Positions 1 to 64,000 of a stretch of 64,000 bases of DNA are shown piece after piece; within the stretch, counting starts at the first letter, position 1; each line of letters begins with the position of its first letter. Source of the stretch: Pseudomonadota bacterium (lineage in GTDB: Bacteria > Desulfobacterota > Desulfobulbia > Desulfobulbales > SURF-16); NCBI GenBank assembly GCA_018897105.1, contig JAHILF010000151.1:1-64000 (forward strand), given 5' to 3'. Both the position numbers and the translations under genes were made by a program. The notes below the pieces were generated by a model. It saw nothing but the letters and a program-made list of their open reading frames with translations, was not told the origin of the DNA and searched no databases.

Positions 1-134
1 GTATTACGCCAAAAACGCGGTTGTGTAACCGGGTGTCGAAAGATGCCTTTGAGAGGCTTGAGCCGTGTGCGCCGAAAGACGCATGCACGGTTCTTAGGGG
101 GCTGGGCGCGGGCAACCGTGCCCGGCTACCCGAC
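1..134 (+). mobile_element. 3' end of a group II intron (domains V and VI) inserted in umuC
   Basis: Positions 60-93 fold as a group II domain V hairpin: an 8-bp basal stem GAGCCGTG/CACGGTTC, the catalytic AGC triad at 61-63, and a GAAA tetraloop at 74-77. Positions 97-131 form a domain VI hairpin with an unpaired A at 128, a plausible branch point 6 bases from the end CCCGAC. The splice end is placed at 134 because the umuC reading frame resumes at 135 exactly where the conserved YASCERLF motif should continue (G^CC TCC TGC GAG). Any intron-encoded reverse transcriptase and the 5' end lie left of the window. The intron class cannot be assigned from this part. Confidence 0.88.
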
Positions 135-1372
135 CCTCCTGCGAGCGGCTCTTTAATCCGCAGCTCATCGGCTTACCTGTTGTGGTGCTGTCCAACAATG
201 ACGGCTGCATTATTGCCCGCTCGAACGAGGCCAAGGCGCTGGGCATTGCCATGGGCACCCCTTATTTCAAATGCGCTAAACTGCTCGCTGCCCAGGGGGT
301 GAAGGTTTTTTCCTCCAATTACGCCCTGTACGGCGATATCTCCAACCGGGTGATGTCGCTGCTCAGGCGGCTTGAGCCGGAGGTGGAGGTTTATTCCATT
401 GATGAGGCCTTTCTCCATCTGTCGGGCATCGCCGACAGATCGCTCACCGACTATGGCAGAGAGCTTCGCCAGACCCTACGGCGCTGCACCGGCATCCCGG
501 TTTCCATCGGCATCGGGCCGACCAAGACCCTGGCCAAGGTTGCCGGCCACCTGGCCAAAAAGAATGAGTCGCTGCAGGGGGTATTTGATATCACCACCGC
601 TGATGTTGATGTCATTCTCGGCCGCGTGGCGGTGGCCGAGGTGTGGGGCATTGGCCGCCGCTTGGCGCAGAGGCTTGCGCTTTGCGGCATAGCCACCGCC
701 CTGGATCTGAAAAACGGCGATGATGGCTGGCTGCGTAAAAATCTGAACATCACCGGCCTGCGCACCGCTATGGAGCTGCGGGGTATCTCCTGCCTCGGCC
801 TGGAAAACTGTCCGCTCAGCCGGAAATCCATTGCCAGTTCGAAATCCTTCGGCTACCAGGTGGAGTCCCTGGCCGAACTTAACGAGGCCCTGGCCACCTA
901 TATCGAGCAGGCCGCGGTGCAGCTGCGCGGCCAGCACGCCCTGGCCAACAGCCTGGAGATCTCTCTTGCCACCAACCGCTTCAGCAAAACAGCTGTCCAT
1001 TACAGCGGCCGCAAGGTTATCACCTTGCCTGAACCAACGGCCAGCAGCACCGTTTTGATTCGCCATGCCCTGCCCGCCCTGGCCGACCTGTACAGGCCAG
1101 GTCTGCGTTACCAGAAGGCCGGGGTGATGCTCTTCGGCCTGGTGCCGGAATCCTTTTACCAGTTCAATCTTTTCAGCCCGCGGGACCGGAAAGGCAGCGC
1201 GCTCATGGCGGCCTTGGACCAGATAAACGGCAAGTGGGGCCGCTGCACCATCCAGCACGGCGCGGCTGGCTTTGACAAGCCCTGGAAAAACAGGCAGCTG
1301 CAAAAATCCCCGGCCTACACCACCAGTTGGCAGGAGCTGCCGGTGGTCAAGGCGTCCTGGCCGGTGCTCTGA
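135..1372 (+). CDS. umuC: Y-family DNA polymerase V catalytic subunit UmuC, 3' exon
   Basis: This is translesion DNA polymerase UmuC, normally made active by UmuD'. The 3' exon gives about 411 residues of a roughly 420-residue family. It opens with SCERLFNPQLIG and PVVVLSNNDGCIIARSNEAKA, carries the palm motif YSIDEAF (second catalytic acid cluster), and continues through the thumb helix-hairpin-helix and little-finger region to WPVL. The first dozen or so codons, with the first catalytic Asp (DCNNFYA), must be in the exon left of the intron. No umuD is visible, because it would be upstream. Expression needs intron splicing unless the intron is inactive, and that cannot be judged from this end alone. 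Confidence 0.9.
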
Positions 1373-1374
1373 CC

Positions 1375-3015
1375 ATGAAGCCGCGCAGACGTTTGGCCGA
1401 TATCTTTTATCCCCTGCTCATTGCGGTGCTTATCGGCGCCCTGGCCGGACTCGGGGCCGTCTTCCTGCGCTGGCTCATTCATACTCTTTTCTCCCTGCTG
1501 CAGATGGCCGGTAATTTTTGCTGCGACGCCGGAGGCGAACCGCACTGGCTGTGGCGTTTGTTGCTGCCCGCTCTGGGAGGTCTGGCCATCGGTCCGGTCA
1601 TTGCCTTCTGGGCTCCGGAAATCAGGGGGCCGGGAGGGTCCCATTGTGCAGATCGGCGCCTCCATCGGCTCAACCATCGTACAGCTGCTCAAGCTTGACC
1701 GTGACAAGCGGCGCATGGCAGTGGCCTGCGGTGCTGCGGCCGGCATTGCCGCCACCTTTCAGGCCCCCATGGCCGGCACCCTTTTGCGGTGGAGATTCTG
1801 CTGCTGGAGCTGGAGGCCGCTTACTTAAGCAATATCGTTATCGCCGCGGTGACGGGCACCCTGGTGTCCCGCTACTGCTGGCAGGGTGCTGCCGTTTTTC
1901 ATATACCCCCTTTTGTCATGCAGCAGCCGGCGGAACTGCTGCTTTATCTCGCCATGGGCCTGACCTGCGGCTTTTTCAGCCTGGTGCTCATGGCGGTGGT
2001 CTTCGGGCTGCCTCGTCTGTATGAGCGATACAATGTGCCCATCTGGCTGACGCCGGCTCTGGGCGGCCTGGTGGTGGGCTGCCTCGGCCTGGTGTGGCCG
2101 CAAGTGCTGGGATTGGGCTATGTGACGATCAATGAGGCGCTGGGCAACAATATCCCCCTTGCCTTGGCTGCGGCGCTGGTGCTGGTGAAAATTCTGGCCA
2201 CCGGTTTTTCCATCGGCAGCGGCATGAGCGGCGGCATCTTTGCCCCGTCGCTTTTTATCGGCGCCATGACCGGCGCGGTTTTCGGCCATATCGCCCAGTT
2301 CATCTGGCCGGCGCTGAGCAATTCCACCGCCTACTTCAGCCTGATCGGCATGGGTGCCATGGTGAGCGGCACAACCCTTGCGCCGATTACGGCCATCATG
2401 ACCATTTTCGAGCTGACCTATAACTACGAGGTCATCCTGCCGCTGATGGTGGCCTGTATTCCCAGCCTGCTGGTGGTCAAGATTCTACACGGCTATTCGG
2501 TGTATGAGACCAATCTGCTGCGCCGGGGTATTAATATTGTCCGCGGCCATGATGTCAACCGGCTGCGCAGTATGGTGGTGAAAAATTACATGTGCCGGGA
2601 GCTGCAGCTGTTAACGGTGGATACCCCGCTGTGCCGCATCGGCGAATTGATGGAGCAGAGCAGCTTTCCCCATTTTGTGGTGGTGGATCGCTACCAGGAA
2701 CTGGCCGGCGTGCTTACCCTGCGTGATATGCGTCACAGGCTGACCCACCCGGAGCAGTTTTCCGATGCGACCCAGGCTGCGGCCCTGATGCAGAAGGAGG
2801 TGGTGACCGTGACGGAGGATGAGGATCTGGAAACGGCCTTTCATCTTTTTGCCGGCAATGAATTTTCCTTTCTGCCGGTGGTGGCGAAAGGTGCCCCGCG
2901 CAGGGTGGTGGGATATCTGAAAAAATCGGATCTGGTGGCAGCCTATGACCAGCAGATTCTCAAGGAGCGTATTCTCCAGCCTCTTTCCTGGGTCTGTCCC
3001 ATCAAAAAACGATGA
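1375..3015 (+). pseudogene. ClC-family chloride channel/antiporter with CBS pair, broken by a deletion and a frameshift
   Basis: Starts two bases after umuC. The protein would be a ClC channel with C-terminal tandem CBS domains (YMCRELQLL to VGYLKKSDL). The N-terminal part runs in one frame to PEIRGPG near 1635, where the family motif GxGxPE should be. The text then jumps, one frame over, to GREGPIVQIG, so about 35-40 residues of the selectivity-filter region are missing. The second frame runs through CGAAAGIAATFQAP to about 1785. There a four-T tract (expected TTTTT, giving GTLFAVEI) shifts back to the first frame, which stays open to the stop, including GSGMSGGIFAPSLFIGA. A functional channel is unlikely from this sequence as given. 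Confidence 0.85.
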
Positions 3016-3024
3016 CTTGCGGTA

Positions 3025-5352
3025 TCAGTTTTTCTCGTTTTCTTTCCACATCGGTCCTTTTGCCGTGTCGATCACGGTGATGCCCTGTTCTGCCAGCTTG
3101 ATTCGCACATCGTCCGCCTTGGCCCAGTCCTTTTCTTTCCGCGCCTTTTCCCGCTCCTGGATCAGCTTATCGATCTCAGGCGCCAGCGGACACTCCTCAA
3201 GTTTCAGGACATGGAAAACCGAGTCGATTCTTTCCAAGGTTTCCTTGATGTACTGTTTCTGATCACGGTCCAGCTGCCCGTCATTGATGATGGGGTTCAC
3301 CTTTTTGATGAAATCGAACAGGCTGCCAAAGGCCTTGGACACGTTCATGTCGTCATCCATGGCGGCCTGGAAGCTCTCTTCCATTTCGGTGACATAGGCT
3401 GCCACTTTTGGATGGGGCAGGTCCGGCGGCAGGCACTGGATTTTGCGAGTAAATTCATCAAGCCGTCTCAGGCTTGCCCTGGCCGCATCGATTTTCTTGT
3501 AGGAAAAGTTGATGGGTTTGCGGTAATGGTTGCGGATCATGAAAAAACGTATTTCCCGGGGACTATAGCCCTGTTCGACCAGCTGCCGCAGGGTGATGAC
3601 ATTGTTGTTGTCCAGGCTCATTTTTTTGCCGTCCACCAGCAGCAGTTCGCTGTGTATCCAGAACCGTGCCAGGGGTTTGCCGGTCAGGCTTTCGGCTATG
3701 GCGTTTTCATTTTCATGGTGCGGGAAGATGAGATCGCGGCCGCTGGTGTGGATATCCATGGTGTCGCCCAGATAATGCAGGGTCATGGCGGCGCATTCAA
3801 TGTGCCAGCCCGGCCGCATGTTGCCCCGGTCGGTCTGAAAGAAAATACCGCTTTTCAGCTCGGCCAGCGTTGACCGTTTCATCAGGGTGAAATCCAGCGG
3901 GTTGTTTTTATCGTAATTATCCAGGTCAACGGTCTTTCCCACCTGGATTTTGTCCAGCGGCACCCTGGAAAGCCTGCCGTAATTCTTGAATTTGCTGATG
4001 TCAAAATAGACCGAGCCGTGCTGCTCATAGGCGCACCCTTTATGGACCAGCTCATGGGCAATGTTGATCATCTCATCAACATGGTCCGAGGCGCGGGGAT
4101 AGCCGGTGGCCTTTTTTACCCCCAGGGCCTCGATTTCCTTCATGTACTCGCTGATATAGTATTCGGTGAATTCCTTCAGCGGTTGGCCCGCCTTGGCTGC
4201 GCCGGTGATGGTGTTGTCATCAAGGTCGGTGAAATTCATGTAAAAGTGGACATTGTAGCCCTTGTTGAGCAGGAGTCGGTGGATAAGATCCGCCACGATG
4301 AATCGTCGGCAGTGGGCCAGGTTGGTCTGCTCATAGGCGGTGGGGCCGCAGGCGTAAAAGGTCACTCTGTTGGGTGAAAGGGGCTGAAAAATTTCCTTTT
4401 TACGGTTCAGTGAGTTGAAAAATCGCAAGCCGGTTGTTCGTGTCTTTTTTTCTTTTTTGCGGGTGAACAGCTCCGTGCTCAGATATTTGTCGCCGCTGTC
4501 CGGCAGGATGACGACAATTACGCCCTCTTCGAGTTGTTCCGCCACCGTCAGGGCGGCATAAAGGGCTGCGCCGGAACTCATGCCGGCAAAAATTCCTTCC
4601 TTTCTGGCCAGCATCCTGGCGTGGCGAAAGGCCTCTTCGTCCGGGATATTGATGATCTGGTAGGGTTTGCTTTTGTTGAAAATTCCCGGCTTATAGGACT
4701 CTTTCATGTTCTTGAGCCCCTGGATTTTATGGCCGAGAAAGGGCTCCACCGCCGTTACCCGTACTTCAGGATGGTTGGCGGCGAAATAGTGGCACAGGCC
4801 CATCACCGTACCTGACGTGCCCAAGGTAGCCACCACATCGGTTACACTGCCGCCGGTCTGCTCCCAGATTTCCGGCCCGGTTGTTCTGACATGGGCCAAC
4901 CAGTTGGCATCATTATTAAACTGATCGGCGAGAAAATACTTGTCCGGATGTTCACGGGCCATGGCATAGGCTTTTTCAATGGCCCCGTCCGTGCCCCTTT
5001 TGCCCGGTGTCAAGAGGATTTCCGCCCCGTACGCCTCCATGATCTTGCGGCGTTCAATGCTGGCGGATTCAGGCATGATCAGCTGGCAACGGTATCCTTT
5101 TACCGCGCAGACCATGGAAAGGCCGATGCCGGTGTTGCCGCTGGTCGCCTCCAGCACTATTTTGTCAGGGGTCAGTTCCCCGGTTTTTTCCGCTGTCTCG
5201 ATCATTGACAGGGCAACACGATCCTTGACAGAGCCGCCCGGATTACCTGCCTCGAGTTTGGCGTAGATGGTGATGTTTTTATGGGGGTTCAACCGGTTGA
5301 TCGGCACGATTTTCGTGTTACCGATCAGATCAAGAATATTTTTATATTCCAT
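3025..5352 (-). CDS. Cysteine synthase-cysteinyl-tRNA synthetase fusion protein (CysK-CysS)
   Basis: The 775-residue protein joins two enzymes. Residues 1-300 are an O-acetylserine sulfhydrylase: PLP lysine K43 in NPGGSVKDR, substrate loop TSGNTG at 70-75, phosphate loop GTSGT near 178, and PDSGDKYLS. Residues 315-775 match cysteinyl-tRNA synthetase over its full usual length, with the zinc ligands C335, C521, H546 and E550 in place. However, the class I HIGH motif reads NLAH (344-347) and KMSKS reads KMSLD (578-582). The synthesis half should make cysteine from O-acetylserine and sulfide. Whether the second half charges tRNA-Cys is uncertain. The gene stands alone behind its own promoter. 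Such fusions are known in some sulfate reducers. Confidence 0.92.
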   Translation of the reverse strand: MEYKNILDLIGNTKIVPINRLNPHKNITIYAKLEAGNPGGSVKDRVALSMIETAEKTGELTPDKIVLEATSGNTGIGLSMVCAVKGYRCQLIMPESASIERRKIMEAYGAEILLTPGKRGTDGAIEKAYAMAREHPDKYFLADQFNNDANWLAHVRTTGPEIWEQTGGSVTDVVATLGTSGTVMGLCHYFAANHPEVRVTAVEPFLGHKIQGLKNMKESYKPGIFNKSKPYQIINIPDEEAFRHARMLARKEGIFAGMSSGAALYAALTVAEQLEEGVIVVILPDSGDKYLSTELFTRKKEKKTRTTGLRFFNSLNRKKEIFQPLSPNRVTFYACGPTAYEQTNLAHCRRFIVADLIHRLLLNKGYNVHFYMNFTDLDDNTITGAAKAGQPLKEFTEYYISEYMKEIEALGVKKATGYPRASDHVDEMINIAHELVHKGCAYEQHGSVYFDISKFKNYGRLSRVPLDKIQVGKTVDLDNYDKNNPLDFTLMKRSTLAELKSGIFFQTDRGNMRPGWHIECAAMTLHYLGDTMDIHTSGRDLIFPHHENENAIAESLTGKPLARFWIHSELLLVDGKKMSLDNNNVITLRQLVEQGYSPREIRFFMIRNHYRKPINFSYKKIDAARASLRRLDEFTRKIQCLPPDLPHPKVAAYVTEMEESFQAAMDDDMNVSKAFGSLFDFIKKVNPIINDGQLDRDQKQYIKETLERIDSVFHVLKLEECPLAPEIDKLIQEREKARKEKDWAKADDVRIKLAEQGITVIDTAKGPMWKENEKN

Positions 5353-5422
5353 ATGCCGTCAATATGCGCCGTTGGGTTAACTGTAAAATTTCAGGAGAAT
5401 GGTCCAATGAACATAATGACTG

Positions 5423-5449
5423 ATTATAATGCGGGGCACATATTGTCAA
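5423..5449 (-). promoter_or_regulatory. Sigma-70-type promoter of the CysK-CysS gene
   Basis: On the minus strand, a perfect TTGACA (5449-5444) is followed after 15 bases by a perfect TATAAT (5428-5423). It lies about 70 bases ahead of the start codon at 5352. The spacer is two bases shorter than the ideal 17. Confidence 0.5.
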
Positions 5450-5521
5450 GAGGAAAGCCGGGCCGGATAGGGCTGGCTTATTCAGGCAGGAGAGCGAGCA
5501 GCTGTTTGTCATGAGAAGAAG

Positions 5522-5604
5522 GCACGGAACAGAAAAGACTCCGTGCTTTGCTGAGAGAGAGGAATGAAAAGAGACTTTCTGCTGGTCTCGGTGGTGCCGA
5601 CCAG
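5522..5604 (-). terminator. Two hairpins downstream of the rubredoxin operon
   Basis: One dyad pairs GCACGGA (5522-5528) with TCCGTGC (5540-5546). A second pairs CTGG/TCGG with CCGA/CCAG across 5582-5604. Both lie between the rubredoxin stop and the CysK-CysS promoter. Neither is followed by a strong T run, so they are at best weak terminators or 3' stabilisers. Apart from these and the promoter, the 300 bases from 5353 to 5654 hold nothing I recognise. Confidence 0.3.
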
Positions 5605-5654
5605 AATATCAGAGCAACCTGCGCTCTTAATCAGATTGGGTGCCCCATTGCAGC

Positions 5655-5816
5655 TTACATCTTGTTAAAGTACTCTTTTTCCGCGCCGCACTTGGGGCAT
5701 ACCCAGTTATCAGGCAGGTCTTCGAAAGCTGTGTCGGGTTCGATCCCGTGTTCCATATCCCCTTCCTCCGGGTCATACACATAACCGCATGGGCATTCAT
5801 ATTTCGCTTTGGCCAT
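5655..5816 (-). CDS. Rubredoxin
   Basis: A 53-residue electron carrier that holds one iron with four cysteines. The sequence has the family landmarks YVYDPEEGD, an aromatic-rich core ([12 protein letters not shown]) and the second knuckle CPKCG. The first knuckle reads CPCG, with one residue between the cysteines instead of the usual two. The start ATG at 5816 has a purine-rich stretch (GGAGGACA) just upstream. It is the last gene of a three-gene operon with a desulforedoxin-like protein and a small HTH protein, typical company for oxygen or superoxide defence and low-potential electron transfer in anaerobes. Confidence 0.9.
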
Positions 5817-5842
5817 CTTGTCCTCCATTTTTCATTGTTATC

Positions 5843-6018
5843 TTAATCCAGGCATACCATAATTTTGCCGCAGCAAAGGGGAAGTTCTTCCCCTGCCTTG
5901 ACATTCATATACTTGTTGCAGATTTCGCAATAGTACGCATCGTCAACTTCGGCATGCTGCTCGCTGCTCCTTTTGGTGATGCCGCCGGGAAGACCCTCTA
6001 TGACAAAACGGGCACCAT
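5843..6018 (-). pseudogene. Desulforedoxin-like iron protein with a single-base frameshift
   Basis: The C-terminal 40 residues read AEVDDAYYCEICNKYMNVKAG...LCCGKIMVCLD, the CxxC...CC iron site of desulforedoxin and the N-terminus of desulfoferrodoxin. The ATG at 6018 directly abuts the stop of the preceding HTH gene, but the frame breaks after MVPV at an AAAA tract on the plus strand (6004-6008). One extra T in the coding strand (GTTTTTGTC) would restore a clean 58-residue protein. No alternative start codon exists in the cysteine-containing frame. Either the gene is inactivated or the base is missing through sequencing error. It is flanked by a regulator and a rubredoxin, which fits the assignment. 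Confidence 0.7.
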
Positions 6019-6249
6019 TTAAAGAACGGCTTTTCCCTCAGCGGTTATTTCATATTTGCATCTCGCCGGGCTGCCGACATAGCCATTTGTCTTTAAGGTT
6101 TTTAAGTGACTGCCCACTGATTTACCGTCGATACCGGTTACTGTGGCTATATCTTTGCAACCACAGGGGGTTCCCAGGCCGGCTATGGCTGTCAGAATTT
6201 TTTTCTGGTCATCTGTGATTTCACTTTTACAGGAGCATTTACAACCCAT
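6019..6249 (-). CDS. Small cysteine-rich winged-helix transcriptional regulator
   Basis: The 76-residue protein starts MGCKCSCK and then has a helix-turn-helix (IATVTGIDGKSVGSHLKTLKTNGYV) and a wing (KYEITAEGKAVL), the layout of a minimal MarR/ArsR-like domain. Seven cysteines (N-terminal CKCSCK, CGC in the middle, ARC near the wing) suggest a metal or redox sensor (inference). It heads the operon of the desulforedoxin-like and rubredoxin genes, with no spacing to the next start codon, so it probably controls them. A palindrome 41-55 bases upstream of its start is a candidate operator. No closer family name can be given. Confidence 0.75.
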   Translation of the reverse strand: MGCKCSCKSEITDDQKKILTAIAGLGTPCGCKDIATVTGIDGKSVGSHLKTLKTNGYVGSPARCKYEITAEGKAVL

Positions 6250-6289
6250 CGCAACACCTCATTGAATGTATTTATTAGCGGTTAATTTC

Positions 6290-6304
6290 TGATAATAATT
6301 ATCA
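6290..6304. promoter_or_regulatory. Fur-like palindrome upstream of the rubredoxin operon
   Basis: TGATAATAATTATCA is a perfect 15-base palindrome. It contains GATAAT and ATTATC, the half-sites of Fur-family boxes. It sits 41-55 bases ahead of the HTH gene start. The binding protein could be a Fur/PerR protein or the HTH protein itself. Confidence 0.5.
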
Positions 6305-6386
6305 ATAGTATGAGGAATGTCAACTTATTTTTTCATTATGATGAAAATCTGCTGATAATTCAATGGGCAAAGGATTGCCTCCACAC

Positions 6387-6426
6387 AAAAAAAAAGAGCA
6401 GATCCCGTAGGATCTGCTCTTTTTTT
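6387..6426 (-). terminator. Rho-independent terminator of the dsr operon
   Basis: An 11-bp perfect stem AGAGCAGATCC/GGATCTGCTCT (6395-6420) has a four-base loop. It is flanked by an A run on one side and a T run on the other, so it can stop transcripts from both directions. It lies 20 bases past the dsrP stop. Confidence 0.92.
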
Positions 6427-6446
6427 ACATCTATGAAAAAAGGCAA

Positions 6447-7628
6447 CTATGCTGTTCTTTCATTCTCCAGTTTTACGGAGATTGCTATCTTATACAGCAC
6501 GGTAATAATAAAGAAACCGGTTGCCCAGATACCTGCGGTAATGCCTATTTCTACAAATGTCGGGACGTACTCGGTGATCTGCTCAAGTCCGTTCGGTACA
6601 AACCCGCCGAGGACCAAACCAAGACCCTTGTCAATCCAGAAAGAAACAAAGATCAGGATACAGGACAGGGCCAGCAGGGGGTCGGACTTCAAGTAGCGTG
6701 ACACAAAAATCAGGCCGATGCCGGCAAAGCCCATGATAACCGAGGCGCGCATGAACGGCACCAGGTTGTTGTATACCTCGCCTGTGGCGTGATCGGCCAG
6801 ACCAAAGTAAAGGTAATCCAGGGTATGCATATGACCCGGGATTTGGCTGTAGTAGGCGACAAATATCTCACAGCCCAGGAAGAAAAAGTTGAGCAGAGCT
6901 GCATAACCGATAATGGTTACCAGTTTGTCCTGGGCCACCCGGCCGATGTCAAATTTGGTGGTCCGTTTCATGATGAGAGCGATTACCATCAGCAGACAGG
7001 GTCCGGCGGCAAAAGCGGAGGCGAGAAAGCGGGGGGCCAGAATGGCGGTGAGCCAGAAGTGACGACCCGGCAGACCGCAGTACAGATAAGCTGTTACAGT
7101 ATGGATACTAACAGCCCAGGGGATGGAGATATAAATAAAAGGCTTGACCCAGCTGGGATATTTGATTCCCTGGTACTCAGAGTGCAGAACAACCCAGCCG
7201 CAAACCACATTGAGGAACAGATAGCCGCTTAGGACGATCATATCGTAGAACAGCATGGAGTTTGGTGTGGGATGCAAGACTACATTTAAAGCACGCATCG
7301 GCTGGCCAAGGTCTGCCATGATGAACAGCATACACATGGCAACTGCGGCGATGGCCATGAATTCACCCAGGATGGTGATCCGGGCGAAGTCCTTGTAATG
7401 GTGGAGATAATAGGGCAGAACAAGCATCAAACCACCGGCAGCGACACCGACCAGAAAGGTAAACTGGGAAATGTATATTCCCCATGTCACGTCGCGGCTC
7501 ATGCCCGTGGCGCCAAGTCCGTAGTTATACTGGACTATATAACAGATGACGCCCACCCCGATGATACCGAGCAGGAACAGTACCCATGCCCAGTATCCTA
7601 AGTTACCTTTGAGCGATTTTTCTAACAT
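6447..7628 (-). CDS. dsrP: DsrP, NrfD-like integral membrane subunit of the DsrMKJOP complex
   Basis: The 393-residue, strongly hydrophobic protein has about ten transmembrane segments and the NrfD/PsrC family layout, for example GGLMLVLPYYLHHY, ADLGQPMRA and FLASAFAAGPCLL. In the complex it handles menaquinol on the membrane side and passes electrons to or from the ferredoxin-like DsrO. It is the last gene of the dsrMKJOP operon, 11 bases after dsrO, and is followed by a strong terminator. Length and context fit DsrP well. The family alone (NrfD) would be ambiguous, but the neighbours settle it. Confidence 0.95.
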   Translation of the reverse strand: MLEKSLKGNLGYWAWVLFLLGIIGVGVICYIVQYNYGLGATGMSRDVTWGIYISQFTFLVGVAAGGLMLVLPYYLHHYKDFARITILGEFMAIAAVAMCMLFIMADLGQPMRALNVVLHPTPNSMLFYDMIVLSGYLFLNVVCGWVVLHSEYQGIKYPSWVKPFIYISIPWAVSIHTVTAYLYCGLPGRHFWLTAILAPRFLASAFAAGPCLLMVIALIMKRTTKFDIGRVAQDKLVTIIGYAALLNFFFLGCEIFVAYYSQIPGHMHTLDYLYFGLADHATGEVYNNLVPFMRASVIMGFAGIGLIFVSRYLKSDPLLALSCILIFVSFWIDKGLGLVLGGFVPNGLEQITEYVPTFVEIGITAGIWATGFFIITVLYKIAISVKLENERTA

Positions 7629-7639
7629 AATTGATCACC

Positions 7640-8497
7640 TTAGATTATATAAAATACTGAGGGCATGGTGCCCAAAGAGGGTTTACGTTGAATGGTGAAC
7701 CTTGCCCTCAATACCTGTGAAACTTCAGAATTCGGGTCATTCAGGTCACCAAAGACCATGGCACCAGTGCCAGCTGTTGCTTCCACACAGAGCGGCTGCA
7801 GACCCCTTTTCACGCGCAAATCACAGAAGCTGCATTTTTCAACAACACCCCGCATTCTGGTGGGAAATTCGTGGTTGATTTTTTTAATAAATGGCACACC
7901 GTCTTTGGAACCGCGGGGGTCACGCCAGTTGAAACTCCTGGCGCCGTAAGGGCAGGCAGCCATACAGAAGCGGCAGCCGATGCAGCGGTGAAAGTCCATC
8001 ATGACAATGCCGTCCGCGTTCTTGAAAGTGGCCTTGGTGGGACAGGCCCTTACGCAGGGCGGATTATCGCAGTGGTTGCAGAGCACCATGAACTGCATCG
8101 AGTGGGTCCGGTCATCCTTCTTGTAGTGGCTTTCGTCACCGGGAAAGGTATTGGCAAATGGCATCTGCCACAGCCATTTGATCTCATCCTTCTTGTTGCC
8201 GAAATCCGGCACATTGAAATATGAGTGGCAGGCTTCGATGCATTTTTCCGCCAACCCGTTATTGTCGTGGAATTTCACCGCGTCAATCACCATGCCGTAG
8301 CGTTTGCCGGCAGGGGCAGGGGCTGCTCCGTGGGCGCCTTCGCCGCCATGAGCATCGGTTTGAGCGCCATGACCGCCACCCTCTGATGATGCCCGTACCT
8401 CATTTTTCATCAGCATATTCAGGGCAGAAGGCGCTCCTATTCCGGCAACAGCTGATATGCCGGCAATCTTAAGGAATTTTCTTCTTGAACTATCCAT
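7640..8497 (-). CDS. dsrO: DsrO, periplasmic iron-sulfur subunit of DsrMKJOP
   Basis: The 285-residue protein starts MDSSRRKFLKIAG, a twin-arginine signal followed by a hydrophobic stretch. It then has an Ala/His/Gly-rich linker and ferredoxin-type cysteine clusters: CNHCDNPPCVRACP, CIGCRFCMAACPYGAR, and CSFCDLRVKRGLQPLC. These hold several 4Fe-4S clusters that would link DsrJ hemes and DsrP. The start was chosen at 8497 because the TAT motif must be N-terminal. This ATG overlaps the dsrJ stop by one base (TAATG), a sign of coupled translation. Confidence 0.95.
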   Translation of the reverse strand: MDSSRRKFLKIAGISAVAGIGAPSALNMLMKNEVRASSEGGGHGAQTDAHGGEGAHGAAPAPAGKRYGMVIDAVKFHDNNGLAEKCIEACHSYFNVPDFGNKKDEIKWLWQMPFANTFPGDESHYKKDDRTHSMQFMVLCNHCDNPPCVRACPTKATFKNADGIVMMDFHRCIGCRFCMAACPYGARSFNWRDPRGSKDGVPFIKKINHEFPTRMRGVVEKCSFCDLRVKRGLQPLCVEATAGTGAMVFGDLNDPNSEVSQVLRARFTIQRKPSLGTMPSVFYII

Positions 8498-8892
8498 TAT
8501 CTCGCCTCCTTCAATGCCACATCTTCCTGGGGTGCGACATGGCAGTCCCAACAGTATGGATATACAGAAGCATACTCGTGACACGTGTCACAGAATTTCT
8601 TCTTGCTGGTGTGACAGTGCATACAGCCGTTCTGCAAACTTTTTTCGTACATTACGCCGCCGACTTCTATTGGTTCTCTTTTCCCTTCACGAAGGACTTC
8701 ATCACGCCAGACGTTCAGGAGTTCCATGTGTGACTCTTTCATATACTGAAGGGGTTTCACACATTCCTTGTACCCAACCGGTTTTTCCGGTTTGGGCGCC
8801 TCAACCTTTCCCCCGCCGTCCCAAAGAACGGCAAATAGCATCAGGCCGACGAAAATAATCAGGCCGGGAATAATTGTTCCTTTGTTGTACAT
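8497..8892 (-). CDS. dsrJ: DsrJ, triheme cytochrome c of DsrMKJOP
   Basis: The 131-residue protein has an uncleaved N-terminal membrane helix (residues 6-24) and three CxxCH heme sites: CMHCH 90-94, CDTCH 101-105 and CWDCH 114-118. A lone Cys44 matches the place of the cysteine proposed in DsrJ of other organisms as an unusual His/Cys heme ligand (inference from position). The start at 8892 follows the dsrK stop by four bases and has a GGAGGG ribosome site inside the dsrK end. It faces the periplasm. Confidence 0.94.
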   Translation of the reverse strand: MYNKGTIIPGLIIFVGLMLFAVLWDGGGKVEAPKPEKPVGYKECVKPLQYMKESHMELLNVWRDEVLREGKREPIEVGGVMYEKSLQNGCMHCHTSKKKFCDTCHEYASVYPYCWDCHVAPQEDVALKEAR

Positions 8893-8896
8893 ATAA

Positions 8897-10522
8897 TTAT
8901 CCCTCCATTCCTTCAAGAGGTTCAAAACGGAGTCCCGTTTCCCTCTCTTTTTCGCCGTCCATAATGAGGGCATTGCCGACCATTTCCGAAAGTCCGCATA
9001 CGCCGACAGTCGGGTTCCAGTATTCCATCAGAGCTGAAAGTGTTGCACGGTCAATGGCGCAGACGCAGCTGAGCATGTTGACGTTGAATTTGTCTACTAC
9101 ATGTTTTACCGCATTGGCCCTGGGCAAACCGGAACGCATCCTGAGCTCCATGATCTCACCGGTGTTGAGGCCGGTGCCGCTGCCGCAGCAGAAGGTCTTC
9201 TCACGGATGGTGTTTTCCGGCATCTCGTACCACTTGGGCACCACATGATCGAGGATATAGCGGGGCTCATCCAGCAGACCCATGGCCCGAGCCGGGTTGC
9301 AGGAGTCATGGTAGGTCGGGATGCGATGGGCGTTGCGCATCGGGTCGAGTTTCAGTTTGTTGTTTTTGATCAGGTCAGCCGTGAATTCGCTGATATGCAC
9401 CATCTTGGTTGAGGCCGCATTTTCAAAGACGGTGCCGGTGATCGGTGATTTGGGCACCTCAAGGTGATCGGCAGGACCGTTCATGGTGTCCATATACTGG
9501 TGCAGAACACGCCACATGTGGCCGCATTCCCCTCCCAGGATCCATTTAACCCCGAGCCTCTTGGACTCGGCGTACATCTTGGCGTTCAGTTTCTTCATCA
9601 TCTCGTTGTTGGTGAAGAGACCGAAGTTGCCGCCCTCGGATGAGTAGGTCGACCAGGTATAATCCAGACCGATATGCTCAAAGAGCAGCAGATAACCCAT
9701 GGCGGTGTAAATGCCCGGTTCGGCAAAGACGTCGGCAGAGGGGGTAATGAAGAGAATCTCGGCACCCTTGCGGTTCCAGGTGGGGGTAATTCTGATGCCG
9801 GTAATCGTCTCGATGTCATCGCAGAGGTATTCGACGTTTTCCTTTAAAGTATGGGGCTGCAGACCCATGTGGTTACCGGTGCGGTTGGAGTTTGCCGCCG
9901 GTTCCAGGATCCAGTTGGTGCCCACGCCGACCAGATGCAGCAGTTCGCGCATCATCATGGTGATTTCCGCGGTGTCAATGCCGTAGGGGCAGAAGACGGA
10001 GCAGCGGCGGCATTCCGTGCACTGATAGGAGTACATGAACCATTCTTTCAGCACACCGACGGTCATGGGACGGCCGCCTGCCAGCTTGCCCAGCAGTTTA
10101 CCGGCGGTGGTGAAATCATTGCGGTAAACGGAGCGGAGCAGTTCCGCCCGGAGCACCGGCATGTTCTTCGGATCGCCCGTGCCCAGGAAAAAGTGGCACT
10201 TATCCGCGCAGGCGCCACACCTGACACAGATGTCCATGAAAATTTTCAAAGAGCGGAATTTATCCAGCCGCTCTTTCAAGCCATTTAAGATGATATCCTC
10301 CCAGCCATCCGGCAGTTTCCAGTCCTCCTGGTCGGGGCTCCATTCCCGGGGATTAGGAAACTTGTGGTATTCCACCATGGATTTTTTGGCAGGATAACAG
10401 AAGTTGCCCTCCTTGAATATAGCCGGAACATCCATCCAGTCCTTCTTGGGGATGGATCCGGTCATCAGGGATGGCTCCCTTACTACGCTTACACCTAATT
10501 GAGCTGCTTTTGGAATCGCCAT
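8897..10522 (-). CDS. dsrK: DsrK, HdrD-like catalytic iron-sulfur subunit of DsrMKJOP
   Basis: The 541-residue cytoplasmic protein has two 4Fe-4S motifs (CVRCGACADKCHFF and CTECRRCSVFCPYG). These are followed by two CCG-type domains (GGECGHMWR, YHDSCNPARAMG, KTFCCGSGTGLN) as in heterodisulfide reductase HdrD, which bind the special catalytic 4Fe-4S cluster. It is thought to reduce the DsrC trisulfide during sulfite reduction. It lies between dsrM (5-base gap) and dsrJ. All cysteines expected for HdrD-type catalysis appear present. Confidence 0.96.
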   Translation of the reverse strand: MAIPKAAQLGVSVVREPSLMTGSIPKKDWMDVPAIFKEGNFCYPAKKSMVEYHKFPNPREWSPDQEDWKLPDGWEDIILNGLKERLDKFRSLKIFMDICVRCGACADKCHFFLGTGDPKNMPVLRAELLRSVYRNDFTTAGKLLGKLAGGRPMTVGVLKEWFMYSYQCTECRRCSVFCPYGIDTAEITMMMRELLHLVGVGTNWILEPAANSNRTGNHMGLQPHTLKENVEYLCDDIETITGIRITPTWNRKGAEILFITPSADVFAEPGIYTAMGYLLLFEHIGLDYTWSTYSSEGGNFGLFTNNEMMKKLNAKMYAESKRLGVKWILGGECGHMWRVLHQYMDTMNGPADHLEVPKSPITGTVFENAASTKMVHISEFTADLIKNNKLKLDPMRNAHRIPTYHDSCNPARAMGLLDEPRYILDHVVPKWYEMPENTIREKTFCCGSGTGLNTGEIMELRMRSGLPRANAVKHVVDKFNVNMLSCVCAIDRATLSALMEYWNPTVGVCGLSEMVGNALIMDGEKERETGLRFEPLEGMEG

Positions 10523-10527
10523 TTTAT

Positions 10528-11523
10528 TTATTCCTTTTCAACTGGGATACCGGCATCTTTCATGAATTCCCTGAATTCATCTTCATAAGCCGCATATGAA
10601 TGGGGCTTGATTGCCGGATCGTTCCATGGGTTAATATGTCTGACCGCACGATTGTTATTTGACATGTTACGTGTGGGACTGAGGAAAACCCCGCCCATAT
10701 GCATCAGTTTGCTGAATGGGAAGTAAACCATCAATGTGCACACCAGGGTGACATGGACGAAGAAAATGGAATGAATTCCCGCCGGCAGAGTAGGTGAAAA
10801 GGCTGCCAGACCGGCCGTAAGCTGTTTTACCGCCGCGATATCCACCCGGTAGACGTAGCGCATGAGCAGACCGGTGACGCCGATGGCAAAGATCAGAATG
10901 AGGGGAAAGTAGTCAGCCGGCAGTGATATGTAGCGAACCAGGCGCGATATCAGCCGTCTCAGGAAAAGGAAAGCAATGGCCGCCAGAAAGATGCTGTCGG
11001 TCAGGTACAAGCGGGGAGCACCGATCTGCAGCATGCCATCCGCGAATTCAATCAGCGGAACAAAAAATGGGATTGGCGCAGTGAAAAGCCGCAGGTGACG
11101 GAGAACGATAACAAGAAATGAGTAGTGAAACAGCAAAGCAAAGAGCCAGAGGTATTTACTGGACCCATAGACCAGTTTCGGACCGTCATGAATTTCTGCT
11201 TTGGTGTTTCTGAAGAGTGATCGGAAAAGGAAGATTTCCAGAATCATTCTGCCCAAGACTTCCAGCTTGTTGGATGGACAGTCAAGTCTGTCCGGCTTGA
11301 TCCAGGGCAGTGATTTTTCCTGCCCGCAGGTGGTTGGAATTCGGAATGGTACCGGAGATTTTGCCCAGTTTAGCACACGACTGACAAACCCCACGATAAA
11401 CACACCGAACGCCAGGTAGGGTAGCACCACCCCCAACAGATACTGCAGACCTGTTACCTTCCCTCCCAAGAAGGCAACCACGATCAGTGCTAAGACTGCA
11501 ATGAAGGGATACAGGACTCTCAT
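10528..11523 (-). CDS. dsrM: DsrM, membrane cytochrome b subunit of DsrMKJOP
   Basis: The 331-residue protein has about six transmembrane segments of the NarI/HdrE type. Histidines within them are suitable for b-heme ligation (LLFHYSFLVIVLRHLRLF and IFFVHVTLVCTLMVYFPFSKLMHM). It would oxidise menaquinol and pass electrons to DsrK. It starts the dsrMKJOP order and follows the RsbRD-like gene by about 80 bases without an obvious terminator, so the two are probably cotranscribed. Confidence 0.95.
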   Translation of the reverse strand: MRVLYPFIAVLALIVVAFLGGKVTGLQYLLGVVLPYLAFGVFIVGFVSRVLNWAKSPVPFRIPTTCGQEKSLPWIKPDRLDCPSNKLEVLGRMILEIFLFRSLFRNTKAEIHDGPKLVYGSSKYLWLFALLFHYSFLVIVLRHLRLFTAPIPFFVPLIEFADGMLQIGAPRLYLTDSIFLAAIAFLFLRRLISRLVRYISLPADYFPLILIFAIGVTGLLMRYVYRVDIAAVKQLTAGLAAFSPTLPAGIHSIFFVHVTLVCTLMVYFPFSKLMHMGGVFLSPTRNMSNNNRAVRHINPWNDPAIKPHSYAAYEDEFREFMKDAGIPVEKE

Positions 11524-11604
11524 TTACCGTTACCTCGCCTCAATTAAGTGTGTATAAAGTTCCCGTAGCGCATGCCTGGTTAGGGCAAGGAGCTAGCGGG
11601 GCCA

Positions 11605-12225
11605 CTAAAACTGCAACACCTGCGGTTTCACTCCGCAGGTATCATTTATAACCGGCACATTTTGACCATCAGGGGCATCCCCGGCCTCTGCCGCAATTGC
11701 TTCCTGGTTGTTCCTGCGCACAAGAGCAGAGGGGCAGATGGACCCGGTAATCATATGTCTTCCATGCTGGAATTCATTTACTCGCACCTGGTAGACCTGT
11801 TCCTTGCTGGCCATGAACATGTCAAATATGACAAGCGCAGCGGCATCAATCCTGGCGTCAAATGCCAGCCATTCAATATATAATTCGGCCATTCCTTTTT
11901 TCAGGAGCTCCTTTCGCACAATCCCTTTCAGTTTGAAAATGAAAGAAACCGCATCTGCCGCTGAAACCTGCTGAACCGCCCTCATTTTGATGAGCTGCGT
12001 GAGGTCCGGGGTGAGAATCTCTTTGTTGCTTGGTTCGCAAAGGACATCATAAAGTTCGGCAAGCCCGGTTCTGACTTTGTGACCTATGGGATTGGCAAAC
12101 GGGTCCTTCTGTTTTTTAAAGATATGATATGCATCAGGAGAGAAGCTGCTTAAAATGGTGTCTTCCCATTTCTCCAAGATTTCAACTTTTTTTCCGTGCA
12201 GCAATTTTTCTAGTTTGTTTTCCAT
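11605..12225 (-). CDS. RsbRD N-terminal domain protein at the head of the dsr operon
   Basis: The 206-residue soluble protein has a helical region (KLLHGKKVEILEKWEDTIL through LLKKGMAELYIEWLAFDARIDAAALVIFDMF) that matches the RsbRD N-terminal sensor domain, a globin-like helical fold. The C-terminal 50 residues are low in structure and lack a STAS domain. Genes of this kind commonly precede dsrM in sulfate reducers. Its role there is not established. A regulatory or sensing role for the dsr complex is an inference. A perfect 8-bp hairpin lies inside the last 35 bases of the coding region. Confidence 0.85.
   Translation of the reverse strand: MENKLEKLLHGKKVEILEKWEDTILSSFSPDAYHIFKKQKDPFANPIGHKVRTGLAELYDVLCEPSNKEILTPDLTQLIKMRAVQQVSAADAVSFIFKLKGIVRKELLKKGMAELYIEWLAFDARIDAAALVIFDMFMASKEQVYQVRVNEFQHGRHMITGSICPSALVRRNNQEAIAAEAGDAPDGQNVPVINDTCGVKPQVLQF
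11618..11640 (-). other. Stem-loop at the 3' end of the RsbRD-like coding region
   Basis: ACCTGCGG (11618-11625) pairs perfectly with CCGCAGGT (11633-11640) around a 7-base loop. It lies just before the stop and about 100 bases ahead of dsrM. With no T run it is not a terminator. It may be an mRNA processing or stability element that separates the expression levels of the two cistrons. Confidence 0.4.
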
Positions 12226-12259
12226 TCCGATACCGTATTTCAGTAAACATACCTAAAAG

Positions 12260-12281
12260 ATGAATGACCATTCATATTATA
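12260..12281 (-). promoter_or_regulatory. dsr operon -10 box overlapped by a palindromic operator
   Basis: On the minus strand, TATAAT (12281-12276) is followed at once by the palindrome ATGAATGGTCATTCAT (12275-12260), which would cover the transcription start. The -35 region (near 12299-12305) is only A/T rich and poor, suggesting activator dependence. The dyad TGAATGACCATTCA is of the type bound by TetR or FadR-like dimers. The RsbRD-like start lies 35 bases further on. Confidence 0.55.
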
Positions 12282-12390
12282 AGTCCGATGGTTATCACAT
12301 TTATTTTCAATTTTCAATGAAAAAAAATGTTTGGCCCTCCTCATTAAATCTGAATATCGATTAGAATCCCGGCCTCCTGTTGCAGTTTTT

Positions 12391-12559
12391 TCAGCATATT
12401 CGGCAAATCTTTATGTGGATTGCCTCTTCTTTGTCTCTTTCGCAGATAAATCCGCTGATGCCGTCATTAATATCCGGGGAGTAGCCCCGGCCGTACCTGA
12501 CCAATCCCAGAGGCATGGCAAGATCGGCAATTTGCAGGTTTAGGTTGATCTGGTGCACA
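12391..12559 (-). pseudogene. Possible remnant of a family 4 glycosyltransferase
   Basis: An open minus-strand stretch ending at the TGA at 12391 reads LVRYGRGYSPDINDGISGF followed by ICERDKEEAIHI. This resembles the GT4 signature around the nucleotide-sugar site (xxYGRGxxPExxxDGxTGFxxxxxEEA). There is no credible start, ribosome site or preceding domain, and the fragment is only about 50 residues. It is best read as debris. The match is to the family pattern from memory and is modest. Confidence 0.3.
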
Positions 12560-12606
12560 GTTGAAGCAGAGTCCTTTCCGCTACGTCTGTAATTGTGAGT
12601 GCTGAT

Positions 12607-12930
12607 TCACCGGTGGTAGAAAGCGGGAGACGAAAGGGGCAAGGGTAAGGGGAAAATTGGCGCTGTTTGCTCGGCAGACTGGCGGTTTATGGTCTGCTCC
12701 AGGGTTCGGTTGAGATTGTCGCAGCCGATGATGTCCAGGCGCATGGGGGTGAGCACCTGGATGTTCCGCAAGGCATCGAAGCCGAATTTTTTTTGCAGAC
12801 GGTCGCCGCAGAGACTCAGTATCTCCTGTTCAATATCTTTCGATTCATCGCGGGCAGTTGCTGGGGCCTGGTTTTCCTGGCAGAAAATCCATGGCCGGTG
12901 GTTATGGTTGTGCCGCGTGAGCAGGCAATG
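12607..12930 (-). pseudogene. Remnant of a RecD2-like helicase
   Basis: The minus-strand frame that ends at TGA 12607-12609 contains DIEQEILSLCGDRL, then FGFDALRNIQVLTPM and NLNRTLEQTIN. This matches the linker region of RecD2 helicases, where the usual text is (F/Y)GFDPxRDIQVLxPM...LNxxLQ. The expected following motif (GDKVMQxRN) and all Walker motifs are absent. The fragment begins directly behind the metallo-hydrolase gene. With the neighbouring glycosyltransferase-like piece it marks the region from 12300 to 12930 as decayed, rearranged DNA. Confidence 0.5.
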
Positions 12931-12939
12931 TGTTGTGTT

Positions 12940-13857
12940 TTAGAGGGTAACTTCCATACCCTCTCTGGCAAAGAAGATTTCCGTGGCTCCATTGTGGTTG
13001 CTCTGGCAATGGATTTTTGTCAATTCGTCTATGTGTTTATCGGTGCGCATGGGTTCATGGTGAAACAGGGCCAGGGATTTGACCTTGTTGCGGATGGCCA
13101 TGGGGCAGACATATTCAAAATAGGAATGCCCCCAGCCGGCCTTGCCTGTTTCATATTCGGCCTTGGTGTATTGGCAGTCGTGGATGAGCAGGTCGGCGCC
13201 GGCAATGAATTTCTCCAGTACCTCATTCTGTTCCCGGGCCACCAGCTCGCCCTCCCGGGCCATGGCCTCGTCATAGGAGGGGTGGGCAGGATCGGTGATA
13301 AACAGGTTGCGGAAGGGTTCGGTGTCGTAAGCGGTGCACAGGACTTTGCCCTGGTATTCGAAACGGTATCCCAGGCAGAGGATGGGATGATTGAGATATT
13401 TTGTGGTGAGACGGATGCCGTCGCCCAGGTCGAATTCCCCCTCTTTGAGGTCGATGTAGGTGATTGAGGCGCCGAGTTCTTCCCCTCTTATCGGAAAATA
13501 CCGGTAGGTGAGCTGGCCGCCGACAATTTTTTCCAGGGTGTCCTGTTCGTAGGAAACCGGTCCGTAGACCTTCAGCTTGCTGCCGGGAATATAGATGGGG
13601 GTGAAAAATGGAAATCCCATGATGTGATCCCAGTGGGTGTGGGACAGAAAGATTTCGGTTTGAATAGGTCCCTTGGGCAGGTCGTGTTGCATCATGAAAT
13701 TGCCGAGTTCGCGGATGCCGGAGCCGGCGTCAATGATAATCAGCCGGTTGATATCGGGAAACCGGACCTCCAGGCAGGGGGTATTGCCGCCATACTTCAT
13801 GGTGAGCGGTCCGGGGCAGGGAATGGAGCCGCGTACGCCCCAGAATTTTATTTTCAT
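12940..13857 (-). CDS. MBL-fold metallo-hydrolase
   Basis: The 305-residue protein opens with KIKFWGVRGSIPCPGP and has the zinc motif SHTHWDHIMGFPFF (HxHxDH). It also has DAGSGIRELG and later metal ligands (AYDTEP, LIHDCQY and LFHHEPMRT). This is the RNase Z/cyclic nucleotide phosphodiesterase-like branch of the metallo-beta-lactamase fold. A related layout is seen in proteins joined to GAF or response-regulator domains. The substrate is unknown; a cyclic nucleotide is one option. It lies 3 bases after the HDOD gene, in the same operon. Confidence 0.85.
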   Translation of the reverse strand: MKIKFWGVRGSIPCPGPLTMKYGGNTPCLEVRFPDINRLIIIDAGSGIRELGNFMMQHDLPKGPIQTEIFLSHTHWDHIMGFPFFTPIYIPGSKLKVYGPVSYEQDTLEKIVGGQLTYRYFPIRGEELGASITYIDLKEGEFDLGDGIRLTTKYLNHPILCLGYRFEYQGKVLCTAYDTEPFRNLFITDPAHPSYDEAMAREGELVAREQNEVLEKFIAGADLLIHDCQYTKAEYETGKAGWGHSYFEYVCPMAIRNKVKSLALFHHEPMRTDKHIDELTKIHCQSNHNGATEIFFAREGMEVTL

Positions 13858-13860
13858 GAG

Positions 13861-14748
13861 TCACTCCTTGGCGATTTGCAGAAAAACCTGGGCTTTTTTT
13901 ATTTCTTCCTGAACAATTCCAAGCAGAGCGGCAACCCGGGACCATTCCATGCCTGACGTGGTGATGATCTGATCAACCACCGGTACTTCCTGGTGGATAT
14001 CTCCGGCCGAACCTATGGAATAGATATTGGCGAAAAGATTGGCCAGGGCTATAGTCGAAACCAGACCTCGTTTCTCTTCCGTTACGGTCTCCGGATTATG
14101 GTGGTGGGTGAGGCAGGCGATCATGGCGGGGTTGAGCTGCCATTTTTCGCCGATCATTTTACCGGTCAAGCGGTGGTCAAAACCAAAGATCATTTTTTCC
14201 GCCCGCAGCAGGCTGCAGCGTTGCAGGTCGGCAAGGTCAAGGGCCTGCTGGTACTGCTCCGGAAAACAGTTGGACAGCGGGATCTTGCCGAGATCATGCA
14301 GCAGGCCGGTGACAAAGTATTCCTCGCGCAGGGTCACCGCCACTTTTTTCTCAGCTGCCAGGGCCTTGGCCGTAACCCCGACGCAGATTGAGTGGATCCA
14401 GAAGGTGTCCATGGAGAAACACTGGGATTTTTCCTTGCCGATGGTGCCTAGCACGGCAGTGCTGAGTGCCAGGTTTTTGACCGTGTTCAGTCCCAGCATG
14501 ATGATGGCCCTGGTCAGCGAGGTAACCTGATTGGGCAGTGAGTAGTAGGCGGAGTTGATAAGCTTTAAGACATGGCCAGTGAGCACAGGGTCAAGGGCAA
14601 TGACACGATTGAGGTCGTTGGGGGAGGTGTTTGGCTGGTTGCATACCTCCATCACCTTCGTTACCGTGGTTGACAGACTGGGCATTCTGTCAATAAAGTC
14701 ACGAAGTTGACGAAAAAGTTCTTCTTTGGTGTCTAAAGGATTTGCCAT
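13861..14748 (-). CDS. HDOD-domain signalling protein
   Basis: The 295-residue protein is almost wholly an HDOD domain: LPxLSTTVxKVMEVCNQPNTSPNDL, VLTGHVLKLINSAYYSLP, RAIIMLGLNTVKNLALST, and GLLHDLGKIPL, which keeps an HD pair. HDOD proteins act in chemotaxis, stress and cyclic dinucleotide signalling, usually without proven catalysis. The start at 14748 (MANPLDTKEEL) is preferred over an upstream in-frame ATG because the extra 53 residues look like untranslated leader and contain the promoter. Confidence 0.85.
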   Translation of the reverse strand: MANPLDTKEELFRQLRDFIDRMPSLSTTVTKVMEVCNQPNTSPNDLNRVIALDPVLTGHVLKLINSAYYSLPNQVTSLTRAIIMLGLNTVKNLALSTAVLGTIGKEKSQCFSMDTFWIHSICVGVTAKALAAEKKVAVTLREEYFVTGLLHDLGKIPLSNCFPEQYQQALDLADLQRCSLLRAEKMIFGFDHRLTGKMIGEKWQLNPAMIACLTHHHNPETVTEEKRGLVSTIALANLFANIYSIGSAGDIHQEVPVVDQIITTSGMEWSRVAALLGIVQEEIKKAQVFLQIAKE

Positions 14749-14787
14749 TGGCTTCTCTTTCTTATAACCTGCGAAAAAAATTAACCT

Positions 14788-14816
14788 ATCATAGTATTTT
14801 CCCGGGCATGGGTCAA
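14788..14816 (-). promoter_or_regulatory. Sigma-70-type promoter of the HDOD operon
   Basis: Minus-strand TTGACC (14816-14811), a 17-base spacer, then TATGAT (14793-14788), 40 bases ahead of the HDOD start. Confidence 0.55.
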
Positions 14817-14919
14817 GTTGTCCGGCAAGTGTTTGTAGTGTCTGTTTTTTCGCTGGTTGCTCCGCTCTACGGGGAAATCGTAAAATCAATAAACTATTAT
14901 AAAACATAAAACAAAAAAA

Positions 14920-16569
14920 ATGAAAATGGACAATAAATCATACATTATCGGCATTGATACAGGTGGAACCTATACCGACGCGGTGTTGATCCGGCGGCCG
15001 GACAACACGGTGATAGTCACCTCCAAGTATCCCACTACTCATAATAATCTCAGCCTGGGGATATCAAAATGTCTGCTGCAGCTGTTTTCTCAGTCAGCCG
15101 TGCGGCCGGCAGAGGTGGAGCTGGTGGCGGTGTCCACCACCCTGGCCACCAATGCAGTGGTGGAGGGCAAGGGCGCGGATGTGGGATTACTAGTGGCCGG
15201 GCGGGCCAAACCTTTCCGCTTGCCGGTGGTGTCAACCACCTTTCTGCGGGGCGGGCATAATCATCTGGGAGAGGAGGAAGAACCGCTTGATATGGCAGGG
15301 CTGGTGGATGCCGTGCAGCGTTACAAGACCCATGTGGACGTCTATGCGGTCTGCGCTGCCATGAGCATCGTCAATCCCAACCATGAGAAAGTTATGGCTA
15401 AGGCCATCAGCCTCATTGATCCGAAGCCGGTCTTTTGCTCCCACGAGGTAAGCGATCGCCCGGGAATCATGGAGCGGGCGGCTACATCCGTGCTTAATGC
15501 CCGGCTCATGCCTGTCATGCAGGAATTTTTGACCGGCATGCAGGACGCCCTGGCCTCCTTGGGGATCATCGGCAAGGTCTATATCATCCGTGGTGATGCG
15601 CAGCCCATGGAAATCAGCAACACCCATAAACAGGCGGCCTCCACGGTGGCCAGCGGCCCTGCCGCCACCGCCTGGTATGGCCTGTCCTTCTCGCCCGCCC
15701 CTGACGCGCTGATTGTCGATGTCGGCGGCACCACCACCGATATCACGTTGATCAAAGACGGACGGCCGGTTATTGATGAGCAGGGCAGCCTGATCGGCGA
15801 ATGGCTGACCCATGTCGATGCCGTCAAGATGTCGACGGTGGGTGCCGGCGGCGACAGCCATGCCTCGGTCAGCGAGCGGGGCAAGCTCACTGTCGGCCCT
15901 GTAAGGGTGCTGCCCCTGGCCATGTCCGACCAGACTCCGGCCCCGTCAGGGTGGATCGGCAAGGGTCTGCTGGACAGATGCCTCATGGCCGGGCCTGATA
16001 TCACCCCGGAGGAGGCGGCGCAGGACAAGGTGCTGGCCTATCTCGTTGAGCATGGGCCGGCCACGCCCCAGGTGCTGAAAGACCATTTTGACATGGCTGA
16101 AATCACCCTGCTGAGCCATCTCAAGGAGTTGGCCAAGCTGCAGTTGATTGTGGAAACCGGCTTTACCCCTACCGATGCCCTGCATGTTCTTGGGCAGCTT
16201 GAACTGGGCGACCGGCAAAGGGCCGTGGACGGGGCGGAGCGCCTTGCCGCAGCTCTCGGCATCGACGTGGAAGAATTCTGCCGGCAGGTTCTGGCCGGAG
16301 TTGAGCAGAGAATTGAGGATGCCATTCTCGATCATATCCTGAAACTAGAGACGGGCAAAACCATGAGCGGTTTTTTCCCGAATTATCGCCAGAGCGGCTT
16401 ATTCGATTTACGTTTTGTGGCCAAGGTGCCGATAGTTGGGATTGGCGCCGCCGCCCGTTATCTGCTGCCCGGAATTGCCGCCAGGCTGGGTACCAAGGTC
16501 TTTTTCCCGGAATATTATGAGGTGGGAAATGCCCTGGGGGCTGCTCTGATGGCGGTTGCCGGCGTATAA
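14920..16569 (+). CDS. Hydantoinase/oxoprolinase (HyuA) family protein
   Basis: The 549-residue protein has the ASKHA-fold phosphate motifs of the family: IGIDTGGTYTDAVLI at the N-terminus and VDVGGTTTDITLI near residue 268. Other landmarks are STTLATNAVVEG and the MSTVGAGGDS segment. Family members hydrolyse hydantoins or 5-oxoproline with ATP, or carboxylate acetone/acetophenone. No HyuB partner or transporter is nearby, so the substrate is unknown. At about residues 370-410 a winged-helix-like stretch (VLAYLVEHGPATPQVLKDHF) is inserted, which is not typical of the enzymes. Translation could also start at the second Met (14926). The ribosome site is weak. Confidence 0.8.
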   Translation: MKMDNKSYIIGIDTGGTYTDAVLIRRPDNTVIVTSKYPTTHNNLSLGISKCLLQLFSQSAVRPAEVELVAVSTTLATNAVVEGKGADVGLLVAGRAKPFRLPVVSTTFLRGGHNHLGEEEEPLDMAGLVDAVQRYKTHVDVYAVCAAMSIVNPNHEKVMAKAISLIDPKPVFCSHEVSDRPGIMERAATSVLNARLMPVMQEFLTGMQDALASLGIIGKVYIIRGDAQPMEISNTHKQAASTVASGPAATAWYGLSFSPAPDALIVDVGGTTTDITLIKDGRPVIDEQGSLIGEWLTHVDAVKMSTVGAGGDSHASVSERGKLTVGPVRVLPLAMSDQTPAPSGWIGKGLLDRCLMAGPDITPEEAAQDKVLAYLVEHGPATPQVLKDHFDMAEITLLSHLKELAKLQLIVETGFTPTDALHVLGQLELGDRQRAVDGAERLAAALGIDVEEFCRQVLAGVEQRIEDAILDHILKLETGKTMSGFFPNYRQSGLFDLRFVAKVPIVGIGAAARYLLPGIAARLGTKVFFPEYYEVGNALGAALMAVAGV

Positions 16570-16607
16570 CTTAACAAAATCACTGAAAGAATGTGCGGCT
16601 ATCATGA

Positions 16608-16637
16608 TTGACATGGGTGTTTTTCCCGTTATATAAA
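16608..16637 (+). promoter_or_regulatory. Sigma-70-type promoter of the hybrid histidine kinase gene
   Basis: TTGACA (16608-16613), an 18-base spacer, and TATAAA (16632-16637), 66 bases ahead of the ATG at 16703. Confidence 0.55.
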
Positions 16638-16702
16638 ATAAGGATGATGTCTCGTTCGTCCTTTCGTATGAACATAAAGCCTGGAGATTGTTAACCCTCC
16701 TT

Positions 16703-19700
16703 ATGGTATCTCTTTCCAAGAGTTTTTCCCGCACGCTTCTCCTCAATATGAGCATGCTGGTGGCTCTCGCCATCGGCTTGCTCGGTTCTTTGTGGATTTT
16801 CCAGGAGTATGCAAATTTCGACCGGCAGGCTGATGCAATGCGGGCTGTGCAGCTCAAATCCCGCAAGGCTCAATTGAAAAAACAGGTCGAGAATGTTGTT
16901 GACTGCATCCGTATCAGGAGGTCTCAGACCGAGGTCATTCTGCGGGCGGATATCAAAGCACGGGTTATTGAGGCCCACAACCTGGCTTCTCATATATACA
17001 CCACCTATAAGGACAAAAAGAGCAGCGCGGAAATGCAGTCCATGGTGCGGGAGTCATTGCGTGCACTACGTTTTCATGGCGGCAGGGGCTACTATTTTGC
17101 CATATCACTGGATGGTATTGACCAGCTTTTCCCAGACAGCCACGGCCTTGAAGGTAAGAATGCATTGGATGTCCAGGACACAGAAGGGCGCCATATCTTC
17201 CGTGATATGATCAAGCTGGTGCAGAAAGAGGGCGAAGGCTTTTATGCCTACAGCTGGACTAAGCCGCAACGAGAAGGCAACGATTTCAAAAAGGTTTCCT
17301 TTGTGAAATACCTGGCGCCGTTCAACTGGCTGATCGGTGCGGGGCTCTATTTTGACGACCTGGAAGCGGAGATCAAGCACGAGGTCCTTGACCGTATCTC
17401 GGAGATGAGCTTTGGCCGGGAAGGATACATTTTTGCCGGCCAGTGGGATGGCCTGGGCCTGGCGGGTTTCGGCAAGGGGCAGAATCTGCTCACCGGAGGC
17501 GACCCTGATATGGCTCGGGTCGGCCGGGAGATCATTGATCTTGCCAGACAGGGAGGGGGCTATATCTATTATGTGATGCCGGCTATCGGCGGACAGCGGC
17601 AGGCCCTGAAAACCAGCTATGTCATGGGCATTGCTGACTGGCAATGGTATGTGGGGGCCGGTGAATATCTTGATGATATTGAAAAGTCCCTGGAGGTGGA
17701 TCGGCAGGCAATGGTAGCCCGCATGTGGGAAAATATCGCCGTCACCCTTATCCTGCTGGTTGGTTTACTTATTTTCTCTTTTGTGATCACCCGGCGCATC
17801 AGCAACAAAACAAAGAACAATTTTTCCACCCTCAGCACTTTTTTTCACAAGGCGGCTTTCGAGTCAGAGCAGCTCGACAGCACCACACTGGACTTTGTTG
17901 AGTTTCAGCAATTGGCGGAATCGGCTAACCGCATGGTGACCGAACGAAATCGTGTCATGGGCGAGCTGAGAGAAAATGAAAGGCGTTACCGTTCGCTCTT
18001 TGACTCGGCCAGTGATGCCATCATTATCAGCCAGAATAATATCTGCATCGACTGTAACCAGCAGGCCCTGAAGATGTTTGCCTGCAGCCGGGATGAGCTG
18101 ATCGGCCAGTCCCCTGACAAATTTTCGCCGGACGTCCAGCCGGATGGCAGTGATTCCAGGGGAGAGGGCCTTGAAAAGTACAAGCTGGCCGTGGCCGGCC
18201 GACCGCAATTTTTTGAGTGGACCTACCAGCGGCATGACGGCGCAACTTTTGAGGCGGAGGTGAGTCTCAGCGTTATTGAATTTGCCGATACCGCCTATGT
18301 CCAGGCCATCATCAGGGATATTGCCGAACGCAAACAGGCGGAAAAGCAGCTGGCCCGGCAGGCTTCGGCCATTGAGCAGGCGGCTGAGGAGATCATCATC
18401 ACCGACAGCAAAGGTATTATTGAATATGCCAATCCTGCTTTTGAAGAAATTTCCGGCTACTCCCGGGCAGAGGCCATCGGTAAAACCTTATCTTTTTTAG
18501 AGAGCAAAAAGGAAGACTATGCCTATACAGAGATGTGGGCGGTAATCAGGGCCGGCGAGGTGTGGCGGGGTCGGCTCACCACCAGGAAAAAGGATGGCGG
18601 CCTGGCAGAGGCGGATGCCACGGTGTCGCCTATTTTTAATCCTGCCGGCAACCGGATGGGTTATGTGTTGGTCAAACGCGATGTGACCGAGCAGATCAAG
18701 GTTGAAGCAATGTTCCGGCAGAGCCAGAAAATGGAGGCCATCGGCACCCTGGCCGGCGGTATTGCCCATGACTTCAACAATATTCTGTCCGCTATTTTCG
18801 GGTTTGCCGAAATTGCCAAACTGGAAACTAAGGAAACCTCCGGAGCGCATCGCTGTCTGGTAAAAATACTGGAGGCGGCGGGCCGGGCCCGCGACCTGGT
18901 CAAACAGATTCTTACCTTCAGCCGCCAGACGGATATCAAACCGCGACCGATCCAACCCAAAATCATTGTCAAGGAGACCCTCAAGCTGTTGGAGGCCTCA
19001 TTGCCCTCAACCATTGAGATCCGTTCCAATCTGCAGGCCAATGAGGCGGTCATGGCCGATCCAACCAGCATCCATCAGATCATCATGAACCTCTGCACCA
19101 ATGCCGGTCATGCCATGCGTAAGAGCGGCGGCATTCTTGATATCTCCCTTCTCAGCGTCGAACTGGACCATGATTTTGCCCGGGTGCACCCTGAGATAAA
19201 GCCGGGTCCATTTCTGCGGCTGACCGTCAGCGATACCGGTCATGGCATGAGCCATGACGTGAAGGAAAGAATCTTCGATCCTTTTTTTACCACCAAGGGA
19301 GAGGGAGAAGGCACCGGTATGGGTCTTTCCGTGGTGCATGGTATCGTCAGAAGCCTGGGCGGCACCATCGCTGTGCATAGCGAGCCGGACAAGGGCAGCA
19401 CCTTCAGTATTTATCTGCCCATTCACTCCAGGCAGCAGGTCAAAAAGGAAGAGCAAGAGGAAATAATACCTAGGGGTAAAGAGCATATTGTCTTTGTTGA
19501 CGACGAAGAATTTATCGTGGATATCGCCCAGCAGATGCTGGAGATGCTGGGCTACCGGGTGGTCGGCAAAACAGACAGCAGAGAGGCCTTTGCCTATTTC
19601 AAGGAGCATGCCGACGAAGTCGATCTGGTTATCACTGATTTTACCATGCCCCACATGACGGGTATTGATCTGGCCAAGGAGATCCGGAAAATCCGGCCTG

Positions 19701-19846
19701 AGCTGCCGATTCTTCTCTGCACGGGGTATAATACCGGTTTTTCCGAAGCAGAACTGAAGGAGACCGGCATCAATGCCTTTATCTTAAAACCGGTGGTGCG
19801 CAAGGAGCTTGCCGGGGTGGTGCGCAAGGTGCTGGACGGCAGGTGA
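16703..19846 (+). CDS. Hybrid histidine kinase: Cache-Cache-PAS-PAS-HisKA-HATPase-REC
   Basis: The 1047-residue membrane sensor has an N-terminal helix (about residues 10-35) and two tandem Cache domains outside the membrane (GRGYYFAISLDGIDQLFPD and GREGYIFAGQWD, each ending in a WxxGAGxYxDDxE pattern). A second helix near residues 345-365 is followed by two PAS domains. The H box is GGIAHDFNNILSAI and the ATPase domain has GHGMS and GMGLSVV. A C-terminal receiver contains VDDEEF, ITDFTMPHMTG and a KP pair. It should sense a small extracellular ligand. The output partner is not evident; the receiver may pass phosphate within the protein. Start set at ATG 16703. Confidence 0.92.
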   Translation: MVSLSKSFSRTLLLNMSMLVALAIGLLGSLWIFQEYANFDRQADAMRAVQLKSRKAQLKKQVENVVDCIRIRRSQTEVILRADIKARVIEAHNLASHIYTTYKDKKSSAEMQSMVRESLRALRFHGGRGYYFAISLDGIDQLFPDSHGLEGKNALDVQDTEGRHIFRDMIKLVQKEGEGFYAYSWTKPQREGNDFKKVSFVKYLAPFNWLIGAGLYFDDLEAEIKHEVLDRISEMSFGREGYIFAGQWDGLGLAGFGKGQNLLTGGDPDMARVGREIIDLARQGGGYIYYVMPAIGGQRQALKTSYVMGIADWQWYVGAGEYLDDIEKSLEVDRQAMVARMWENIAVTLILLVGLLIFSFVITRRISNKTKNNFSTLSTFFHKAAFESEQLDSTTLDFVEFQQLAESANRMVTERNRVMGELRENERRYRSLFDSASDAIIISQNNICIDCNQQALKMFACSRDELIGQSPDKFSPDVQPDGSDSRGEGLEKYKLAVAGRPQFFEWTYQRHDGATFEAEVSLSVIEFADTAYVQAIIRDIAERKQAEKQLARQASAIEQAAEEIIITDSKGIIEYANPAFEEISGYSRAEAIGKTLSFLESKKEDYAYTEMWAVIRAGEVWRGRLTTRKKDGGLAEADATVSPIFNPAGNRMGYVLVKRDVTEQIKVEAMFRQSQKMEAIGTLAGGIAHDFNNILSAIFGFAEIAKLETKETSGAHRCLVKILEAAGRARDLVKQILTFSRQTDIKPRPIQPKIIVKETLKLLEASLPSTIEIRSNLQANEAVMADPTSIHQIIMNLCTNAGHAMRKSGGILDISLLSVELDHDFARVHPEIKPGPFLRLTVSDTGHGMSHDVKERIFDPFFTTKGEGEGTGMGLSVVHGIVRSLGGTIAVHSEPDKGSTFSIYLPIHSRQQVKKEEQEEIIPRGKEHIVFVDDEEFIVDIAQQMLEMLGYRVVGKTDSREAFAYFKEHADEVDLVITDFTMPHMTGIDLAKEIRKIRPELPILLCTGYNTGFSEAELKETGINAFILKPVVRKELAGVVRKVLDGR

Positions 19847-19885
19847 TTGACAAGTGACTATGAGCAAATAACAGGTAACAATTGG

Positions 19886-21217
19886 TCATTGTTTTTTGAT
19901 CCCATGCTTGCCCATTTTATAACGCAAAACCCTTTCGCTGATGCCCAGGGAGTCGGCTGCCCTAGTCTGCACCCAGTCGTTTTTTCCCAGCGCGGTAAGG
20001 ATCATATCCCGCTCCATCGCCTCCAGTCGATCGCCTAGATTGCCCTGCTCGCTCGCCTTGTGATAGCGCATTTCCGCCGGTAGATCCACCATGCGGATCA
20101 CCGGGCCCCGAACCATGGTCACCGTCCGCTGGATGACGTGCTCCAGCTCGCGCACATTGCCGGGAAAGGGGTATTTGACCAGGGTTGCCAGAGCCTCCGG
20201 ATCAAAGCGCACCGGACGCTGACAGTAACGCTCCAGGAAAAAGTCGACCAGCTGGGGAATATCCTCTTTGCGGTTTCTCAGGGGAGGGATTTCAATTTCC
20301 AGCACATTGAGCCGGTAGTAAAGATCTTCCCGGAACTTCCCCTCCGCCACCAGCTGTCTGAGGTCGCGGTTGGTGGCGGTCAGCACCCGCACATCCACTT
20401 CGATATCCACCTCGCTCCCCACCCTGCTGATCTTCTTTTCCTGCAGGGCCCGCAGTAATTTGGCCTGCAGCATCAGCGGCAGTTCTCCCACCTCATCAAG
20501 AAAAAGGCTGCCCGACTGGGCCAGTTCAAACCGGCCCTTTCTTTTGCCTGAGGCGCCGGTAAAGGCCCCTTTTTCATGGCCGAAAAGCTCTGACTCAAAA
20601 AGATTTTCCGGGATGGCCGCGCAATTTACCTCGATAAAGGGGGCCTGGCTGCGGCCGCTGAGCAGATGAATGAGGTGGGCAATGAGTTCCTTTCCCGTGC
20701 CTGTCTCGCCGCTGATGAGCACCGCCCAGGGGGTCTGGGAGACACGCTGCACGGTGGACAGCAGTTTGCGCATGGCCGGGCTGTCGCCGATGACCTGCAG
20801 CGGCAGGCCTTTACTGCTGTCGATTGTTTCGGCAATGGCGGCAACATCTTCCTCCATGGCCACCTGCTGCTCGATGTTTTCTATTTTTTCCAGCAGCTCC
20901 AGCAGATCAACCGGTTTTTCCAGAAAATCATCGGCCCCGAGCCGCATCACTTTGACTGCGGTCTCAACCGCGCCATAGGCGGTTATCATAATGGCGCGCA
21001 TGAATGGATTGATCTCCTTCATGTGGGCCAGCAGCTCATCACCATTCATGTCCGGCATTTTGTGATCAAGCAGGGCCAGCTGGATTGGATAGTCGCTGAA
21101 AATCTTCAGGGCCTCTGCACCGTCGGCGGCGCTGAAAACCTGATAGCCCTTTTTCTCCAGAAAGCCTTTCAGGGTTTCACGCTGCAACTGTTCATCATCA
21201 ACAACTAGAATTTTCAT
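19886..21217 (-). CDS. NtrC-family sigma-54-dependent response regulator
   Basis: The 443-residue protein has a receiver domain (LVVDDEQ, phospho-Asp in LLDHKMPDMNG, KP), an AAA+ domain (GETGTGKE, GAFTGA loop for sigma-54 contact, switch LFLDEVGELP) and a C-terminal Fis-type helix-turn-helix (AADSLGISERVLRYKMGKHGI). It activates sigma-54 promoters when phosphorylated by the kinase encoded 16 bases upstream. A strong sigma-54 promoter sits at the head of this operon, so self-activation is likely. Confidence 0.95.
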   Translation of the reverse strand: MKILVVDDEQLQRETLKGFLEKKGYQVFSAADGAEALKIFSDYPIQLALLDHKMPDMNGDELLAHMKEINPFMRAIMITAYGAVETAVKVMRLGADDFLEKPVDLLELLEKIENIEQQVAMEEDVAAIAETIDSSKGLPLQVIGDSPAMRKLLSTVQRVSQTPWAVLISGETGTGKELIAHLIHLLSGRSQAPFIEVNCAAIPENLFESELFGHEKGAFTGASGKRKGRFELAQSGSLFLDEVGELPLMLQAKLLRALQEKKISRVGSEVDIEVDVRVLTATNRDLRQLVAEGKFREDLYYRLNVLEIEIPPLRNRKEDIPQLVDFFLERYCQRPVRFDPEALATLVKYPFPGNVRELEHVIQRTVTMVRGPVIRMVDLPAEMRYHKASEQGNLGDRLEAMERDMILTALGKNDWVQTRAADSLGISERVLRYKMGKHGIKKQ

Positions 21218-21233
21218 GGGTTAACCTATCATT

Positions 21234-22784
21234 TCAGGTGGTAAGCGGTAAGGTGATGATTGCCCGGAAAACGTCTTCGCTCGGGGTGGCAAGCGTAAGC
21301 GTGCCGTTATGGGCCTGGGCGATGCGGCGGGCAATGGGCAGGCCAAGACCTGTGCCCCTGGTTTTAGTGGTAAAATAGGGCTCAAGCAGTTGGTTGAGGT
21401 TGTCAACGCTGCCCCGGGGCATGGCGTTTTCAATAGTTATCCGTGCCTGATTGTTTTCAATGTGGCTTGTTACGGAAATATATCCTCCCCCTGGCTGGGC
21501 CTCTACCGCGTTTTTGATGATATTTTCAAAGAGCTGGCCCAGCAGTTCTCCATCACCCTGCACAGAATCGGGAAGATTGCTGTTATGGCTGACGGAAATA
21601 TTTTTTGCCTCGTATTGCGGTTTGTAAAGCTGCAGAATGCCGTCAATGAGTTGGGTGAGATTGACCGGATTGAGCCTGGCTGCCATGGACCTGCTGTAAC
21701 GGAGCAGATCGCCGATAATGGTATTGGTACGTTTCACCGCATGGCGCATGCTGGCAGCCAGCTCCCGGTGCTCCGGGCTCAGTTCGTCTGCTTCCAGCTC
21801 AATGCGCTGCAGCCCCATACTGATGGCATTTAACGGATTTCTGATCTCATGGGTGATGGTGGCCGTTGCCCTGCCCAGGGCCGCGTCCTCCCGTTCCCTG
21901 GCCAGTTTTCTCTCAAAATCGGTTATTTTCTGCAGATAGGCGCTCTGGTAGCGGTAGAGAAGCCAGGAAAAAAAAACCCCCAGGCAGGCAAGCACCAGAG
22001 AAAAAATCAGCACATTGCGCCAGATCTGCCGGACCCGCATGGAGTACTGGCTGGCATCAAAACCGACCCGCAGCGCAGTATCACCGGCGCTGATGTGCTG
22101 TTCGACAATCATGCCGGCCTGCGGCGGCGAAGCCTCAGTCGCTTTCTCCTCGATCTTGACGTATTTGATGCCCGGCATGGCCGAAAGGGCCTTGAGCAGG
22201 GCCGGCATGCGCAGCTGCTGATGCAGCTCCTCGATATTCTGGGCGGAAAAGCCCAGAATGATGCAGCCTTTTTCCGGACGGGGCCAGGTCATGACATACA
22301 GGTTTTTTCCCGGAATATAATCGAGTACGGCTTTATCGCACGACAGGGTGGGCAGCAGTGCGGCGCCGCTGCTGACTGTGTTCTTGTCACTGCCGTCTCG
22401 CTGAATGCTGATGGCGGAAAGTCCGGTTTCCCCGGCAAAGGCCTGCAGCTCCGCGGCGGAAAACGGTTCAACCGACTCAAGGTAGTCGATGAATTTGGCT
22501 GTATTGGCCAGAAAGGTCTTGATGGTTTGCTGCAGGGCATTTTCCGCCAGCCGGACGGTACGGGTGTTCTGTTCGATCACGCTGCTGACCACCCGGGAAT
22601 GCTCCCGGGCATAACTCTGGAAGTTGCGGCGTAACTGGCCGATCTGCCATAAGGAATAGGCAAGAACGATAAAAATCAGGCCGCCGATTACCAGCAGATT
22701 GATTTTCCAGGATGGCCCGAGGGGGGTGGGGTCCGTTGACTGATGTTGGCCGGCGTCGGCTGATTCCGGGAGGGGGGGGGTCAT
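21234..22784 (-). CDS. Membrane histidine kinase partner of the NtrC-type regulator
   Basis: The 516-residue protein has a transmembrane helix at about 28-48, an extracytoplasmic sensor region of roughly 200 residues, and a second helix near 260-280. Then come a HisKA domain with ATITHEIRNPLNAISMGLQRIE and an ATPase domain ending in GTGLGLPIARRIAQAHNGTL. The layout is like ZraS/AtoS. The sensor domain is not one I can name. The gene overlaps the upstream secreted-protein gene by 4 bases and is followed by its response regulator. Confidence 0.93.
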   Translation of the reverse strand: MTPPLPESADAGQHQSTDPTPLGPSWKINLLVIGGLIFIVLAYSLWQIGQLRRNFQSYAREHSRVVSSVIEQNTRTVRLAENALQQTIKTFLANTAKFIDYLESVEPFSAAELQAFAGETGLSAISIQRDGSDKNTVSSGAALLPTLSCDKAVLDYIPGKNLYVMTWPRPEKGCIILGFSAQNIEELHQQLRMPALLKALSAMPGIKYVKIEEKATEASPPQAGMIVEQHISAGDTALRVGFDASQYSMRVRQIWRNVLIFSLVLACLGVFFSWLLYRYQSAYLQKITDFERKLAREREDAALGRATATITHEIRNPLNAISMGLQRIELEADELSPEHRELAASMRHAVKRTNTIIGDLLRYSRSMAARLNPVNLTQLIDGILQLYKPQYEAKNISVSHNSNLPDSVQGDGELLGQLFENIIKNAVEAQPGGGYISVTSHIENNQARITIENAMPRGSVDNLNQLLEPYFTTKTRGTGLGLPIARRIAQAHNGTLTLATPSEDVFRAIITLPLTT

Positions 22785-23203
22785 GGCTCACCCGGACCTG
22801 GGGGTGGAGGCTTCATAAAGCAGCGTTTGCGGATGCGCGAACGAACTCCGGTTGAGTCCTTTCCGTGCCGCCAGCCCGGGCCGGTTATGCGTCTCGCCCG
22901 CAGGTGGTTTTCGTCTTCTTTGCTCAATTCCCCCCAGACCTGAATGATATGATCCAGAGATGCACAGGGTGGAATGAAGTCGGTTGAGATGGTGTAAATT
23001 CCCCCCCCCTCCAGGGGCGGTTCCGCTTTTTCAGTTTCTGCACCAGGCCTCGGCGGCCGGCTCTGAATGCAATTGAGCGCGGAGAGGGTTATTTCGCCTT
23101 TTTCCCGGTCAACAGCGATAACTCGGCCTTTGAGAAAATATTCAGCCCGCAGCGGCATGGGCATGAGCATCATGATGAGAAAAAGTGGAAGAATGAAACG
23201 CAT
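22781..23203 (-). CDS. Small secreted protein translationally coupled to the histidine kinase
   Basis: The 140-residue protein begins with a signal peptide (MRFILPLFLIMMLMPMPLRA, cleavage likely after LRA). The mature part starts with a beta-rich segment (YFLKGRVIAVDREKGEITLS). It has two cysteines before residue 85 and a basic C-terminal part (RITGPGWRHGKDSTGVRSRIRKRC), and ends in Pro/Gly. No family is recognised. It is the first gene of a three-gene operon with a membrane kinase and an NtrC-type regulator, overlaps the kinase by 4 bases and lies right behind a sigma-54 promoter. It may help the kinase sense an envelope signal (inference). Confidence 0.75.
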   Translation of the reverse strand: MRFILPLFLIMMLMPMPLRAEYFLKGRVIAVDREKGEITLSALNCIQSRPPRPGAETEKAEPPLEGGGIYTISTDFIPPCASLDHIIQVWGELSKEDENHLRARRITGPGWRHGKDSTGVRSRIRKRCFMKPPPPGPGEP

Positions 23204-23221
23204 ATGTTTTGGGGCTCCTTT

Positions 23222-23258
23222 ATCTATTATGAAATAGATTATAGCAACTATTGCGCCA
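23222..23258 (-). promoter_or_regulatory. Sigma-54 promoter with inverted repeat at the start site
   Basis: Minus-strand TGGCGC-AATAG-TTGCT (23258-23243) matches the -24/-12 consensus TGGCAC-N5-TTGCA, with GG and GC exactly 10 bases apart. The expected start is about 23232, inside a perfect inverted repeat ATCTATT-N4-AATAGAT (23222-23239). An AAGGAG ribosome site and the ATG at 23203 follow. Confidence 0.75.
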
Positions 23259-23373
23259 TGTTGTGTCCTTTTCCCAGTTTATGAACGATTCTGTACTATT
23301 GGGCTGGATGCAGGAGAACTTGCTGCCCTGCCCTGTTCGACATTTTCCGTACCCCTCGTCAAAAATGTCGAAA

Positions 23374-24636
23374 TCACAGGTCGGAGACAATCATATTCCG
23401 GCCGCCCTCCTTTGCTTCATAAAGAAGGAAGTCGGACTTTTTGAGCATCTGGTCCAGACTGTTGCCAAGGTGGGTGGTAATGCCGATGCTGACGGTAATT
23501 TTGACCTCGCCCATACCATCTTCAAGCACCACCACCGACCGCTCGATCTGTCGTCGCAGTTCGTCAAAAATTCTGTGCACCGACGCCGTATCCATGTTGA
23601 CCGCCAGAATGCAGAACTCCTCCCCGCCGATGCGGGCGACAATGTCTGTTTTGCGCAGGCGGTTGCGCAGGATGTTTGCCACATGCTGCAACACCCGGTC
23701 ACCTGCCTCATGGCCATATTGATCGTTTACTTTTTTGAAGAAATCAAGATCCAGCATGGCACAGACCAGGGTAATGGTCTGGCGTCTGGCGCTGGCGAAC
23801 AGTTTTTCTCCGGTGATGAAAAAATATCTGCGGTTATGGAGGCCGGTGAGAAAATCTACCAGGGACGTTGAGCGGAGCTGCTGGATATGTTCAATATTTT
23901 CAATGAGAAGCCTCACCATGCAGTAAAATTCTTCCGGCAGAAACGACTGCCGGACAATGCAGTGGTTTGCTCCATATTTGAGAAAACGGGCAGCCGTGAT
24001 ATGATCCCCCGCATACACCATGCCCATGATGGCCAGGTCCTCTTTCCCATAGTTGCGAAGGATTTTCTGGATCAGGGTGAGGCCGTCCATATCGGTGACT
24101 TCAGAGGCTGCGATTACCAGTCGGATTTTAGGATTTGCCGCCAGGATTTTCAGCGTTTCCCTGCCGGAATCCGCAGTGAGAACATCGTAGCGATGCACGC
24201 GCAGCAGGCCTGCGATTTTTTCCCGTTTTTCCGCATCCCTGTCCGACACCAGAATCTGGGTTTCCGCATTTTTTTTCAGGCGGTCCAGCAAGGAGAGAAT
24301 ATACTCCAGGCTTAACACATCTTCCTTCAGAACATAATCAACGACCTGGTGTGACCAGACCTTTTGCCGCACCTCTTCACTGACCAAGGCGGTAAAAACG
24401 ATCACCGGGATATTTTTTGAAACCACCAGGGGAATGATCTCCCCCTTGGTCGCATCCGGCAGATTGAAATCGAGCAGGGCGGCGAAAAAGGACTCATTTC
24501 CCTCGGTGGCAAGGAGCTTCTCGGTTTCCTGCATGCTGGTCAACCAGGTGACAGTATACTTGCCGGTTTTTTCCAGCCTTTTTTTGATCATAGTCCCTGT
24601 GGGAGGGCTATCTTCAACGATGAGAATGTGTTTCAT
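23374..24636 (-). CDS. Diguanylate cyclase with two receiver domains (REC-REC-GGDEF)
   Basis: The 420-residue cytoplasmic protein makes cyclic di-GMP. The first receiver has acidic residues in IVEDS and the phospho-Asp D56 (ALLDFNLPD). The second receiver reads VIAASEVTDMDG where VIxDxxMPxMDG is expected, so its phospho-Asp is replaced and it is probably a fixed interaction domain. The GGDEF domain has DFLTGLHNRRYF, an intact GGEEF active loop and the RxxD inhibitory site (RKTD). It abuts the mnmG stop (24637) and so ends a five-gene operon that starts with a methyltransferase gene. Confidence 0.92.
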   Translation of the reverse strand: MKHILIVEDSPPTGTMIKKRLEKTGKYTVTWLTSMQETEKLLATEGNESFFAALLDFNLPDATKGEIIPLVVSKNIPVIVFTALVSEEVRQKVWSHQVVDYVLKEDVLSLEYILSLLDRLKKNAETQILVSDRDAEKREKIAGLLRVHRYDVLTADSGRETLKILAANPKIRLVIAASEVTDMDGLTLIQKILRNYGKEDLAIMGMVYAGDHITAARFLKYGANHCIVRQSFLPEEFYCMVRLLIENIEHIQQLRSTSLVDFLTGLHNRRYFFITGEKLFASARRQTITLVCAMLDLDFFKKVNDQYGHEAGDRVLQHVANILRNRLRKTDIVARIGGEEFCILAVNMDTASVHRIFDELRRQIERSVVVLEDGMGEVKITVSIGITTHLGNSLDQMLKKSDFLLYEAKEGGRNMIVSDL

Positions 24637-26502
24637 TTACAGCAACCCCTTTTTTTTCAGGTGCACCTGCAGCACGGAAATGGCGGCAGGGGTGATCCCG
24701 GATATACGGGATGCCTGACCCAGTGAGCGCGGCTTGATTCTGCCCAGTTTTTCCACCACCTCATGGGAAAGACCGGGCAGGGCTTTGTAATCCATTTCTT
24801 CCGGCAGGTTGATATTTTCCAGCCTTTTAAAGCGTTCTACCTGTTCCTGTTGCCGCCTGATATATCCTTCATATTTGACCTGCAGCTGGACTTCAAGGGT
24901 AATCTGTGGATCCACGCATATTTCCCGGCCGGTAAGGGTGCCCAGATGGGCAATGGTCAGCTCCGGGCGGCGCAGCAGCGAGGCCATGGAAACCATCTGT
25001 TTCAAGGGGGCCTGGCCTGCTGCCTCCAGACGTTGGTTGATGGCATCTCCCGGTTTTACCTGGGTAGTGTTCAGCCAGTTGAAGGCTGCCGAGATGGCGT
25101 CTCTTTTCCGGCAGAATGCTGCATAGGTGGCATCGTCCACCAGGCCGAGTTGGCGGCCGATCTCCCGTAGGCGCAGATCTGCGTTGTCTTCCCGCAGCAG
25201 CAGGCGATATTCGGCCCGGGAGGTAAAAAGCCGGTACGGCTCTTTGGTGCCGCGGGTGACGAGATCATCGATGAGCACGCCGGTGTAGGCCTGGGAGCGG
25301 TCAAGAATCAGCGGCTCTTCCGACCGGCAGTATTTGACTGCGTTGATGCCGGCCATGAGCCCTTGGGCCGCTGCCTCCTCATAGCCCGAGGTGCCGTTGA
25401 TCTGGCCGGCCAGAAACAGCCCGCCGATGCGCTTGGTTTCCAGGGAAGGCTGTAGTTCCAGCGGGTCGACATAGTCATACTCGATGGCATAGCCGGGCCG
25501 GATCAGCTTGACCTGCTCCAGGCCTTTGATGCTGTGCAGCAAGGCCAGTTGCACATCCACCGGCAGACTGGTGGGAATGCCGTTGGGGTAGACCTCCACC
25601 GTATCAAGCCCCTCCGGCTCAAGAAAGATCTGGTGGCGGATCTTTTCCGGAAAGCGCATGACCTTGTCTTCGATGGAGGGACAGTAGCGGGCGCCCACCC
25701 CTTCGATGATGCCGGTGTACATGGGCGAGCGGTCGGTGCCGGCCCGGATAATCGCGTGGGTATTTTCATTGGTATAGGTAATGTGGCACGGCCGCTGGGG
25801 CAGTCTGGGCGCCCCTGTGGTGGCATAGGAGAAGAAATTGGGCGGATCGTCGCTGTGCTGCGGCTCAAGGCCCTCGTAGTTGATGGTGGTGCCGTCAAGC
25901 CTCGGGGTGGTGCCGGTTTTCATGCGGCCCATCATAAAGCCCAGCTCCCGCAGGTTGTGGGCCAGGGAGATGGACGGGGCGTCACCCTGGCGGCCGGCAG
26001 GAAAGGATTTCAGGCCGATGTGGATCAGTCCGTTTAAAAAGGTGCCGGTGACAATGACCACGGCCCGACAGGTCAGGGTCTCTTCCAGAGAGGTGATTAC
26101 CCCGGTGATCCTGCCCTGTTCCACCAGCAGACGGTCGGCAAAGGCCTGCCTGATATCGAGGTTTTGCTGGTTTTCCAGCACCGACTTCATGCGCAATCGG
26201 TAAAGCAGTCGGTCGGCCTGGGCGCGGGAGGACCAGACCGCCGGGCCTTTGCTGGTATTGAGCCGGCGGAACTGGATGGCCGTGGCGTCGATATTTTTGG
26301 CCATCTCCCCGCCCAGGGCATCGATCTCCTTAACCAGGTGGCCTTTGGCCAGGCCGCCGATGGCGGGATTGCAGGACATGGCGCCGATGGTGTCGGCATT
26401 GATGGTCAGCACCGCCGTCCGGCAGCCCATGCGGGCGGCCGCCAGCGCGGCCTCGCATCCTGCGTGGCCTGCGCCGATAACGATGATATCATAGTCGTTC
26501 AT
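24637..26502 (-). CDS. mnmG: tRNA uridine-5-carboxymethylaminomethyl(34) synthesis enzyme MnmG
   Basis: With MnmE this FAD protein modifies the wobble uridine of several tRNAs. The 621-residue length is normal. Landmarks are the FAD site [74 protein letters not shown] and the C-terminal [13 protein letters not shown]. The start at 26502 was chosen because its ATG overlaps the trkH stop as ATGA and directly begins the FAD fold. An in-frame ATG 13 codons upstream would lie inside trkH. Confidence 0.97.
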
Positions 26503-28007
26503 GGTCTTTCCGTTTCTGTTATTGCATGTTTGAGCTGCCACCGCAGGACCGGCTTTCTGGCCATGCGCCAGAAGTCCGGAGTGAGCAGGACAGCCACGGT
26601 ATAAAGCTCCAGACGGCCGGCCAGCATGCAGAAACTGAGCACAACTTTGGCAAGATCGGGCAGGTCGCCGAAATGGCGGGAAGGGCCTACCTCTTGGAGA
26701 CCCGGACCGATATTGTTCAAGGTGGCGATAACGGCCGTCACGCCGGTGAGCAGGTCAACGCCGAGGGCGGTGACCACCAGGCTGGCCAGCAGAAAAAAGG
26801 AGATATAGAGGGCAAAGAAGCCAAGAATGGCGATCATGACCTCTTTGGGCACCTTCTGGTTGCCCAGCTTGATCGTGCCCACCGCACGGGGGTGGACAAG
26901 GCTGTGCAGCTGCAGCCTGGCGTATTTGAAAAAAAGCAGTATGCGGACCACCTTGATGCCGCCGCCGGTTGATCCGGCACAGCCGCCGATAAACATCAGG
27001 GTAATCAGAAGCATTTTACAGGCCGGTGGCCACTGGTCAAAATCAGCGGTGCCGAAGCCAGTGGTGGTGACGATGGAAACCACCTGGAAAAGGGTGTCAC
27101 GAAAGGCAAGGCTGAAACTGTTATAAATATGATGGGTCAGGTTGGCGCTGATGATGAAGATGGTGGTAACGGCGATGAGCAGCACGTAAAGCCGGAACTC
27201 CTCGTTTTTCCAGTAGTCTGATAATTTGCCGCTCATCAGCGCCCGGTGATGCAGGGAGAAGTTGGTGCCCGCCAGAAACATGAAGAAGATCAGCACATAG
27301 TGTAGATACGAGGAGTCGTAATGACCGGCGCTGGCCGTATGGGTGGAAAAGCCGCCGGTGGCTAAACTCGCAAAGGCATGGCACACCGCATCAAAGAAGG
27401 TCATGCCGCCCAGCAGCAGCAGCAGGATCTCCAGCAGGGTAAAGAGCAGGTAAACACCCCAGAGGATTCTGGCGGTGTCCTGAATTCTCGGGGCCAGCCG
27501 GTCTTTGGTGGGCCCGGGCATTTCCGCCTGAAACAGCTGGGTGCCGCCCACGCCTAGCAGGGGCAGGATGGCCAGGGAGAGGACAATGATGCCCATGCCG
27601 CCGATCCAGTGGGTAGTGGCGCGCCAGAAGAGCACACTGTTCGGCAGGATCTCCACCTCACGTAATACGGTGGAGCCGGTGGTGGTGAAACCGGACATGG
27701 ATTCGAAAAAACAATCCACATAGGAGGGCATTGATCCGCAGAAATAGTAGGGCAGCGAGCCGAGAAAGGCCAGTCCCAGCCAGCTGAAAACCACCACGGC
27801 AAAGCCGTCGCGGTAGCCGAGATCCTTTTCCGGGGCAAAGATTGCCACCATAAGACCTCCCAGCATGGCGCCGATCAGGGAGCAGCCCAGGAAAACACCC
27901 ACCATGCCGTCAGCGAAATAAATACTGAAGGGGATGGGGGTGAGCAGAAAAAGAGAGATCAGGATAAGCAGTTTGCCGAGAATATTGAGAACACCGCCGG
28001 TTCGCAT
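26499..28007 (-). CDS. trkH: TrkH family potassium uptake protein
   Basis: The 502-residue membrane protein is the ion-conducting subunit of a Trk/Ktr-type K+ uptake system. Selectivity-filter-like repeats are visible ([45 protein letters not shown]), one per pore loop. It lies 8 bases after trkA, which encodes its regulatory partner, and overlaps mnmG by 4 bases. Confidence 0.96.
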
Positions 28008-28015
28008 GCCTGTCC

Positions 28016-29362
28016 TTATCCGAAAAAGGCTTCAACGCTGGAGATGGCATCCTTGGCAAAAAAGACCACCAGATTGTCGCCCTCTTTCAGTTTGGTCTCG
28101 CCGGAAGGAATAATGACCTTCCCTTTGCGGGAAATGGCTCCCAGCACCGCATTGCGCGGAAATTTCAGGGATTTCAGGGGAATGTCCTGAAATTTGGCAC
28201 TGTCGCTTACCTGGATCTCCATCACCTCGGCGTCGCTGCCCAGCAGGGTGGCCACTGAGACGATTTTGCCACCGCCGCGCACAAAGCGCAGGATCATGTT
28301 GGCGGCCACCAGCCGTGGGCTCAAGGCCACGTCAATGCCCAGTTTGCCCAGCAGGGGGATGAAGTCCGGACGGTTGATTTTGGTGATGCACTTGCGTGCC
28401 CCATGGTGTTTGCTCAGCAGGCTTGAGAGGATGTTGGTCGTGTCGCTTTCCGTAACCGAGATGACCAGGTCAGCCTGATCAATGCCCTCTTCCAGCAGGT
28501 CGTGGGCCTCCAGACCGTCACAGTTGAGGACCACGGAGTGTTCCAGCTGACCGGTGAGAAATTCGCAGCGTTTCGGATCTTCTTCCACCAGGCTGACGCT
28601 GATTTTCTGCTTTTCCATCCGCTTGGCCACCATGTAGCCGATGGTGCCGCCACCGATGATAAAAACCTTTTTCGGCGCCTTGCTGGTGAAATGAAAGTGG
28701 GACTCGACCTCGGCAATGTCTTTTTTGCGGGCCACCAGATAGATTCTGTCGCCCGGTTCGATTTTGTCGTCACCCCGGGGGATAATGGTGTTTCCGTCCC
28801 GGTTGATGGCGACAATGAGGAAGTTGCTCTGTCTCTGCATGGCCTGCATTTTATGCAGGGTAATGCCCACCATGGGATTGCGCTTAAAAACCTCGTAGCC
28901 CAGGAGTTCCACCTGGCCTTCGGCAAAATCCGCCACGGCAAAGGCATCGGAGAGCTGGCTCAGGGTCATGATCTCATCGGCCATGGCAATGTCAGGACTG
29001 ATGAGTAGGTCGATGCCCAGGGTTTTTTCGGTGTGGGCCTCGCCGGAAAGGTAGAAATCCTCATTGCGCACCCGGGCGATGCGGCTGGCGACATTGTACT
29101 GTTTGGAGAGGATGCAGGCGATGAGGTTGACCTCGTCACTGTCGGTCACCGCAATAAAGAGCTCGGTATTTCTGATGCCCGCCTCTTCCAGCACCCGGGC
29201 GGATGCGGCGCTGCCATGCACGGGAAGAATGTTGAGGTCGCGTTCGAGCTTGCGCAGCTTTTTTTCGTCCCGGTCGATCAGCACAACCTCCTGGCCTTCC
29301 ACGGAAAGTTTTTCGCAGAGATGATGGCCGACCTGGCCGGCGCCCACAATCATTATTCGCAT
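28016..29362 (-). CDS. trkA: Trk system potassium transporter TrkA
   Basis: The 448-residue peripheral protein has two RCK units. Each starts with a nucleotide-binding Rossmann motif (IVGAGQVGHHLCEKL and IIGGGTIGYMVAKRM) and ends with a TrkA-C domain (residues about 140-220 and 365-448). It gates TrkH in response to NAD(H) or other nucleotides. It is one base after a methyltransferase gene and just before trkH. Confidence 0.96.
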   Translation of the reverse strand: MRIMIVGAGQVGHHLCEKLSVEGQEVVLIDRDEKKLRKLERDLNILPVHGSAASARVLEEAGIRNTELFIAVTDSDEVNLIACILSKQYNVASRIARVRNEDFYLSGEAHTEKTLGIDLLISPDIAMADEIMTLSQLSDAFAVADFAEGQVELLGYEVFKRNPMVGITLHKMQAMQRQSNFLIVAINRDGNTIIPRGDDKIEPGDRIYLVARKKDIAEVESHFHFTSKAPKKVFIIGGGTIGYMVAKRMEKQKISVSLVEEDPKRCEFLTGQLEHSVVLNCDGLEAHDLLEEGIDQADLVISVTESDTTNILSSLLSKHHGARKCITKINRPDFIPLLGKLGIDVALSPRLVAANMILRFVRGGGKIVSVATLLGSDAEVMEIQVSDSAKFQDIPLKSLKFPRNAVLGAISRKGKVIIPSGETKLKEGDNLVVFFAKDAISSVEAFFG

Positions 29363-29363
29363 A

Positions 29364-30182
29364 TCAAACTGTTCTCTTTTTCCAGGATAATAAGGCCCAT
29401 TTTACCCGGGAGCTCCGCCTGAGATTGTATGTGCCGGCTTCATTGTGCTCCAGTCGTTCATCAACATAGTCTGCAAGTCTTCGTTCGTCCATGGTGCTGA
29501 GATCATCAAACATCCAGCGGCAGCTGTCGATGGCATCATCTCGGGTGGCAAATGATTTAGTCTGTTCAAGTTCAATATAATCGATTTTAGGATGAATCCC
29601 CATCTGATACAAGAGATTCACGGTAAAAATATAATCAGGGCCGGGTTCAAAGGGGCGACCGACCGCGGCAAACAGCTCCGGATCAAATGGGCCGCTGCCC
29701 ACCCGGTCGGCGATAAAGACCTTTTCCGTGGCCCAGCTGTTCATTTTTTCCAGAGCGCTTTGCAGGTCGACGACTGACAGGGAGCGGGAGCTGATGACAA
29801 TTTCATGGATCGGGATCCCCAGTTTCCGCCAGTCATCGGTCCAGGATGCCTGGATGGTGCCGATGTTGGTGATCCCCTGCTCTGCCGCTCTTTTTTCCAG
29901 TTCGGCCAGCATGGCAGCGGAAAAATCAATGGCGGTCACTGATTTCACCTTTGCCGCGAGAGGAAGGGCCAGGGTTCCCGGACCGCAGCCGATATCAAGC
30001 ACCCGCCAGTGGGGGGCGGGTTTTACCAGCCGCAGGAAGCGATCGGCATAGCTTGAATCGAAATTTCTTTTGGCAAAGCCGGCCGCCCGCTTATCCCAGT
30101 CCTTTTCTCCCTTTTTCTTCCAGCTTTTCTGCTGGTGCGCCTCTTGCCAGAGTTTGTTCCAGTCTATGTCTTTAAAGTGCAT
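29364..30182 (-). CDS. Class I SAM-dependent methyltransferase
   Basis: The 272-residue protein has motif I VLDIGCGPGTLALPLA and an acidic loop VTAIDFSAAML, plus a basic N-terminal region (KSWKKKGEKDWDKRAAGFAKR). The substrate is not evident; small-molecule methylation is one option, as for similar proteins near radical-SAM or cobalt genes in anaerobes. It begins the operon with trkA, trkH, mnmG and the GGDEF protein, though a functional link is not obvious. The 176 bases upstream (30183-30358) hold a GGAAAAGGAGAT ribosome site and no clear promoter. Confidence 0.82.
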   Translation of the reverse strand: MHFKDIDWNKLWQEAHQQKSWKKKGEKDWDKRAAGFAKRNFDSSYADRFLRLVKPAPHWRVLDIGCGPGTLALPLAAKVKSVTAIDFSAAMLAELEKRAAEQGITNIGTIQASWTDDWRKLGIPIHEIVISSRSLSVVDLQSALEKMNSWATEKVFIADRVGSGPFDPELFAAVGRPFEPGPDYIFTVNLLYQMGIHPKIDYIELEQTKSFATRDDAIDSCRWMFDDLSTMDERRLADYVDERLEHNEAGTYNLRRSSRVKWALLSWKKRTV

Positions 30183-30358
30183 TAGGGGTTAATCGATCTC
30201 CTTTTCCGGGATGAGCGCTACTGGTTTTCGGTTCATGACAACTGCAGCGCCTGCAGCAAAGCCGTTGTGAAAAATAACTGTAACCACGCAATACGGTGAA
30301 CGACATACAGGTTTGTCACGAAATGGTCAAAGAGGTAATGGTTATTCCGTACCAGCCC

Positions 30359-30673
30359 CTAATCCCTGATTCTCGACTTCAAATCAGGCATGGTTTCCGG
30401 TTTGCGTATGTCCCATATCTTGCTCTCCTTGCCGGTGGCCGTCACATTCTCATAGACCCCGTCGTCCCGGCGCACCAGTTTGGTGAATCCATGATCTTTC
30501 AAATCGCTGTTGGTCTTCGGTGTACTGATTGCACAAAGAGAAATAAGCCTTTTGACCGGTTGTCCGCATTCCGGACAGGCTGCCAGTTTTTCGCTGGTAA
30601 TGGGCTGGCTTATCTCAAAATGTCTGCCGAGTTTGCATTCCCGGCCGAGATGTTCATACTCGTAGATTGGCAT
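30359..30673 (-). CDS. FmdB-type zinc-ribbon protein
   Basis: The 104-residue protein starts MPIYEYEHLGREC and has CPECGQPVKRLIS, the pattern of small FmdB/putative regulatory zinc ribbons. The usual N-terminal CxxC knuckle is reduced here to a single C (REC) with KLGRHFE after it, so the metal site may be incomplete. The rest is charged and without a known fold. It follows a methyltransferase gene by 9 bases. Confidence 0.75.
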   Translation of the reverse strand: MPIYEYEHLGRECKLGRHFEISQPITSEKLAACPECGQPVKRLISLCAISTPKTNSDLKDHGFTKLVRRDDGVYENVTATGKESKIWDIRKPETMPDLKSRIRD

Positions 30674-30682
30674 GGAAATGGG

Positions 30683-31372
30683 TTATTTTTTCTGCAAGCG
30701 GTTGATAATGATGGTCAGATCTCCGTCGTCCGATTTCAATTTTCTGGCGCTGACGGCAATCTGATACTCTTTCTGGGCAAGGTCGAGAAATTTGGGCAGG
30801 CTTTTGCGCCGGGCATCATGGGCAATGAAAATTGATCCCTGCGGAGCAAGATACTGGTTGAAAACATTGAGCAGGGGTTGGAAAAATTCATCGCGAAAGA
30901 GAATTTCCGCGCCGATAATCGTATCAAAGCGGGGCATTGCCGGCGGGGTTTTCCAATCGATCATCCTGAAATCAACCTCCGTCAAACCATTTGCCGCCGC
31001 GCTGACCCGTTGAAAATCAAGAATATGGGGTTCGTAATCGCTCAGAGTGACCTTGTAACCCCTTGCCGCGGCAACCAGTCCGGGAGCGGCAAGTCCTGCG
31101 CCCAGTTCAAGCAATGTCTTGCCCGGTTGGCAAGGCATGCTGGCCATGATATCGGCGAGCATGAGCGATGCCTCCCACAGCTTGACCCAGAAGGGAAAGA
31201 TCGATACATCGGCAAACGGATCCTTGCCGGCTAAAAGATGTTCGAGATCCTGCACCTGCAGAATTTTAAGCTCCACATCCCTGATGCGCAACGGCTCAAA
31301 ACCGACTTTATATTTTTTTCTGATCCTTTTCAGAACCTTGACGGCGTTTTCAGGCAGATTTATTTCATTCAC
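30683..31372 (-). CDS. METTL/PrmA-like class I methyltransferase
   Basis: The 229-residue protein has PFWVKLWEASLMLADIM followed by motif I LLELGAGLAAPGLVAAARG and VTLSDYEPHIL. This resembles the lysine methyltransferase-like METTL21/CaM-KMT group (WxxxxxLAxxL then ELGAGxGxxG). A protein substrate is therefore likely, but unknown. It is 23 bases downstream of uppP and 9 bases ahead of the zinc-ribbon gene, so the three are probably one operon. Confidence 0.8.
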   Translation of the reverse strand: MNEINLPENAVKVLKRIRKKYKVGFEPLRIRDVELKILQVQDLEHLLAGKDPFADVSIFPFWVKLWEASLMLADIMASMPCQPGKTLLELGAGLAAPGLVAAARGYKVTLSDYEPHILDFQRVSAAANGLTEVDFRMIDWKTPPAMPRFDTIIGAEILFRDEFFQPLLNVFNQYLAPQGSIFIAHDARRKSLPKFLDLAQKEYQIAVSARKLKSDDGDLTIIINRLQKK

Positions 31373-31395
31373 TTTTCAGAACCTTCTGTTTTAAT

Positions 31396-32208
31396 TTATT
31401 GATAACCAAGCAGCAGGGCGATGACGACGATGGCCGAAAGGAAAAAGCGGTAATAGGCAAAAACCGCCAGGGATCTGGTCCGGACAAATTTCATCAGCAA
31501 GGAGATGACAAAATAGCCCGATACTGCCGAAGTAAAAAAACCGGTCAGATAAAAAAGAATTTCATTTTGATTTAAGCCCAGGCCGATGATTTTTGGAATT
31601 TTATAGATACCTGCCCCGAAAATTATAGGCGCGGACAATAAAAATGAAAATCGAGCGGTTGCCGAACGATCCAGACCCAGAAAGAGTCCTGCACTCATGG
31701 TGCTGCCGCTTCTTGACACGCCGGGGATCAGGGCCAGGGATTGTGCCAGGCCGATGATGAGGGCGTCTTTGATGGTCATGGCGCTGAAACTTCGCTGGCG
31801 ATTTCCCATTTTTTCGGCGAGCCAGAGAAAGAGACCGGCGGCTGACAGGGAAAAAGCGACAGTGGCCGGCCCCCGCAGCAGGGTTTCCGCGGCATGGCCG
31901 AACAGCAGGCCGAAAAACACGGCCGGGACCGTGGCCAGGGCAATGTAAATTGCCATGCGCCTCCGCTGTTCGGCCTCCGGGCCGGCATCCTTACCGATAA
32001 GGGCCAGCGCCATCGAGTAAAAATCCTGCCGGAAATAGGCGAGAATCGCAAGCAGGGTGCCCAGGTGCAGGGCGATGTCAAAGGTGAGTCCGGCCTCTTC
32101 GATGTGGAAAAAGGTCTCAGCCAAGGCCAGATGGCCGGAACTTGACACTGGGAGAAATTCGGTCGCACCCTGTAAAATTCCAAGGAAAGCGGCATAGAGT
32201 AAGTTCAA
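31396..32208 (-). CDS. uppP: Undecaprenyl-diphosphatase UppP
   Basis: The 270-residue membrane protein recycles the undecaprenyl carrier lipid for cell wall synthesis and can give bacitracin resistance. Both active-site motifs are present: ILQGATEFLPVSSSGHLAL at the N-terminus and PGVSRSGSTMSAGLFLGLDR near residue 160. About eight transmembrane segments and normal length. It has no close upstream gene. The 5' side is a gene-poor gap. Confidence 0.97.
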   Translation of the reverse strand: MNLLYAAFLGILQGATEFLPVSSSGHLALAETFFHIEEAGLTFDIALHLGTLLAILAYFRQDFYSMALALIGKDAGPEAEQRRRMAIYIALATVPAVFFGLLFGHAAETLLRGPATVAFSLSAAGLFLWLAEKMGNRQRSFSAMTIKDALIIGLAQSLALIPGVSRSGSTMSAGLFLGLDRSATARFSFLLSAPIIFGAGIYKIPKIIGLGLNQNEILFYLTGFFTSAVSGYFVISLLMKFVRTRSLAVFAYYRFFLSAIVVIALLLGYQ

Positions 32209-32674
32209 TTGGGAGATCCGTTTTTATTCATGCTTTTTGGGGGTGTGGAGCATTCGGTTATTCCAACACACCGTTTATTGACAAAACTGCCTATATTTAC
32301 TTTACCTGGTAAGGGCGGCCAATGTTTTTTTATAGTCCGGGCCGAGAAAAATATTAGCCTGCTTCAAGCAAGCCGGGAAATGGAAACAGTGGCATGATGA
32401 CGACCTGGGCTAGGCCGACGGCTGAATTAATCAGGCAAGCCACGCTGCGAGTGTGCTGGAGGAACAACAGGGAAAAAGCTCTGGTCGCAAGGATCTGTTT
32501 CGCCGGCCTGGGAAAGGAGCCGCCCGGAGAGCTGGCGTCGGGATACCGCGGTCTCCCCTGGTTAACGGACGGGTAAGCAAATTGTTTTTTACATCCTGAA
32601 GGCGCCGCAGCTTGGCATGGGAGAGTTGGAGATAAAGAGCAGGCTTACAGTTTACGTCGGCAATCTGTATGCAT
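32209..32674. other. Gene-poor, GC-rich gap of about 470 bases
   Basis: No convincing gene is found. The 32385-32580 part is markedly GC rich with many short dyads: GTGGC at 32390 can pair with GCCAC near 32430, and CTGA-ATTAA-TCAG lies near 32424. A 60-codon open frame (32394-32576) has odd composition and no ribosome site. The segment could encode a structured RNA or be debris. I could not match it to a riboswitch, 6S, SRP, tmRNA or RNase P pattern. Confidence 0.35.
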
Positions 32675-32715
32675 AAAAAAAAGACCGTTTCATCGGAAGA
32701 TCAAACGGTCTTTTT
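32675..32715 (-). terminator. Rho-independent terminator of the small secreted protein gene
   Basis: AAAAGACCGTTT (32679-32690) pairs with AAACGGTCTTTT (32703-32714), with A and T runs on both sides. It lies 25 bases past the stop at 32740. Confidence 0.88.
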
Positions 32716-32739
32716 CAGCAGCTTAAACAGGCTAAGAAA

Positions 32740-32946
32740 TTAGCAGCCTTCTATGGCTTTGCCTGATTTAGCTTTCACTTCAACTTTGTCGCCAGCCTTC
32801 AGTTTATCGGCTCCGTCACAGGTCATGGTTACTTTGTCGCCTTCAACGCCATCAACAGTACATTTAATTTTAGCAGCCATGGATACGGTTGCGGTGCTTG
32901 CCATAAATGCTACGGCCAATGCCAGAGTCAAAAGTTTCTTGCTCAT
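32740..32946 (-). CDS. Small secreted two-cysteine protein
   Basis: The 68-residue protein has a clear signal peptide (MSKKLLTLALAVAF to SMAA) and a mature part of about 45 residues (KIKCTVDGVEGDKVTMTC to AIEGC) with three cysteines and many Lys/Asp. It looks like a tiny beta-barrel. It has a strong promoter and its own terminator, so it is likely abundant. Similar small proteins occur in Geobacter-like bacteria, some near metalloid-reduction genes, but I cannot verify a family here. The start at 32946 has a GGAG site. An upstream in-frame start is unlikely. Confidence 0.85.
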   Translation of the reverse strand: MSKKLLTLALAVAFMASTATVSMAAKIKCTVDGVEGDKVTMTCDGADKLKAGDKVEVKAKSGKAIEGC

Positions 32947-33009
32947 TTGTTTCTCCTTTTGATGTTTTACGAATCGATTAAAACTAACCATCCTAACCAT
33001 ACATGTTTT

Positions 33010-33037
33010 AATATACCTTGCCGCTTGAAGATGTCAA
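33010..33037 (-). promoter_or_regulatory. Strong sigma-70-type promoter of the small secreted protein gene
   Basis: Minus-strand TTGACA (33037-33032), a 16-base spacer, then TATATT (33015-33010), 63 bases ahead of the start codon. Confidence 0.65.
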
Positions 33038-33126
33038 CCTCAAAATGAATAGAGACTCACTTACACCCAAAAGGCAATTTGCCTGACAATTACATGTTTG
33101 TTCATTGGCCGGGCAGCAGACTTTTT

Positions 33127-33633
33127 TTACGGCAGCAGTTGTTGGATATCCTGGGCAAAAACTGTGTGTCCAACGTATCCCGGGTAATTTTTAATCACAT
33201 TGCCTTGCTGATTAACCAGAAATGAGGTGGGAATACCGACGATGCCGCCAAAATCGCTGGTCACTTTTGAATCAGCCATGAGAACCGGGTAGTTGATTCC
33301 TGTTTTTTCAATCATTTTTTTTACCGGGCTCGTGCCTCCCTGATCAACGGAAATTGCCACCACGGTGAAGCCTTTCTCGCCAAACTGTTTCTGCAGGTCG
33401 ATAAGCGAAGGGATTTCCTGCATGCACGGCGGGCACCAGGTGGCGAAAAAGGTAACCAGCATGACCTTGCCCTGCAATTCGTTACTGTCCAGAGTCTTGC
33501 CGTCCATTGCAGATTTGAGCGTGAAATGGGGCATGGTGGCAGCGGCCGATGACGGGCTGACCGGAGCAAGGAAAAGGGCAAGCAATGCCATCGCGAGAAA
33601 AAAGTTTATTTTTTTGAGTGGATTTTTTTTCAT
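33127..33633 (-). CDS. TlpA/ResA-like periplasmic thioredoxin
   Basis: The 168-residue protein has a signal peptide or anchor (KINFFLAMALLALFLAPVSPSSA) and a thioredoxin fold with the redox motif TFFATWCPPCMQEIPSL. It also has the ResA-type insert (VVAISVDQGG) and the cis-Pro loop GIPTSFLVN. It is a thiol-disulfide oxidoreductase that keeps cysteines reduced for cytochrome c maturation or other envelope proteins. DsrJ, a cytochrome c, is encoded in this window but not next to it. Confidence 0.92.
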   Translation of the reverse strand: MKKNPLKKINFFLAMALLALFLAPVSPSSAAATMPHFTLKSAMDGKTLDSNELQGKVMLVTFFATWCPPCMQEIPSLIDLQKQFGEKGFTVVAISVDQGGTSPVKKMIEKTGINYPVLMADSKVTSDFGGIVGIPTSFLVNQQGNVIKNYPGYVGHTVFAQDIQQLLP

Positions 33634-33780
33634 TATTTCACCATATGGAGTAGAACTCGTTAATATTTGTCGGCGGGTTTGATTTTTCTGTTGATTGTAT
33701 GCATTCTAAGAGAATTAGATTACTCAAAATGTTCATTTTATGTCAATAAAAAGATATTTTGTCAGGGTTGACCAAAAACT

Positions 33781-35223
33781 GTGGCTGTCTTTGATAAAAA
33801 AATTCTGATATTTCTTGTTGTTGCCTCAGGGGTATTTCTTTCCACCCTTGACAGTTCCATGGTCAACATCGCCCTCCCATCGATTATGGCAGAGTTTCAG
33901 GCCCCGCTGCACAAGACAGAGTGGGTCGTGATGGCCTATCTGCTGACCATAAGCTCCACGCTGCTCTTCTGGGGGCATCTTTCCGACAGGCTGGGCCGCA
34001 GCAGGTTCTACGGGCTTGGCTTGCTTCTGTTCGGTCTTGGGTCAGCGGGCTGCGCCTTTGCAAGTTCCCTGAATATGCTGATCGGAGCCCGTTTTTTTCA
34101 AGCCCTGGGGGCGGCCATGATGATGGCCAACGGGCCGGCCATTATCCGGCAGACGTTCGCCCCTGAAAAACTCGGTCGCAGTATGGGGTTCATTGGGATT
34201 CCGGTTTCACTGGGTTTGATGAGCGGTCCTGTTCTGGGAGGGTACCTGATTGAGTTTTTTTCCTGGCGGGCGCTGTTTCTTCTTTCGCTTGGGGCAAGCC
34301 TATGTGTTGCCTTGCTGTCTCAGTTCATTTTTCCGCCAACCCCTGCCCGGCAACCGGCAAAGAACCGCTATGACTGGACCGGGTCCATGCTCTGGAGTTT
34401 TCTGCTTGTCACCGCCTCCATTTCGCTCACCCATGCTTTTCCCGGGCAGATTTCCCCGCTGTGGGGCGGGGCACTGATATGCTGCGTTATTGCTGCCCTG
34501 CTGCTGTTCATACGAGTTGAATCGCGAGCAGAGGAACCTGTTCTGCCGTTGTCTTTCCTGAAAAAAAGATTTTTTACCATAGGCTTTGTCAGCGCTCTGC
34601 TTTCCTTTCTGCTGCTGTTTTTTGTGCTCATCCTCATCCCCTTTTACCTTGATCTGGTGTTGCGTCTTTCCGCATCAAGAATAGGGTTGATCATGACGGC
34701 CATTCCCCTTGCCGCCATGGTTGCAGCGCCGGTTGCCGGCTGGCTTTCCGATTCGCTGGGCGCGAGAATACTTTCCACCCTGGGGCTGGCCTTTTCCACC
34801 ATCGGTCTGCTGCTCCTTGCCTTCCTGTCGCCGGAAACACAGCCTGTCGGTGTTGCTGGACGGCTTATTTTTCTAGGACTCGGCCAGGCTATCTTCCTGT
34901 CGCCCAACAGCGCCTCGGTGCTGGCCAGAATGGGTGAAAAAAACAGTGGGACGGCGGCAGCGCTTCTCGCCACGGCCCGGAACCTGGGCATGATGCTGGG
35001 TGTTGCCCTGGCCGGGCTTTTTTTCTCCTTTTTTTTCCGGCAGATAACAGGTGGAGTGGAACTGAAGGAGTATTCCACGGCGTACGCCGGACCTTTTTGC
35101 CTGGCACTGCGCAGTTCATTCCTGCTGGTTTCCGTGGTCGGGTTGGGCGCCGTGGTTCTTTCCTGGCAGAGACCGGTATTTATCAGCGCGAAAATGGGAT
35201 CAGACGTTGACATCAAGGAGTGA
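33781..35223 (+). CDS. DHA2-type major facilitator transporter
   Basis: The 480-residue membrane protein fits the 14-helix drug:H+ antiporter family: TLDSSMVNIALPSIM in the first helix, GHLSDRLGRSRFYGLG (motif A) after the second, and GSAGCAFASSLNMLIGARFFQALGAAMM further on. Substrates cannot be inferred. Translation likely starts at the GTG at 33781, because no in-frame ATG exists before the first helix. The 3' end overlaps the convergent FliK-like gene by 24 bases. Confidence 0.88.
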   Translation: MAVFDKKILIFLVVASGVFLSTLDSSMVNIALPSIMAEFQAPLHKTEWVVMAYLLTISSTLLFWGHLSDRLGRSRFYGLGLLLFGLGSAGCAFASSLNMLIGARFFQALGAAMMMANGPAIIRQTFAPEKLGRSMGFIGIPVSLGLMSGPVLGGYLIEFFSWRALFLLSLGASLCVALLSQFIFPPTPARQPAKNRYDWTGSMLWSFLLVTASISLTHAFPGQISPLWGGALICCVIAALLLFIRVESRAEEPVLPLSFLKKRFFTIGFVSALLSFLLLFFVLILIPFYLDLVLRLSASRIGLIMTAIPLAAMVAAPVAGWLSDSLGARILSTLGLAFSTIGLLLLAFLSPETQPVGVAGRLIFLGLGQAIFLSPNSASVLARMGEKNSGTAAALLATARNLGMMLGVALAGLFFSFFFRQITGGVELKEYSTAYAGPFCLALRSSFLLVSVVGLGAVVLSWQRPVFISAKMGSDVDIKE

Positions 35224-36246
35224 GAAACGCCGGATAGCCGCCTTTTCCTCCAGCGCTTCCTTAAGTTGGCTGACAATATTCTCCTTGCTTACCCGGCAGG
35301 TGAAACCAGCAGGGTGATAGCCCTGTTTTCCGAGGAGATGGACAAGCTCCTGAACATTGTCTTCAACATGGGATCTGGCTTTTTCCGAGGCGAGCAGAAA
35401 CTGCCCGGTGATAGTCTTGTCGGCAATGGTTGCCTGCAGGGCAAGAGGGCCGAGCCTGCTCATGTCCAGAAAAAATGACAGGCTGTAACGTTCTCCCCGT
35501 CCTGGGTCAGCCTCTTTTTCCATGGAAAAAATCCACTCACCCCAGCCCGCATTTCCCGTAAAAAGACAGGGAAAGAGTAAAAAGTTCTGATCGGTTTTCT
35601 GGGGGGGCTGACTGTTTATCTGCTGATGTGCGGCAAGGATTTTTATCAGTTTTTCCATGCCCTGGTCGAGGGCGGGCTTCTGCATGGAATCCTTTTGTTT
35701 GAGAGCATCAAGCAGCTCCGAGATTTCCTTTTGAGGGCCGGATGAGCTGCCAAGCAGCAGGGTCAGAATTTTGATGGCTTCCGGAAAGGATTCACCGCCG
35801 CTTGTCGCCGCAATCAGGCTGCCGGTCATTACCTGTCCGCCGACTGTTGCTTGTGGAGCAATGTCTGGCAGCAATGAAGATAACAGGTCGGAAAGACCCT
35901 TGGCGCTTGTTGCGGGCAATGGAGCCGCAGAAATAAGCAGTTTCAGAAAATCCTGCACAGCCCCTTTTTTGGCGGCCAGGGTCAAAAGAGGGAAAGAGCC
36001 GCTCTCCCCTGTTTCCAGCCAAAGCTCACTGCCCAGGGCTAACGGTACCAGGGTCCTGGCTGTTACGGTCTGACCTCCGACATCCAGTAGCACCTTGCCG
36101 TCTCCGGTAAATCCGGCCACAATGGCTTTGATAAGTTGACCCGGAGCAAAGGGCAGGTTATCCGGTTTATTGCTTATCGGAACTTTTTGGCCGGCACCGG
36201 ATTCGATTTTGTAGATGGAAAGATGGGATTGTTCAGATATTTTCAT
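35200..36246 (-). CDS. FliK-like flagellar hook-length control domain protein
   Basis: The 348-residue protein ends in a region (MSRLGPLALQATIADKTI through HVEDNVQELVHLLGKQGYHPAGFTCRV) that fits the C-terminal Flg_hook domain of FliK. The N-terminal part (GQLIKAIVAGFTGDGKVLLDVGGQ) is an OB-like segment seen in many deltaproteobacterial FliK-like proteins. The rest is variable. No other flagellar gene is in the window. It overlaps the REC-GAF kinase gene by 14 bases and is likely cotranslated with it. The true function may differ from hook control. Confidence 0.65.
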   Translation of the reverse strand: MKISEQSHLSIYKIESGAGQKVPISNKPDNLPFAPGQLIKAIVAGFTGDGKVLLDVGGQTVTARTLVPLALGSELWLETGESGSFPLLTLAAKKGAVQDFLKLLISAAPLPATSAKGLSDLLSSLLPDIAPQATVGGQVMTGSLIAATSGGESFPEAIKILTLLLGSSSGPQKEISELLDALKQKDSMQKPALDQGMEKLIKILAAHQQINSQPPQKTDQNFLLFPCLFTGNAGWGEWIFSMEKEADPGRGERYSLSFFLDMSRLGPLALQATIADKTITGQFLLASEKARSHVEDNVQELVHLLGKQGYHPAGFTCRVSKENIVSQLKEALEEKAAIRRFSLLDVNV

Positions 36247-38074
36247 TTTTAGCCAAGGGGAGATTGATCTTCACTTCCAGTCCTGTGTCGTGACGGTTCA
36301 GTGAAAAATTTCCCCCGTGGGCCTTGATAAATCGGTCAACCAGCGTGAGACCCATACCGGTGCCATAGGTCTTGGTGGTAAAAAAAGGCTCTGTTACCTT
36401 GTCAAGATAGGCACCGGAAAGACCGATACCGGTATCCCGGAGAGAAACATGGACCCACTCGTTGTCAACCTTGACTGATATCTTCAGGGTTCCGCCATTG
36501 GGCATGGCCTCCATGGCGTTGCGGATGATGTTCAGGAAAACCCGACGTATTTGCTTGGTGTCCATAAAAATGACCGGATCAGGTTCGGCAAGGTCCAGGG
36601 TCCAGGAAATATGCTGTTTCACCAGGCTGGTCTGCAGCAGAATAACGGTTTTTCGGATGAGCGGATAGAGGTTGCTGAGCTGTTTTTCCCCCTGGGGCTG
36701 GCTGACGAAGTCAAAGAGTTCGGTGAGAGTGGCCTCCAGCCTGTCGGTTTCCTTGACCATGACATCAAGATATTTTTTCCATTCCGCTCCTTCAATTTTA
36801 CGGGCAAGGATGCGGGCAACGCCGCCGATGGAGGTGATGGGATTTCTGATGATGTGTACCATTTGGGCGGCCATCTGGCCCAGGGCAGAGAATCTTTCGG
36901 CCTCAATCAGCAGATCTTTGTTTTTGTCCAGCTCCTGGGTCACCTCTTCAAGTTCATCGATCTTTTTCTGCATATCCATATACAGACGGCTCTGTTCAAT
37001 GGCGAGGCTGCCCTGGCTGGCAAAAAGTTCCAGGGTGCTGACATGGCTGTCCGGAATGGGTTTGCGGGTAACATAGTTGTCGGCGATAATGACGCCGATG
37101 GAGCGGCCAGGCGCAAAAAGCGGAACCACGATAAAGGTGTCCTCTTTGAGCAGGTTGATCAGGTCGTCTGGAACAGGAATCGAGGAGATACCACCGCTGA
37201 CCTTGAAGCTCTGTCTTTCCGTGGCTGATTTGATCAGGATATGGTCGGTCAGAGTGACGGGTATCCTGAGACTTTTGACGATCTGGTTGACGGTATCATC
37301 TTCCCGCATGCATGCCTGGCCGAGGTTTTTGATGATTTCTTTGAAGTCCAGCTCCTTAGCCAGCATTTCCGCCCATATCTGCGCAGCTTCCTCCCTGCAG
37401 CCCGGGCCGATGGCCATTCTTCCTTCCAGAAATTGATTGCTGTTGTCAAACAAGGCAAGAAATGCCCGGTTAAAGCGTAACCCCTCGTTGGCAGTGATGC
37501 CCACCAGAATGGCACGGAGAATCTCATCCAGCTCCACGGCATTCAGGTAGGCGCTGTTCATTTTCAGGGAGAGCTGGTGCAGAAGCTGGATGCGGAAATA
37601 GGCTTGTTCGAGATCGTCCTGGTAACGGCGATTTTCCAGGATCAGGCGCCTTTTTTCCAGGTTCTTTTTCACCGCCACCATGATTTCGTTGAACTGGACG
37701 GGTTTGGTGATGTAATCATCAGCGCCGTTGCGGATGCAATCCAAGGCAACCTGTATATCAGACTGACCGGAAAGCATGACAATGGAGACATCCGGATAGT
37801 TTGTCGTAATTTGCGGGAGCAGTGAGGCGCCGTCAGCGTCCGGAAGGCCGATATCGAGCAAGACCAGCGCTGCATGTCTGTTAGCCAGCAGCGTGATTAA
37901 TTCGCTGCCGCTGCTTGCATCGGCAACGGCAAAATCGTTCTGTTCGAAATAGAGTCTGAGCGGCTCGCGGATGGCAATCTCATCATCGACGATAACAATA
38001 ACTTCATCACCGTGCAGCAGATGTTCCGGTGCGAGTGAGATATATGGGCGTAGTCCGGTATTCGGGGCGATCAT
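36233..38074 (-). CDS. Cytoplasmic REC-GAF histidine kinase
   Basis: The 613-residue protein has an N-terminal receiver (VDDE, phospho-Asp D74 in LLDIGLPDADG, K124), a GAF domain at about 165-365 and a coiled coil (DELEEVTQELDKNKDLL). A HisKA/HATPase module follows (NIIRNAMEAMPNGG, GTGMGLTLVDRFIKAHGG). The H box reads MVHIIRNPITSIGG, so the acidic residue after the phospho-His (H407) is replaced by Ile, an unusual change for a HisKA kinase. No transmembrane segment is seen. It acts downstream of another kinase or senses a soluble signal. Confidence 0.9.
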   Translation of the reverse strand: MIAPNTGLRPYISLAPEHLLHGDEVIVIVDDEIAIREPLRLYFEQNDFAVADASSGSELITLLANRHAALVLLDIGLPDADGASLLPQITTNYPDVSIVMLSGQSDIQVALDCIRNGADDYITKPVQFNEIMVAVKKNLEKRRLILENRRYQDDLEQAYFRIQLLHQLSLKMNSAYLNAVELDEILRAILVGITANEGLRFNRAFLALFDNSNQFLEGRMAIGPGCREEAAQIWAEMLAKELDFKEIIKNLGQACMREDDTVNQIVKSLRIPVTLTDHILIKSATERQSFKVSGGISSIPVPDDLINLLKEDTFIVVPLFAPGRSIGVIIADNYVTRKPIPDSHVSTLELFASQGSLAIEQSRLYMDMQKKIDELEEVTQELDKNKDLLIEAERFSALGQMAAQMVHIIRNPITSIGGVARILARKIEGAEWKKYLDVMVKETDRLEATLTELFDFVSQPQGEKQLSNLYPLIRKTVILLQTSLVKQHISWTLDLAEPDPVIFMDTKQIRRVFLNIIRNAMEAMPNGGTLKISVKVDNEWVHVSLRDTGIGLSGAYLDKVTEPFFTTKTYGTGMGLTLVDRFIKAHGGNFSLNRHDTGLEVKINLPLAKNENI

Positions 38075-38157
38075 CTTCGGTCTGCTCTGTGATGGTTCAG
38101 CAAGATCTTAAATATTATATTTCCAATGTTCACCTATACTGCCTTAACTGTCAAGGC

Positions 38158-38197
38158 AAAAAAAACGCATTCCCGAAAAGAACGGAAATGCGTTTTT
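38158..38197 (-). terminator. Rho-independent terminator after yeeE
   Basis: AAAAACGCATT...CCG pairs with CGG...AATGCGTTTTT (38161-38196) with flanking A and T runs. It stops transcripts of the YeeE gene (end 38245) on the minus strand. Confidence 0.85.
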
Positions 38198-38244
38198 GCA
38201 AAAGGTGAAAACCGGGCAAGTAGAAAATTGCCCGGCATCTTATC

Positions 38245-39489
38245 TTACATTTCCACAATCAACTTGTTGGATTCTTCATTCCAGTCCACCGTGATATACC
38301 AGAAAAGCAGGAAGGCAGCGATGAGAAACAATGATCCGCCATAGCCCATGACGTCCGGCAGATAGACATATTTGCCAAGAACGCCGTCAGCCTCAAACTC
38401 CCTGTCGAGGAACCAGGCGGTCATGATGGAGTTAGTGATACCGAAAATCGGCACCACGATCCACAGCTTTACCTGTCCTTCACCGACACGCCAGAGGGTT
38501 CCGGTACCACAGCCGCCGGCCAGCATGGCGCCGAGGCCAAAGACAATACCGCCGACCACGCCGCCCCAGCCGAAGGTGCCACGCACATAGTTCATGGGTG
38601 CCAGTACGGGGTCACCGTCAAGCCTGACCGGAACACCGTATTTGAGAACCGCTGCCCCGAGGGCTACGATAAAAATACTCAGTGCCACGGATTTGGCCAT
38701 GGTGCAGTTACCGGTCATATGGGGTTCCCGGAAACCCTGGATCATACACCAGCGGCCGCGCTGCATGGAGTAGCCGATGGCTGAGGCAATCAGCATGAGA
38801 CCGCCAAGCGAGGCGATATAATCACTGTCTTCATTCCCTGAGTACATATAGGTGCCGGCAATCAGGGCAACGATGGCGACGATGCCGAGCAGGAAGTTCA
38901 GCCCCTTGGGAAATTCGATGGTTTTGGCGCCGCCGCTGCCCCAGGAGATATGTTCCATTTCCCAGTATATGTATTTGAGGCCGACGATGACGCCGATCAC
39001 CAAACCTGCCCACATGGCAAAACCATGGGCGGACAGGTTGCCGATGGCATTGTAGAAACCGCCAACATTACAGCCGCCGGCCAAGGTTGCGCCGATTCCC
39101 ATGAAGACGCCGGCAACCAATGCCTTGCATATTTCCAGCACCGGCGGGATACGGATGGCGAAATCATTGCCCAGGCAGGCTGAAACAAAAGCCCCGCCCA
39201 CAAAACCGATGCCGATAACCGAGCCGGTGTTTGTCAGAATGGAGCCGGGTGCATCTTCATAGTAACCGAAAATGCCTGCATCTGAGCCGATCAGGCTGGT
39301 GATGCCGTACATGATCCAGTCGCCCCAGTTACGGATGGCGCCCACTGCTCCCCATGGCCGCCACCAGGCCATGATCAGGATAGTGAACAGGGCCACCAGC
39401 ACACCCGTCATAGTGGCATTCCACTCAGACTGACAGAGGCTCTTATACAGCCCCTTGATTTTACTTCCTAAAATGCTTTCTTCACTCAT
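38245..39489 (-). CDS. YeeE/YedE-family sulfur-compound transporter
   Basis: The 414-residue membrane protein has two YeeE repeats, each with the substrate-path signature: MGIGATLAGGCNVGG and LGAMLAGGCGTGTLW. YeeE proteins import thiosulfate and relay it past conserved cysteines (family knowledge). It is divergent from tusA and dsrE-type genes, which fits sulfur import and transfer to TusA. About ten transmembrane helices. It runs as a single-gene unit with its own promoter and terminator. Confidence 0.92.
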   Translation of the reverse strand: MSEESILGSKIKGLYKSLCQSEWNATMTGVLVALFTILIMAWWRPWGAVGAIRNWGDWIMYGITSLIGSDAGIFGYYEDAPGSILTNTGSVIGIGFVGGAFVSACLGNDFAIRIPPVLEICKALVAGVFMGIGATLAGGCNVGGFYNAIGNLSAHGFAMWAGLVIGVIVGLKYIYWEMEHISWGSGGAKTIEFPKGLNFLLGIVAIVALIAGTYMYSGNEDSDYIASLGGLMLIASAIGYSMQRGRWCMIQGFREPHMTGNCTMAKSVALSIFIVALGAAVLKYGVPVRLDGDPVLAPMNYVRGTFGWGGVVGGIVFGLGAMLAGGCGTGTLWRVGEGQVKLWIVVPIFGITNSIMTAWFLDREFEADGVLGKYVYLPDVMGYGGSLFLIAAFLLFWYITVDWNEESNKLIVEM

Positions 39490-39542
39490 CTCTTTTCTCC
39501 CCTATTTTAATGTTTCCTCTATTGACAGCATCCACTATTAAA

Positions 39543-39559
39543 GCCTGAACCATACTTCA
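39543..39559 (+). promoter_or_regulatory. Direct repeat copy 1 with TGAA-N6-TTCA dyad
   Basis: GCCTGAACCATACTTCA lies between the yeeE promoter and its start codon. It differs at two positions from the second copy 135 bases to the right. Confidence 0.5.
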
Positions 39560-39600
39560 AAGGAAGTCATTAATCACTTACAATCCATAACATTTATAAT

Positions 39601-39629
39601 CATTTACTCGCGACGAAAAAAATTGTCAA
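39601..39629 (-). promoter_or_regulatory. Putative yeeE promoter
   Basis: Minus-strand TTGACA (39629-39624), 17-base spacer, TAAATG (39606-39601). The -35 is perfect and the -10 weak. Confidence 0.45.
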
Positions 39630-39677
39630 GCATGTTATAGCAGGGATTTGTCGGCAAAAATTAAGGATAATAATAAT

Positions 39678-39694
39678 GCCTGAACCATGATTCA
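39678..39694 (+). promoter_or_regulatory. Direct repeat copy 2 with TGAA-N6-TTCA dyad
   Basis: GCCTGAACCATGATTCA lies 9 bases upstream of the tusA -35 box. Its core TGAACCATGATTCA is an imperfect palindrome centred on CATG. Confidence 0.5.
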
Positions 39695-39703
39695 TTTTTC
39701 GTC

Positions 39704-39732
39704 TTGACATAACATTTCTTTCTTGTTATTTG
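39704..39732 (+). promoter_or_regulatory. tusA operon promoter
   Basis: TTGACA (39704-39709), 17-base spacer, TATTTG (39727-39732), 126 bases ahead of the tusA start. Confidence 0.5.
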
Positions 39733-39857
39733 AAATCGTGTATCAATATATGATTACTCATTTAATCATCTCATTATTGCCTGGCGCTTCAATCCTTTTC
39801 GTCAGGCGGTTTGAGGTAAAAGTTTTTCAAAGTCAAATCTGTTGTGAGGAGGAAACG

Positions 39858-40115
39858 ATGAGCGACATAAAAAAAGCCCCGGATAACGTACAAGCTGCTC
39901 GCACTCTCGATGCAAAAGGTCTGAGTTGTCCAATGCCTTTACTGCGCACCAAAAAAGAAATTGACAAGATCAAATCCGGTGAGATTCTGGAAGTTCTCGG
40001 AACCGATCCTGGTTCACGTAACGACCTGCCGGGCTGGTGCACCCGGGCTGGGCATGAGTTTGTGGGAGAGAAGGAAGAATCCGGCTATTTCCGTTTCTTT
40101 ATTAAGAAAAAATAA
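39858..40115 (+). CDS. tusA: TusA-family sulfurtransferase
   Basis: The 85-residue protein has the family core LDAKGLSCPMPLLRTKKEI, with the persulfide-carrying Cys in CPMP, and the second half of the fold (EVLGTDPGSRNDLPGWC). TusA proteins carry sulfane sulfur between enzymes. The start at 39858 has an excellent GAGGAGGAAACG ribosome site. Upstream in-frame ATG codons lie in the leader. It begins the sulfur cluster facing yeeE. Confidence 0.93.
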   Translation: MSDIKKAPDNVQAARTLDAKGLSCPMPLLRTKKEIDKIKSGEILEVLGTDPGSRNDLPGWCTRAGHEFVGEKEESGYFRFFIKKK

Positions 40116-40202
40116 GTGACAAGAAAAATATGTAATTATTAATGACGGCGCATTTGCCAAAAGCGGAGGCGCCGTTCTTGTTTGCTTTAATGGAGGAATA
40201 AC

Positions 40203-40520
40203 ATGGCAAAAAGTATAGGGATTTTTGTAACATCCCCCCAGAACATGCGGCATGTTGAGGGTATCACCAAAGCTGCCGTGGCAAAAGGCGCTAAAGTAAA
40301 GGTCTTTTTTACCTGGATGTCCACCCATCTGACCAAGTGCCCAAACTTTAAAGCGCTTTGCGATATGGAGAACGTTGATGTTTCCATCTGTGCAGACAGC
40401 TATAAGAAATGCGGCTATGACGTAGCCGACATCCCGCCGGGGCTGGTACAGGAAAAAATGGCCACCCAGGCACAGCATGGCGCTATCATTGAAGATTATG
40501 AATGCTATCTGACTTTATAG
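40203..40520 (+). CDS. DsrE-family sulfur relay protein
   Basis: The 105-residue protein starts AKSIGIFVTSPQNM and has conserved cysteines in SICADSYKKCGYDV, the DsrE/TusD catalytic region. It also has KCPNFKALC upstream. It would accept sulfur from TusA as a persulfide. It has a GGAGG ribosome site and lies 88 bases after tusA. It is not DsrE of an oxidative dsr cluster by context alone, so no finer name is given. Confidence 0.85.
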   Translation: MAKSIGIFVTSPQNMRHVEGITKAAVAKGAKVKVFFTWMSTHLTKCPNFKALCDMENVDVSICADSYKKCGYDVADIPPGLVQEKMATQAQHGAIIEDYECYLTL

Positions 40521-40529
40521 GAGGAACCG

Positions 40530-40850
40530 ATGTCAAAGAAAGTATGCTTTATGTACCCCAGCAGCGACTATATCCTTGATGGTGTCAGATCAGCTCTCGG
40601 TCTTGCCGTGGAAAATATGTATGCCTATGGTGTTGTCATGTACAACGAGATAGACGAGAACATGATGACCGATTACCATAAGGAAAATATCGACTGGATT
40701 CGTGATATGGAAGGTGAGATTTTTTCCATTCCTGATGGCAATGTGGAGAAATACGGCTTGGTTAAAATGACTCTTGAGGAACTTGGACAGAAGCTTCGGG
40801 ACATAGAAATCATTGTACCCTATGGCATTATGAGAAGTGATAAGAGCTGA
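40530..40850 (+). CDS. DsrE/F-like protein
   Basis: The 106-residue protein (MSKKVCFMYPSSDYILDGVRSALGL) has the small alpha/beta fold order expected for a DsrF/TusC-type partner of the preceding DsrE-type protein. It has only one cysteine (Cys5) and many acidic residues. The start is 9 bases after the previous stop, with a GGAGG site. With the 57-residue protein it may complete a DsrEFH-like hetero-oligomer (inference). Confidence 0.65.
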   Translation: MSKKVCFMYPSSDYILDGVRSALGLAVENMYAYGVVMYNEIDENMMTDYHKENIDWIRDMEGEIFSIPDGNVEKYGLVKMTLEELGQKLRDIEIIVPYGIMRSDKS

Positions 40851-40893
40851 TTTTAGCAACTGAGAGTTAAGATCTTACAGGGGAGAATGCAAA

Positions 40894-41067
40894 ATGAAAA
40901 TCCTGCATGTATACCGTTCCGAGCCTAATGACGATGTCAAGAGATTGGTTGAGATCGTCTCCGAAGGCCGTGATAATGAAAATTTTAATCTGAATGTAGA
41001 TGCTCCTGACTATGATAAGCTTGTCGATATGGTCTGGGGCGCAGATCAGACTATCTGCTGGTGGTAA
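40894..41067 (+). CDS. 57-residue protein, last gene of the tusA cluster
   Basis: The short gene begins MKILHVYRSEPNDDVKRL behind a strong AGGGGAG ribosome site and ends DQTICWW. It is acidic and has a single cysteine, third from the end. The place, size and terminal cysteine resemble DsrH/TusB, whose active Cys also lies near the C-terminus, but it is about half the length of DsrH. It is followed 39 bases on by a terminator. Good codon structure and ribosome site make it likely to be real. Confidence 0.7.
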   Translation: MKILHVYRSEPNDDVKRLVEIVSEGRDNENFNLNVDAPDYDKLVDMVWGADQTICWW

Positions 41068-41105
41068 ATCCCGCCCGCTGCTGATATAGCATTTAGCATT
41101 ATCAC

Positions 41106-41142
41106 AAAAAACCCGTCAGGTATACACCTGGCGGGTTTTTTT
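41106..41142. terminator. Bidirectional terminator between the tusA cluster and the secretion operon
   Basis: AAAAACCCGTCAGGT and ACCTGGCGGGTTTTT form a stem with an ATAC loop, with A and T runs on both sides. It ends the convergent transcripts of the tusA cluster and of the gsp operon. Confidence 0.92.
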
Positions 41143-41170
41143 GTGCCGTTGCTGGTAGCAAGTCTTCTTT

Positions 41171-41503
41171 CTATGCTTTGATCTGTTCCTCCTGCAGCAT
41201 ACTGTCCACAAAGCCGAGAAGATAGTCCCGCTGGGCCTTGGTTGCGTAGCTGATGCAGGAGCAGTGTAAATTGCTCTGGCTCCTGATCAGCAATTCTATG
41301 ATCAGCTTTTTCTCCGCCAGTTCCAGACCGAAGAAAAAAGGACCACATTTTTCGTGACCATGTTGCGCCTCAGCCAGCAGGTCATCCGGGACCGGCAGCC
41401 AGAACATACCCTCCATGCCCCCTTGCCTCGCCGTTCTCTTTAGATAGTTATCCAGGTTGTCTCGTTCTTCCCTGCTGAGCTCATCAATTACAAACTGTCG
41501 CAT
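41171..41503 (-). CDS. Conserved-type hypothetical protein at the end of the gsp operon
   Basis: The 110-residue acidic protein (MRQFVIDELSREERDNLDNYL) has two closely spaced cysteines (HCSC) and HGHEKCGPFFF, but no signal peptide or known family. It begins 16 bases after the gspD stop and ends before a strong bidirectional terminator, so it is probably the last cistron of the secretion operon. Confidence 0.7.
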   Translation of the reverse strand: MRQFVIDELSREERDNLDNYLKRTARQGGMEGMFWLPVPDDLLAEAQHGHEKCGPFFFGLELAEKKLIIELLIRSQSNLHCSCISYATKAQRDYLLGFVDSMLQEEQIKA

Positions 41504-41519
41504 TTATTTTATACCTTTA

Positions 41520-43790
41520 TTACCATTTTTCCCTAGGGCTCGAGGCCATAGGCTTTGTGAGTTCCGGACGCAACTGCTTCAACTTTTCTTCAAAATTACG
41601 TGAATACTGGTCGAGCACATCCTCTGATTCAATAACATAGGGGGTGATGATCATAATGAGTTCCGTTTTGTCCTCATGATCCTTCTGGTACTTGAACAGG
41701 TTGCCAAGGAACGGGATGTCCATGAGAAAGGGGACACCGCTCTGCGTTGTTGATGTATTTCTGTCGATCAGACCCCCCATGAGGATGGACTGGCCGTTTT
41801 TGACCGCCAGTTTGGTCTGCAGTTCACGCTTTGATATCACCGGTGAGCTGATATCCGAAAGAGTGTTTTCTTCGGCCTTGCTCACGGTCTGGCTTACCTC
41901 AAGCAGAATAATGCCGTTATAGTTGATCTGGGGAGTTACCTCCAGAATGACGCCGGTATCCTTGTATTGCACGGTCTTGTCAACCTGGCTGACCGTGGTG
42001 CTGTTTTCCGTAACGGTTGTGACAATCGGCACCTGCTTGCCGACATTCACCAGCGCCTTTTCATTGTTTAACACCAGAATCTGCGGTGAGGAGAGGACGG
42101 TCAAATTGTTCCTGGAGGCCAGGGTCTGCAGAAAACCCGCCACATCGCCGTAATTGAATGAGTAGGAAAAGCCGCCGGGATAAGTGGTGCTAGTCACCCC
42201 ATTGGTGACGGAGGTGGATGGGCCCACCGCGGAAAAAGAAGTGCCGAAGGCATACTTATTACTGGTAAGAAACCATTCGAGACCTAATTCCAGTTCATTG
42301 GTCAGTTGTATTTCCGCCACCAGCACCTCGACCAGCACCTGGCGGGGTAGATTGTCGAGCCGTTCCAGCAGTTTGACGATACGGATGTAATCCCCCGGCA
42401 GGGCCCTGATCAGAATGACGTTGCGGTCATCGTCGCCAAAAACAACAGGCGATCCCATGAAACGAAGCGATGAGAGGGGGCTGCCGGTGGATGTGGAGCT
42501 GCCGCTGGTGCTTTTTTTTGTGGCGGTGCTCTTGGTGGCTTTCTGGTCCTTGTTCTGGGTAGCGGCGGGGGTGGTCTTTTTATCGGTGCCTTTCTGGGTC
42601 GCCGGTTGTTCTTCGGTAATAAGCTGGTTGATGAGGTCGGCAAGGCCTGACGCCACAGAATTGCGCACGTTATAGATATAAATATTATCTCTGTCCTGGG
42701 AAGGGACAACATCAAGCTCTTTGATCCAGTCAACTCCGTTTTGCACCTGACTTTTACTGTTGCTGACCAGCATCAGCGAATTGACGCGTTCCAGCGGGAC
42801 CACGGTTATTCCCTCAAAATCCTTGCCGTTGATTTTGAGCGCAGTGAAGATTTCCGTCAATTCGTCCCGCAGGTCAAAGATCGGTGCGTTATCCACCCGT
42901 ACTAATTTGATATGAGTGGAGGCGAGTGGAGAGATGTCTATTCTGGCAATAATGCGCAGAATATCCATGACCTTGCTTTCATAGTCACTGACAAGCAAGG
43001 TGTTCTGCTGGGGAAGATCGTACAGCGATCCCTGACCCGAGAGATAGGGTTCGACAATTTTCAATACTTCGCTGGAGGAAAGATGGGCAAGTGGAACAAC
43101 CTGGATGATGAACTGTGGTGAATCCTTCAGTCCGGCAATTTTATTCGGGCCGTTGACCCGTTCGTTGCCCAGTTTTTTTGCCACGTAAATATATTGATAG
43201 TCTCCTTCACTGCGGATGTCAAGGCCGTTGATATGCAGGATCTTGGTAAAAATTTCATAGAGCTGATTGGTTGGGATTTTACTGCCTGAGTGGATATTGA
43301 CCACCCCTTTAACCTGGGGATCAATAATGTAATTGAGGTTTAAGGTGCCGGCGATTACCTGAATAACCTCGAAAATATCCGCATTATCAAAATTGAGCAG
43401 TAAGCCCTCAGACTCAGCAGACTCAGCAGCCCCGGCGGCTACCTGAGGCTTGTTTGTTGAGCTGGCTTCAGAAACCTGCGACGCGATATTTTCCTGGCCT
43501 TCCACTGGCGGGTTCATGTCCTTGATTTTGATACGCGGCTCATGCTTTTCCTGCTGCTCTTCCGCCTCGAGGATAGCAGATTTTTTCTCCTCCCTACTGA
43601 CGGCTTTGTTCATTTTGTCCATATCGATGGGAGGGAGATCAAGTCTGTTGGTATACGCGCAGCCGCTGCCAAGCAGCATCAGCAGAAATGACAGTGCCGC
43701 CAGTCTGAAGAGCAGCGAATTGCTGGCATGAAATGCTCTCTTCGAAACAGTATTCTCGTTGTGGGAAAAGATATTTTTGCGACCGTTCAT
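41520..43790 (-). CDS. gspD: Type II secretion secretin GspD
   Basis: The 756-residue protein is the outer-membrane secretion pore. It starts with a lipoprotein signal (FLLMLLGSGCAY) and has N0-N3 domains (LLLNFDNADIFEVIQVIAG; GLDIRSEGDYQYIYV; STHIKLVRVDNAPI). The secretin core contains VPIVTTVTEN, ILEVTPQINYNGIILLEV and VPFLMDIPFLGNLF. A Thr/Lys/Ala-rich low-complexity insert is present in the N3 region. The start at 43790 was chosen because it directly precedes the signal peptide. Confidence 0.95.
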   Translation of the reverse strand: MNGRKNIFSHNENTVSKRAFHASNSLLFRLAALSFLLMLLGSGCAYTNRLDLPPIDMDKMNKAVSREEKKSAILEAEEQQEKHEPRIKIKDMNPPVEGQENIASQVSEASSTNKPQVAAGAAESAESEGLLLNFDNADIFEVIQVIAGTLNLNYIIDPQVKGVVNIHSGSKIPTNQLYEIFTKILHINGLDIRSEGDYQYIYVAKKLGNERVNGPNKIAGLKDSPQFIIQVVPLAHLSSSEVLKIVEPYLSGQGSLYDLPQQNTLLVSDYESKVMDILRIIARIDISPLASTHIKLVRVDNAPIFDLRDELTEIFTALKINGKDFEGITVVPLERVNSLMLVSNSKSQVQNGVDWIKELDVVPSQDRDNIYIYNVRNSVASGLADLINQLITEEQPATQKGTDKKTTPAATQNKDQKATKSTATKKSTSGSSTSTGSPLSSLRFMGSPVVFGDDDRNVILIRALPGDYIRIVKLLERLDNLPRQVLVEVLVAEIQLTNELELGLEWFLTSNKYAFGTSFSAVGPSTSVTNGVTSTTYPGGFSYSFNYGDVAGFLQTLASRNNLTVLSSPQILVLNNEKALVNVGKQVPIVTTVTENSTTVSQVDKTVQYKDTGVILEVTPQINYNGIILLEVSQTVSKAEENTLSDISSPVISKRELQTKLAVKNGQSILMGGLIDRNTSTTQSGVPFLMDIPFLGNLFKYQKDHEDKTELIMIITPYVIESEDVLDQYSRNFEEKLKQLRPELTKPMASSPREKW

Positions 43791-43824
43791 GGGTGACCTT
43801 TTAATGTATGATATCAGCTTGGAT

Positions 43825-44601
43825 TCACTCAGTTGCAGGTGGAACCGGAATCCCGGGGACCTGAATTGTATGGTTTGGAGTCGTGCGAGTGGTGCTTCTT
43901 TCCGTCCTGGAGGACTGCACGGCACTGCCGCCGACATTCGCCTTACCGAGTTGAACACGTTTTGTCTTTGATGTCGCTGCCGAGGGATTTTTTGGCATTT
44001 CTTTCGGCGGGGGTGGAGCGGCAATGCGGGTCTTTTTCGGATCGTTGAGCATTTTTTCGATGGTTTCCGATCCTTTTTGAAAAACGATGCGATCCGGCTC
44101 TACTTCAACAATTGTGTAGCCACTGAAACTTTCACCAACTGCCAGTTGTGCATAATTTCTTTCCCTGGCCGTGGGGGCAGCTTGCCTGGCTGTGATTTTT
44201 TTGTTCAGAGGAGCTGCTTTAGGCGAGGGATACGTGACAAGGCATTTGTGGATTTCGCCAATGATGATAGACCCGGCATAAAAGACTGTATCCATATCGA
44301 CATTCAGGCCTGCTGTGTCTTCTTCCGTGCCATCCCCATTATTATCATCACCGGTAGCACCCTCAATCATTCGCTCTTCATTAAAGAGGTAACCCTTATT
44401 GAAGTCGGGCAGGGCAGCGGGGAGCGGCGGATAGAAGATCACGTTTTTTTCCGCAGGAAAAGCCGTCTGCGGTTTGGGCGCCTGCCTGCCTTCGCTCGCA
44501 GGTGGAGCAAGTCTGTCGCCTGCACGCAATGCGACGACGGATTCTTTAACCAGGAAAATAAGCGACAGGCTGAGTGCTATGGCTGCGATGAGTTTATACA
44601 T
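43825..44601 (-). CDS. gspC: GspC-like inner-membrane protein
   Basis: The 258-residue protein has one N-terminal membrane helix (LIAAIALSLSLIFLV) and a homology-region-like segment (AQLAVGESFSGYTIVEVEPDRIVFQKGSETIEKML) near residue 160, as in GspC/PulC. An acidic stretch and a Pro/Lys/Thr-rich tail (VPGIPVPPATE) flank it. No PDZ domain is seen. The gene lies between gspM and gspD, as expected for the secretin-contacting protein. Confidence 0.75.
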   Translation of the reverse strand: MYKLIAAIALSLSLIFLVKESVVALRAGDRLAPPASEGRQAPKPQTAFPAEKNVIFYPPLPAALPDFNKGYLFNEERMIEGATGDDNNGDGTEEDTAGLNVDMDTVFYAGSIIIGEIHKCLVTYPSPKAAPLNKKITARQAAPTARERNYAQLAVGESFSGYTIVEVEPDRIVFQKGSETIEKMLNDPKKTRIAAPPPPKEMPKNPSAATSKTKRVQLGKANVGGSAVQSSRTERSTTRTTPNHTIQVPGIPVPPATE

Positions 44602-45160
44602 TTTTTAACGTGTAAAAACCTTTCATATCGATAAAAATTTTCATCTCTGTTTTTTTATAGGGCTTCAAGGTGAAACTCTCCACCTGAAAAAGCTTGTCGG
44701 AGCGGTAAAGCTGGGCGATAAAATCAACAAACTGACTCAGGGTCCCGGACAGACGGATCTTGATGGAAATTTCATGGTAATCCCGGGTGGCGGTTTTGGT
44801 TCCGCCGCTAACCATGGGTCTGATGGATTCCGGCTCCAGGCCCGCCTTTGTCACCTGTTCCTGTAGCATGATCTGCATGGCCGATGATACCTCTTCCTCG
44901 GATGTCCCGTTGAAAAGGTATTTTTCCATCTTGTTCGACTTTTGCTCGAGCCGGGCCACTCTTTTTTTCAGGGCAGGAAGCTGGTTGACGGTTTCCTGAT
45001 ACTGGGCCAGCAGATTCTGTTTTTCCTCGGCCTCGGCAATCTGGTTACTGTATGCCTGCAAGCTCATACGGCCGAGGTTGAGCAGCAACAGCAGTCCGGC
45101 CAGGGCCAGAAAGAGGATCTTGCGGTCAAGACCTTTGAGAAGCATGATGAGCTGGTTCAT
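44594..45160 (-). CDS. gspM: GspM-like inner-membrane protein
   Basis: The 188-residue protein has one membrane helix (ILFLALAGLLLLLNLG) and then a coiled-coil segment (ALKKRVARLEQKSNKMEKYLF). A ferredoxin-like periplasmic domain is followed by HEISIKIRLSGTLSQFVDFIAQL. This is the PilO/GspM layout. It overlaps gspL by 4 bases and gspC by 8 bases, showing tight coupling. Confidence 0.8.
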   Translation of the reverse strand: MNQLIMLLKGLDRKILFLALAGLLLLLNLGRMSLQAYSNQIAEAEEKQNLLAQYQETVNQLPALKKRVARLEQKSNKMEKYLFNGTSEEEVSSAMQIMLQEQVTKAGLEPESIRPMVSGGTKTATRDYHEISIKIRLSGTLSQFVDFIAQLYRSDKLFQVESFTLKPYKKTEMKIFIDMKGFYTLKNV

Positions 45161-46299
45161 TGGCCGCTTATCTCCACATGGAAGTAAGTTTGATTTTTAC
45201 GGCGGCTGGTGGATTTGAGTTTGGCATTGCCAAGGGCATCGAGCTTGGCTGTCAGCGCGCCGATATCTTCCGTATATCCCTGCAACTGTATATCCCCTGT
45301 CTTGTCATCCATGCGTATCTGGTCAAGATAGCTGTTTTCCGGCAAGGATTTCGTTGCCTTTTCCAGAAAACGGATGATATCAAAGTTTGCACCGATGGCT
45401 TCAACCCGGCCGATGGTGTCGGCAAGTTGTTTCTCCTTGATCCGCAGTTGCTCCACCGCTTTGACGTTTGGCCGCAGTGTTGCGATCTCTGTATCAATCT
45501 TTTTTAATACGGTTAACACGTTATACTCTTTGAGCGCCCCGGCGGCAATAAGGGCAACCACATTGAGCAGGCAGAGGCCGATGAGGGCATAGCGCAGATA
45601 ATCCGGCCGGCGATAGGAGGGCGGCAGAAGATTCAACTCCTTATGCAGGGCCTTTTCAGCCAGGAGCTGATCCGCATCCTGAAATCCGCTCCCCTCCTTG
45701 GGGGCCGGTTTATAAATAACTTCAGCGGCGTTCTGGGTGGTCAACTCCTCCATGGTGGGTTCATTGTAACAGAGGAGTCGGTCTTTGATTTTTTTATCCG
45801 AAAAGAGGAGAAGTTTGGGAAAACGGCCGGGCATCAACAGCGCCCATTCCTTTTTTTTGCTGAGCCGTGTCACATAGCGCTGGCTTTCCGGGAAAAGCCC
45901 GGCAAGCTGAAATCCCTGGGCAGTCACTTCGTCCAGCAGGGGTACGACAGCTTCCTCGGAAGCGGCATACAGGCAGAGATTGTATCCCTGTTTGTCCCGG
46001 ACAGCCGTAAAGCTATGCAGCATCTTCCCGTCAAAGGGGGCAAGCATGTCGAGTTGATAGCTTATTGCCTCTTTAAGGTCAGCGGTTTTCAGCGGCAGGG
46101 TGAATTTTTTGAAGAAAAGGAGATCTTCGGCAATATAAAACAGGACATCCAGGCCAGTCGGGCTCTTTGGCGAGCAGTAACGGGCGAGGCGGCTGCCTAA
46201 CTCGGTTACGGGCTGGGCAATAAACTCGCCCTCCTTTTTGAAGGATGAGCTGATATGCACCCCGTCCTGCCGGATGAGTATTTCGGCTCTCTCTTTCAT
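45157..46299 (-). CDS. gspL: GspL-like assembly platform protein
   Basis: The 380-residue protein has an actin-like cytoplasmic domain (residues about 1-215, including FKKFTLPLKTADLKEAISYQL) that binds GspE. A membrane helix (LRYALIGLCLLNVVALIAAGA) and a PilN-like periplasmic domain (FDIIRFLEKATKSLPENSYLDQIRM) follow. It overlaps the gspK and gspM genes by four bases each. Confidence 0.85.
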   Translation of the reverse strand: MKERAEILIRQDGVHISSSFKKEGEFIAQPVTELGSRLARYCSPKSPTGLDVLFYIAEDLLFFKKFTLPLKTADLKEAISYQLDMLAPFDGKMLHSFTAVRDKQGYNLCLYAASEEAVVPLLDEVTAQGFQLAGLFPESQRYVTRLSKKKEWALLMPGRFPKLLLFSDKKIKDRLLCYNEPTMEELTTQNAAEVIYKPAPKEGSGFQDADQLLAEKALHKELNLLPPSYRRPDYLRYALIGLCLLNVVALIAAGALKEYNVLTVLKKIDTEIATLRPNVKAVEQLRIKEKQLADTIGRVEAIGANFDIIRFLEKATKSLPENSYLDQIRMDDKTGDIQLQGYTEDIGALTAKLDALGNAKLKSTSRRKNQTYFHVEISGQ

Positions 46300-47306
46300 G
46301 ACAAACCTTCTTCCCAGGCAAAATAATTCACCTTGGTGCCCCTCAGTTCAAATAAGGTTCTTACCTCGACTGCGGCCGTCTTCTTATTGTTGCCGCTTTC
46401 TCTGGCAGCCAGGGTTTCAGCATCCACCCCTGCTTCACCATAGGCAACAATTGAGTAATATCTATTGTTACCTGATGAGTAAGTCAGACCTGCCGAACAC
46501 TGATCGAAGCGCTCATCCCCTAAAATCTGTCTTGCCTGTTCCTGGGTCAGGTTGTCATACAACACCTGAGCCTCATGGTATGCTTGGATCTTTGCCTCGT
46601 CACCTTCTGTGAGAAAATCAAGCATCATGGGGGTCAGGCTGTTAAAATTTATTGATCCGCTATCGTTGTGCACGGTGAAAATTTCATTGGCCTTAAAGAG
46701 ACCGGCCAGAGGTGCAGTACCGTAAACGAGAAAGAATTCGGAGGGATCCATGATTTTGCCGTTTCGTGGAATATAGGGATCATCAAGGTCCTGGTAGGTA
46801 TCCAGTTCCGCTCCGTTTAAACGGTGCAGATCATCGCTGTCTTCCCAGTCCAGCAGCGAATCTATGATTACTTCCCTTTGATCGGGTTCAATCTTCATGT
46901 ATTCCAGAAAAAGTTCCAGTAAAGGTTTGTTCAGTTTGTTCAGGTCTAATTTACCAGATTCGTTGACCACATAATAGGTTAAAAGACCTGTCTCAAGGAA
47001 GGTGTTATATTGGTACCCTTCTAAAAACTTCTCATAATCCTCATTAATATATTCAACAGGCTTGTCAAGCAGTCTGAACAGGCCCAGGTTCACTCCGCCC
47101 TCAGCCAGGCAGAGTCCGGCGGCTTGGGTTTTAGCATTGAAGGCAACCCGCAGCTCTGTGCGCACATTCAGGATGAGCTGGGCAGCGAGAAAGGAGATGA
47201 GAAGCATGATGACAATAACAACGACCAGGGCAAAACCCTGCTGCCTGGTACTCTCCCACCCTTTTGTTGTCCCGATGATCATTTGGCTTGCCTGCCTGCA
47301 CCGCAT
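46296..47306 (-). CDS. gspK: GspK minor pseudopilin
   Basis: The 336-residue protein has a prepilin-type N-terminus with basic residues and RQQGFALVVVIVIMLLISFLA (cleavage G^F). The large globular domain has the GspK calcium/helix region (KLDLNKLNKPLLELFL, IDSLLDWEDSDDLHRLNG). It caps the pseudopilus tip with GspI and GspJ. It begins 2 bases after gspI. Confidence 0.93.
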   Translation of the reverse strand: MRCRQASQMIIGTTKGWESTRQQGFALVVVIVIMLLISFLAAQLILNVRTELRVAFNAKTQAAGLCLAEGGVNLGLFRLLDKPVEYINEDYEKFLEGYQYNTFLETGLLTYYVVNESGKLDLNKLNKPLLELFLEYMKIEPDQREVIIDSLLDWEDSDDLHRLNGAELDTYQDLDDPYIPRNGKIMDPSEFFLVYGTAPLAGLFKANEIFTVHNDSGSINFNSLTPMMLDFLTEGDEAKIQAYHEAQVLYDNLTQEQARQILGDERFDQCSAGLTYSSGNNRYYSIVAYGEAGVDAETLAARESGNNKKTAAVEVRTLFELRGTKVNYFAWEEGLS

Positions 47307-47308
47307 CC

Positions 47309-47659
47309 CTATAAAATGGTTTGCAGTTTCAATGTTTCCAGCTCGCCGCTGTCGCTTTTAACGGCCATAACCCGGTATTTTACACCCTCGATAAAAAGAG
47401 TGCCTTCCTCTTTTTCATCACCCTCCAACTGGTCAGCGCCTGTGAATTTGGTATCCTTGCTGAATGTGAGCAGTTCTTCAAATACAACTTGGCGGGTTTT
47501 GCCGATTTTATCTATATTTTTCAGCGAAATGGAGAAATTTTGCAGCACAGCCACATATGCCATGCTAAGTATCAGCACGGCCACCAGCACCTCAAGCAGG
47601 GTAAATCCCGTCTGCTCTGTAGTGCTGAGCCATACAATTTCCACTGTCCTAAATCGCAT
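47309..47659 (-). CDS. gspI: GspI minor pseudopilin
   Basis: The 116-residue protein has the prepilin signature TGFTLLEVLVAVLILSMAYVAVLQ and a small globular domain, normal for GspI. The start at 47659 gives a leader of 17 residues and an 11-base overlap with gspJ; a start at 47713 is possible and adds 18 residues. Confidence 0.85.
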   Translation of the reverse strand: MRFRTVEIVWLSTTEQTGFTLLEVLVAVLILSMAYVAVLQNFSISLKNIDKIGKTRQVVFEELLTFSKDTKFTGADQLEGDEKEEGTLFIEGVKYRVMAVKSDSGELETLKLQTIL

Positions 47660-48272
47660 CGGTTCGTGTTTCCACCTGGCACCAGGGGGTAAAATTAAAT
47701 TCCTTGCCGTCATAGAGCACTGTCACCGAACTGCTGTTATCCGTATAGGAAAAGGACAGGGGCAGGCAATCTTCAACCAGTACCTGCATATCCTCATAAG
47801 CCGGCAGATAATCGTCGCCATAATCGATGTTGTAGAAATCCCTTTTTTCCAGGTAATAAAGGGTGGCACTCTCCAGATCATAACGATACACGGCTATCAC
47901 CACCCCTGCAAGAGGGTAGAGCAGAGGCGCACGGGTTGTGATGCGCAGCATGGTGTCATCCGCGGCAATGTCAACCGCTTTCTTCTGCTCATCATACCAG
48001 CCGTTCTTAATCTGGCGCTGCAGGATGCCGATCAGGCCCTGCTCCCGCTCCAGCAGCAGGATGCTTTTATCTCCTTTTTCGGCAAACCGGATACTGACAT
48101 TCAAAATGGAGTAGATCATTGAGGAAACCATAGCCAGCATCAATACGGCGACCATCACCTCAATCAAGGTAAATCCCTTCTCTCTCGACATGCCGTCGGG
48201 ATAAGGCTCTTGCACGCCTGTGAAATCTCTCTTGTTCTGCCCGCCTTCGGTGACCTTGTTATGTATTGCCAT
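47649..48272 (-). CDS. gspJ: GspJ minor pseudopilin
   Basis: The 207-residue protein has EKGFTLIEVMVAVLMLAMVSSMIYS and a globular domain of about 160 residues, as in GspJ. The prepilin leader is unusually long if translation begins at 48272. An internal ATG at 48191 (MSREKGF) would give a leader of normal size, although no strong ribosome site precedes it. Confidence 0.85.
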   Translation of the reverse strand: MAIHNKVTEGGQNKRDFTGVQEPYPDGMSREKGFTLIEVMVAVLMLAMVSSMIYSILNVSIRFAEKGDKSILLLEREQGLIGILQRQIKNGWYDEQKKAVDIAADDTMLRITTRAPLLYPLAGVVIAVYRYDLESATLYYLEKRDFYNIDYGDDYLPAYEDMQVLVEDCLPLSFSYTDNSSSVTVLYDGKEFNFTPWCQVETRTDAI

Positions 48273-48281
48273 CAGTTTCTT

Positions 48282-48719
48282 TTAGCGTATCACCGGCAGA
48301 GCAGTGAGCGGATCCAGGCTGATCGTTCGGTTCCTGCCGTCGCTGGACAAAGAAATGGTCGCTGGCGTTACAGTTGACTGCGGGGTGAAGATGACCACTG
48401 GAGGTTCCAGGGTCAGTTCGCTTTCCGGATTGAGATCCAGTTCTTGCACCTCCTGCTCTTCTTGACCCCTATCCAGCAGGAGATTATGGTCTTCAAGGCT
48501 CATTTTTATCTGCTGCCCCGAGATAACCGCCTGCAGTCGAATTGCCCGCATATGGGCCATAATGTCCCCTACCTGTTTCCTGAAATCAAGGCCTGCCAGG
48601 AAATTTCCCACCGATGGGGCGGCAATTCCTGCCATGATTCCCAACATGACCAGCACGGTGAGCAGTTCAAAGAGGGAAAATCCGGCGGAACGTGTATCTC
48701 CCGCAAATCTCTTTTTCAT
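48282..48719 (-). CDS. gspH: GspH-type pseudopilin
   Basis: The 145-residue protein has a prepilin N-terminus (SAGFSLFELLTVLVMLGIMAGIAAPSV) and RKQVGDIMAHMRAIRLQAVISG, the GspH region following the helix. It lacks the GspG features (calcium site, C-terminal disulfide-free short domain with YP motifs), so it is the minor pseudopilin GspH rather than the major one. It lies where gspG would normally be found, straight after gspF. Confidence 0.75.
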   Translation of the reverse strand: MKKRFAGDTRSAGFSLFELLTVLVMLGIMAGIAAPSVGNFLAGLDFRKQVGDIMAHMRAIRLQAVISGQQIKMSLEDHNLLLDRGQEEQEVQELDLNPESELTLEPPVVIFTPQSTVTPATISLSSDGRNRTISLDPLTALPVIR

Positions 48720-48764
48720 GTGTCCCTGTAATTTCCCGCCTGCATTTATCTAGCAGATCCTCTG

Positions 48765-49988
48765 TCAGCCGGCGATATCATTCATGCTCAAGATAACTGT
48801 CAGCATGGAAATAACCACATACCCGGCCACCAAGGCGATGGTGAGAATAAAAGCCGGTTCAATGAGAGAGATCAGCCGTTTAATCTTGCTGCGCAGCTCC
48901 TGGTCATAATGATCGGCAATCTGGCCGCATACCTCCCCTACTCGCCCTGATTCCTCGCCGATGGAGAGAAGATCCACGGCAAGCGACGGCAGCAGCGCCT
49001 CACCTTTAAGTTTGGTGCTGACCCGCTGCCCCTCCTTCAACGCCTCTGTGGCCCGGTGCAGCAGATTCTGGAACTGCTCATTGACGGCGATGCCGGAGCA
49101 GATACGCAAGGCGGTGGCAAGATGCACACCGTTGTTTACCAGCACTTCAAGGGTGCGGAAAATCCGGGTCGTCTCAAGCTCACAGATAAAACTCGACAGC
49201 ACCGGTATCTTCAAGGACAGGCGGTGGTAGAGCTTCTTGCCCTCCGGCTGTTTCAGGTACCAGACCAGCAGCGCCACCGGGCCGACAAGCAGCACCAGGA
49301 CGATGAGATAGTGATTGGAGACAAAGCTTGACACACTCATCATGACAGCCACATTGGCGGGGAGCTGCTGCCCCATTCCCTGAAAAAGCACCTGAAACCT
49401 GGGCAGGATGGTGGTGATGAGAATAATGATGGCAATGATGCCGACAACCAGCAGGAAAAGAGGATAAACAGAGGCGGAAATGATATACTGTCGTAATTCC
49501 TGAAAAGTCGACTGGTACTCAGTGATTTTCGTCAGCATGGCGGGCAGGATGCCCCCTTCTTCCCCGGCCCTGGCAATATTGATGTACATGGGGGTGAAAT
49601 GAGGAAAATCAGCCAGGGCCTGGGAAAATGATTTACCCTCTTTAAGCTTTCTTTCTATGGCGTCGCAGAATTCCTTGAAGGCCTGTTTCTGACTGTGGTT
49701 TTTCATGATCCGCAAGGCCCCGTCAAGGGACATTCCGGCATTGAGCAGCATGGCAATCTGTTTGGTGAAAAAATCAATCTCCACGCGGGTTATCTTGTTG
49801 CGGTTGAAATGAAGGAAATCGGGCAGACTGATCTGCATTTTGCTGCCCGGAGTGTATGGCCTGATTTCCAGGGGGCGGATACCCTGCAGCATCAGTTTTT
49901 TTGCGGCAGCGGCTTTATCGGTCTCCTCCACCACTCCTTCCTTTACCGCATTTTCATTGTCCAGTGCCGTGTATTTAAAGAGCGGCAT
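48765..49988 (-). CDS. gspF: GspF inner-membrane platform protein
   Basis: The 407-residue protein has the GspF/PilC duplicated domains: PLFKYTALDNENAVKEGVVEE at the start and FTKQIAMLLNAGMSLDGALRIM and SLLSIGEESGRVGEVCGQIAD in the two repeats. Three membrane helices are visible. It overlaps gspE by 14 bases and is the motor base for pseudopilus assembly. Confidence 0.97.
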   Translation of the reverse strand: MPLFKYTALDNENAVKEGVVEETDKAAAAKKLMLQGIRPLEIRPYTPGSKMQISLPDFLHFNRNKITRVEIDFFTKQIAMLLNAGMSLDGALRIMKNHSQKQAFKEFCDAIERKLKEGKSFSQALADFPHFTPMYINIARAGEEGGILPAMLTKITEYQSTFQELRQYIISASVYPLFLLVVGIIAIIILITTILPRFQVLFQGMGQQLPANVAVMMSVSSFVSNHYLIVLVLLVGPVALLVWYLKQPEGKKLYHRLSLKIPVLSSFICELETTRIFRTLEVLVNNGVHLATALRICSGIAVNEQFQNLLHRATEALKEGQRVSTKLKGEALLPSLAVDLLSIGEESGRVGEVCGQIADHYDQELRSKIKRLISLIEPAFILTIALVAGYVVISMLTVILSMNDIAG

Positions 49989-51648
49989 TGGTTGCTCCTC
50001 TGCTCACCCTGATCACTTCAGCGAGGGTTGTTCTGCCCTCCTTGATCTTCAGCAACCCATCATGGAACATCTCCTTGAAACCTTCGTCAACGGCGATTCG
50101 TTTCAGTTCGCCCAGATCTTTCCTTTTGGCTACCGCCCGGCACAGAACATCGCTCATGACGAGAAGCTCGTAGATACCGATTCGTCCGCTGTAGCCGGTG
50201 CCGGAACAGCTGGCACAGCCGATTCCTGTGTACATTTCAAAATCGTCCCCTTCCGGCAGATAACCGAGGTGTTCGGCAATATGCCCCTGCTTGGTTCGGC
50301 AATGCTGACAGATGCGGCGGACCAGACGCTGGGCGAGCACGCCTCGCAGGGCGGAAGAGATAAGGAAATTTTCCACCCCGATGTCGATTAAGCGGGTAAC
50401 GGCGGAAAGTGCGTCATTGGTATGCAGGGTGGAAAATACCAGGTGGCCGGTGAGGGACGACTGGACGGCGATTTCCGCGGTATCCAGATCCCTTATCTCC
50501 CCTACCATGATAATATCCGGGTCCTGCCGTACGATGGAGCGCAGCCCCTTGGCAAAGGTGAGGCCTATTTCCGGCCGTACCTGGGTCTGGTTGATCCCTT
50601 TGAGCTGGTATTCCACCGGGTCTTCCAGGGTGATGATTTTGTTGTGGCCGCTGTTGATCTGGTTTAAGGCGCAATAAAGAGTTGTTGTCTTGCCGCTGCC
50701 GGTGGGGCCGGTAACCAGGATGATGCCGTTCGGATAAGAGATGAGTTCTTTGAACTGTTTTTCGATCTCCTCTCCCATGCCAAGATGGCCCATGTCAAGG
50801 ATGATGGATCCTTTTTCCAGGATGCGGATAACGACCCCTTCCCCATAAATCGTAGGCATGGTCGATACACGCAGGTCGATTTCTTTGCCGCCGATGCGCA
50901 TGGAGATCTTGCCGTCCTGGGGAATTCGTCTTTCCGCGATGTCCAGGGCAGCCAACAGTTTTGTTCTTGATATGATGGCTGCCTGCATGGAGAGGGGCGG
51001 CATTTCAAAGTCTTGGAGAATGCCGTCGATGCGGAAACGGATCAGCTGTCCTCCTTCAAAGGATTCGATATGAATATCGCTGGCCCGCCGGTTTACCGCG
51101 GTATCGACGAGATTGTTCACATATTTGATAACCGGGGCCTCGGAAGCCATATCCTTCAGCTTATCGACGTCAGCCTCGTCAATGATATATTTCTCGGTTT
51201 CCTGTTCCTTGAGGCCGAGATCATAATGCTCGCCCACCATTTTTTTGACATCCGTTTCCAGGACCAGCTGAATTTCAAATGGTTCGTTGAGCTGGGTTTC
51301 GGCGGTGGAAAGGATATCTCCATCAAGTGGATCGTGGCAGATAAGAATATTTTTTTCGCCCCGCCTGATCATGGCGAAGGGATGATCGCGCAGAAAGATC
51401 TTGGCGATGTTGAGGGGCAGAAAAGTATCTTCCTCCTGCGGGGCATAGATGCTCAGGCAAAGTTGTTCGGCAAGGCCTGCAAGCAGATCATCCTCGCTGA
51501 TGAAACCGAGGGACACCAGGATTTCTCCAAGTCCCTGGGGAACAGATTCAAGATGAGTGAGTGCGCGCTCCAGCTGGTTTGGTTGCAGTTTGCGCTGGCG
51601 GACGAGAAGTTCGCCGATCTTTTCTTTCTTGCTGAAAAATACGGTCAT
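49975..51648 (-). CDS. gspE: GspE secretion ATPase
   Basis: The 557-residue cytoplasmic ATPase has the N1E domain, a C-terminal P-loop domain (VTGPTGSGKTTTLYCAL, Asp/His boxes DPVEYQLKGINQTQV and VFSTLHTNDA) and the four-cysteine zinc module (CQHC...CASC). This is a normal full-length GspE. It follows the NfnB/GltD-like gene by 27 bases with no terminator, so the two are probably cotranscribed. Confidence 0.97.
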   Translation of the reverse strand: MTVFFSKKEKIGELLVRQRKLQPNQLERALTHLESVPQGLGEILVSLGFISEDDLLAGLAEQLCLSIYAPQEEDTFLPLNIAKIFLRDHPFAMIRRGEKNILICHDPLDGDILSTAETQLNEPFEIQLVLETDVKKMVGEHYDLGLKEQETEKYIIDEADVDKLKDMASEAPVIKYVNNLVDTAVNRRASDIHIESFEGGQLIRFRIDGILQDFEMPPLSMQAAIISRTKLLAALDIAERRIPQDGKISMRIGGKEIDLRVSTMPTIYGEGVVIRILEKGSIILDMGHLGMGEEIEKQFKELISYPNGIILVTGPTGSGKTTTLYCALNQINSGHNKIITLEDPVEYQLKGINQTQVRPEIGLTFAKGLRSIVRQDPDIIMVGEIRDLDTAEIAVQSSLTGHLVFSTLHTNDALSAVTRLIDIGVENFLISSALRGVLAQRLVRRICQHCRTKQGHIAEHLGYLPEGDDFEMYTGIGCASCSGTGYSGRIGIYELLVMSDVLCRAVAKRKDLGELKRIAVDEGFKEMFHDGLLKIKEGRTTLAEVIRVSRGATNAAL

Positions 51649-51675
51649 AGGGCCTCGTTAAGGCTTTCCCCCGGC

Positions 51676-53085
51676 TTATGTTAGAACGCGAACGTTGCGT
51701 CCTTCTTTCAGGTCTTTCCCTTCTAAATACAGTTTTATGGACTCTGCTGCAACCTTTCCTTGATAGACCGCCTTGGCGGCCGTCTGCGGACCCAGAACGG
51801 AGTCTCCACCGGAGAAAATCCACGGCACCGAGGTCTGCAGGGTAACTGGGTCAACCACATAGGTACCCCAGCTTGTCAGATCCATCTTTAGATTGCTGTC
51901 GGCGGTGTGGTCCACCTTCTGGCTGATTGCCGGGATGATGGCGTCGGCTTCAATCATAAAGTTCGACCCCTCAATGACTACCGGCCGGCAGCGGCCCGAG
52001 GTATCGCATTCACCAAGCATCATTCTCTGGCACTCCACCCTGGACACCTTGCCGTTTTCTCCATGAATCTTAACAGGTGCAGCCAGAAATTCAATATGAA
52101 CCCCTTCCTCTTCAAGATGATGAATCTCAGCCATGGAGGCCGGCATTTCCTTTTTTGTTCGCCGGTAGAGAATAAAAACATCTTTCGAGCCGGTTCTCAG
52201 GGCCGTTCTCGCCACATCAATAGCCACGTTACCCCCACCGACAACCACGACATTGCTGCCGAGATTGATTTTCTCTCCCAGGCATACTCGGCGCAGATAA
52301 TCAACTCCATGGGTGACTCCTTCCAGATCTTCACCTTCTATGCCAAGTTTGCGGCTTTTATGGGCTCCAACGCTGACAAAAACAGCATTAAAGCCTTTTT
52401 CATCCTTCAGCTGCTCTAATGTCAAGTTCTTGCCTATTGTAAAATTATTAACAACGGTTACGCCACAATTTTTTAATGCATCAAATTCTGCATTGATGAT
52501 GTCACGAGGCAGCCGGTATGGTGGAATGCCCACGGCGAGCATGCCGCCGAATACGGGCAGACTTTCAAATATCGTGCAATGATATCCTTCATGGGCCAGA
52601 TTGTAGGCCGTCGTCATGCCGGCCGGGCCAGAGCCGATGATCGCCACTTTTTTGTCCTTGGGCAGTGCGCAGGGAACTGCTAAATTTTTTTGATTTCTTA
52701 CCATCCAGTCCACCAGATAACGTTCAAGCAGTCCGATGGCAACCGGCTCACCTTTTTTCCCACGGATACAGGACCCTTCACATTGAAACTCATGGGGGCA
52801 CACCCTTGAACAGACAGCAGGCAGGGAGCTGGTTTCACGTATGGTCCAGTATCCTTCTTCAAAGCGATTATTGCGCAAATGTTCAATAAACCCCGGGATA
52901 TTGTTATGTATCGGACATCCTTCACGGCAGGTGGGCTTTTTGCACTGCAGACAGCGGTGTGCTTCGAGAATGGCGGTTTTCTCGTCATATCCCCGAGAAA
53001 CTTCTTCAAAGTTATTAATCCGGTAATCCACATCAAGTTCAGGTGCTTTTTGTCTGGGAATGGCGAGGCGCTCTTTCGGCTTCAT
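51676..53085 (-). CDS. NAD(P)H-dependent flavoprotein of the NfnB/GltD family
   Basis: The 469-residue protein has an N-terminal iron-sulfur domain (CLQCKKPTCREGCPIHNNIP; CSRVCPHEFQCEGSC) and two nucleotide-binding folds (VAIIGSGPAGMTTAYNLAHEG for FAD and VVVVGGGNVAIDVARTAL for NAD(P)H). A FAD-closing motif (FSGGDSVLGPQTAAKAV) follows. This is the glutamate synthase small-subunit/NfnB/sulfide dehydrogenase SudA type. The FMN-type partner NfnA is not adjacent, so it may act alone or with GltB elsewhere. Confidence 0.85.
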   Translation of the reverse strand: MKPKERLAIPRQKAPELDVDYRINNFEEVSRGYDEKTAILEAHRCLQCKKPTCREGCPIHNNIPGFIEHLRNNRFEEGYWTIRETSSLPAVCSRVCPHEFQCEGSCIRGKKGEPVAIGLLERYLVDWMVRNQKNLAVPCALPKDKKVAIIGSGPAGMTTAYNLAHEGYHCTIFESLPVFGGMLAVGIPPYRLPRDIINAEFDALKNCGVTVVNNFTIGKNLTLEQLKDEKGFNAVFVSVGAHKSRKLGIEGEDLEGVTHGVDYLRRVCLGEKINLGSNVVVVGGGNVAIDVARTALRTGSKDVFILYRRTKKEMPASMAEIHHLEEEGVHIEFLAAPVKIHGENGKVSRVECQRMMLGECDTSGRCRPVVIEGSNFMIEADAIIPAISQKVDHTADSNLKMDLTSWGTYVVDPVTLQTSVPWIFSGGDSVLGPQTAAKAVYQGKVAAESIKLYLEGKDLKEGRNVRVLT

Positions 53086-53250
53086 TGAAAATTCTCCTTA
53101 TATAAAAGCTTTTTGCTAGGTATTTCTACTGGTTTTGCTGCAATTTTAAGTTGTTACCTATTTAATATGTTTATAGGATCATTTCAAGTCCCGATAAATG
53201 AACTTATCACAAACGCATTTTTTAAATTATCAATTTTTATGAATTGAGCG

Positions 53251-53278
53251 TTGAGTCTGCTAATTGTTATGATATAAT
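53251..53278 (+). promoter_or_regulatory. cheX promoter
   Basis: TTGAGT (53251-53256), 16-base spacer, perfect TATAAT (53273-53278), 72 bases ahead of the start. The 265 bases from 53086 to 53350 are A/T rich and hold both this promoter and the presumed promoter of the minus-strand flavoprotein gene. Confidence 0.6.
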
Positions 53279-53350
53279 CTGCAAATAATAAGGATTTTTT
53301 CTATTTATGCCGTCAAAATTTCCCATGTGTATCAATCAACAGGATAGCCG

Positions 53351-53827
53351 ATGAAAGCTGAATTCATAAATCCGTTTTTAAATGCTGCGAAAAACGTTTT
53401 GGAAACCATGTGCCAGACCCAGGTTAAACCTAAAAAACCCAGCCTCAAGGATAATGCACTTACCTATGGTGAAGTCACCGGTATTATCGGCATGGTCTCT
53501 GATGATATTTCCGGGTGTATGATTCTCAGCTTTTCCGAACAATGTATTCTGCATGTGGTAGCGAATATGCTGATGGAGCCACCGAAAGAAAAAGTTGACG
53601 AGGAGATCGTTGACGCGGTGGGCGAGCTGACCAATATGATCTGTGGCGGGGCCAAGGCCCAGCTTGCCAAACTTGATTACAAGTTTAACCTGGCCACACC
53701 GACCATGGTTGTGGGCAAGAATGTTGAGATTTCCTATTATTCCAACTCACCAACCCTGGTGATTCCCTTTAGTACGGAGCATGGTGATTTTGTCATTGAG
53801 GCAAATCTTGGCGGGAAGAACAAATAG
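53351..53827 (+). CDS. cheX: CheX-type chemotaxis phosphatase
   Basis: The 158-residue protein has the CheC/CheX fold. Its active-site helix ELTNMICGGAKAQL carries the ExxN pair that removes phosphate from CheY-P. Other landmarks are GVSDDISGCMILSFSEQ-like text and the C-terminal VIPFSTEHGDFVIEANL. It is a single-gene unit with its own promoter and a shared terminator. No che operon is near. Similar stand-alone CheX proteins act on other receivers. Confidence 0.88.
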   Translation: MKAEFINPFLNAAKNVLETMCQTQVKPKKPSLKDNALTYGEVTGIIGMVSDDISGCMILSFSEQCILHVVANMLMEPPKEKVDEEIVDAVGELTNMICGGAKAQLAKLDYKFNLATPTMVVGKNVEISYYSNSPTLVIPFSTEHGDFVIEANLGGKNK

Positions 53828-53851
53828 TGCGGTAAATCTGGGAGGAACAAT

Positions 53852-53885
53852 AAAAAAAAGCCGCCCCGAGGGACGGCTTTTTTTT
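53852..53885. terminator. Bidirectional terminator between cheX and atpC
   Basis: AAAAAAAGCCG and CGGCTTTTTTT flank a GC-rich stem (CCCGAGGG). It lies 25 bases after cheX and 20 bases after the atpC stop. Confidence 0.9.
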
Positions 53886-53905
53886 ATTGTATGAAGCTAA
53901 ATTGC

Positions 53906-54325
53906 TTACTTGCCATGCTTTTCAGCAACTCTTATTCGGGCAAGTGCCCGCTGCATTGCAGCCTGGGCACGGGCCATGTTGATTTTTTCTGTCTGAGTTT
54001 TAGCTTCTGCAAGCCGTTTTTCAGCCCTTTCTTTTGCCCGCAGGGCGCGATCTACATCAATCTCTTTCCCTGATTCGGCTGATTCTACGAGAAAGGTGAT
54101 TTTATTGTTCGATACTTCGCAGAAACCACCGCTCACCATAAGGAAGTTTTCCTTGCCATCCTTCTTGTAAACCAAGCTCCCGATCTTAATGGTACTCAGA
54201 AAAGGGGCATGATTCGCCAGCACTCCAAAATCACCACCGTAGCCGGGGGCGCTGACTATATCAACATCATCACTGACTATTGGACCTGATGGTGTGACAA
54301 CCTCTAAATGTATTGATTCAGCCAT
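53906..54325 (-). CDS. atpC: F-type ATP synthase epsilon subunit
   Basis: The 139-residue protein has the N-terminal beta sandwich ([33 protein letters not shown]) and the C-terminal helical hairpin ([18 protein letters not shown]). It is a central stalk part and a possible inhibitor of hydrolysis. Last gene of the atp operon. Confidence 0.96.
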
Positions 54326-54403
54326 TGGTCTTTACCTTGACTTTGTTGTAGCTCCGTGTGGGGAGCACATTCAATAAGAAAAATACGTAATATAAAAAAT
54401 AAA

Positions 54404-55861
<1,458 letters not shown>

Positions 55862-55897
55862 TTAAGAGGTGGGTGCCCTCCACTCCGAAATTTATTG

Positions 55898-56776
55898 TTA
55901 TCCTTTCAGTGCTTCAGCACCACCTACAATATCCATCAGCTCGCCGGTAATAGCTGACTGGCGCGCCTTGTTGTATACCATTGTCAGGTTACTGATTATA
56001 TCCTTACAAGCTTTGGTCGCATTGTCCATGGCCGTCATACGGGCGGCATGTTCACTGGCGCCGACCTCAAGCATGGCATTGTAAACCATAACATTAGTGT
56101 ACAGAGGAAGAAGAACATCCATAATCTCCTCTGGGCTGGGCTCATAGATGTAGTCACCGGCCTGTTTGGTTTCGGTTTTTCCCGCATCCTCCGCTTCAAC
56201 AGATTTTACCGGCAGGAAAGGCATTGTTTTCGGTAACTGTCTCGCAACGCTTATGAAGCTGCCATATATGAGGTGTACTTCATCAGATCCGCCTGCAATA
56301 AAATTTGCAGCAACATCCTGAGCGATTGCGCGGGCATTGAACATCTGGAAGTTGCCCATGATATCAACAAATTTTTCACGGACCTTGCCTGTTTTGCGAA
56401 AGTAGCGATTTGATTTTTTACCGACACAGACGAGAGTAACTTTCTTCCCTGCAGCCTCATACTTATTCATCAGCTTTTCAGCCATTTTGATGATATTCGC
56501 ATTGAAACTGCCGCAAAGGCCACGGTCAGATGTAACGATAAGGATTTCGACAGTTTTCACCTCGCGTTCCTGCATTAAAGCAAACGCGCCGGATTTCATA
56601 TTGCTGCTGATGGAGTGAAGCGCTTCATTGAATTTCCCGGCATATGGCCGAAAAGCCTCCATCTTCATCTGGGCGCCCCTCAGTCTGGCCGATGAAACCA
56701 TATTCATGGCCTTGGTGATCTGGGCTGTCTTCTTGACACCAGCTATCTTCATTTTGACATCTTTTAGACTCGGCAT
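55898..56776 (-). CDS. atpG: F-type ATP synthase gamma subunit
   Basis: The 292-residue rotor subunit has the N-terminal LKDVKMKIAGVKKTAQITKAMNMV-type helix and the C-terminal helix ARMTAMDNATKACKDIISNLTMVYNKARQ. It links catalytic sites to the c ring. Confidence 0.97.
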   Translation of the reverse strand: MPSLKDVKMKIAGVKKTAQITKAMNMVSSARLRGAQMKMEAFRPYAGKFNEALHSISSNMKSGAFALMQEREVKTVEILIVTSDRGLCGSFNANIIKMAEKLMNKYEAAGKKVTLVCVGKKSNRYFRKTGKVREKFVDIMGNFQMFNARAIAQDVAANFIAGGSDEVHLIYGSFISVARQLPKTMPFLPVKSVEAEDAGKTETKQAGDYIYEPSPEEIMDVLLPLYTNVMVYNAMLEVGASEHAARMTAMDNATKACKDIISNLTMVYNKARQSAITGELMDIVGGAEALKG

Positions 56777-56793
56777 GACTCGTTACTCCAGAT

Positions 56794-58317
56794 TTATTGA
56801 ATTCCTTTAGATGCCTTGAACGTCTCTGTGAAGGCCTTTATGGTGCTGTGCATTTTTTCCTCAAGAGCCTTGTCGATTACCTTCTTTTCCTTCAAGGTGT
56901 CAAATATGGCAGGATCGTTACTTGCCACGTAGGAATAAAGATCCTGTTCGTAATCTGCCAGTGTGTCGAGGGGCAGCTTATCAAGATATCCCTTGGTGCC
57001 TGCGAAAATAATGGTTACCTGTTTTTCCATGGGCAGTGGCTGATACTGAGGTTGTTTCAGAATTTCAACCAGTCGGGCGCCGCGGGTCAGCTGAGCCTGG
57101 GTCGCAGCGTCAAGATCGGAACCGAAGCCGGCAAAGGCGGCAAGTTCACGATACTGGGCAAGGTCAAGGCGAAGTGTACCGGCAACCTGTTTCATTGCCT
57201 TTACCTGAGCTGCACCACCAACCCTTGATACGGAAAGACCAACGTTAATAGCCGGACGGACACCTGAGAAAAACAGGTTTGGTTCCAGGTATACCTGGCC
57301 GTCGGTAATGGAAATAACGTTGGTGGGAATAAAGGCGGATACGTCACCGGCCTGAGTCTCGATAATGGGCAGAGCGGTCAGTGAGCCTGCGCCCAATGCA
57401 TCGTTTACTTTCGAGGAACGTTCCAGCAGACGTGAATGGTTAAAGAAAATGTCACCAGGATAGGCCTCACGTCCAGGTGGGCGGCGAAGCAGCAGGGACA
57501 ACTCACGATAGGATACCGCCTGTTTGGAAAGATCATCGTAAATGATCAGGGCGTGCATGCCGTTGTCACGGTAATACTCACCGATTGAACAACCGGTAAA
57601 TGCGGCCACGTACTGCATTGGTGCAGGGTCGGAGGCGCAGGCGGCTACAACGGTGGTGTACTCCATGGCGCCATGTTTTCTCAAGTTCTCAACAACCAGA
57701 GCTACGGTTGATTTTTTCTGGCCGATGGCAACATAGATACAGTGCACATCAGTTTCTTTCTGAGCAATGATCGCATCAACACACAGTGATGTTTTGCCGA
57801 TTTGGCGGTCGCCGATAATCAGCTCACGCTGTCCGCGGCCAACCGGGGTCATGGCGTCAACAGCCTTGCTGCCGGTATAACATGGTTCATGCACGCCTTT
57901 TCGGGCGATAACACCAGGGGCAAGAACTTCCATTTTTGAGAATTTTTTTGCGTTAATCGGTCCCTGGCCGTCAATGGGTTTACCAACACCATCAATAACC
58001 CTGCCCTCAACTTCAGGTCCTACCGGAACCTCGGCGATTCTTCCGGTTCTCTTGACGATATCGCCTTCTTTGATATGCCTGACTTCGCCGAATATGGCGC
58101 AGCCAACATTGTCTTGTTCCAGGTTCAGGGCGAGGCCGAGGATTCCGTTAGGAAATTCCAGAAGCTCCATAGCCATGCATTTTTCAACACCATGGACACG
58201 CGCAATACCATCACCAACTGAAATTACGGTTCCAGTTTCACTCAGATCAACTTTCGTTTCGTAGTCTTTGATCTGCCCCTTGATAATCTGACTGATTTCT
58301 TCAGCTTTAATTTGCAT
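56794..58317 (-). CDS. atpA: F-type ATP synthase alpha subunit
   Basis: The 507-residue regulatory nucleotide-binding subunit has [38 protein letters not shown] and [11 protein letters not shown]-like text ([21 protein letters not shown]). Normal length. It lies 3 bases after atpH. Confidence 0.98.
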
Positions 58318-58320
58318 TGC

Positions 58321-58866
58321 CTATTCACTCCCTTTAATGGACTCTTTTAAACCCTCAAGCTGCGTTTTGATGCTGCCATCCAAAATGATATCACCAACTT
58401 TGGCTATCATACCGCCTATAATGGATGTATCAATTTCGGTTTTCAAAACAACCTGCTTTCCTGTTATCTTTTCCAATGTTTGCTTTGCCTTATCCAATAG
58501 CGCAGGCTCCAGAGCCTTGGCTGTGATCACGATTCCCTGGCAGACGTTTCTTTCAACATCAACCATGCCCTGAAATGACGCAGCTATTTCAGGAAGTACA
58601 TTGGCCCTGTTTTTCTGGGCCAGTAAATTGAGAAAGTTCCCCATGATCTGGGATACACCCGCTTTTTTTACGATTGCAGCCATGACCTTCTCGCGAACGT
58701 CGGCCGGGTATATCCTGTTTGTCAAACCATCGCGAACCTCAGGTAATGTCGTATAGAGTTCCGCAAAATCTTTCAGTGTCTTGGCATAATCGTCCAAGGC
58801 ATTTTCTTCTTTACCCACAATAAAAACGGCCTTTGCATAACGTTTGGCCAGAATGTCATTTTTCAT
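58321..58866 (-). CDS. atpH: F-type ATP synthase delta subunit
   Basis: The 181-residue peripheral stalk protein has the OSCP pattern (LAKRYAKAVFIVGKEENAL; FLNLLAQKNRANVLPEIAASFQ; DTSIIGGMIAKVGDIILDGSIKTQLEGLK). It overlaps atpF by 4 bases. Confidence 0.96.
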   Translation of the reverse strand: MKNDILAKRYAKAVFIVGKEENALDDYAKTLKDFAELYTTLPEVRDGLTNRIYPADVREKVMAAIVKKAGVSQIMGNFLNLLAQKNRANVLPEIAASFQGMVDVERNVCQGIVITAKALEPALLDKAKQTLEKITGKQVVLKTEIDTSIIGGMIAKVGDIILDGSIKTQLEGLKESIKGSE

Positions 58867-59555
58867 TTTTGCAAACCTCCCAACTTGGTCAGGTAATCCT
58901 CAACCAGTTTGTTCTGGTCTGTGTCCTGGAGATTCTTCTTGATGATTTCTTCCGCCATGATTGCTGCCTGATCGGCGATTTCTGTTTTCAAGCGGCGTTT
59001 GGCTTCGGCAATTTCATTCTGCACGACCATTTCAGCCTGGCGTTTAATGCCCTCAGCAGCCCGGTTTGCTTCTTCAATGATCCGCGCTTTTTCAACCTGG
59101 CCCTGGGCAACGGCCTTCTCCACCATAGTTTTCAACTCGTCATCGATACCGGCGAGTCTGGCTTCATATTCTTTGTAATTCCGTTCCGCTTCAGCACGGC
59201 GGGTCTCAAGGTCTTCAAATTCGGCTGCGATACCCTGCTGCCTGCCTTTTAGGGCGTCAACCAAGGGTTTTTTCAAGAATTTTATCAGGATTACCATAAG
59301 TGCGGCAAAGTTCATCACCCGCCAACCGAAATCCTTCAGTTTCGCCGGGGACAGAGCGCCATGGGGGCCTGTCATGGATGAGGCGCCATGTGCCGCCGCC
59401 CCATGTGCCTCTCCCGCCGCTTCCGCGGCATGTCCTGCCGCCTCTACCGCATGCGGGTCACCGCCTGATGCGTAAATGATTCCTGCTGTCCCGATAACAG
59501 CCGCAAGTGCCAAAGCAGTTAATGCAATCTTTGACCACCTCTTGTTGTTTTTCAT
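58863..59555 (-). CDS. atpF: F-type ATP synthase b subunit with signal-like N-terminal extension
   Basis: The 230-residue protein is longer than a usual b subunit. It starts MKNNKRWSKIALTALALAAVIGTAGIIYA, a signal-peptide-like helix, then an Ala/His/Gly-rich linker. The normal membrane helix (FGWRVMNFAALMVILIKFLKK) and long charged coiled coil (EDLETRRAEAERNYKEYEARL) follow. The start at 59555 lies one base after the b' stop. The extension is known in some relatives, and whether it is cleaved is unknown. Confidence 0.93.
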   Translation of the reverse strand: MKNNKRWSKIALTALALAAVIGTAGIIYASGGDPHAVEAAGHAAEAAGEAHGAAAHGASSMTGPHGALSPAKLKDFGWRVMNFAALMVILIKFLKKPLVDALKGRQQGIAAEFEDLETRRAEAERNYKEYEARLAGIDDELKTMVEKAVAQGQVEKARIIEEANRAAEGIKRQAEMVVQNEIAEAKRRLKTEIADQAAIMAEEIIKKNLQDTDQNKLVEDYLTKLGGLQK

Positions 59556-59556
59556 T

Positions 59557-59982
59557 TTACAGAGCCCTCCCGAGTACCTTACCGGCCATTTCTGTCGCAA
59601 AGCTTCCAACCTGCCCCTTTAAAGCCTGTTCAGCAGCTTTAACTTCCGAGGCAACGGTGCTCAGTTGAGCAGCTTTCGCCTTGTCAGATTCGCTTTTAAT
59701 CTGCTGCAGTTTTTCCGTACCTGCCTCCTGAGCTTCATTTCTTGCCGCATCAAATTCAGCCTTGGCTTTCCGCCTCGCATCCCTGAATTTTTGGTCAAAC
59801 TGTTCCGCCCTTAATTTGGCGTTCTTGTTAAATGTGTCCACATCAGTGTTTAAGTCAGTAATCTTCTGTTTCCGCTCTGCAAGTATGCGTCTCACAGGGC
59901 GGTAAAGAACTGCATTGAGAACCACAATCAGAAACAGGATGTTCATGACGTGGATCAGCATGGTGATGTCAACTGTAATCAT
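59557..59982 (-). CDS. atpF': F-type ATP synthase b' subunit
   Basis: The 141-residue protein has one N-terminal membrane helix (VDITMLIHVMNILFLIVVLNAVLYRPV) and a coiled coil (LAERKQKITDLNTDVDTFNKN). It pairs with b in the peripheral stalk. It is the first gene of the operon. The a and c subunit genes are not in the window, as is common in Desulfobacterota, where they lie elsewhere. Confidence 0.93.
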   Translation of the reverse strand: MITVDITMLIHVMNILFLIVVLNAVLYRPVRRILAERKQKITDLNTDVDTFNKNAKLRAEQFDQKFRDARRKAKAEFDAARNEAQEAGTEKLQQIKSESDKAKAAQLSTVASEVKAAEQALKGQVGSFATEMAGKVLGRAL

Positions 59983-60064
59983 TTAGCGCCCCCTTACTAT
60001 TGAATAACTTAATGATATATGGTTTCTACTTAAAAATGAATCGGGCTTCATTTAAACATGGAGT

Positions 60065-60094
60065 TGTCTACTACATTCTTTTTTGGCTGTCAAC
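60065..60094 (-). promoter_or_regulatory. Putative atp operon promoter
   Basis: Minus-strand perfect TTGACA (60094-60089), 18-base spacer, TAGACA (60070-60065). The -10 is only partly matched. It lies about 80 bases ahead of atpF'. The rest of 59983-60214 is A/T rich with no gene. Confidence 0.45.
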
Positions 60095-60214
60095 TTTTTT
60101 TAACCCAATATTTTGGTATTATATTTCGCACAAAATCTTGAATAGTTACTATGTTAATTGCAAAAAATGAATTTTGTGTCACATTGTTACGCTGTTATTT
60201 CCGGGACCCGGATT

Positions 60215-62860
60215 TCATGGCAGCTGCTTTTCTATGATGGCGAATACTGCCTGCAGTGCCTGGGGCAGTTTATCGGGCATGGTGCCGCCTGCCTGGGCCA
60301 TATCCGGACGTCCCCCTCCCCCGCCGCCAACCAGCTGAGCCACCTCTTTAATAATATTGCCGGCCTGGATAGTACCGGTCAAATCCTTGCTGACAATGGC
60401 CAGCAGCGATACCTTGTCATGGAGAATGCCGCCCAGCACGGCCACGCCGCTGTTCAGTTTGTCGCGTACCCGGTCTCCCACCTCGCGCATTGTTTTGGCT
60501 GAGTCGAGGGGGATCTGAGCAGCAACCACCCGGATATTTTTTACTTTCCTGGCGCTGTCAATAAGTGAGTCAAGGTTTGCCAGAGAGAGCTTGGCGTGCA
60601 GGTTGCCCACCTCTTTTTCCAGCTCCTTGACTCTTGCCATGAGCTTTTCGATTCTGCCCGCAGCCTCATCAGGGGCGCAGCGCAGCAGCCCGGTAATGAT
60701 GTTCAGCTTTTCATCTTCCTGCTGAAATCTGGCAAAGGCCTTCCGGCCGCTTACCGCTTCAATGCGGCGCACGCCGGCGGCTATGCCTGTTTCCGAGACA
60801 ATCTTTAACAGCCCGATTTCCCCGGTGGCCTGCACATGGGTGCCGCCGCAGAGTTCCTTGCTGAAGCTGTCAATGGTCACCACCCGCACCATGTCGCCAT
60901 ATTTTTCGCCGAAAAGGGCGGTGGCTCCAGACTTGATGGCCTCCTCTTTTGTCAGGCTGTCAATGCAGAGCCGGGTATTGGCCCGGATCACTCCATTGGC
61001 GATGGCTTCAATCTTTTGGATTTCTTCCGGGGATAACGGGGTGAAATGGGTGAAGTCAAAACGAAGCCTGTCCGCCTCAACCAGAGAACCAGATTGTTTG
61101 ACATGATCCCCGAGCATCTGTTTCAGGGCAGCCTGGAGAAGATGGGTAGCGGTATGATTGCAGGCGATTGCCTGCCTTCTGGCATCAAGCACCCTAAGCT
61201 CCACCATGTCACCGCAGGCCATGCCCCCGGCAACCATTTCAGCTTGGTGCAGAATAAGGCCGTCACCGGCCTGCACCGTGTTGACCACCCTGGCCTTGCC
61301 CGCTGGTCCGCTGATTTGCCCCTGGTCGCCGATCTGGCCGCCCGACTCGGCATAAAAGGGCGTTTCAGCGGTGACCAGCAGCACCTTTTCCCCCTTGGCG
61401 GCGTTGGTGCAGCACGCTCCCTGTTCATTGATGATGGCAACAAGGGCTGATTGATGCTGCCGGGTGGCGTAGCCGACAAAGCTGCTTTTTACGCCGTCTG
61501 CCATGAGCTGACGCAGACCTGCGCTGAACTCGGTCAGTCCGCCGCCCTTCCAGGATTTGCGTGATTGCGCCCGCTGGGCCTCCATGGCGGCATTGTAGCC
61601 GGCTTCGTCAATGCCGTATCCTTCTTCTATGGACACGTCCCGGACGATATCCACCGGAAAGCCGAAGGTGTCATAGAGTTTGAAGATGAATTCCCCATCG
61701 ATGATTTTTTTCTTTTCCTTTTTCAGACGATGGATTTCCTTGCCCAGCATTTCCAGACCGTTACCCAGGGTTTCAAGAAATCGTTCCTCCTCATTGCTGA
61801 CCACCTGTTGCAGCAGCTCAACCGCGTCATTGAGATGGGGATAGGCCGGAGACATCTCCTGCACCACCTTGTTGGTGATGGTGCTCAGAAAAGGCCTGGT
61901 CAAGCCGAGGGTGCGGCCGAAACGGATGGCCCGCCGCATGATGCGCCTCAGCACATAGCCACGGCCTTCATTGGCAGGCAGTACGCCGTCCGCCACCAGA
62001 AAGGCGGTGGTACGGCAGTGATCGGCGATGACGCGCATGGCGGTGTCAGAGCGGTCATTGCTGCCGTAGTGAATGCCGGCTACTCGGGCGATGGTATCAA
62101 TGATGGGGGTGAACAGGTCGGACTCATAGTTGCTGTGCCTGCCCTGAATGACAGCGGCGATGCGCTCCAGCCCCATGCCCGTGTCAATGCTTGGTTTGGG
62201 CAGGGGCGTCATGGTGCCGTCCTCACTACGTTCAAACTGCATGAAAACAAGATTCCACAGTTCCAGGAAACGGTCGCAATCGCAGCCCACCGCGCAATCC
62301 GGCTGGCCGCAGCCAACCTCTCTGCCCTGGTCGATATGGATTTCCGAACAGGGGCCGCAGGGACCGGTGTCACCCATGGCCCAGAAATTGTCTTTTGCCC
62401 CTAAACGGATGATGCGTCCCTTGGGCAGATCTTCAATTTTTTCCCAGAGCTGGTAAGCCTCGTCGTCATCTTCATACACGGAAACCCACAGGTTTTCCGG
62501 GGACAGGCCGAGTACCTTGGTGAGAAAGTCCCAGCCGTAGTTAATGGCGTCCTTTTTGAAATAGTCGCCAAAGGAAAAATTGCCCAGCATCTCGAAAAAG
62601 GTGTGATGCCGGGCCGTATAACCCACATTGTCCAGGTCATTGTGCTTGCCGCCGGCCCTGACGCAGCGCTGGCAGGTGGCGGCCCGGGTGTACTCGCGTT
62701 TCTCCTCGCCGGTGAACAGCCTTTTGAACTGCACCATGCCGGCATTGGTGAACAGCAGGGTGGGGTCGTCATGGGGAACCAGGGCGGAACTGTCAACCAC
62801 TGTATGGCCCTTGCCCGCAAAGTAAGATAAAAAATTTTGGCGAATGTCGTTTCCAGTCAT
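60215..62860 (-). CDS. alaS: Alanyl-tRNA synthetase
   Basis: The 881-residue enzyme has class II catalytic motifs (HHTFFEMLGNFSFGDYFKKDAI; GMGLERIA), the editing domain with zinc site (HTATHLLQAALKQML; CGGTHVQATGE) and the C-terminal DHHA1 domain ending in VGGGGGGRPDMAQAGG. The start at 62860 (MTGNDIRQNFLSYF) matches the usual N-terminus. It lies 119 bases downstream of recA, a familiar order in many bacteria (recA-recX-alaS, here without recX). Confidence 0.97.
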   Translation of the reverse strand: MTGNDIRQNFLSYFAGKGHTVVDSSALVPHDDPTLLFTNAGMVQFKRLFTGEEKREYTRAATCQRCVRAGGKHNDLDNVGYTARHHTFFEMLGNFSFGDYFKKDAINYGWDFLTKVLGLSPENLWVSVYEDDDEAYQLWEKIEDLPKGRIIRLGAKDNFWAMGDTGPCGPCSEIHIDQGREVGCGQPDCAVGCDCDRFLELWNLVFMQFERSEDGTMTPLPKPSIDTGMGLERIAAVIQGRHSNYESDLFTPIIDTIARVAGIHYGSNDRSDTAMRVIADHCRTTAFLVADGVLPANEGRGYVLRRIMRRAIRFGRTLGLTRPFLSTITNKVVQEMSPAYPHLNDAVELLQQVVSNEEERFLETLGNGLEMLGKEIHRLKKEKKKIIDGEFIFKLYDTFGFPVDIVRDVSIEEGYGIDEAGYNAAMEAQRAQSRKSWKGGGLTEFSAGLRQLMADGVKSSFVGYATRQHQSALVAIINEQGACCTNAAKGEKVLLVTAETPFYAESGGQIGDQGQISGPAGKARVVNTVQAGDGLILHQAEMVAGGMACGDMVELRVLDARRQAIACNHTATHLLQAALKQMLGDHVKQSGSLVEADRLRFDFTHFTPLSPEEIQKIEAIANGVIRANTRLCIDSLTKEEAIKSGATALFGEKYGDMVRVVTIDSFSKELCGGTHVQATGEIGLLKIVSETGIAAGVRRIEAVSGRKAFARFQQEDEKLNIITGLLRCAPDEAAGRIEKLMARVKELEKEVGNLHAKLSLANLDSLIDSARKVKNIRVVAAQIPLDSAKTMREVGDRVRDKLNSGVAVLGGILHDKVSLLAIVSKDLTGTIQAGNIIKEVAQLVGGGGGGRPDMAQAGGTMPDKLPQALQAVFAIIEKQLP

Positions 62861-62979
62861 ATCTGTGTGGTGCTTTATTAAATGGTTAAGGGGTGGAGCT
62901 CGGAACGTACGTACACGCTCCACGATAAATAATCATCGCTCTTGCAGCGGACCTGTTGAATTGTATGAATCTGCTGGTT

Positions 62980-64000
62980 TCAGGCAGACGCAGGGGGGAC
63001 TTCAGCCTTTGCCTCTCCGGCAACGGGCAGTCCAAAGCCCTGGCGGACCTTGCGATCGATTTCCGCCATCATCTCAGGATGTTCCTTCAGGTATTCCTTG
63101 GCATTTTCCCGGCCCTGGCCGATTCGTTCGTTGCTGTAAGAATACCAGGCCCCGCTTTTTTCAATGATGTTCAGGTTCGCGGCAAGATCAAGAATATCGC
63201 CGGCCTTGGAGATGCCTTCTCCGTAAACGATATCAAACTCTGCATCTTTAAACGGGGGAGCAACCTTGTTTTTGACAATTTTCACCTTGGTGCGGTTGCC
63301 GATGATATCCTGTCCATCTTTGATGGCAGCCTGTTTGCGGATGTCAAAACGCATGGTGGAATAGAATTTGAGAGCCGTGCCGCCGGTGGTGGTTTCCGGG
63401 TTGCCGAACATGACGCCGATTTTCATGCGGATCTGATTGATAAAGACCAGTGCCGTGTTGCTTTTTTTCAGGATACCGGTCAGTTTGCGCATGGTCTGCG
63501 ACATGAGCCGGGCCTGCAGTCCCATATGGGAATCGCCGATGTTGCCGTCTATCTCGGCTTTGGGCACCAGGGCGGCCACCGAGTCAATGACAATCACGTC
63601 AACCGAGCCGCTGCGGATAAGGATTTCGGCAATCTCCAGGGCCTGTTCGCCGTAGTCCGGCTGGGAGACCAGCAGGTCGTCCGTATTGACCCCGAGACGA
63701 TCGGCGTAGTGGATATCAAGGGCATGCTCGGCGTCGATAAAGGCCGCAGTGCCCCCCGCCTTCTGGGCCTCGGCAATGAGATGCAGAGCCAGGGTGGTTT
63801 TACCAGACGATTCCGGGCCGTAAATTTCCGCGATCCTGCCCCTGGGAAATCCGCCGACGCCGGTGGCGATATCCAGGCTCAGAGCGCCGGTGGAGATGAC
63901 CGGTATGGCCTCGGTATCAGCGGAGCCAAGACGCATGATCGACCCTTTGCCGAATTGTTTATGTATCTGGAGAATCGCTGTATCAAGAGTTTTGTTTTTT
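62980..64000 (-). CDS. recA: RecA recombinase, 5' end cut by the window edge
   Basis: The visible part reads from [21 protein letters not shown] to the C-terminus. The P-loop [12 protein letters not shown], the catalytic DAEHALD text, loop 1/2 regions ([42 protein letters not shown]) and the C-terminal domain are present. About 20-25 N-terminal residues are outside the window. RecA with UmuC of this window would serve SOS repair, though no LexA box is visible here. Confidence 0.98.

Follow-up and report, generated by a model that had tools for sequence, protein, structure and literature searches.

The five genes described here very probably form a YTD cluster (yeeE/yedE, tusA and dsrEFH type II) belonging to an uncultured member of the Desulfobulbales. 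The system is already known. The cluster was named in 2020, in work credited to Umezawa et al. by PMC9751629 and PMC12998232, and the interpretation that a first-pass annotation of this DNA had offered was published in 2026. That annotation saw a set resembling a reduced TusBCD/DsrEFH relay, joined to possible thiosulfate import by a YeeE-type transporter. The relay stands, with the 57-residue protein as the counterpart of DsrH, and this part was largely right but already published, because the 2026 papers reach the same conclusion; the import of thiosulfate is not supported.

The locus adds a well-resolved example of DsrEFH type II in a Desulfobulbales lineage, a complex proposed as a marker of sulfate reducers that are also able to oxidize sulfur. 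What it adds beyond the published system is the apparent shortening of DsrH and a hairpin between tusA and dsrE. The sequence evidence for a shortened DsrH bears on a disagreement between two 2026 papers over whether the complex is a homologue or a structural analogue of DsrEFH.

Organization of the locus

The window is the whole 64,000-nucleotide stretch of DNA that was analysed. Testing of its ORFs over 38245-41067 confirmed all five genes (Table 1), so that a YeeE-type transporter does face TusA, a DsrE-type protein, a DsrE/F-like protein and the 57-residue protein, as had been described. The interval given for the set, 39489-41067, holds the relay genes but leaves the transporter outside, 39489 being its start codon. 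The four relay genes are co-directional, with successive gaps of 87, 9 and 43 bases. The start of TusA is the ATG at 39858, not the TTG farther upstream that opens the longest ORF.

Table 1. Features of the cluster and its flanks (window coordinates)
Feature	Position	Strand	Evidence or remark
YeeE/YedE-type sulfur transporter, 414 aa	38245..39489	-	divergent from relay genes; Pfam Sulf_transp 138.9 bits
Divergent intergenic region with conserved blocks	39490..39857	.	MAFFT alignment, six same-genus loci
tusA, 85 aa, sulfane-sulfur carrier, CPMP motif (Cys24)	39858..40115	+	Pfam TusA E 1.4e-27
GC-rich hairpin then T-rich stretch, tusA-dsrE gap	40144..40176	+	RNA fold
dsrE type II, 105 aa	40203..40520	+	Pfam DsrE match in 13/16 relatives; Cys63 invariant
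dsrF type II (chp), 106 aa, DsrE/F fold	40530..40850	+	AlphaFold2 and VIA-align
dsrH type II (chp), 57 aa, ends Trp-Trp	40894..41067	+	conservation; AlphaFold2; DsrH/TusB-like ends
Intrinsic terminator directly 3' of the 57-residue gene	41106..41145	+	RNA fold and T run

According to PMC12998232, a YTD cluster is a syntenic group made up of a yedE-like gene, tusA, a dsrE-like gene and two to three conserved hypothetical genes, and gene order and Pfam matches give just this arrangement here. Two features that mark DsrEFH type II are also present: three adjacent small genes beside tusA and yeeE/yedE, and a conserved active-site cysteine in DsrE (Cys63). Canonical DsrH (PF04077) and DsrE (PF02635) are not reached above cut-off, the 57-residue protein having no match. 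The published YTD cluster of Desulfobacterota matches the present locus in its five genes and their arrangement, and no difference of kind was found in the accounts consulted.

A close known system is the DsrEFH type II of cable bacteria, named in PMC13293266 (May 2026), which reports a heterotrimer purified from cable-bacterial proteins. It shares with the present locus the gene order with tusA and yeeE, a single invariant DsrE cysteine, a DsrF-like subunit and a small DsrH-like one. Together the three chains of this locus come to 30.6 kDa; for the tagged Electronema heterotrimer 33 kDa is predicted. Electronema is a different genus, and its active-site cysteine is numbered 67 rather than 63. 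PMC13047784 (March 2026) models a DsrEFH-like complex, a double heterotrimer, from the DsrE-like protein, Chp1 and Chp2.

Conservation across the phylum

The 57-residue protein is a genuine and highly conserved subunit. Of 395 sampled genomes of the phylum, 74 gave matches to it, which nearly always spanned positions 1-57 and never contained an internal stop. In the 76 named loci that hold the gene its length is 56-58 residues, and all copies but one end in Trp-Trp (75/76), the sole exception ending at a contig edge. A chance ORF is ruled out by this conservation. The check that had been suggested, conservation across Desulfobacterota, therefore came out in favour of the gene, with its order kept, and one ground named for abandoning the proposal, a lack of conservation of this gene, does not apply. 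The description of a tiny acidic protein with a Cys-Trp-Trp tail was also accurate (computed pI 4.35, ending ICWW).

The order tusA-dsrE-dsrF-57-residue gene is colinear in 59 of 60 loci (a set that includes five second fetches of loci already counted), the remaining one being cut by a contig end. Among 80 named loci, 69 hold all five genes and the rest are contig-truncated or without a nearby transporter; the 57-residue gene is found in 76, and the other four end too early. Over both sets, the genes keep their order as far as the contigs reach. Among the named carriers are Desulforhopalus singaporensis, Desulfopila aestuarii, Desulfofustis glycolicus and Desulfoprunum benzoelyticum. The nearest carriers include MAGs that bear the labels Desulfurivibrio sp. 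SURF_16 and Desulfobulbaceae SZUA-615, which would place the window in Desulfobulbales.

TusA, DsrE and DsrF

TusA (95.8 bits), like the transporter (138.9 bits), scores far above its Pfam cut-off, and Cys24 of TusA is invariant in 53 orthologues. The 105-residue protein is DsrE-like but below the Pfam cut-off (15.6 versus 22.7 bits); Cys63, present in 55 of 55 orthologues, is predicted to be the persulfide-carrying cysteine. It is presumably equivalent to Cys67, the sulfur site of the Electronema orthologue in PMC13293266.

The F and H subunits have essentially no Pfam link to canonical DsrF and DsrH: the 106- and 57-residue proteins gave no Pfam match, and family and PDB sequence searches returned nothing credible for either, the hemagglutinin rows (E 0.26 or worse) being taken as chance. 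The fold of the 106-residue protein is clearer. Its AlphaFold2 model (pLDDT 92.5) is a confident DsrE/F fold, and its best VIA rows are 3mc3 (Z 10.4, 96 residues, 3.2 A), TusD 2d1p_A (Z 8.5) and DsrE 2hy5_A (Z 8.4). Its only cysteine is 41% conserved, leaving this subunit with no conserved cysteine.

A putative shortened DsrH

Both ends of the 57-residue protein look like those of DsrH/TusB, and some 40 residues of the centre are absent, which suggests homology rather than analogy. At the N-terminus, ILHVYRSEP pairs with MLHTLHRSP of TusB and ILHTVNKSP of DsrH; at the C-terminus, DYDKLVDM..ADQTICW pairs with DYAGFVDLTTECDTVQAW. Summed over the two blocks, Allochromatium vinosum DsrH scores 48.5, E. 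coli TusB 43.5 and Proteus TusB 40.8; the null, 5,102 windows from long ORFs of the window, has a maximum of 39.0 and a 99% level of 31.8. Klebsiella TusB (33.1) and sequence L148 (38.6) lie over the 99% level and under the null maximum, and full-length TusC and TusD do not exceed the 99% level. The N block of E. coli TusB gives p 0.0002 against the 57-residue profile, although such p-values are optimistic because the test was anchored after the similarity of the ends had been seen. Global hhalign of the 57-residue family with five DsrH/TusB sequences gave a probability of 0.9%, and with this lack of support from global profile alignment and the post hoc anchoring the evidence for a shortened DsrH is suggestive but falls short of proof.

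The AlphaFold2 model of the protein is confident (pLDDT 96.0) and has the order beta-alpha-beta-alpha-beta. Its VIA matches are weak and tied; the fifth-ranked, the DsrE-family protein YchN, aligns with 56 of 57 residues (Z 4.8, rmsd 2.6) across YchN residues 2-117, which fits a chain lacking a middle. Foldseek gave no match under E 0.001, and DsrH/TusB chains are absent among the rows listed by either Foldseek or VIA.

With canonical DsrEFH (A. vinosum, 2HY5) and TusBCD (E. coli, 2D1P) the present set shares the DsrE/F fold of its second small protein, the single invariant DsrE cysteine and the DsrH-like end blocks of the 57-residue protein. Canonical DsrH, however, has 95-102 residues rather than 57, the position of its Cys20 has no cysteine here, the present subunits are under cut-off or without a Pfam match, and the genes lie beside reductive rather than oxidative dsr genes. 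In PMC13047784, the counterpart of the 57-residue protein could not be aligned with DsrH and the complex is called a structural, non-orthologous analogue.

A rival origin would be a DsrE-type chain truncated past its third strand, with Cys55 at the DsrE active-site position. In the DsrE type II of some relatives the 57-residue profile does match a stretch, PDF-x-KLVQMI-x(2)-ADLAIC, that stops at the active-site cysteine, with an independent E of about 5e-6 for relative L024, and the C-terminal block is over the 99% null in 49% of DsrE type II sequences. The same comparison for the N block (ILH...SP) favours DsrH, only 4% of DsrE sequences being over the 99% null, so that similarity to DsrE would be confined to the C-terminal block. 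In addition, the cysteine before Trp-Trp is only 70% conserved, being replaced in about 30% of orthologues, and TusA did not persulfidate DsrH in vitro in PMC13293266. A cut DsrE is somewhat unlikely on this balance. The 57-residue protein is probably structural rather than a sulfur carrier. The broader proposal, that it is a true DsrH/TusB homologue without the central third, that DsrEFH type II hence descends from DsrEFH/TusBCD, and that the operon is split by a recurring hairpin letting the amount of TusA differ from that of DsrEFH, is put forward tentatively, its chances being a little short of even.

The proposed sulfur relay and its substrate

The suggestion that the relay feeds the Dsr system of a sulfite reducer or disproportionator agrees with the gene content of the genome. 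It holds a reductive dsrA with an adjoining second match consistent with dsrB, together with dsrD (a reductive marker), dsrC, aprA and sat. In the window, dsrM, dsrK, dsrO and dsrP are over their cut-offs, and the ORF at the dsrJ position carries three haem motifs (CMHCH, CDTCH and CWDCH), completing DsrMKJOP. The suggestion also agrees with the transfer of sulfur from TusA to DsrE Cys67 and on to DsrC, reported in vitro for Electronema aureum proteins in PMC13293266. Canonical DsrH over cut-off is absent from this genome and occurs in only one of 297 genomes of the phylum; viral contigs held no type I DsrH, and plasmid records a few copies of TusB.

In the mechanism proposed here, the membrane protein would pass sulfane sulfur inward, derived from polysulfide or possibly from thiosulfate. 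Cys24 of TusA would take up the sulfur as a persulfide and hand it to Cys63 of DsrE, which would belong to a small heterotrimer of DsrE, DsrF and the 57-residue protein, the last serving as a miniature DsrH. The heterotrimer would then pass the sulfur to DsrC, and DsrC may feed a reductive-type DsrAB/DsrMKJOP run oxidatively, either in sulfide or sulfur oxidation or in the oxidative arm of disproportionation. By analogy with the cable-bacterial orthologues we infer the heterotrimer and the steps from TusA through DsrE to DsrC here too; the substrate and the physiological direction are inferred as well. The direction of flow is disputed in the literature: in PMC12998232 the cluster remains a candidate for disproportionation, while PMC13293266 argues for general sulfur oxidation.

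An alternative, a version of which is favoured by PMC13047784, where the DsrEFH-like complex is tied to thiosulfate decomposition, is that YeeE imports thiosulfate, TusA splits it in the manner of YeeD/TsuB and the sulfane sulfur goes to the DsrEFH-like complex. The transporter does belong to the Sulf_transp family of YeeE/TsuA, and Cys140, Cys248 and Cys327 fall in motifs, AGGC and RGRxC, that resemble motifs of YeeE; across 70 full-length sequences these three and Cys19 show at least 99% conservation. In Desulfolithobacter, moreover, PMC9751629 reports a higher abundance of all five proteins during thiosulfate disproportionation than during sulfate reduction. The transporter is, however, no more than a distant relative of the thiosulfate transporter whose structure is solved: it matches 6leo_A (Spirochaeta thermophila YeeE/TsuA) with its halves swapped, query 232-351 aligning with chain 6-115 and 92-160 with 244-310, and it scores 84.6 bits on the NCBIfam TsuA model against a cut-off of 645. 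On the NCBIfam models TusA reaches 65.2 bits as TusA, far more than the 16.6 bits it has as TsuB/YeeD (cut-off 147.5). The likeness to the YeeE-YeeD (TsuA-TsuB) pair of S. thermophila (6leo, 8j4c) lies in the transporter family and its cysteine motifs, with a TusA in place of a YeeD-type protein. Thiosulfate also did not persulfidate cable-bacterial TusA, DsrEFH type II or DsrC in vitro in PMC13293266. For these reasons the earlier naming of thiosulfate as the imported substrate is not supported, and an importer coupled to TusA cleavage is unlikely.

A purely biosynthetic relay outside energy metabolism, for tRNA thiolation as with E. coli TusBCD or for selenium as with YedE/YedF, would share the TusA-TusBCD architecture, and the best NCBIfam match of the transporter is the selenium protein YedE/FdhT, although far under cut-off. 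Such a role is very improbable given the patchy distribution of the system in the phylum (74 of 395 genomes, judged by the 57-residue gene), which is unlike that of a housekeeping pathway, and given that dsrEFH type II is reported to occur together with reductive dsrAB in 73.9% of genomes and to be strongly expressed under sulfur-energy conditions.

Candidate regulatory elements

Alignment of six same-genus loci (MAFFT) places a TTGACA at 39704-39709 among the conserved blocks of the divergent intergenic region. A direct repeat, TGAACCAT, occurs at 39546 and 39681, and the exact pair is found in four of the six loci.

The hairpin in the tusA-dsrE gap could act as a partial terminator or as a stem for processing. 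RNA folding of 40134-40190 gives -19.2 kcal/mol (z -2.27), the stem in the window being strong but the T tract weak. Of 75 relatives, 29 have a stem with a T run between these two genes, against 1.5 expected from mononucleotide shuffles, and none was found in the 16 longer dsrF-dsrH gaps; its sequence varies between genera while its position is kept. The hairpin would not be a full stop in Electronema, because co-transcription is reported in that cable bacterium (PMC13293266). No description of this hairpin was found in the parts of the published accounts that were consulted.

The tusA-dsrEFH unit is closed by a terminator, 41100-41145 folding at -26.8 kcal/mol (z -7.6) with a T run, and terminator-like sites lie within 150 bases downstream of the unit in 42 of 75 relatives, against 2.8 expected.

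The C-terminal block of the 57-residue DsrH type II family resembles the DsrE type II segment that ends at the active-site cysteine, as seen in the dsrE genes of L024, L027 and L030, three relatives' loci carrying the same cluster. Because of this resemblance, Cys55 of the 57-residue protein may, judging from sequence, occupy a position equivalent to that cysteine.

Between tusA and dsrE, a terminator-like hairpin recurs at the equivalent position in 29 of 75 relatives, against 1.5 expected from mononucleotide shuffles; its sequence differs among relatives while its position is constant. The conserved blocks of the divergent yeeE/tusA region include TTGACA at 39704-39709 and a second TTGACA on the minus strand (~39630). 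The region also carries a direct repeat, TGAACCAT, with copies at 39546 and 39681, the pair being present in four of the six same-genus loci.

Features of the window outside the coding sequences of the cluster, and their support
Feature	Position	Strand	Basis
Cysteine synthase/cysteinyl-tRNA synthetase fusion, 775 aa, one ORF	3025-5352	minus	domain matches
dsrMKJOP operon	6447-12225	minus	
Divergent yeeE/tusA intergenic region	39490-39857		conserved blocks in six same-genus loci
Terminator-like hairpin, tusA-dsrE gap	40116-40202		recurrence in relatives
ORF of 110 aa that converges on the 57-residue gene	41171-41503	minus	

Other genes in the window

Pfam and NCBIfam searches gave no match for the 110-residue ORF. 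Upstream of dsrM lies a gene for a 206-residue protein with an RsbRD_N domain.

Cysteinyl-tRNA synthetases have been reported to produce cysteine persulfide, and the 775-residue fusion may therefore be of separate interest. Its cysteine synthase part, a PALP domain, spans residues 7-285, and the fusion partner is a complete cysteinyl-tRNA synthetase with the domains tRNA-synt_1e, DALR_2 and CysS_C. Near full-length fusions of this kind occur in 18 of the 19 genomes searched, its own included, and its own genome also has stand-alone CysS-like and CysK-like genes.
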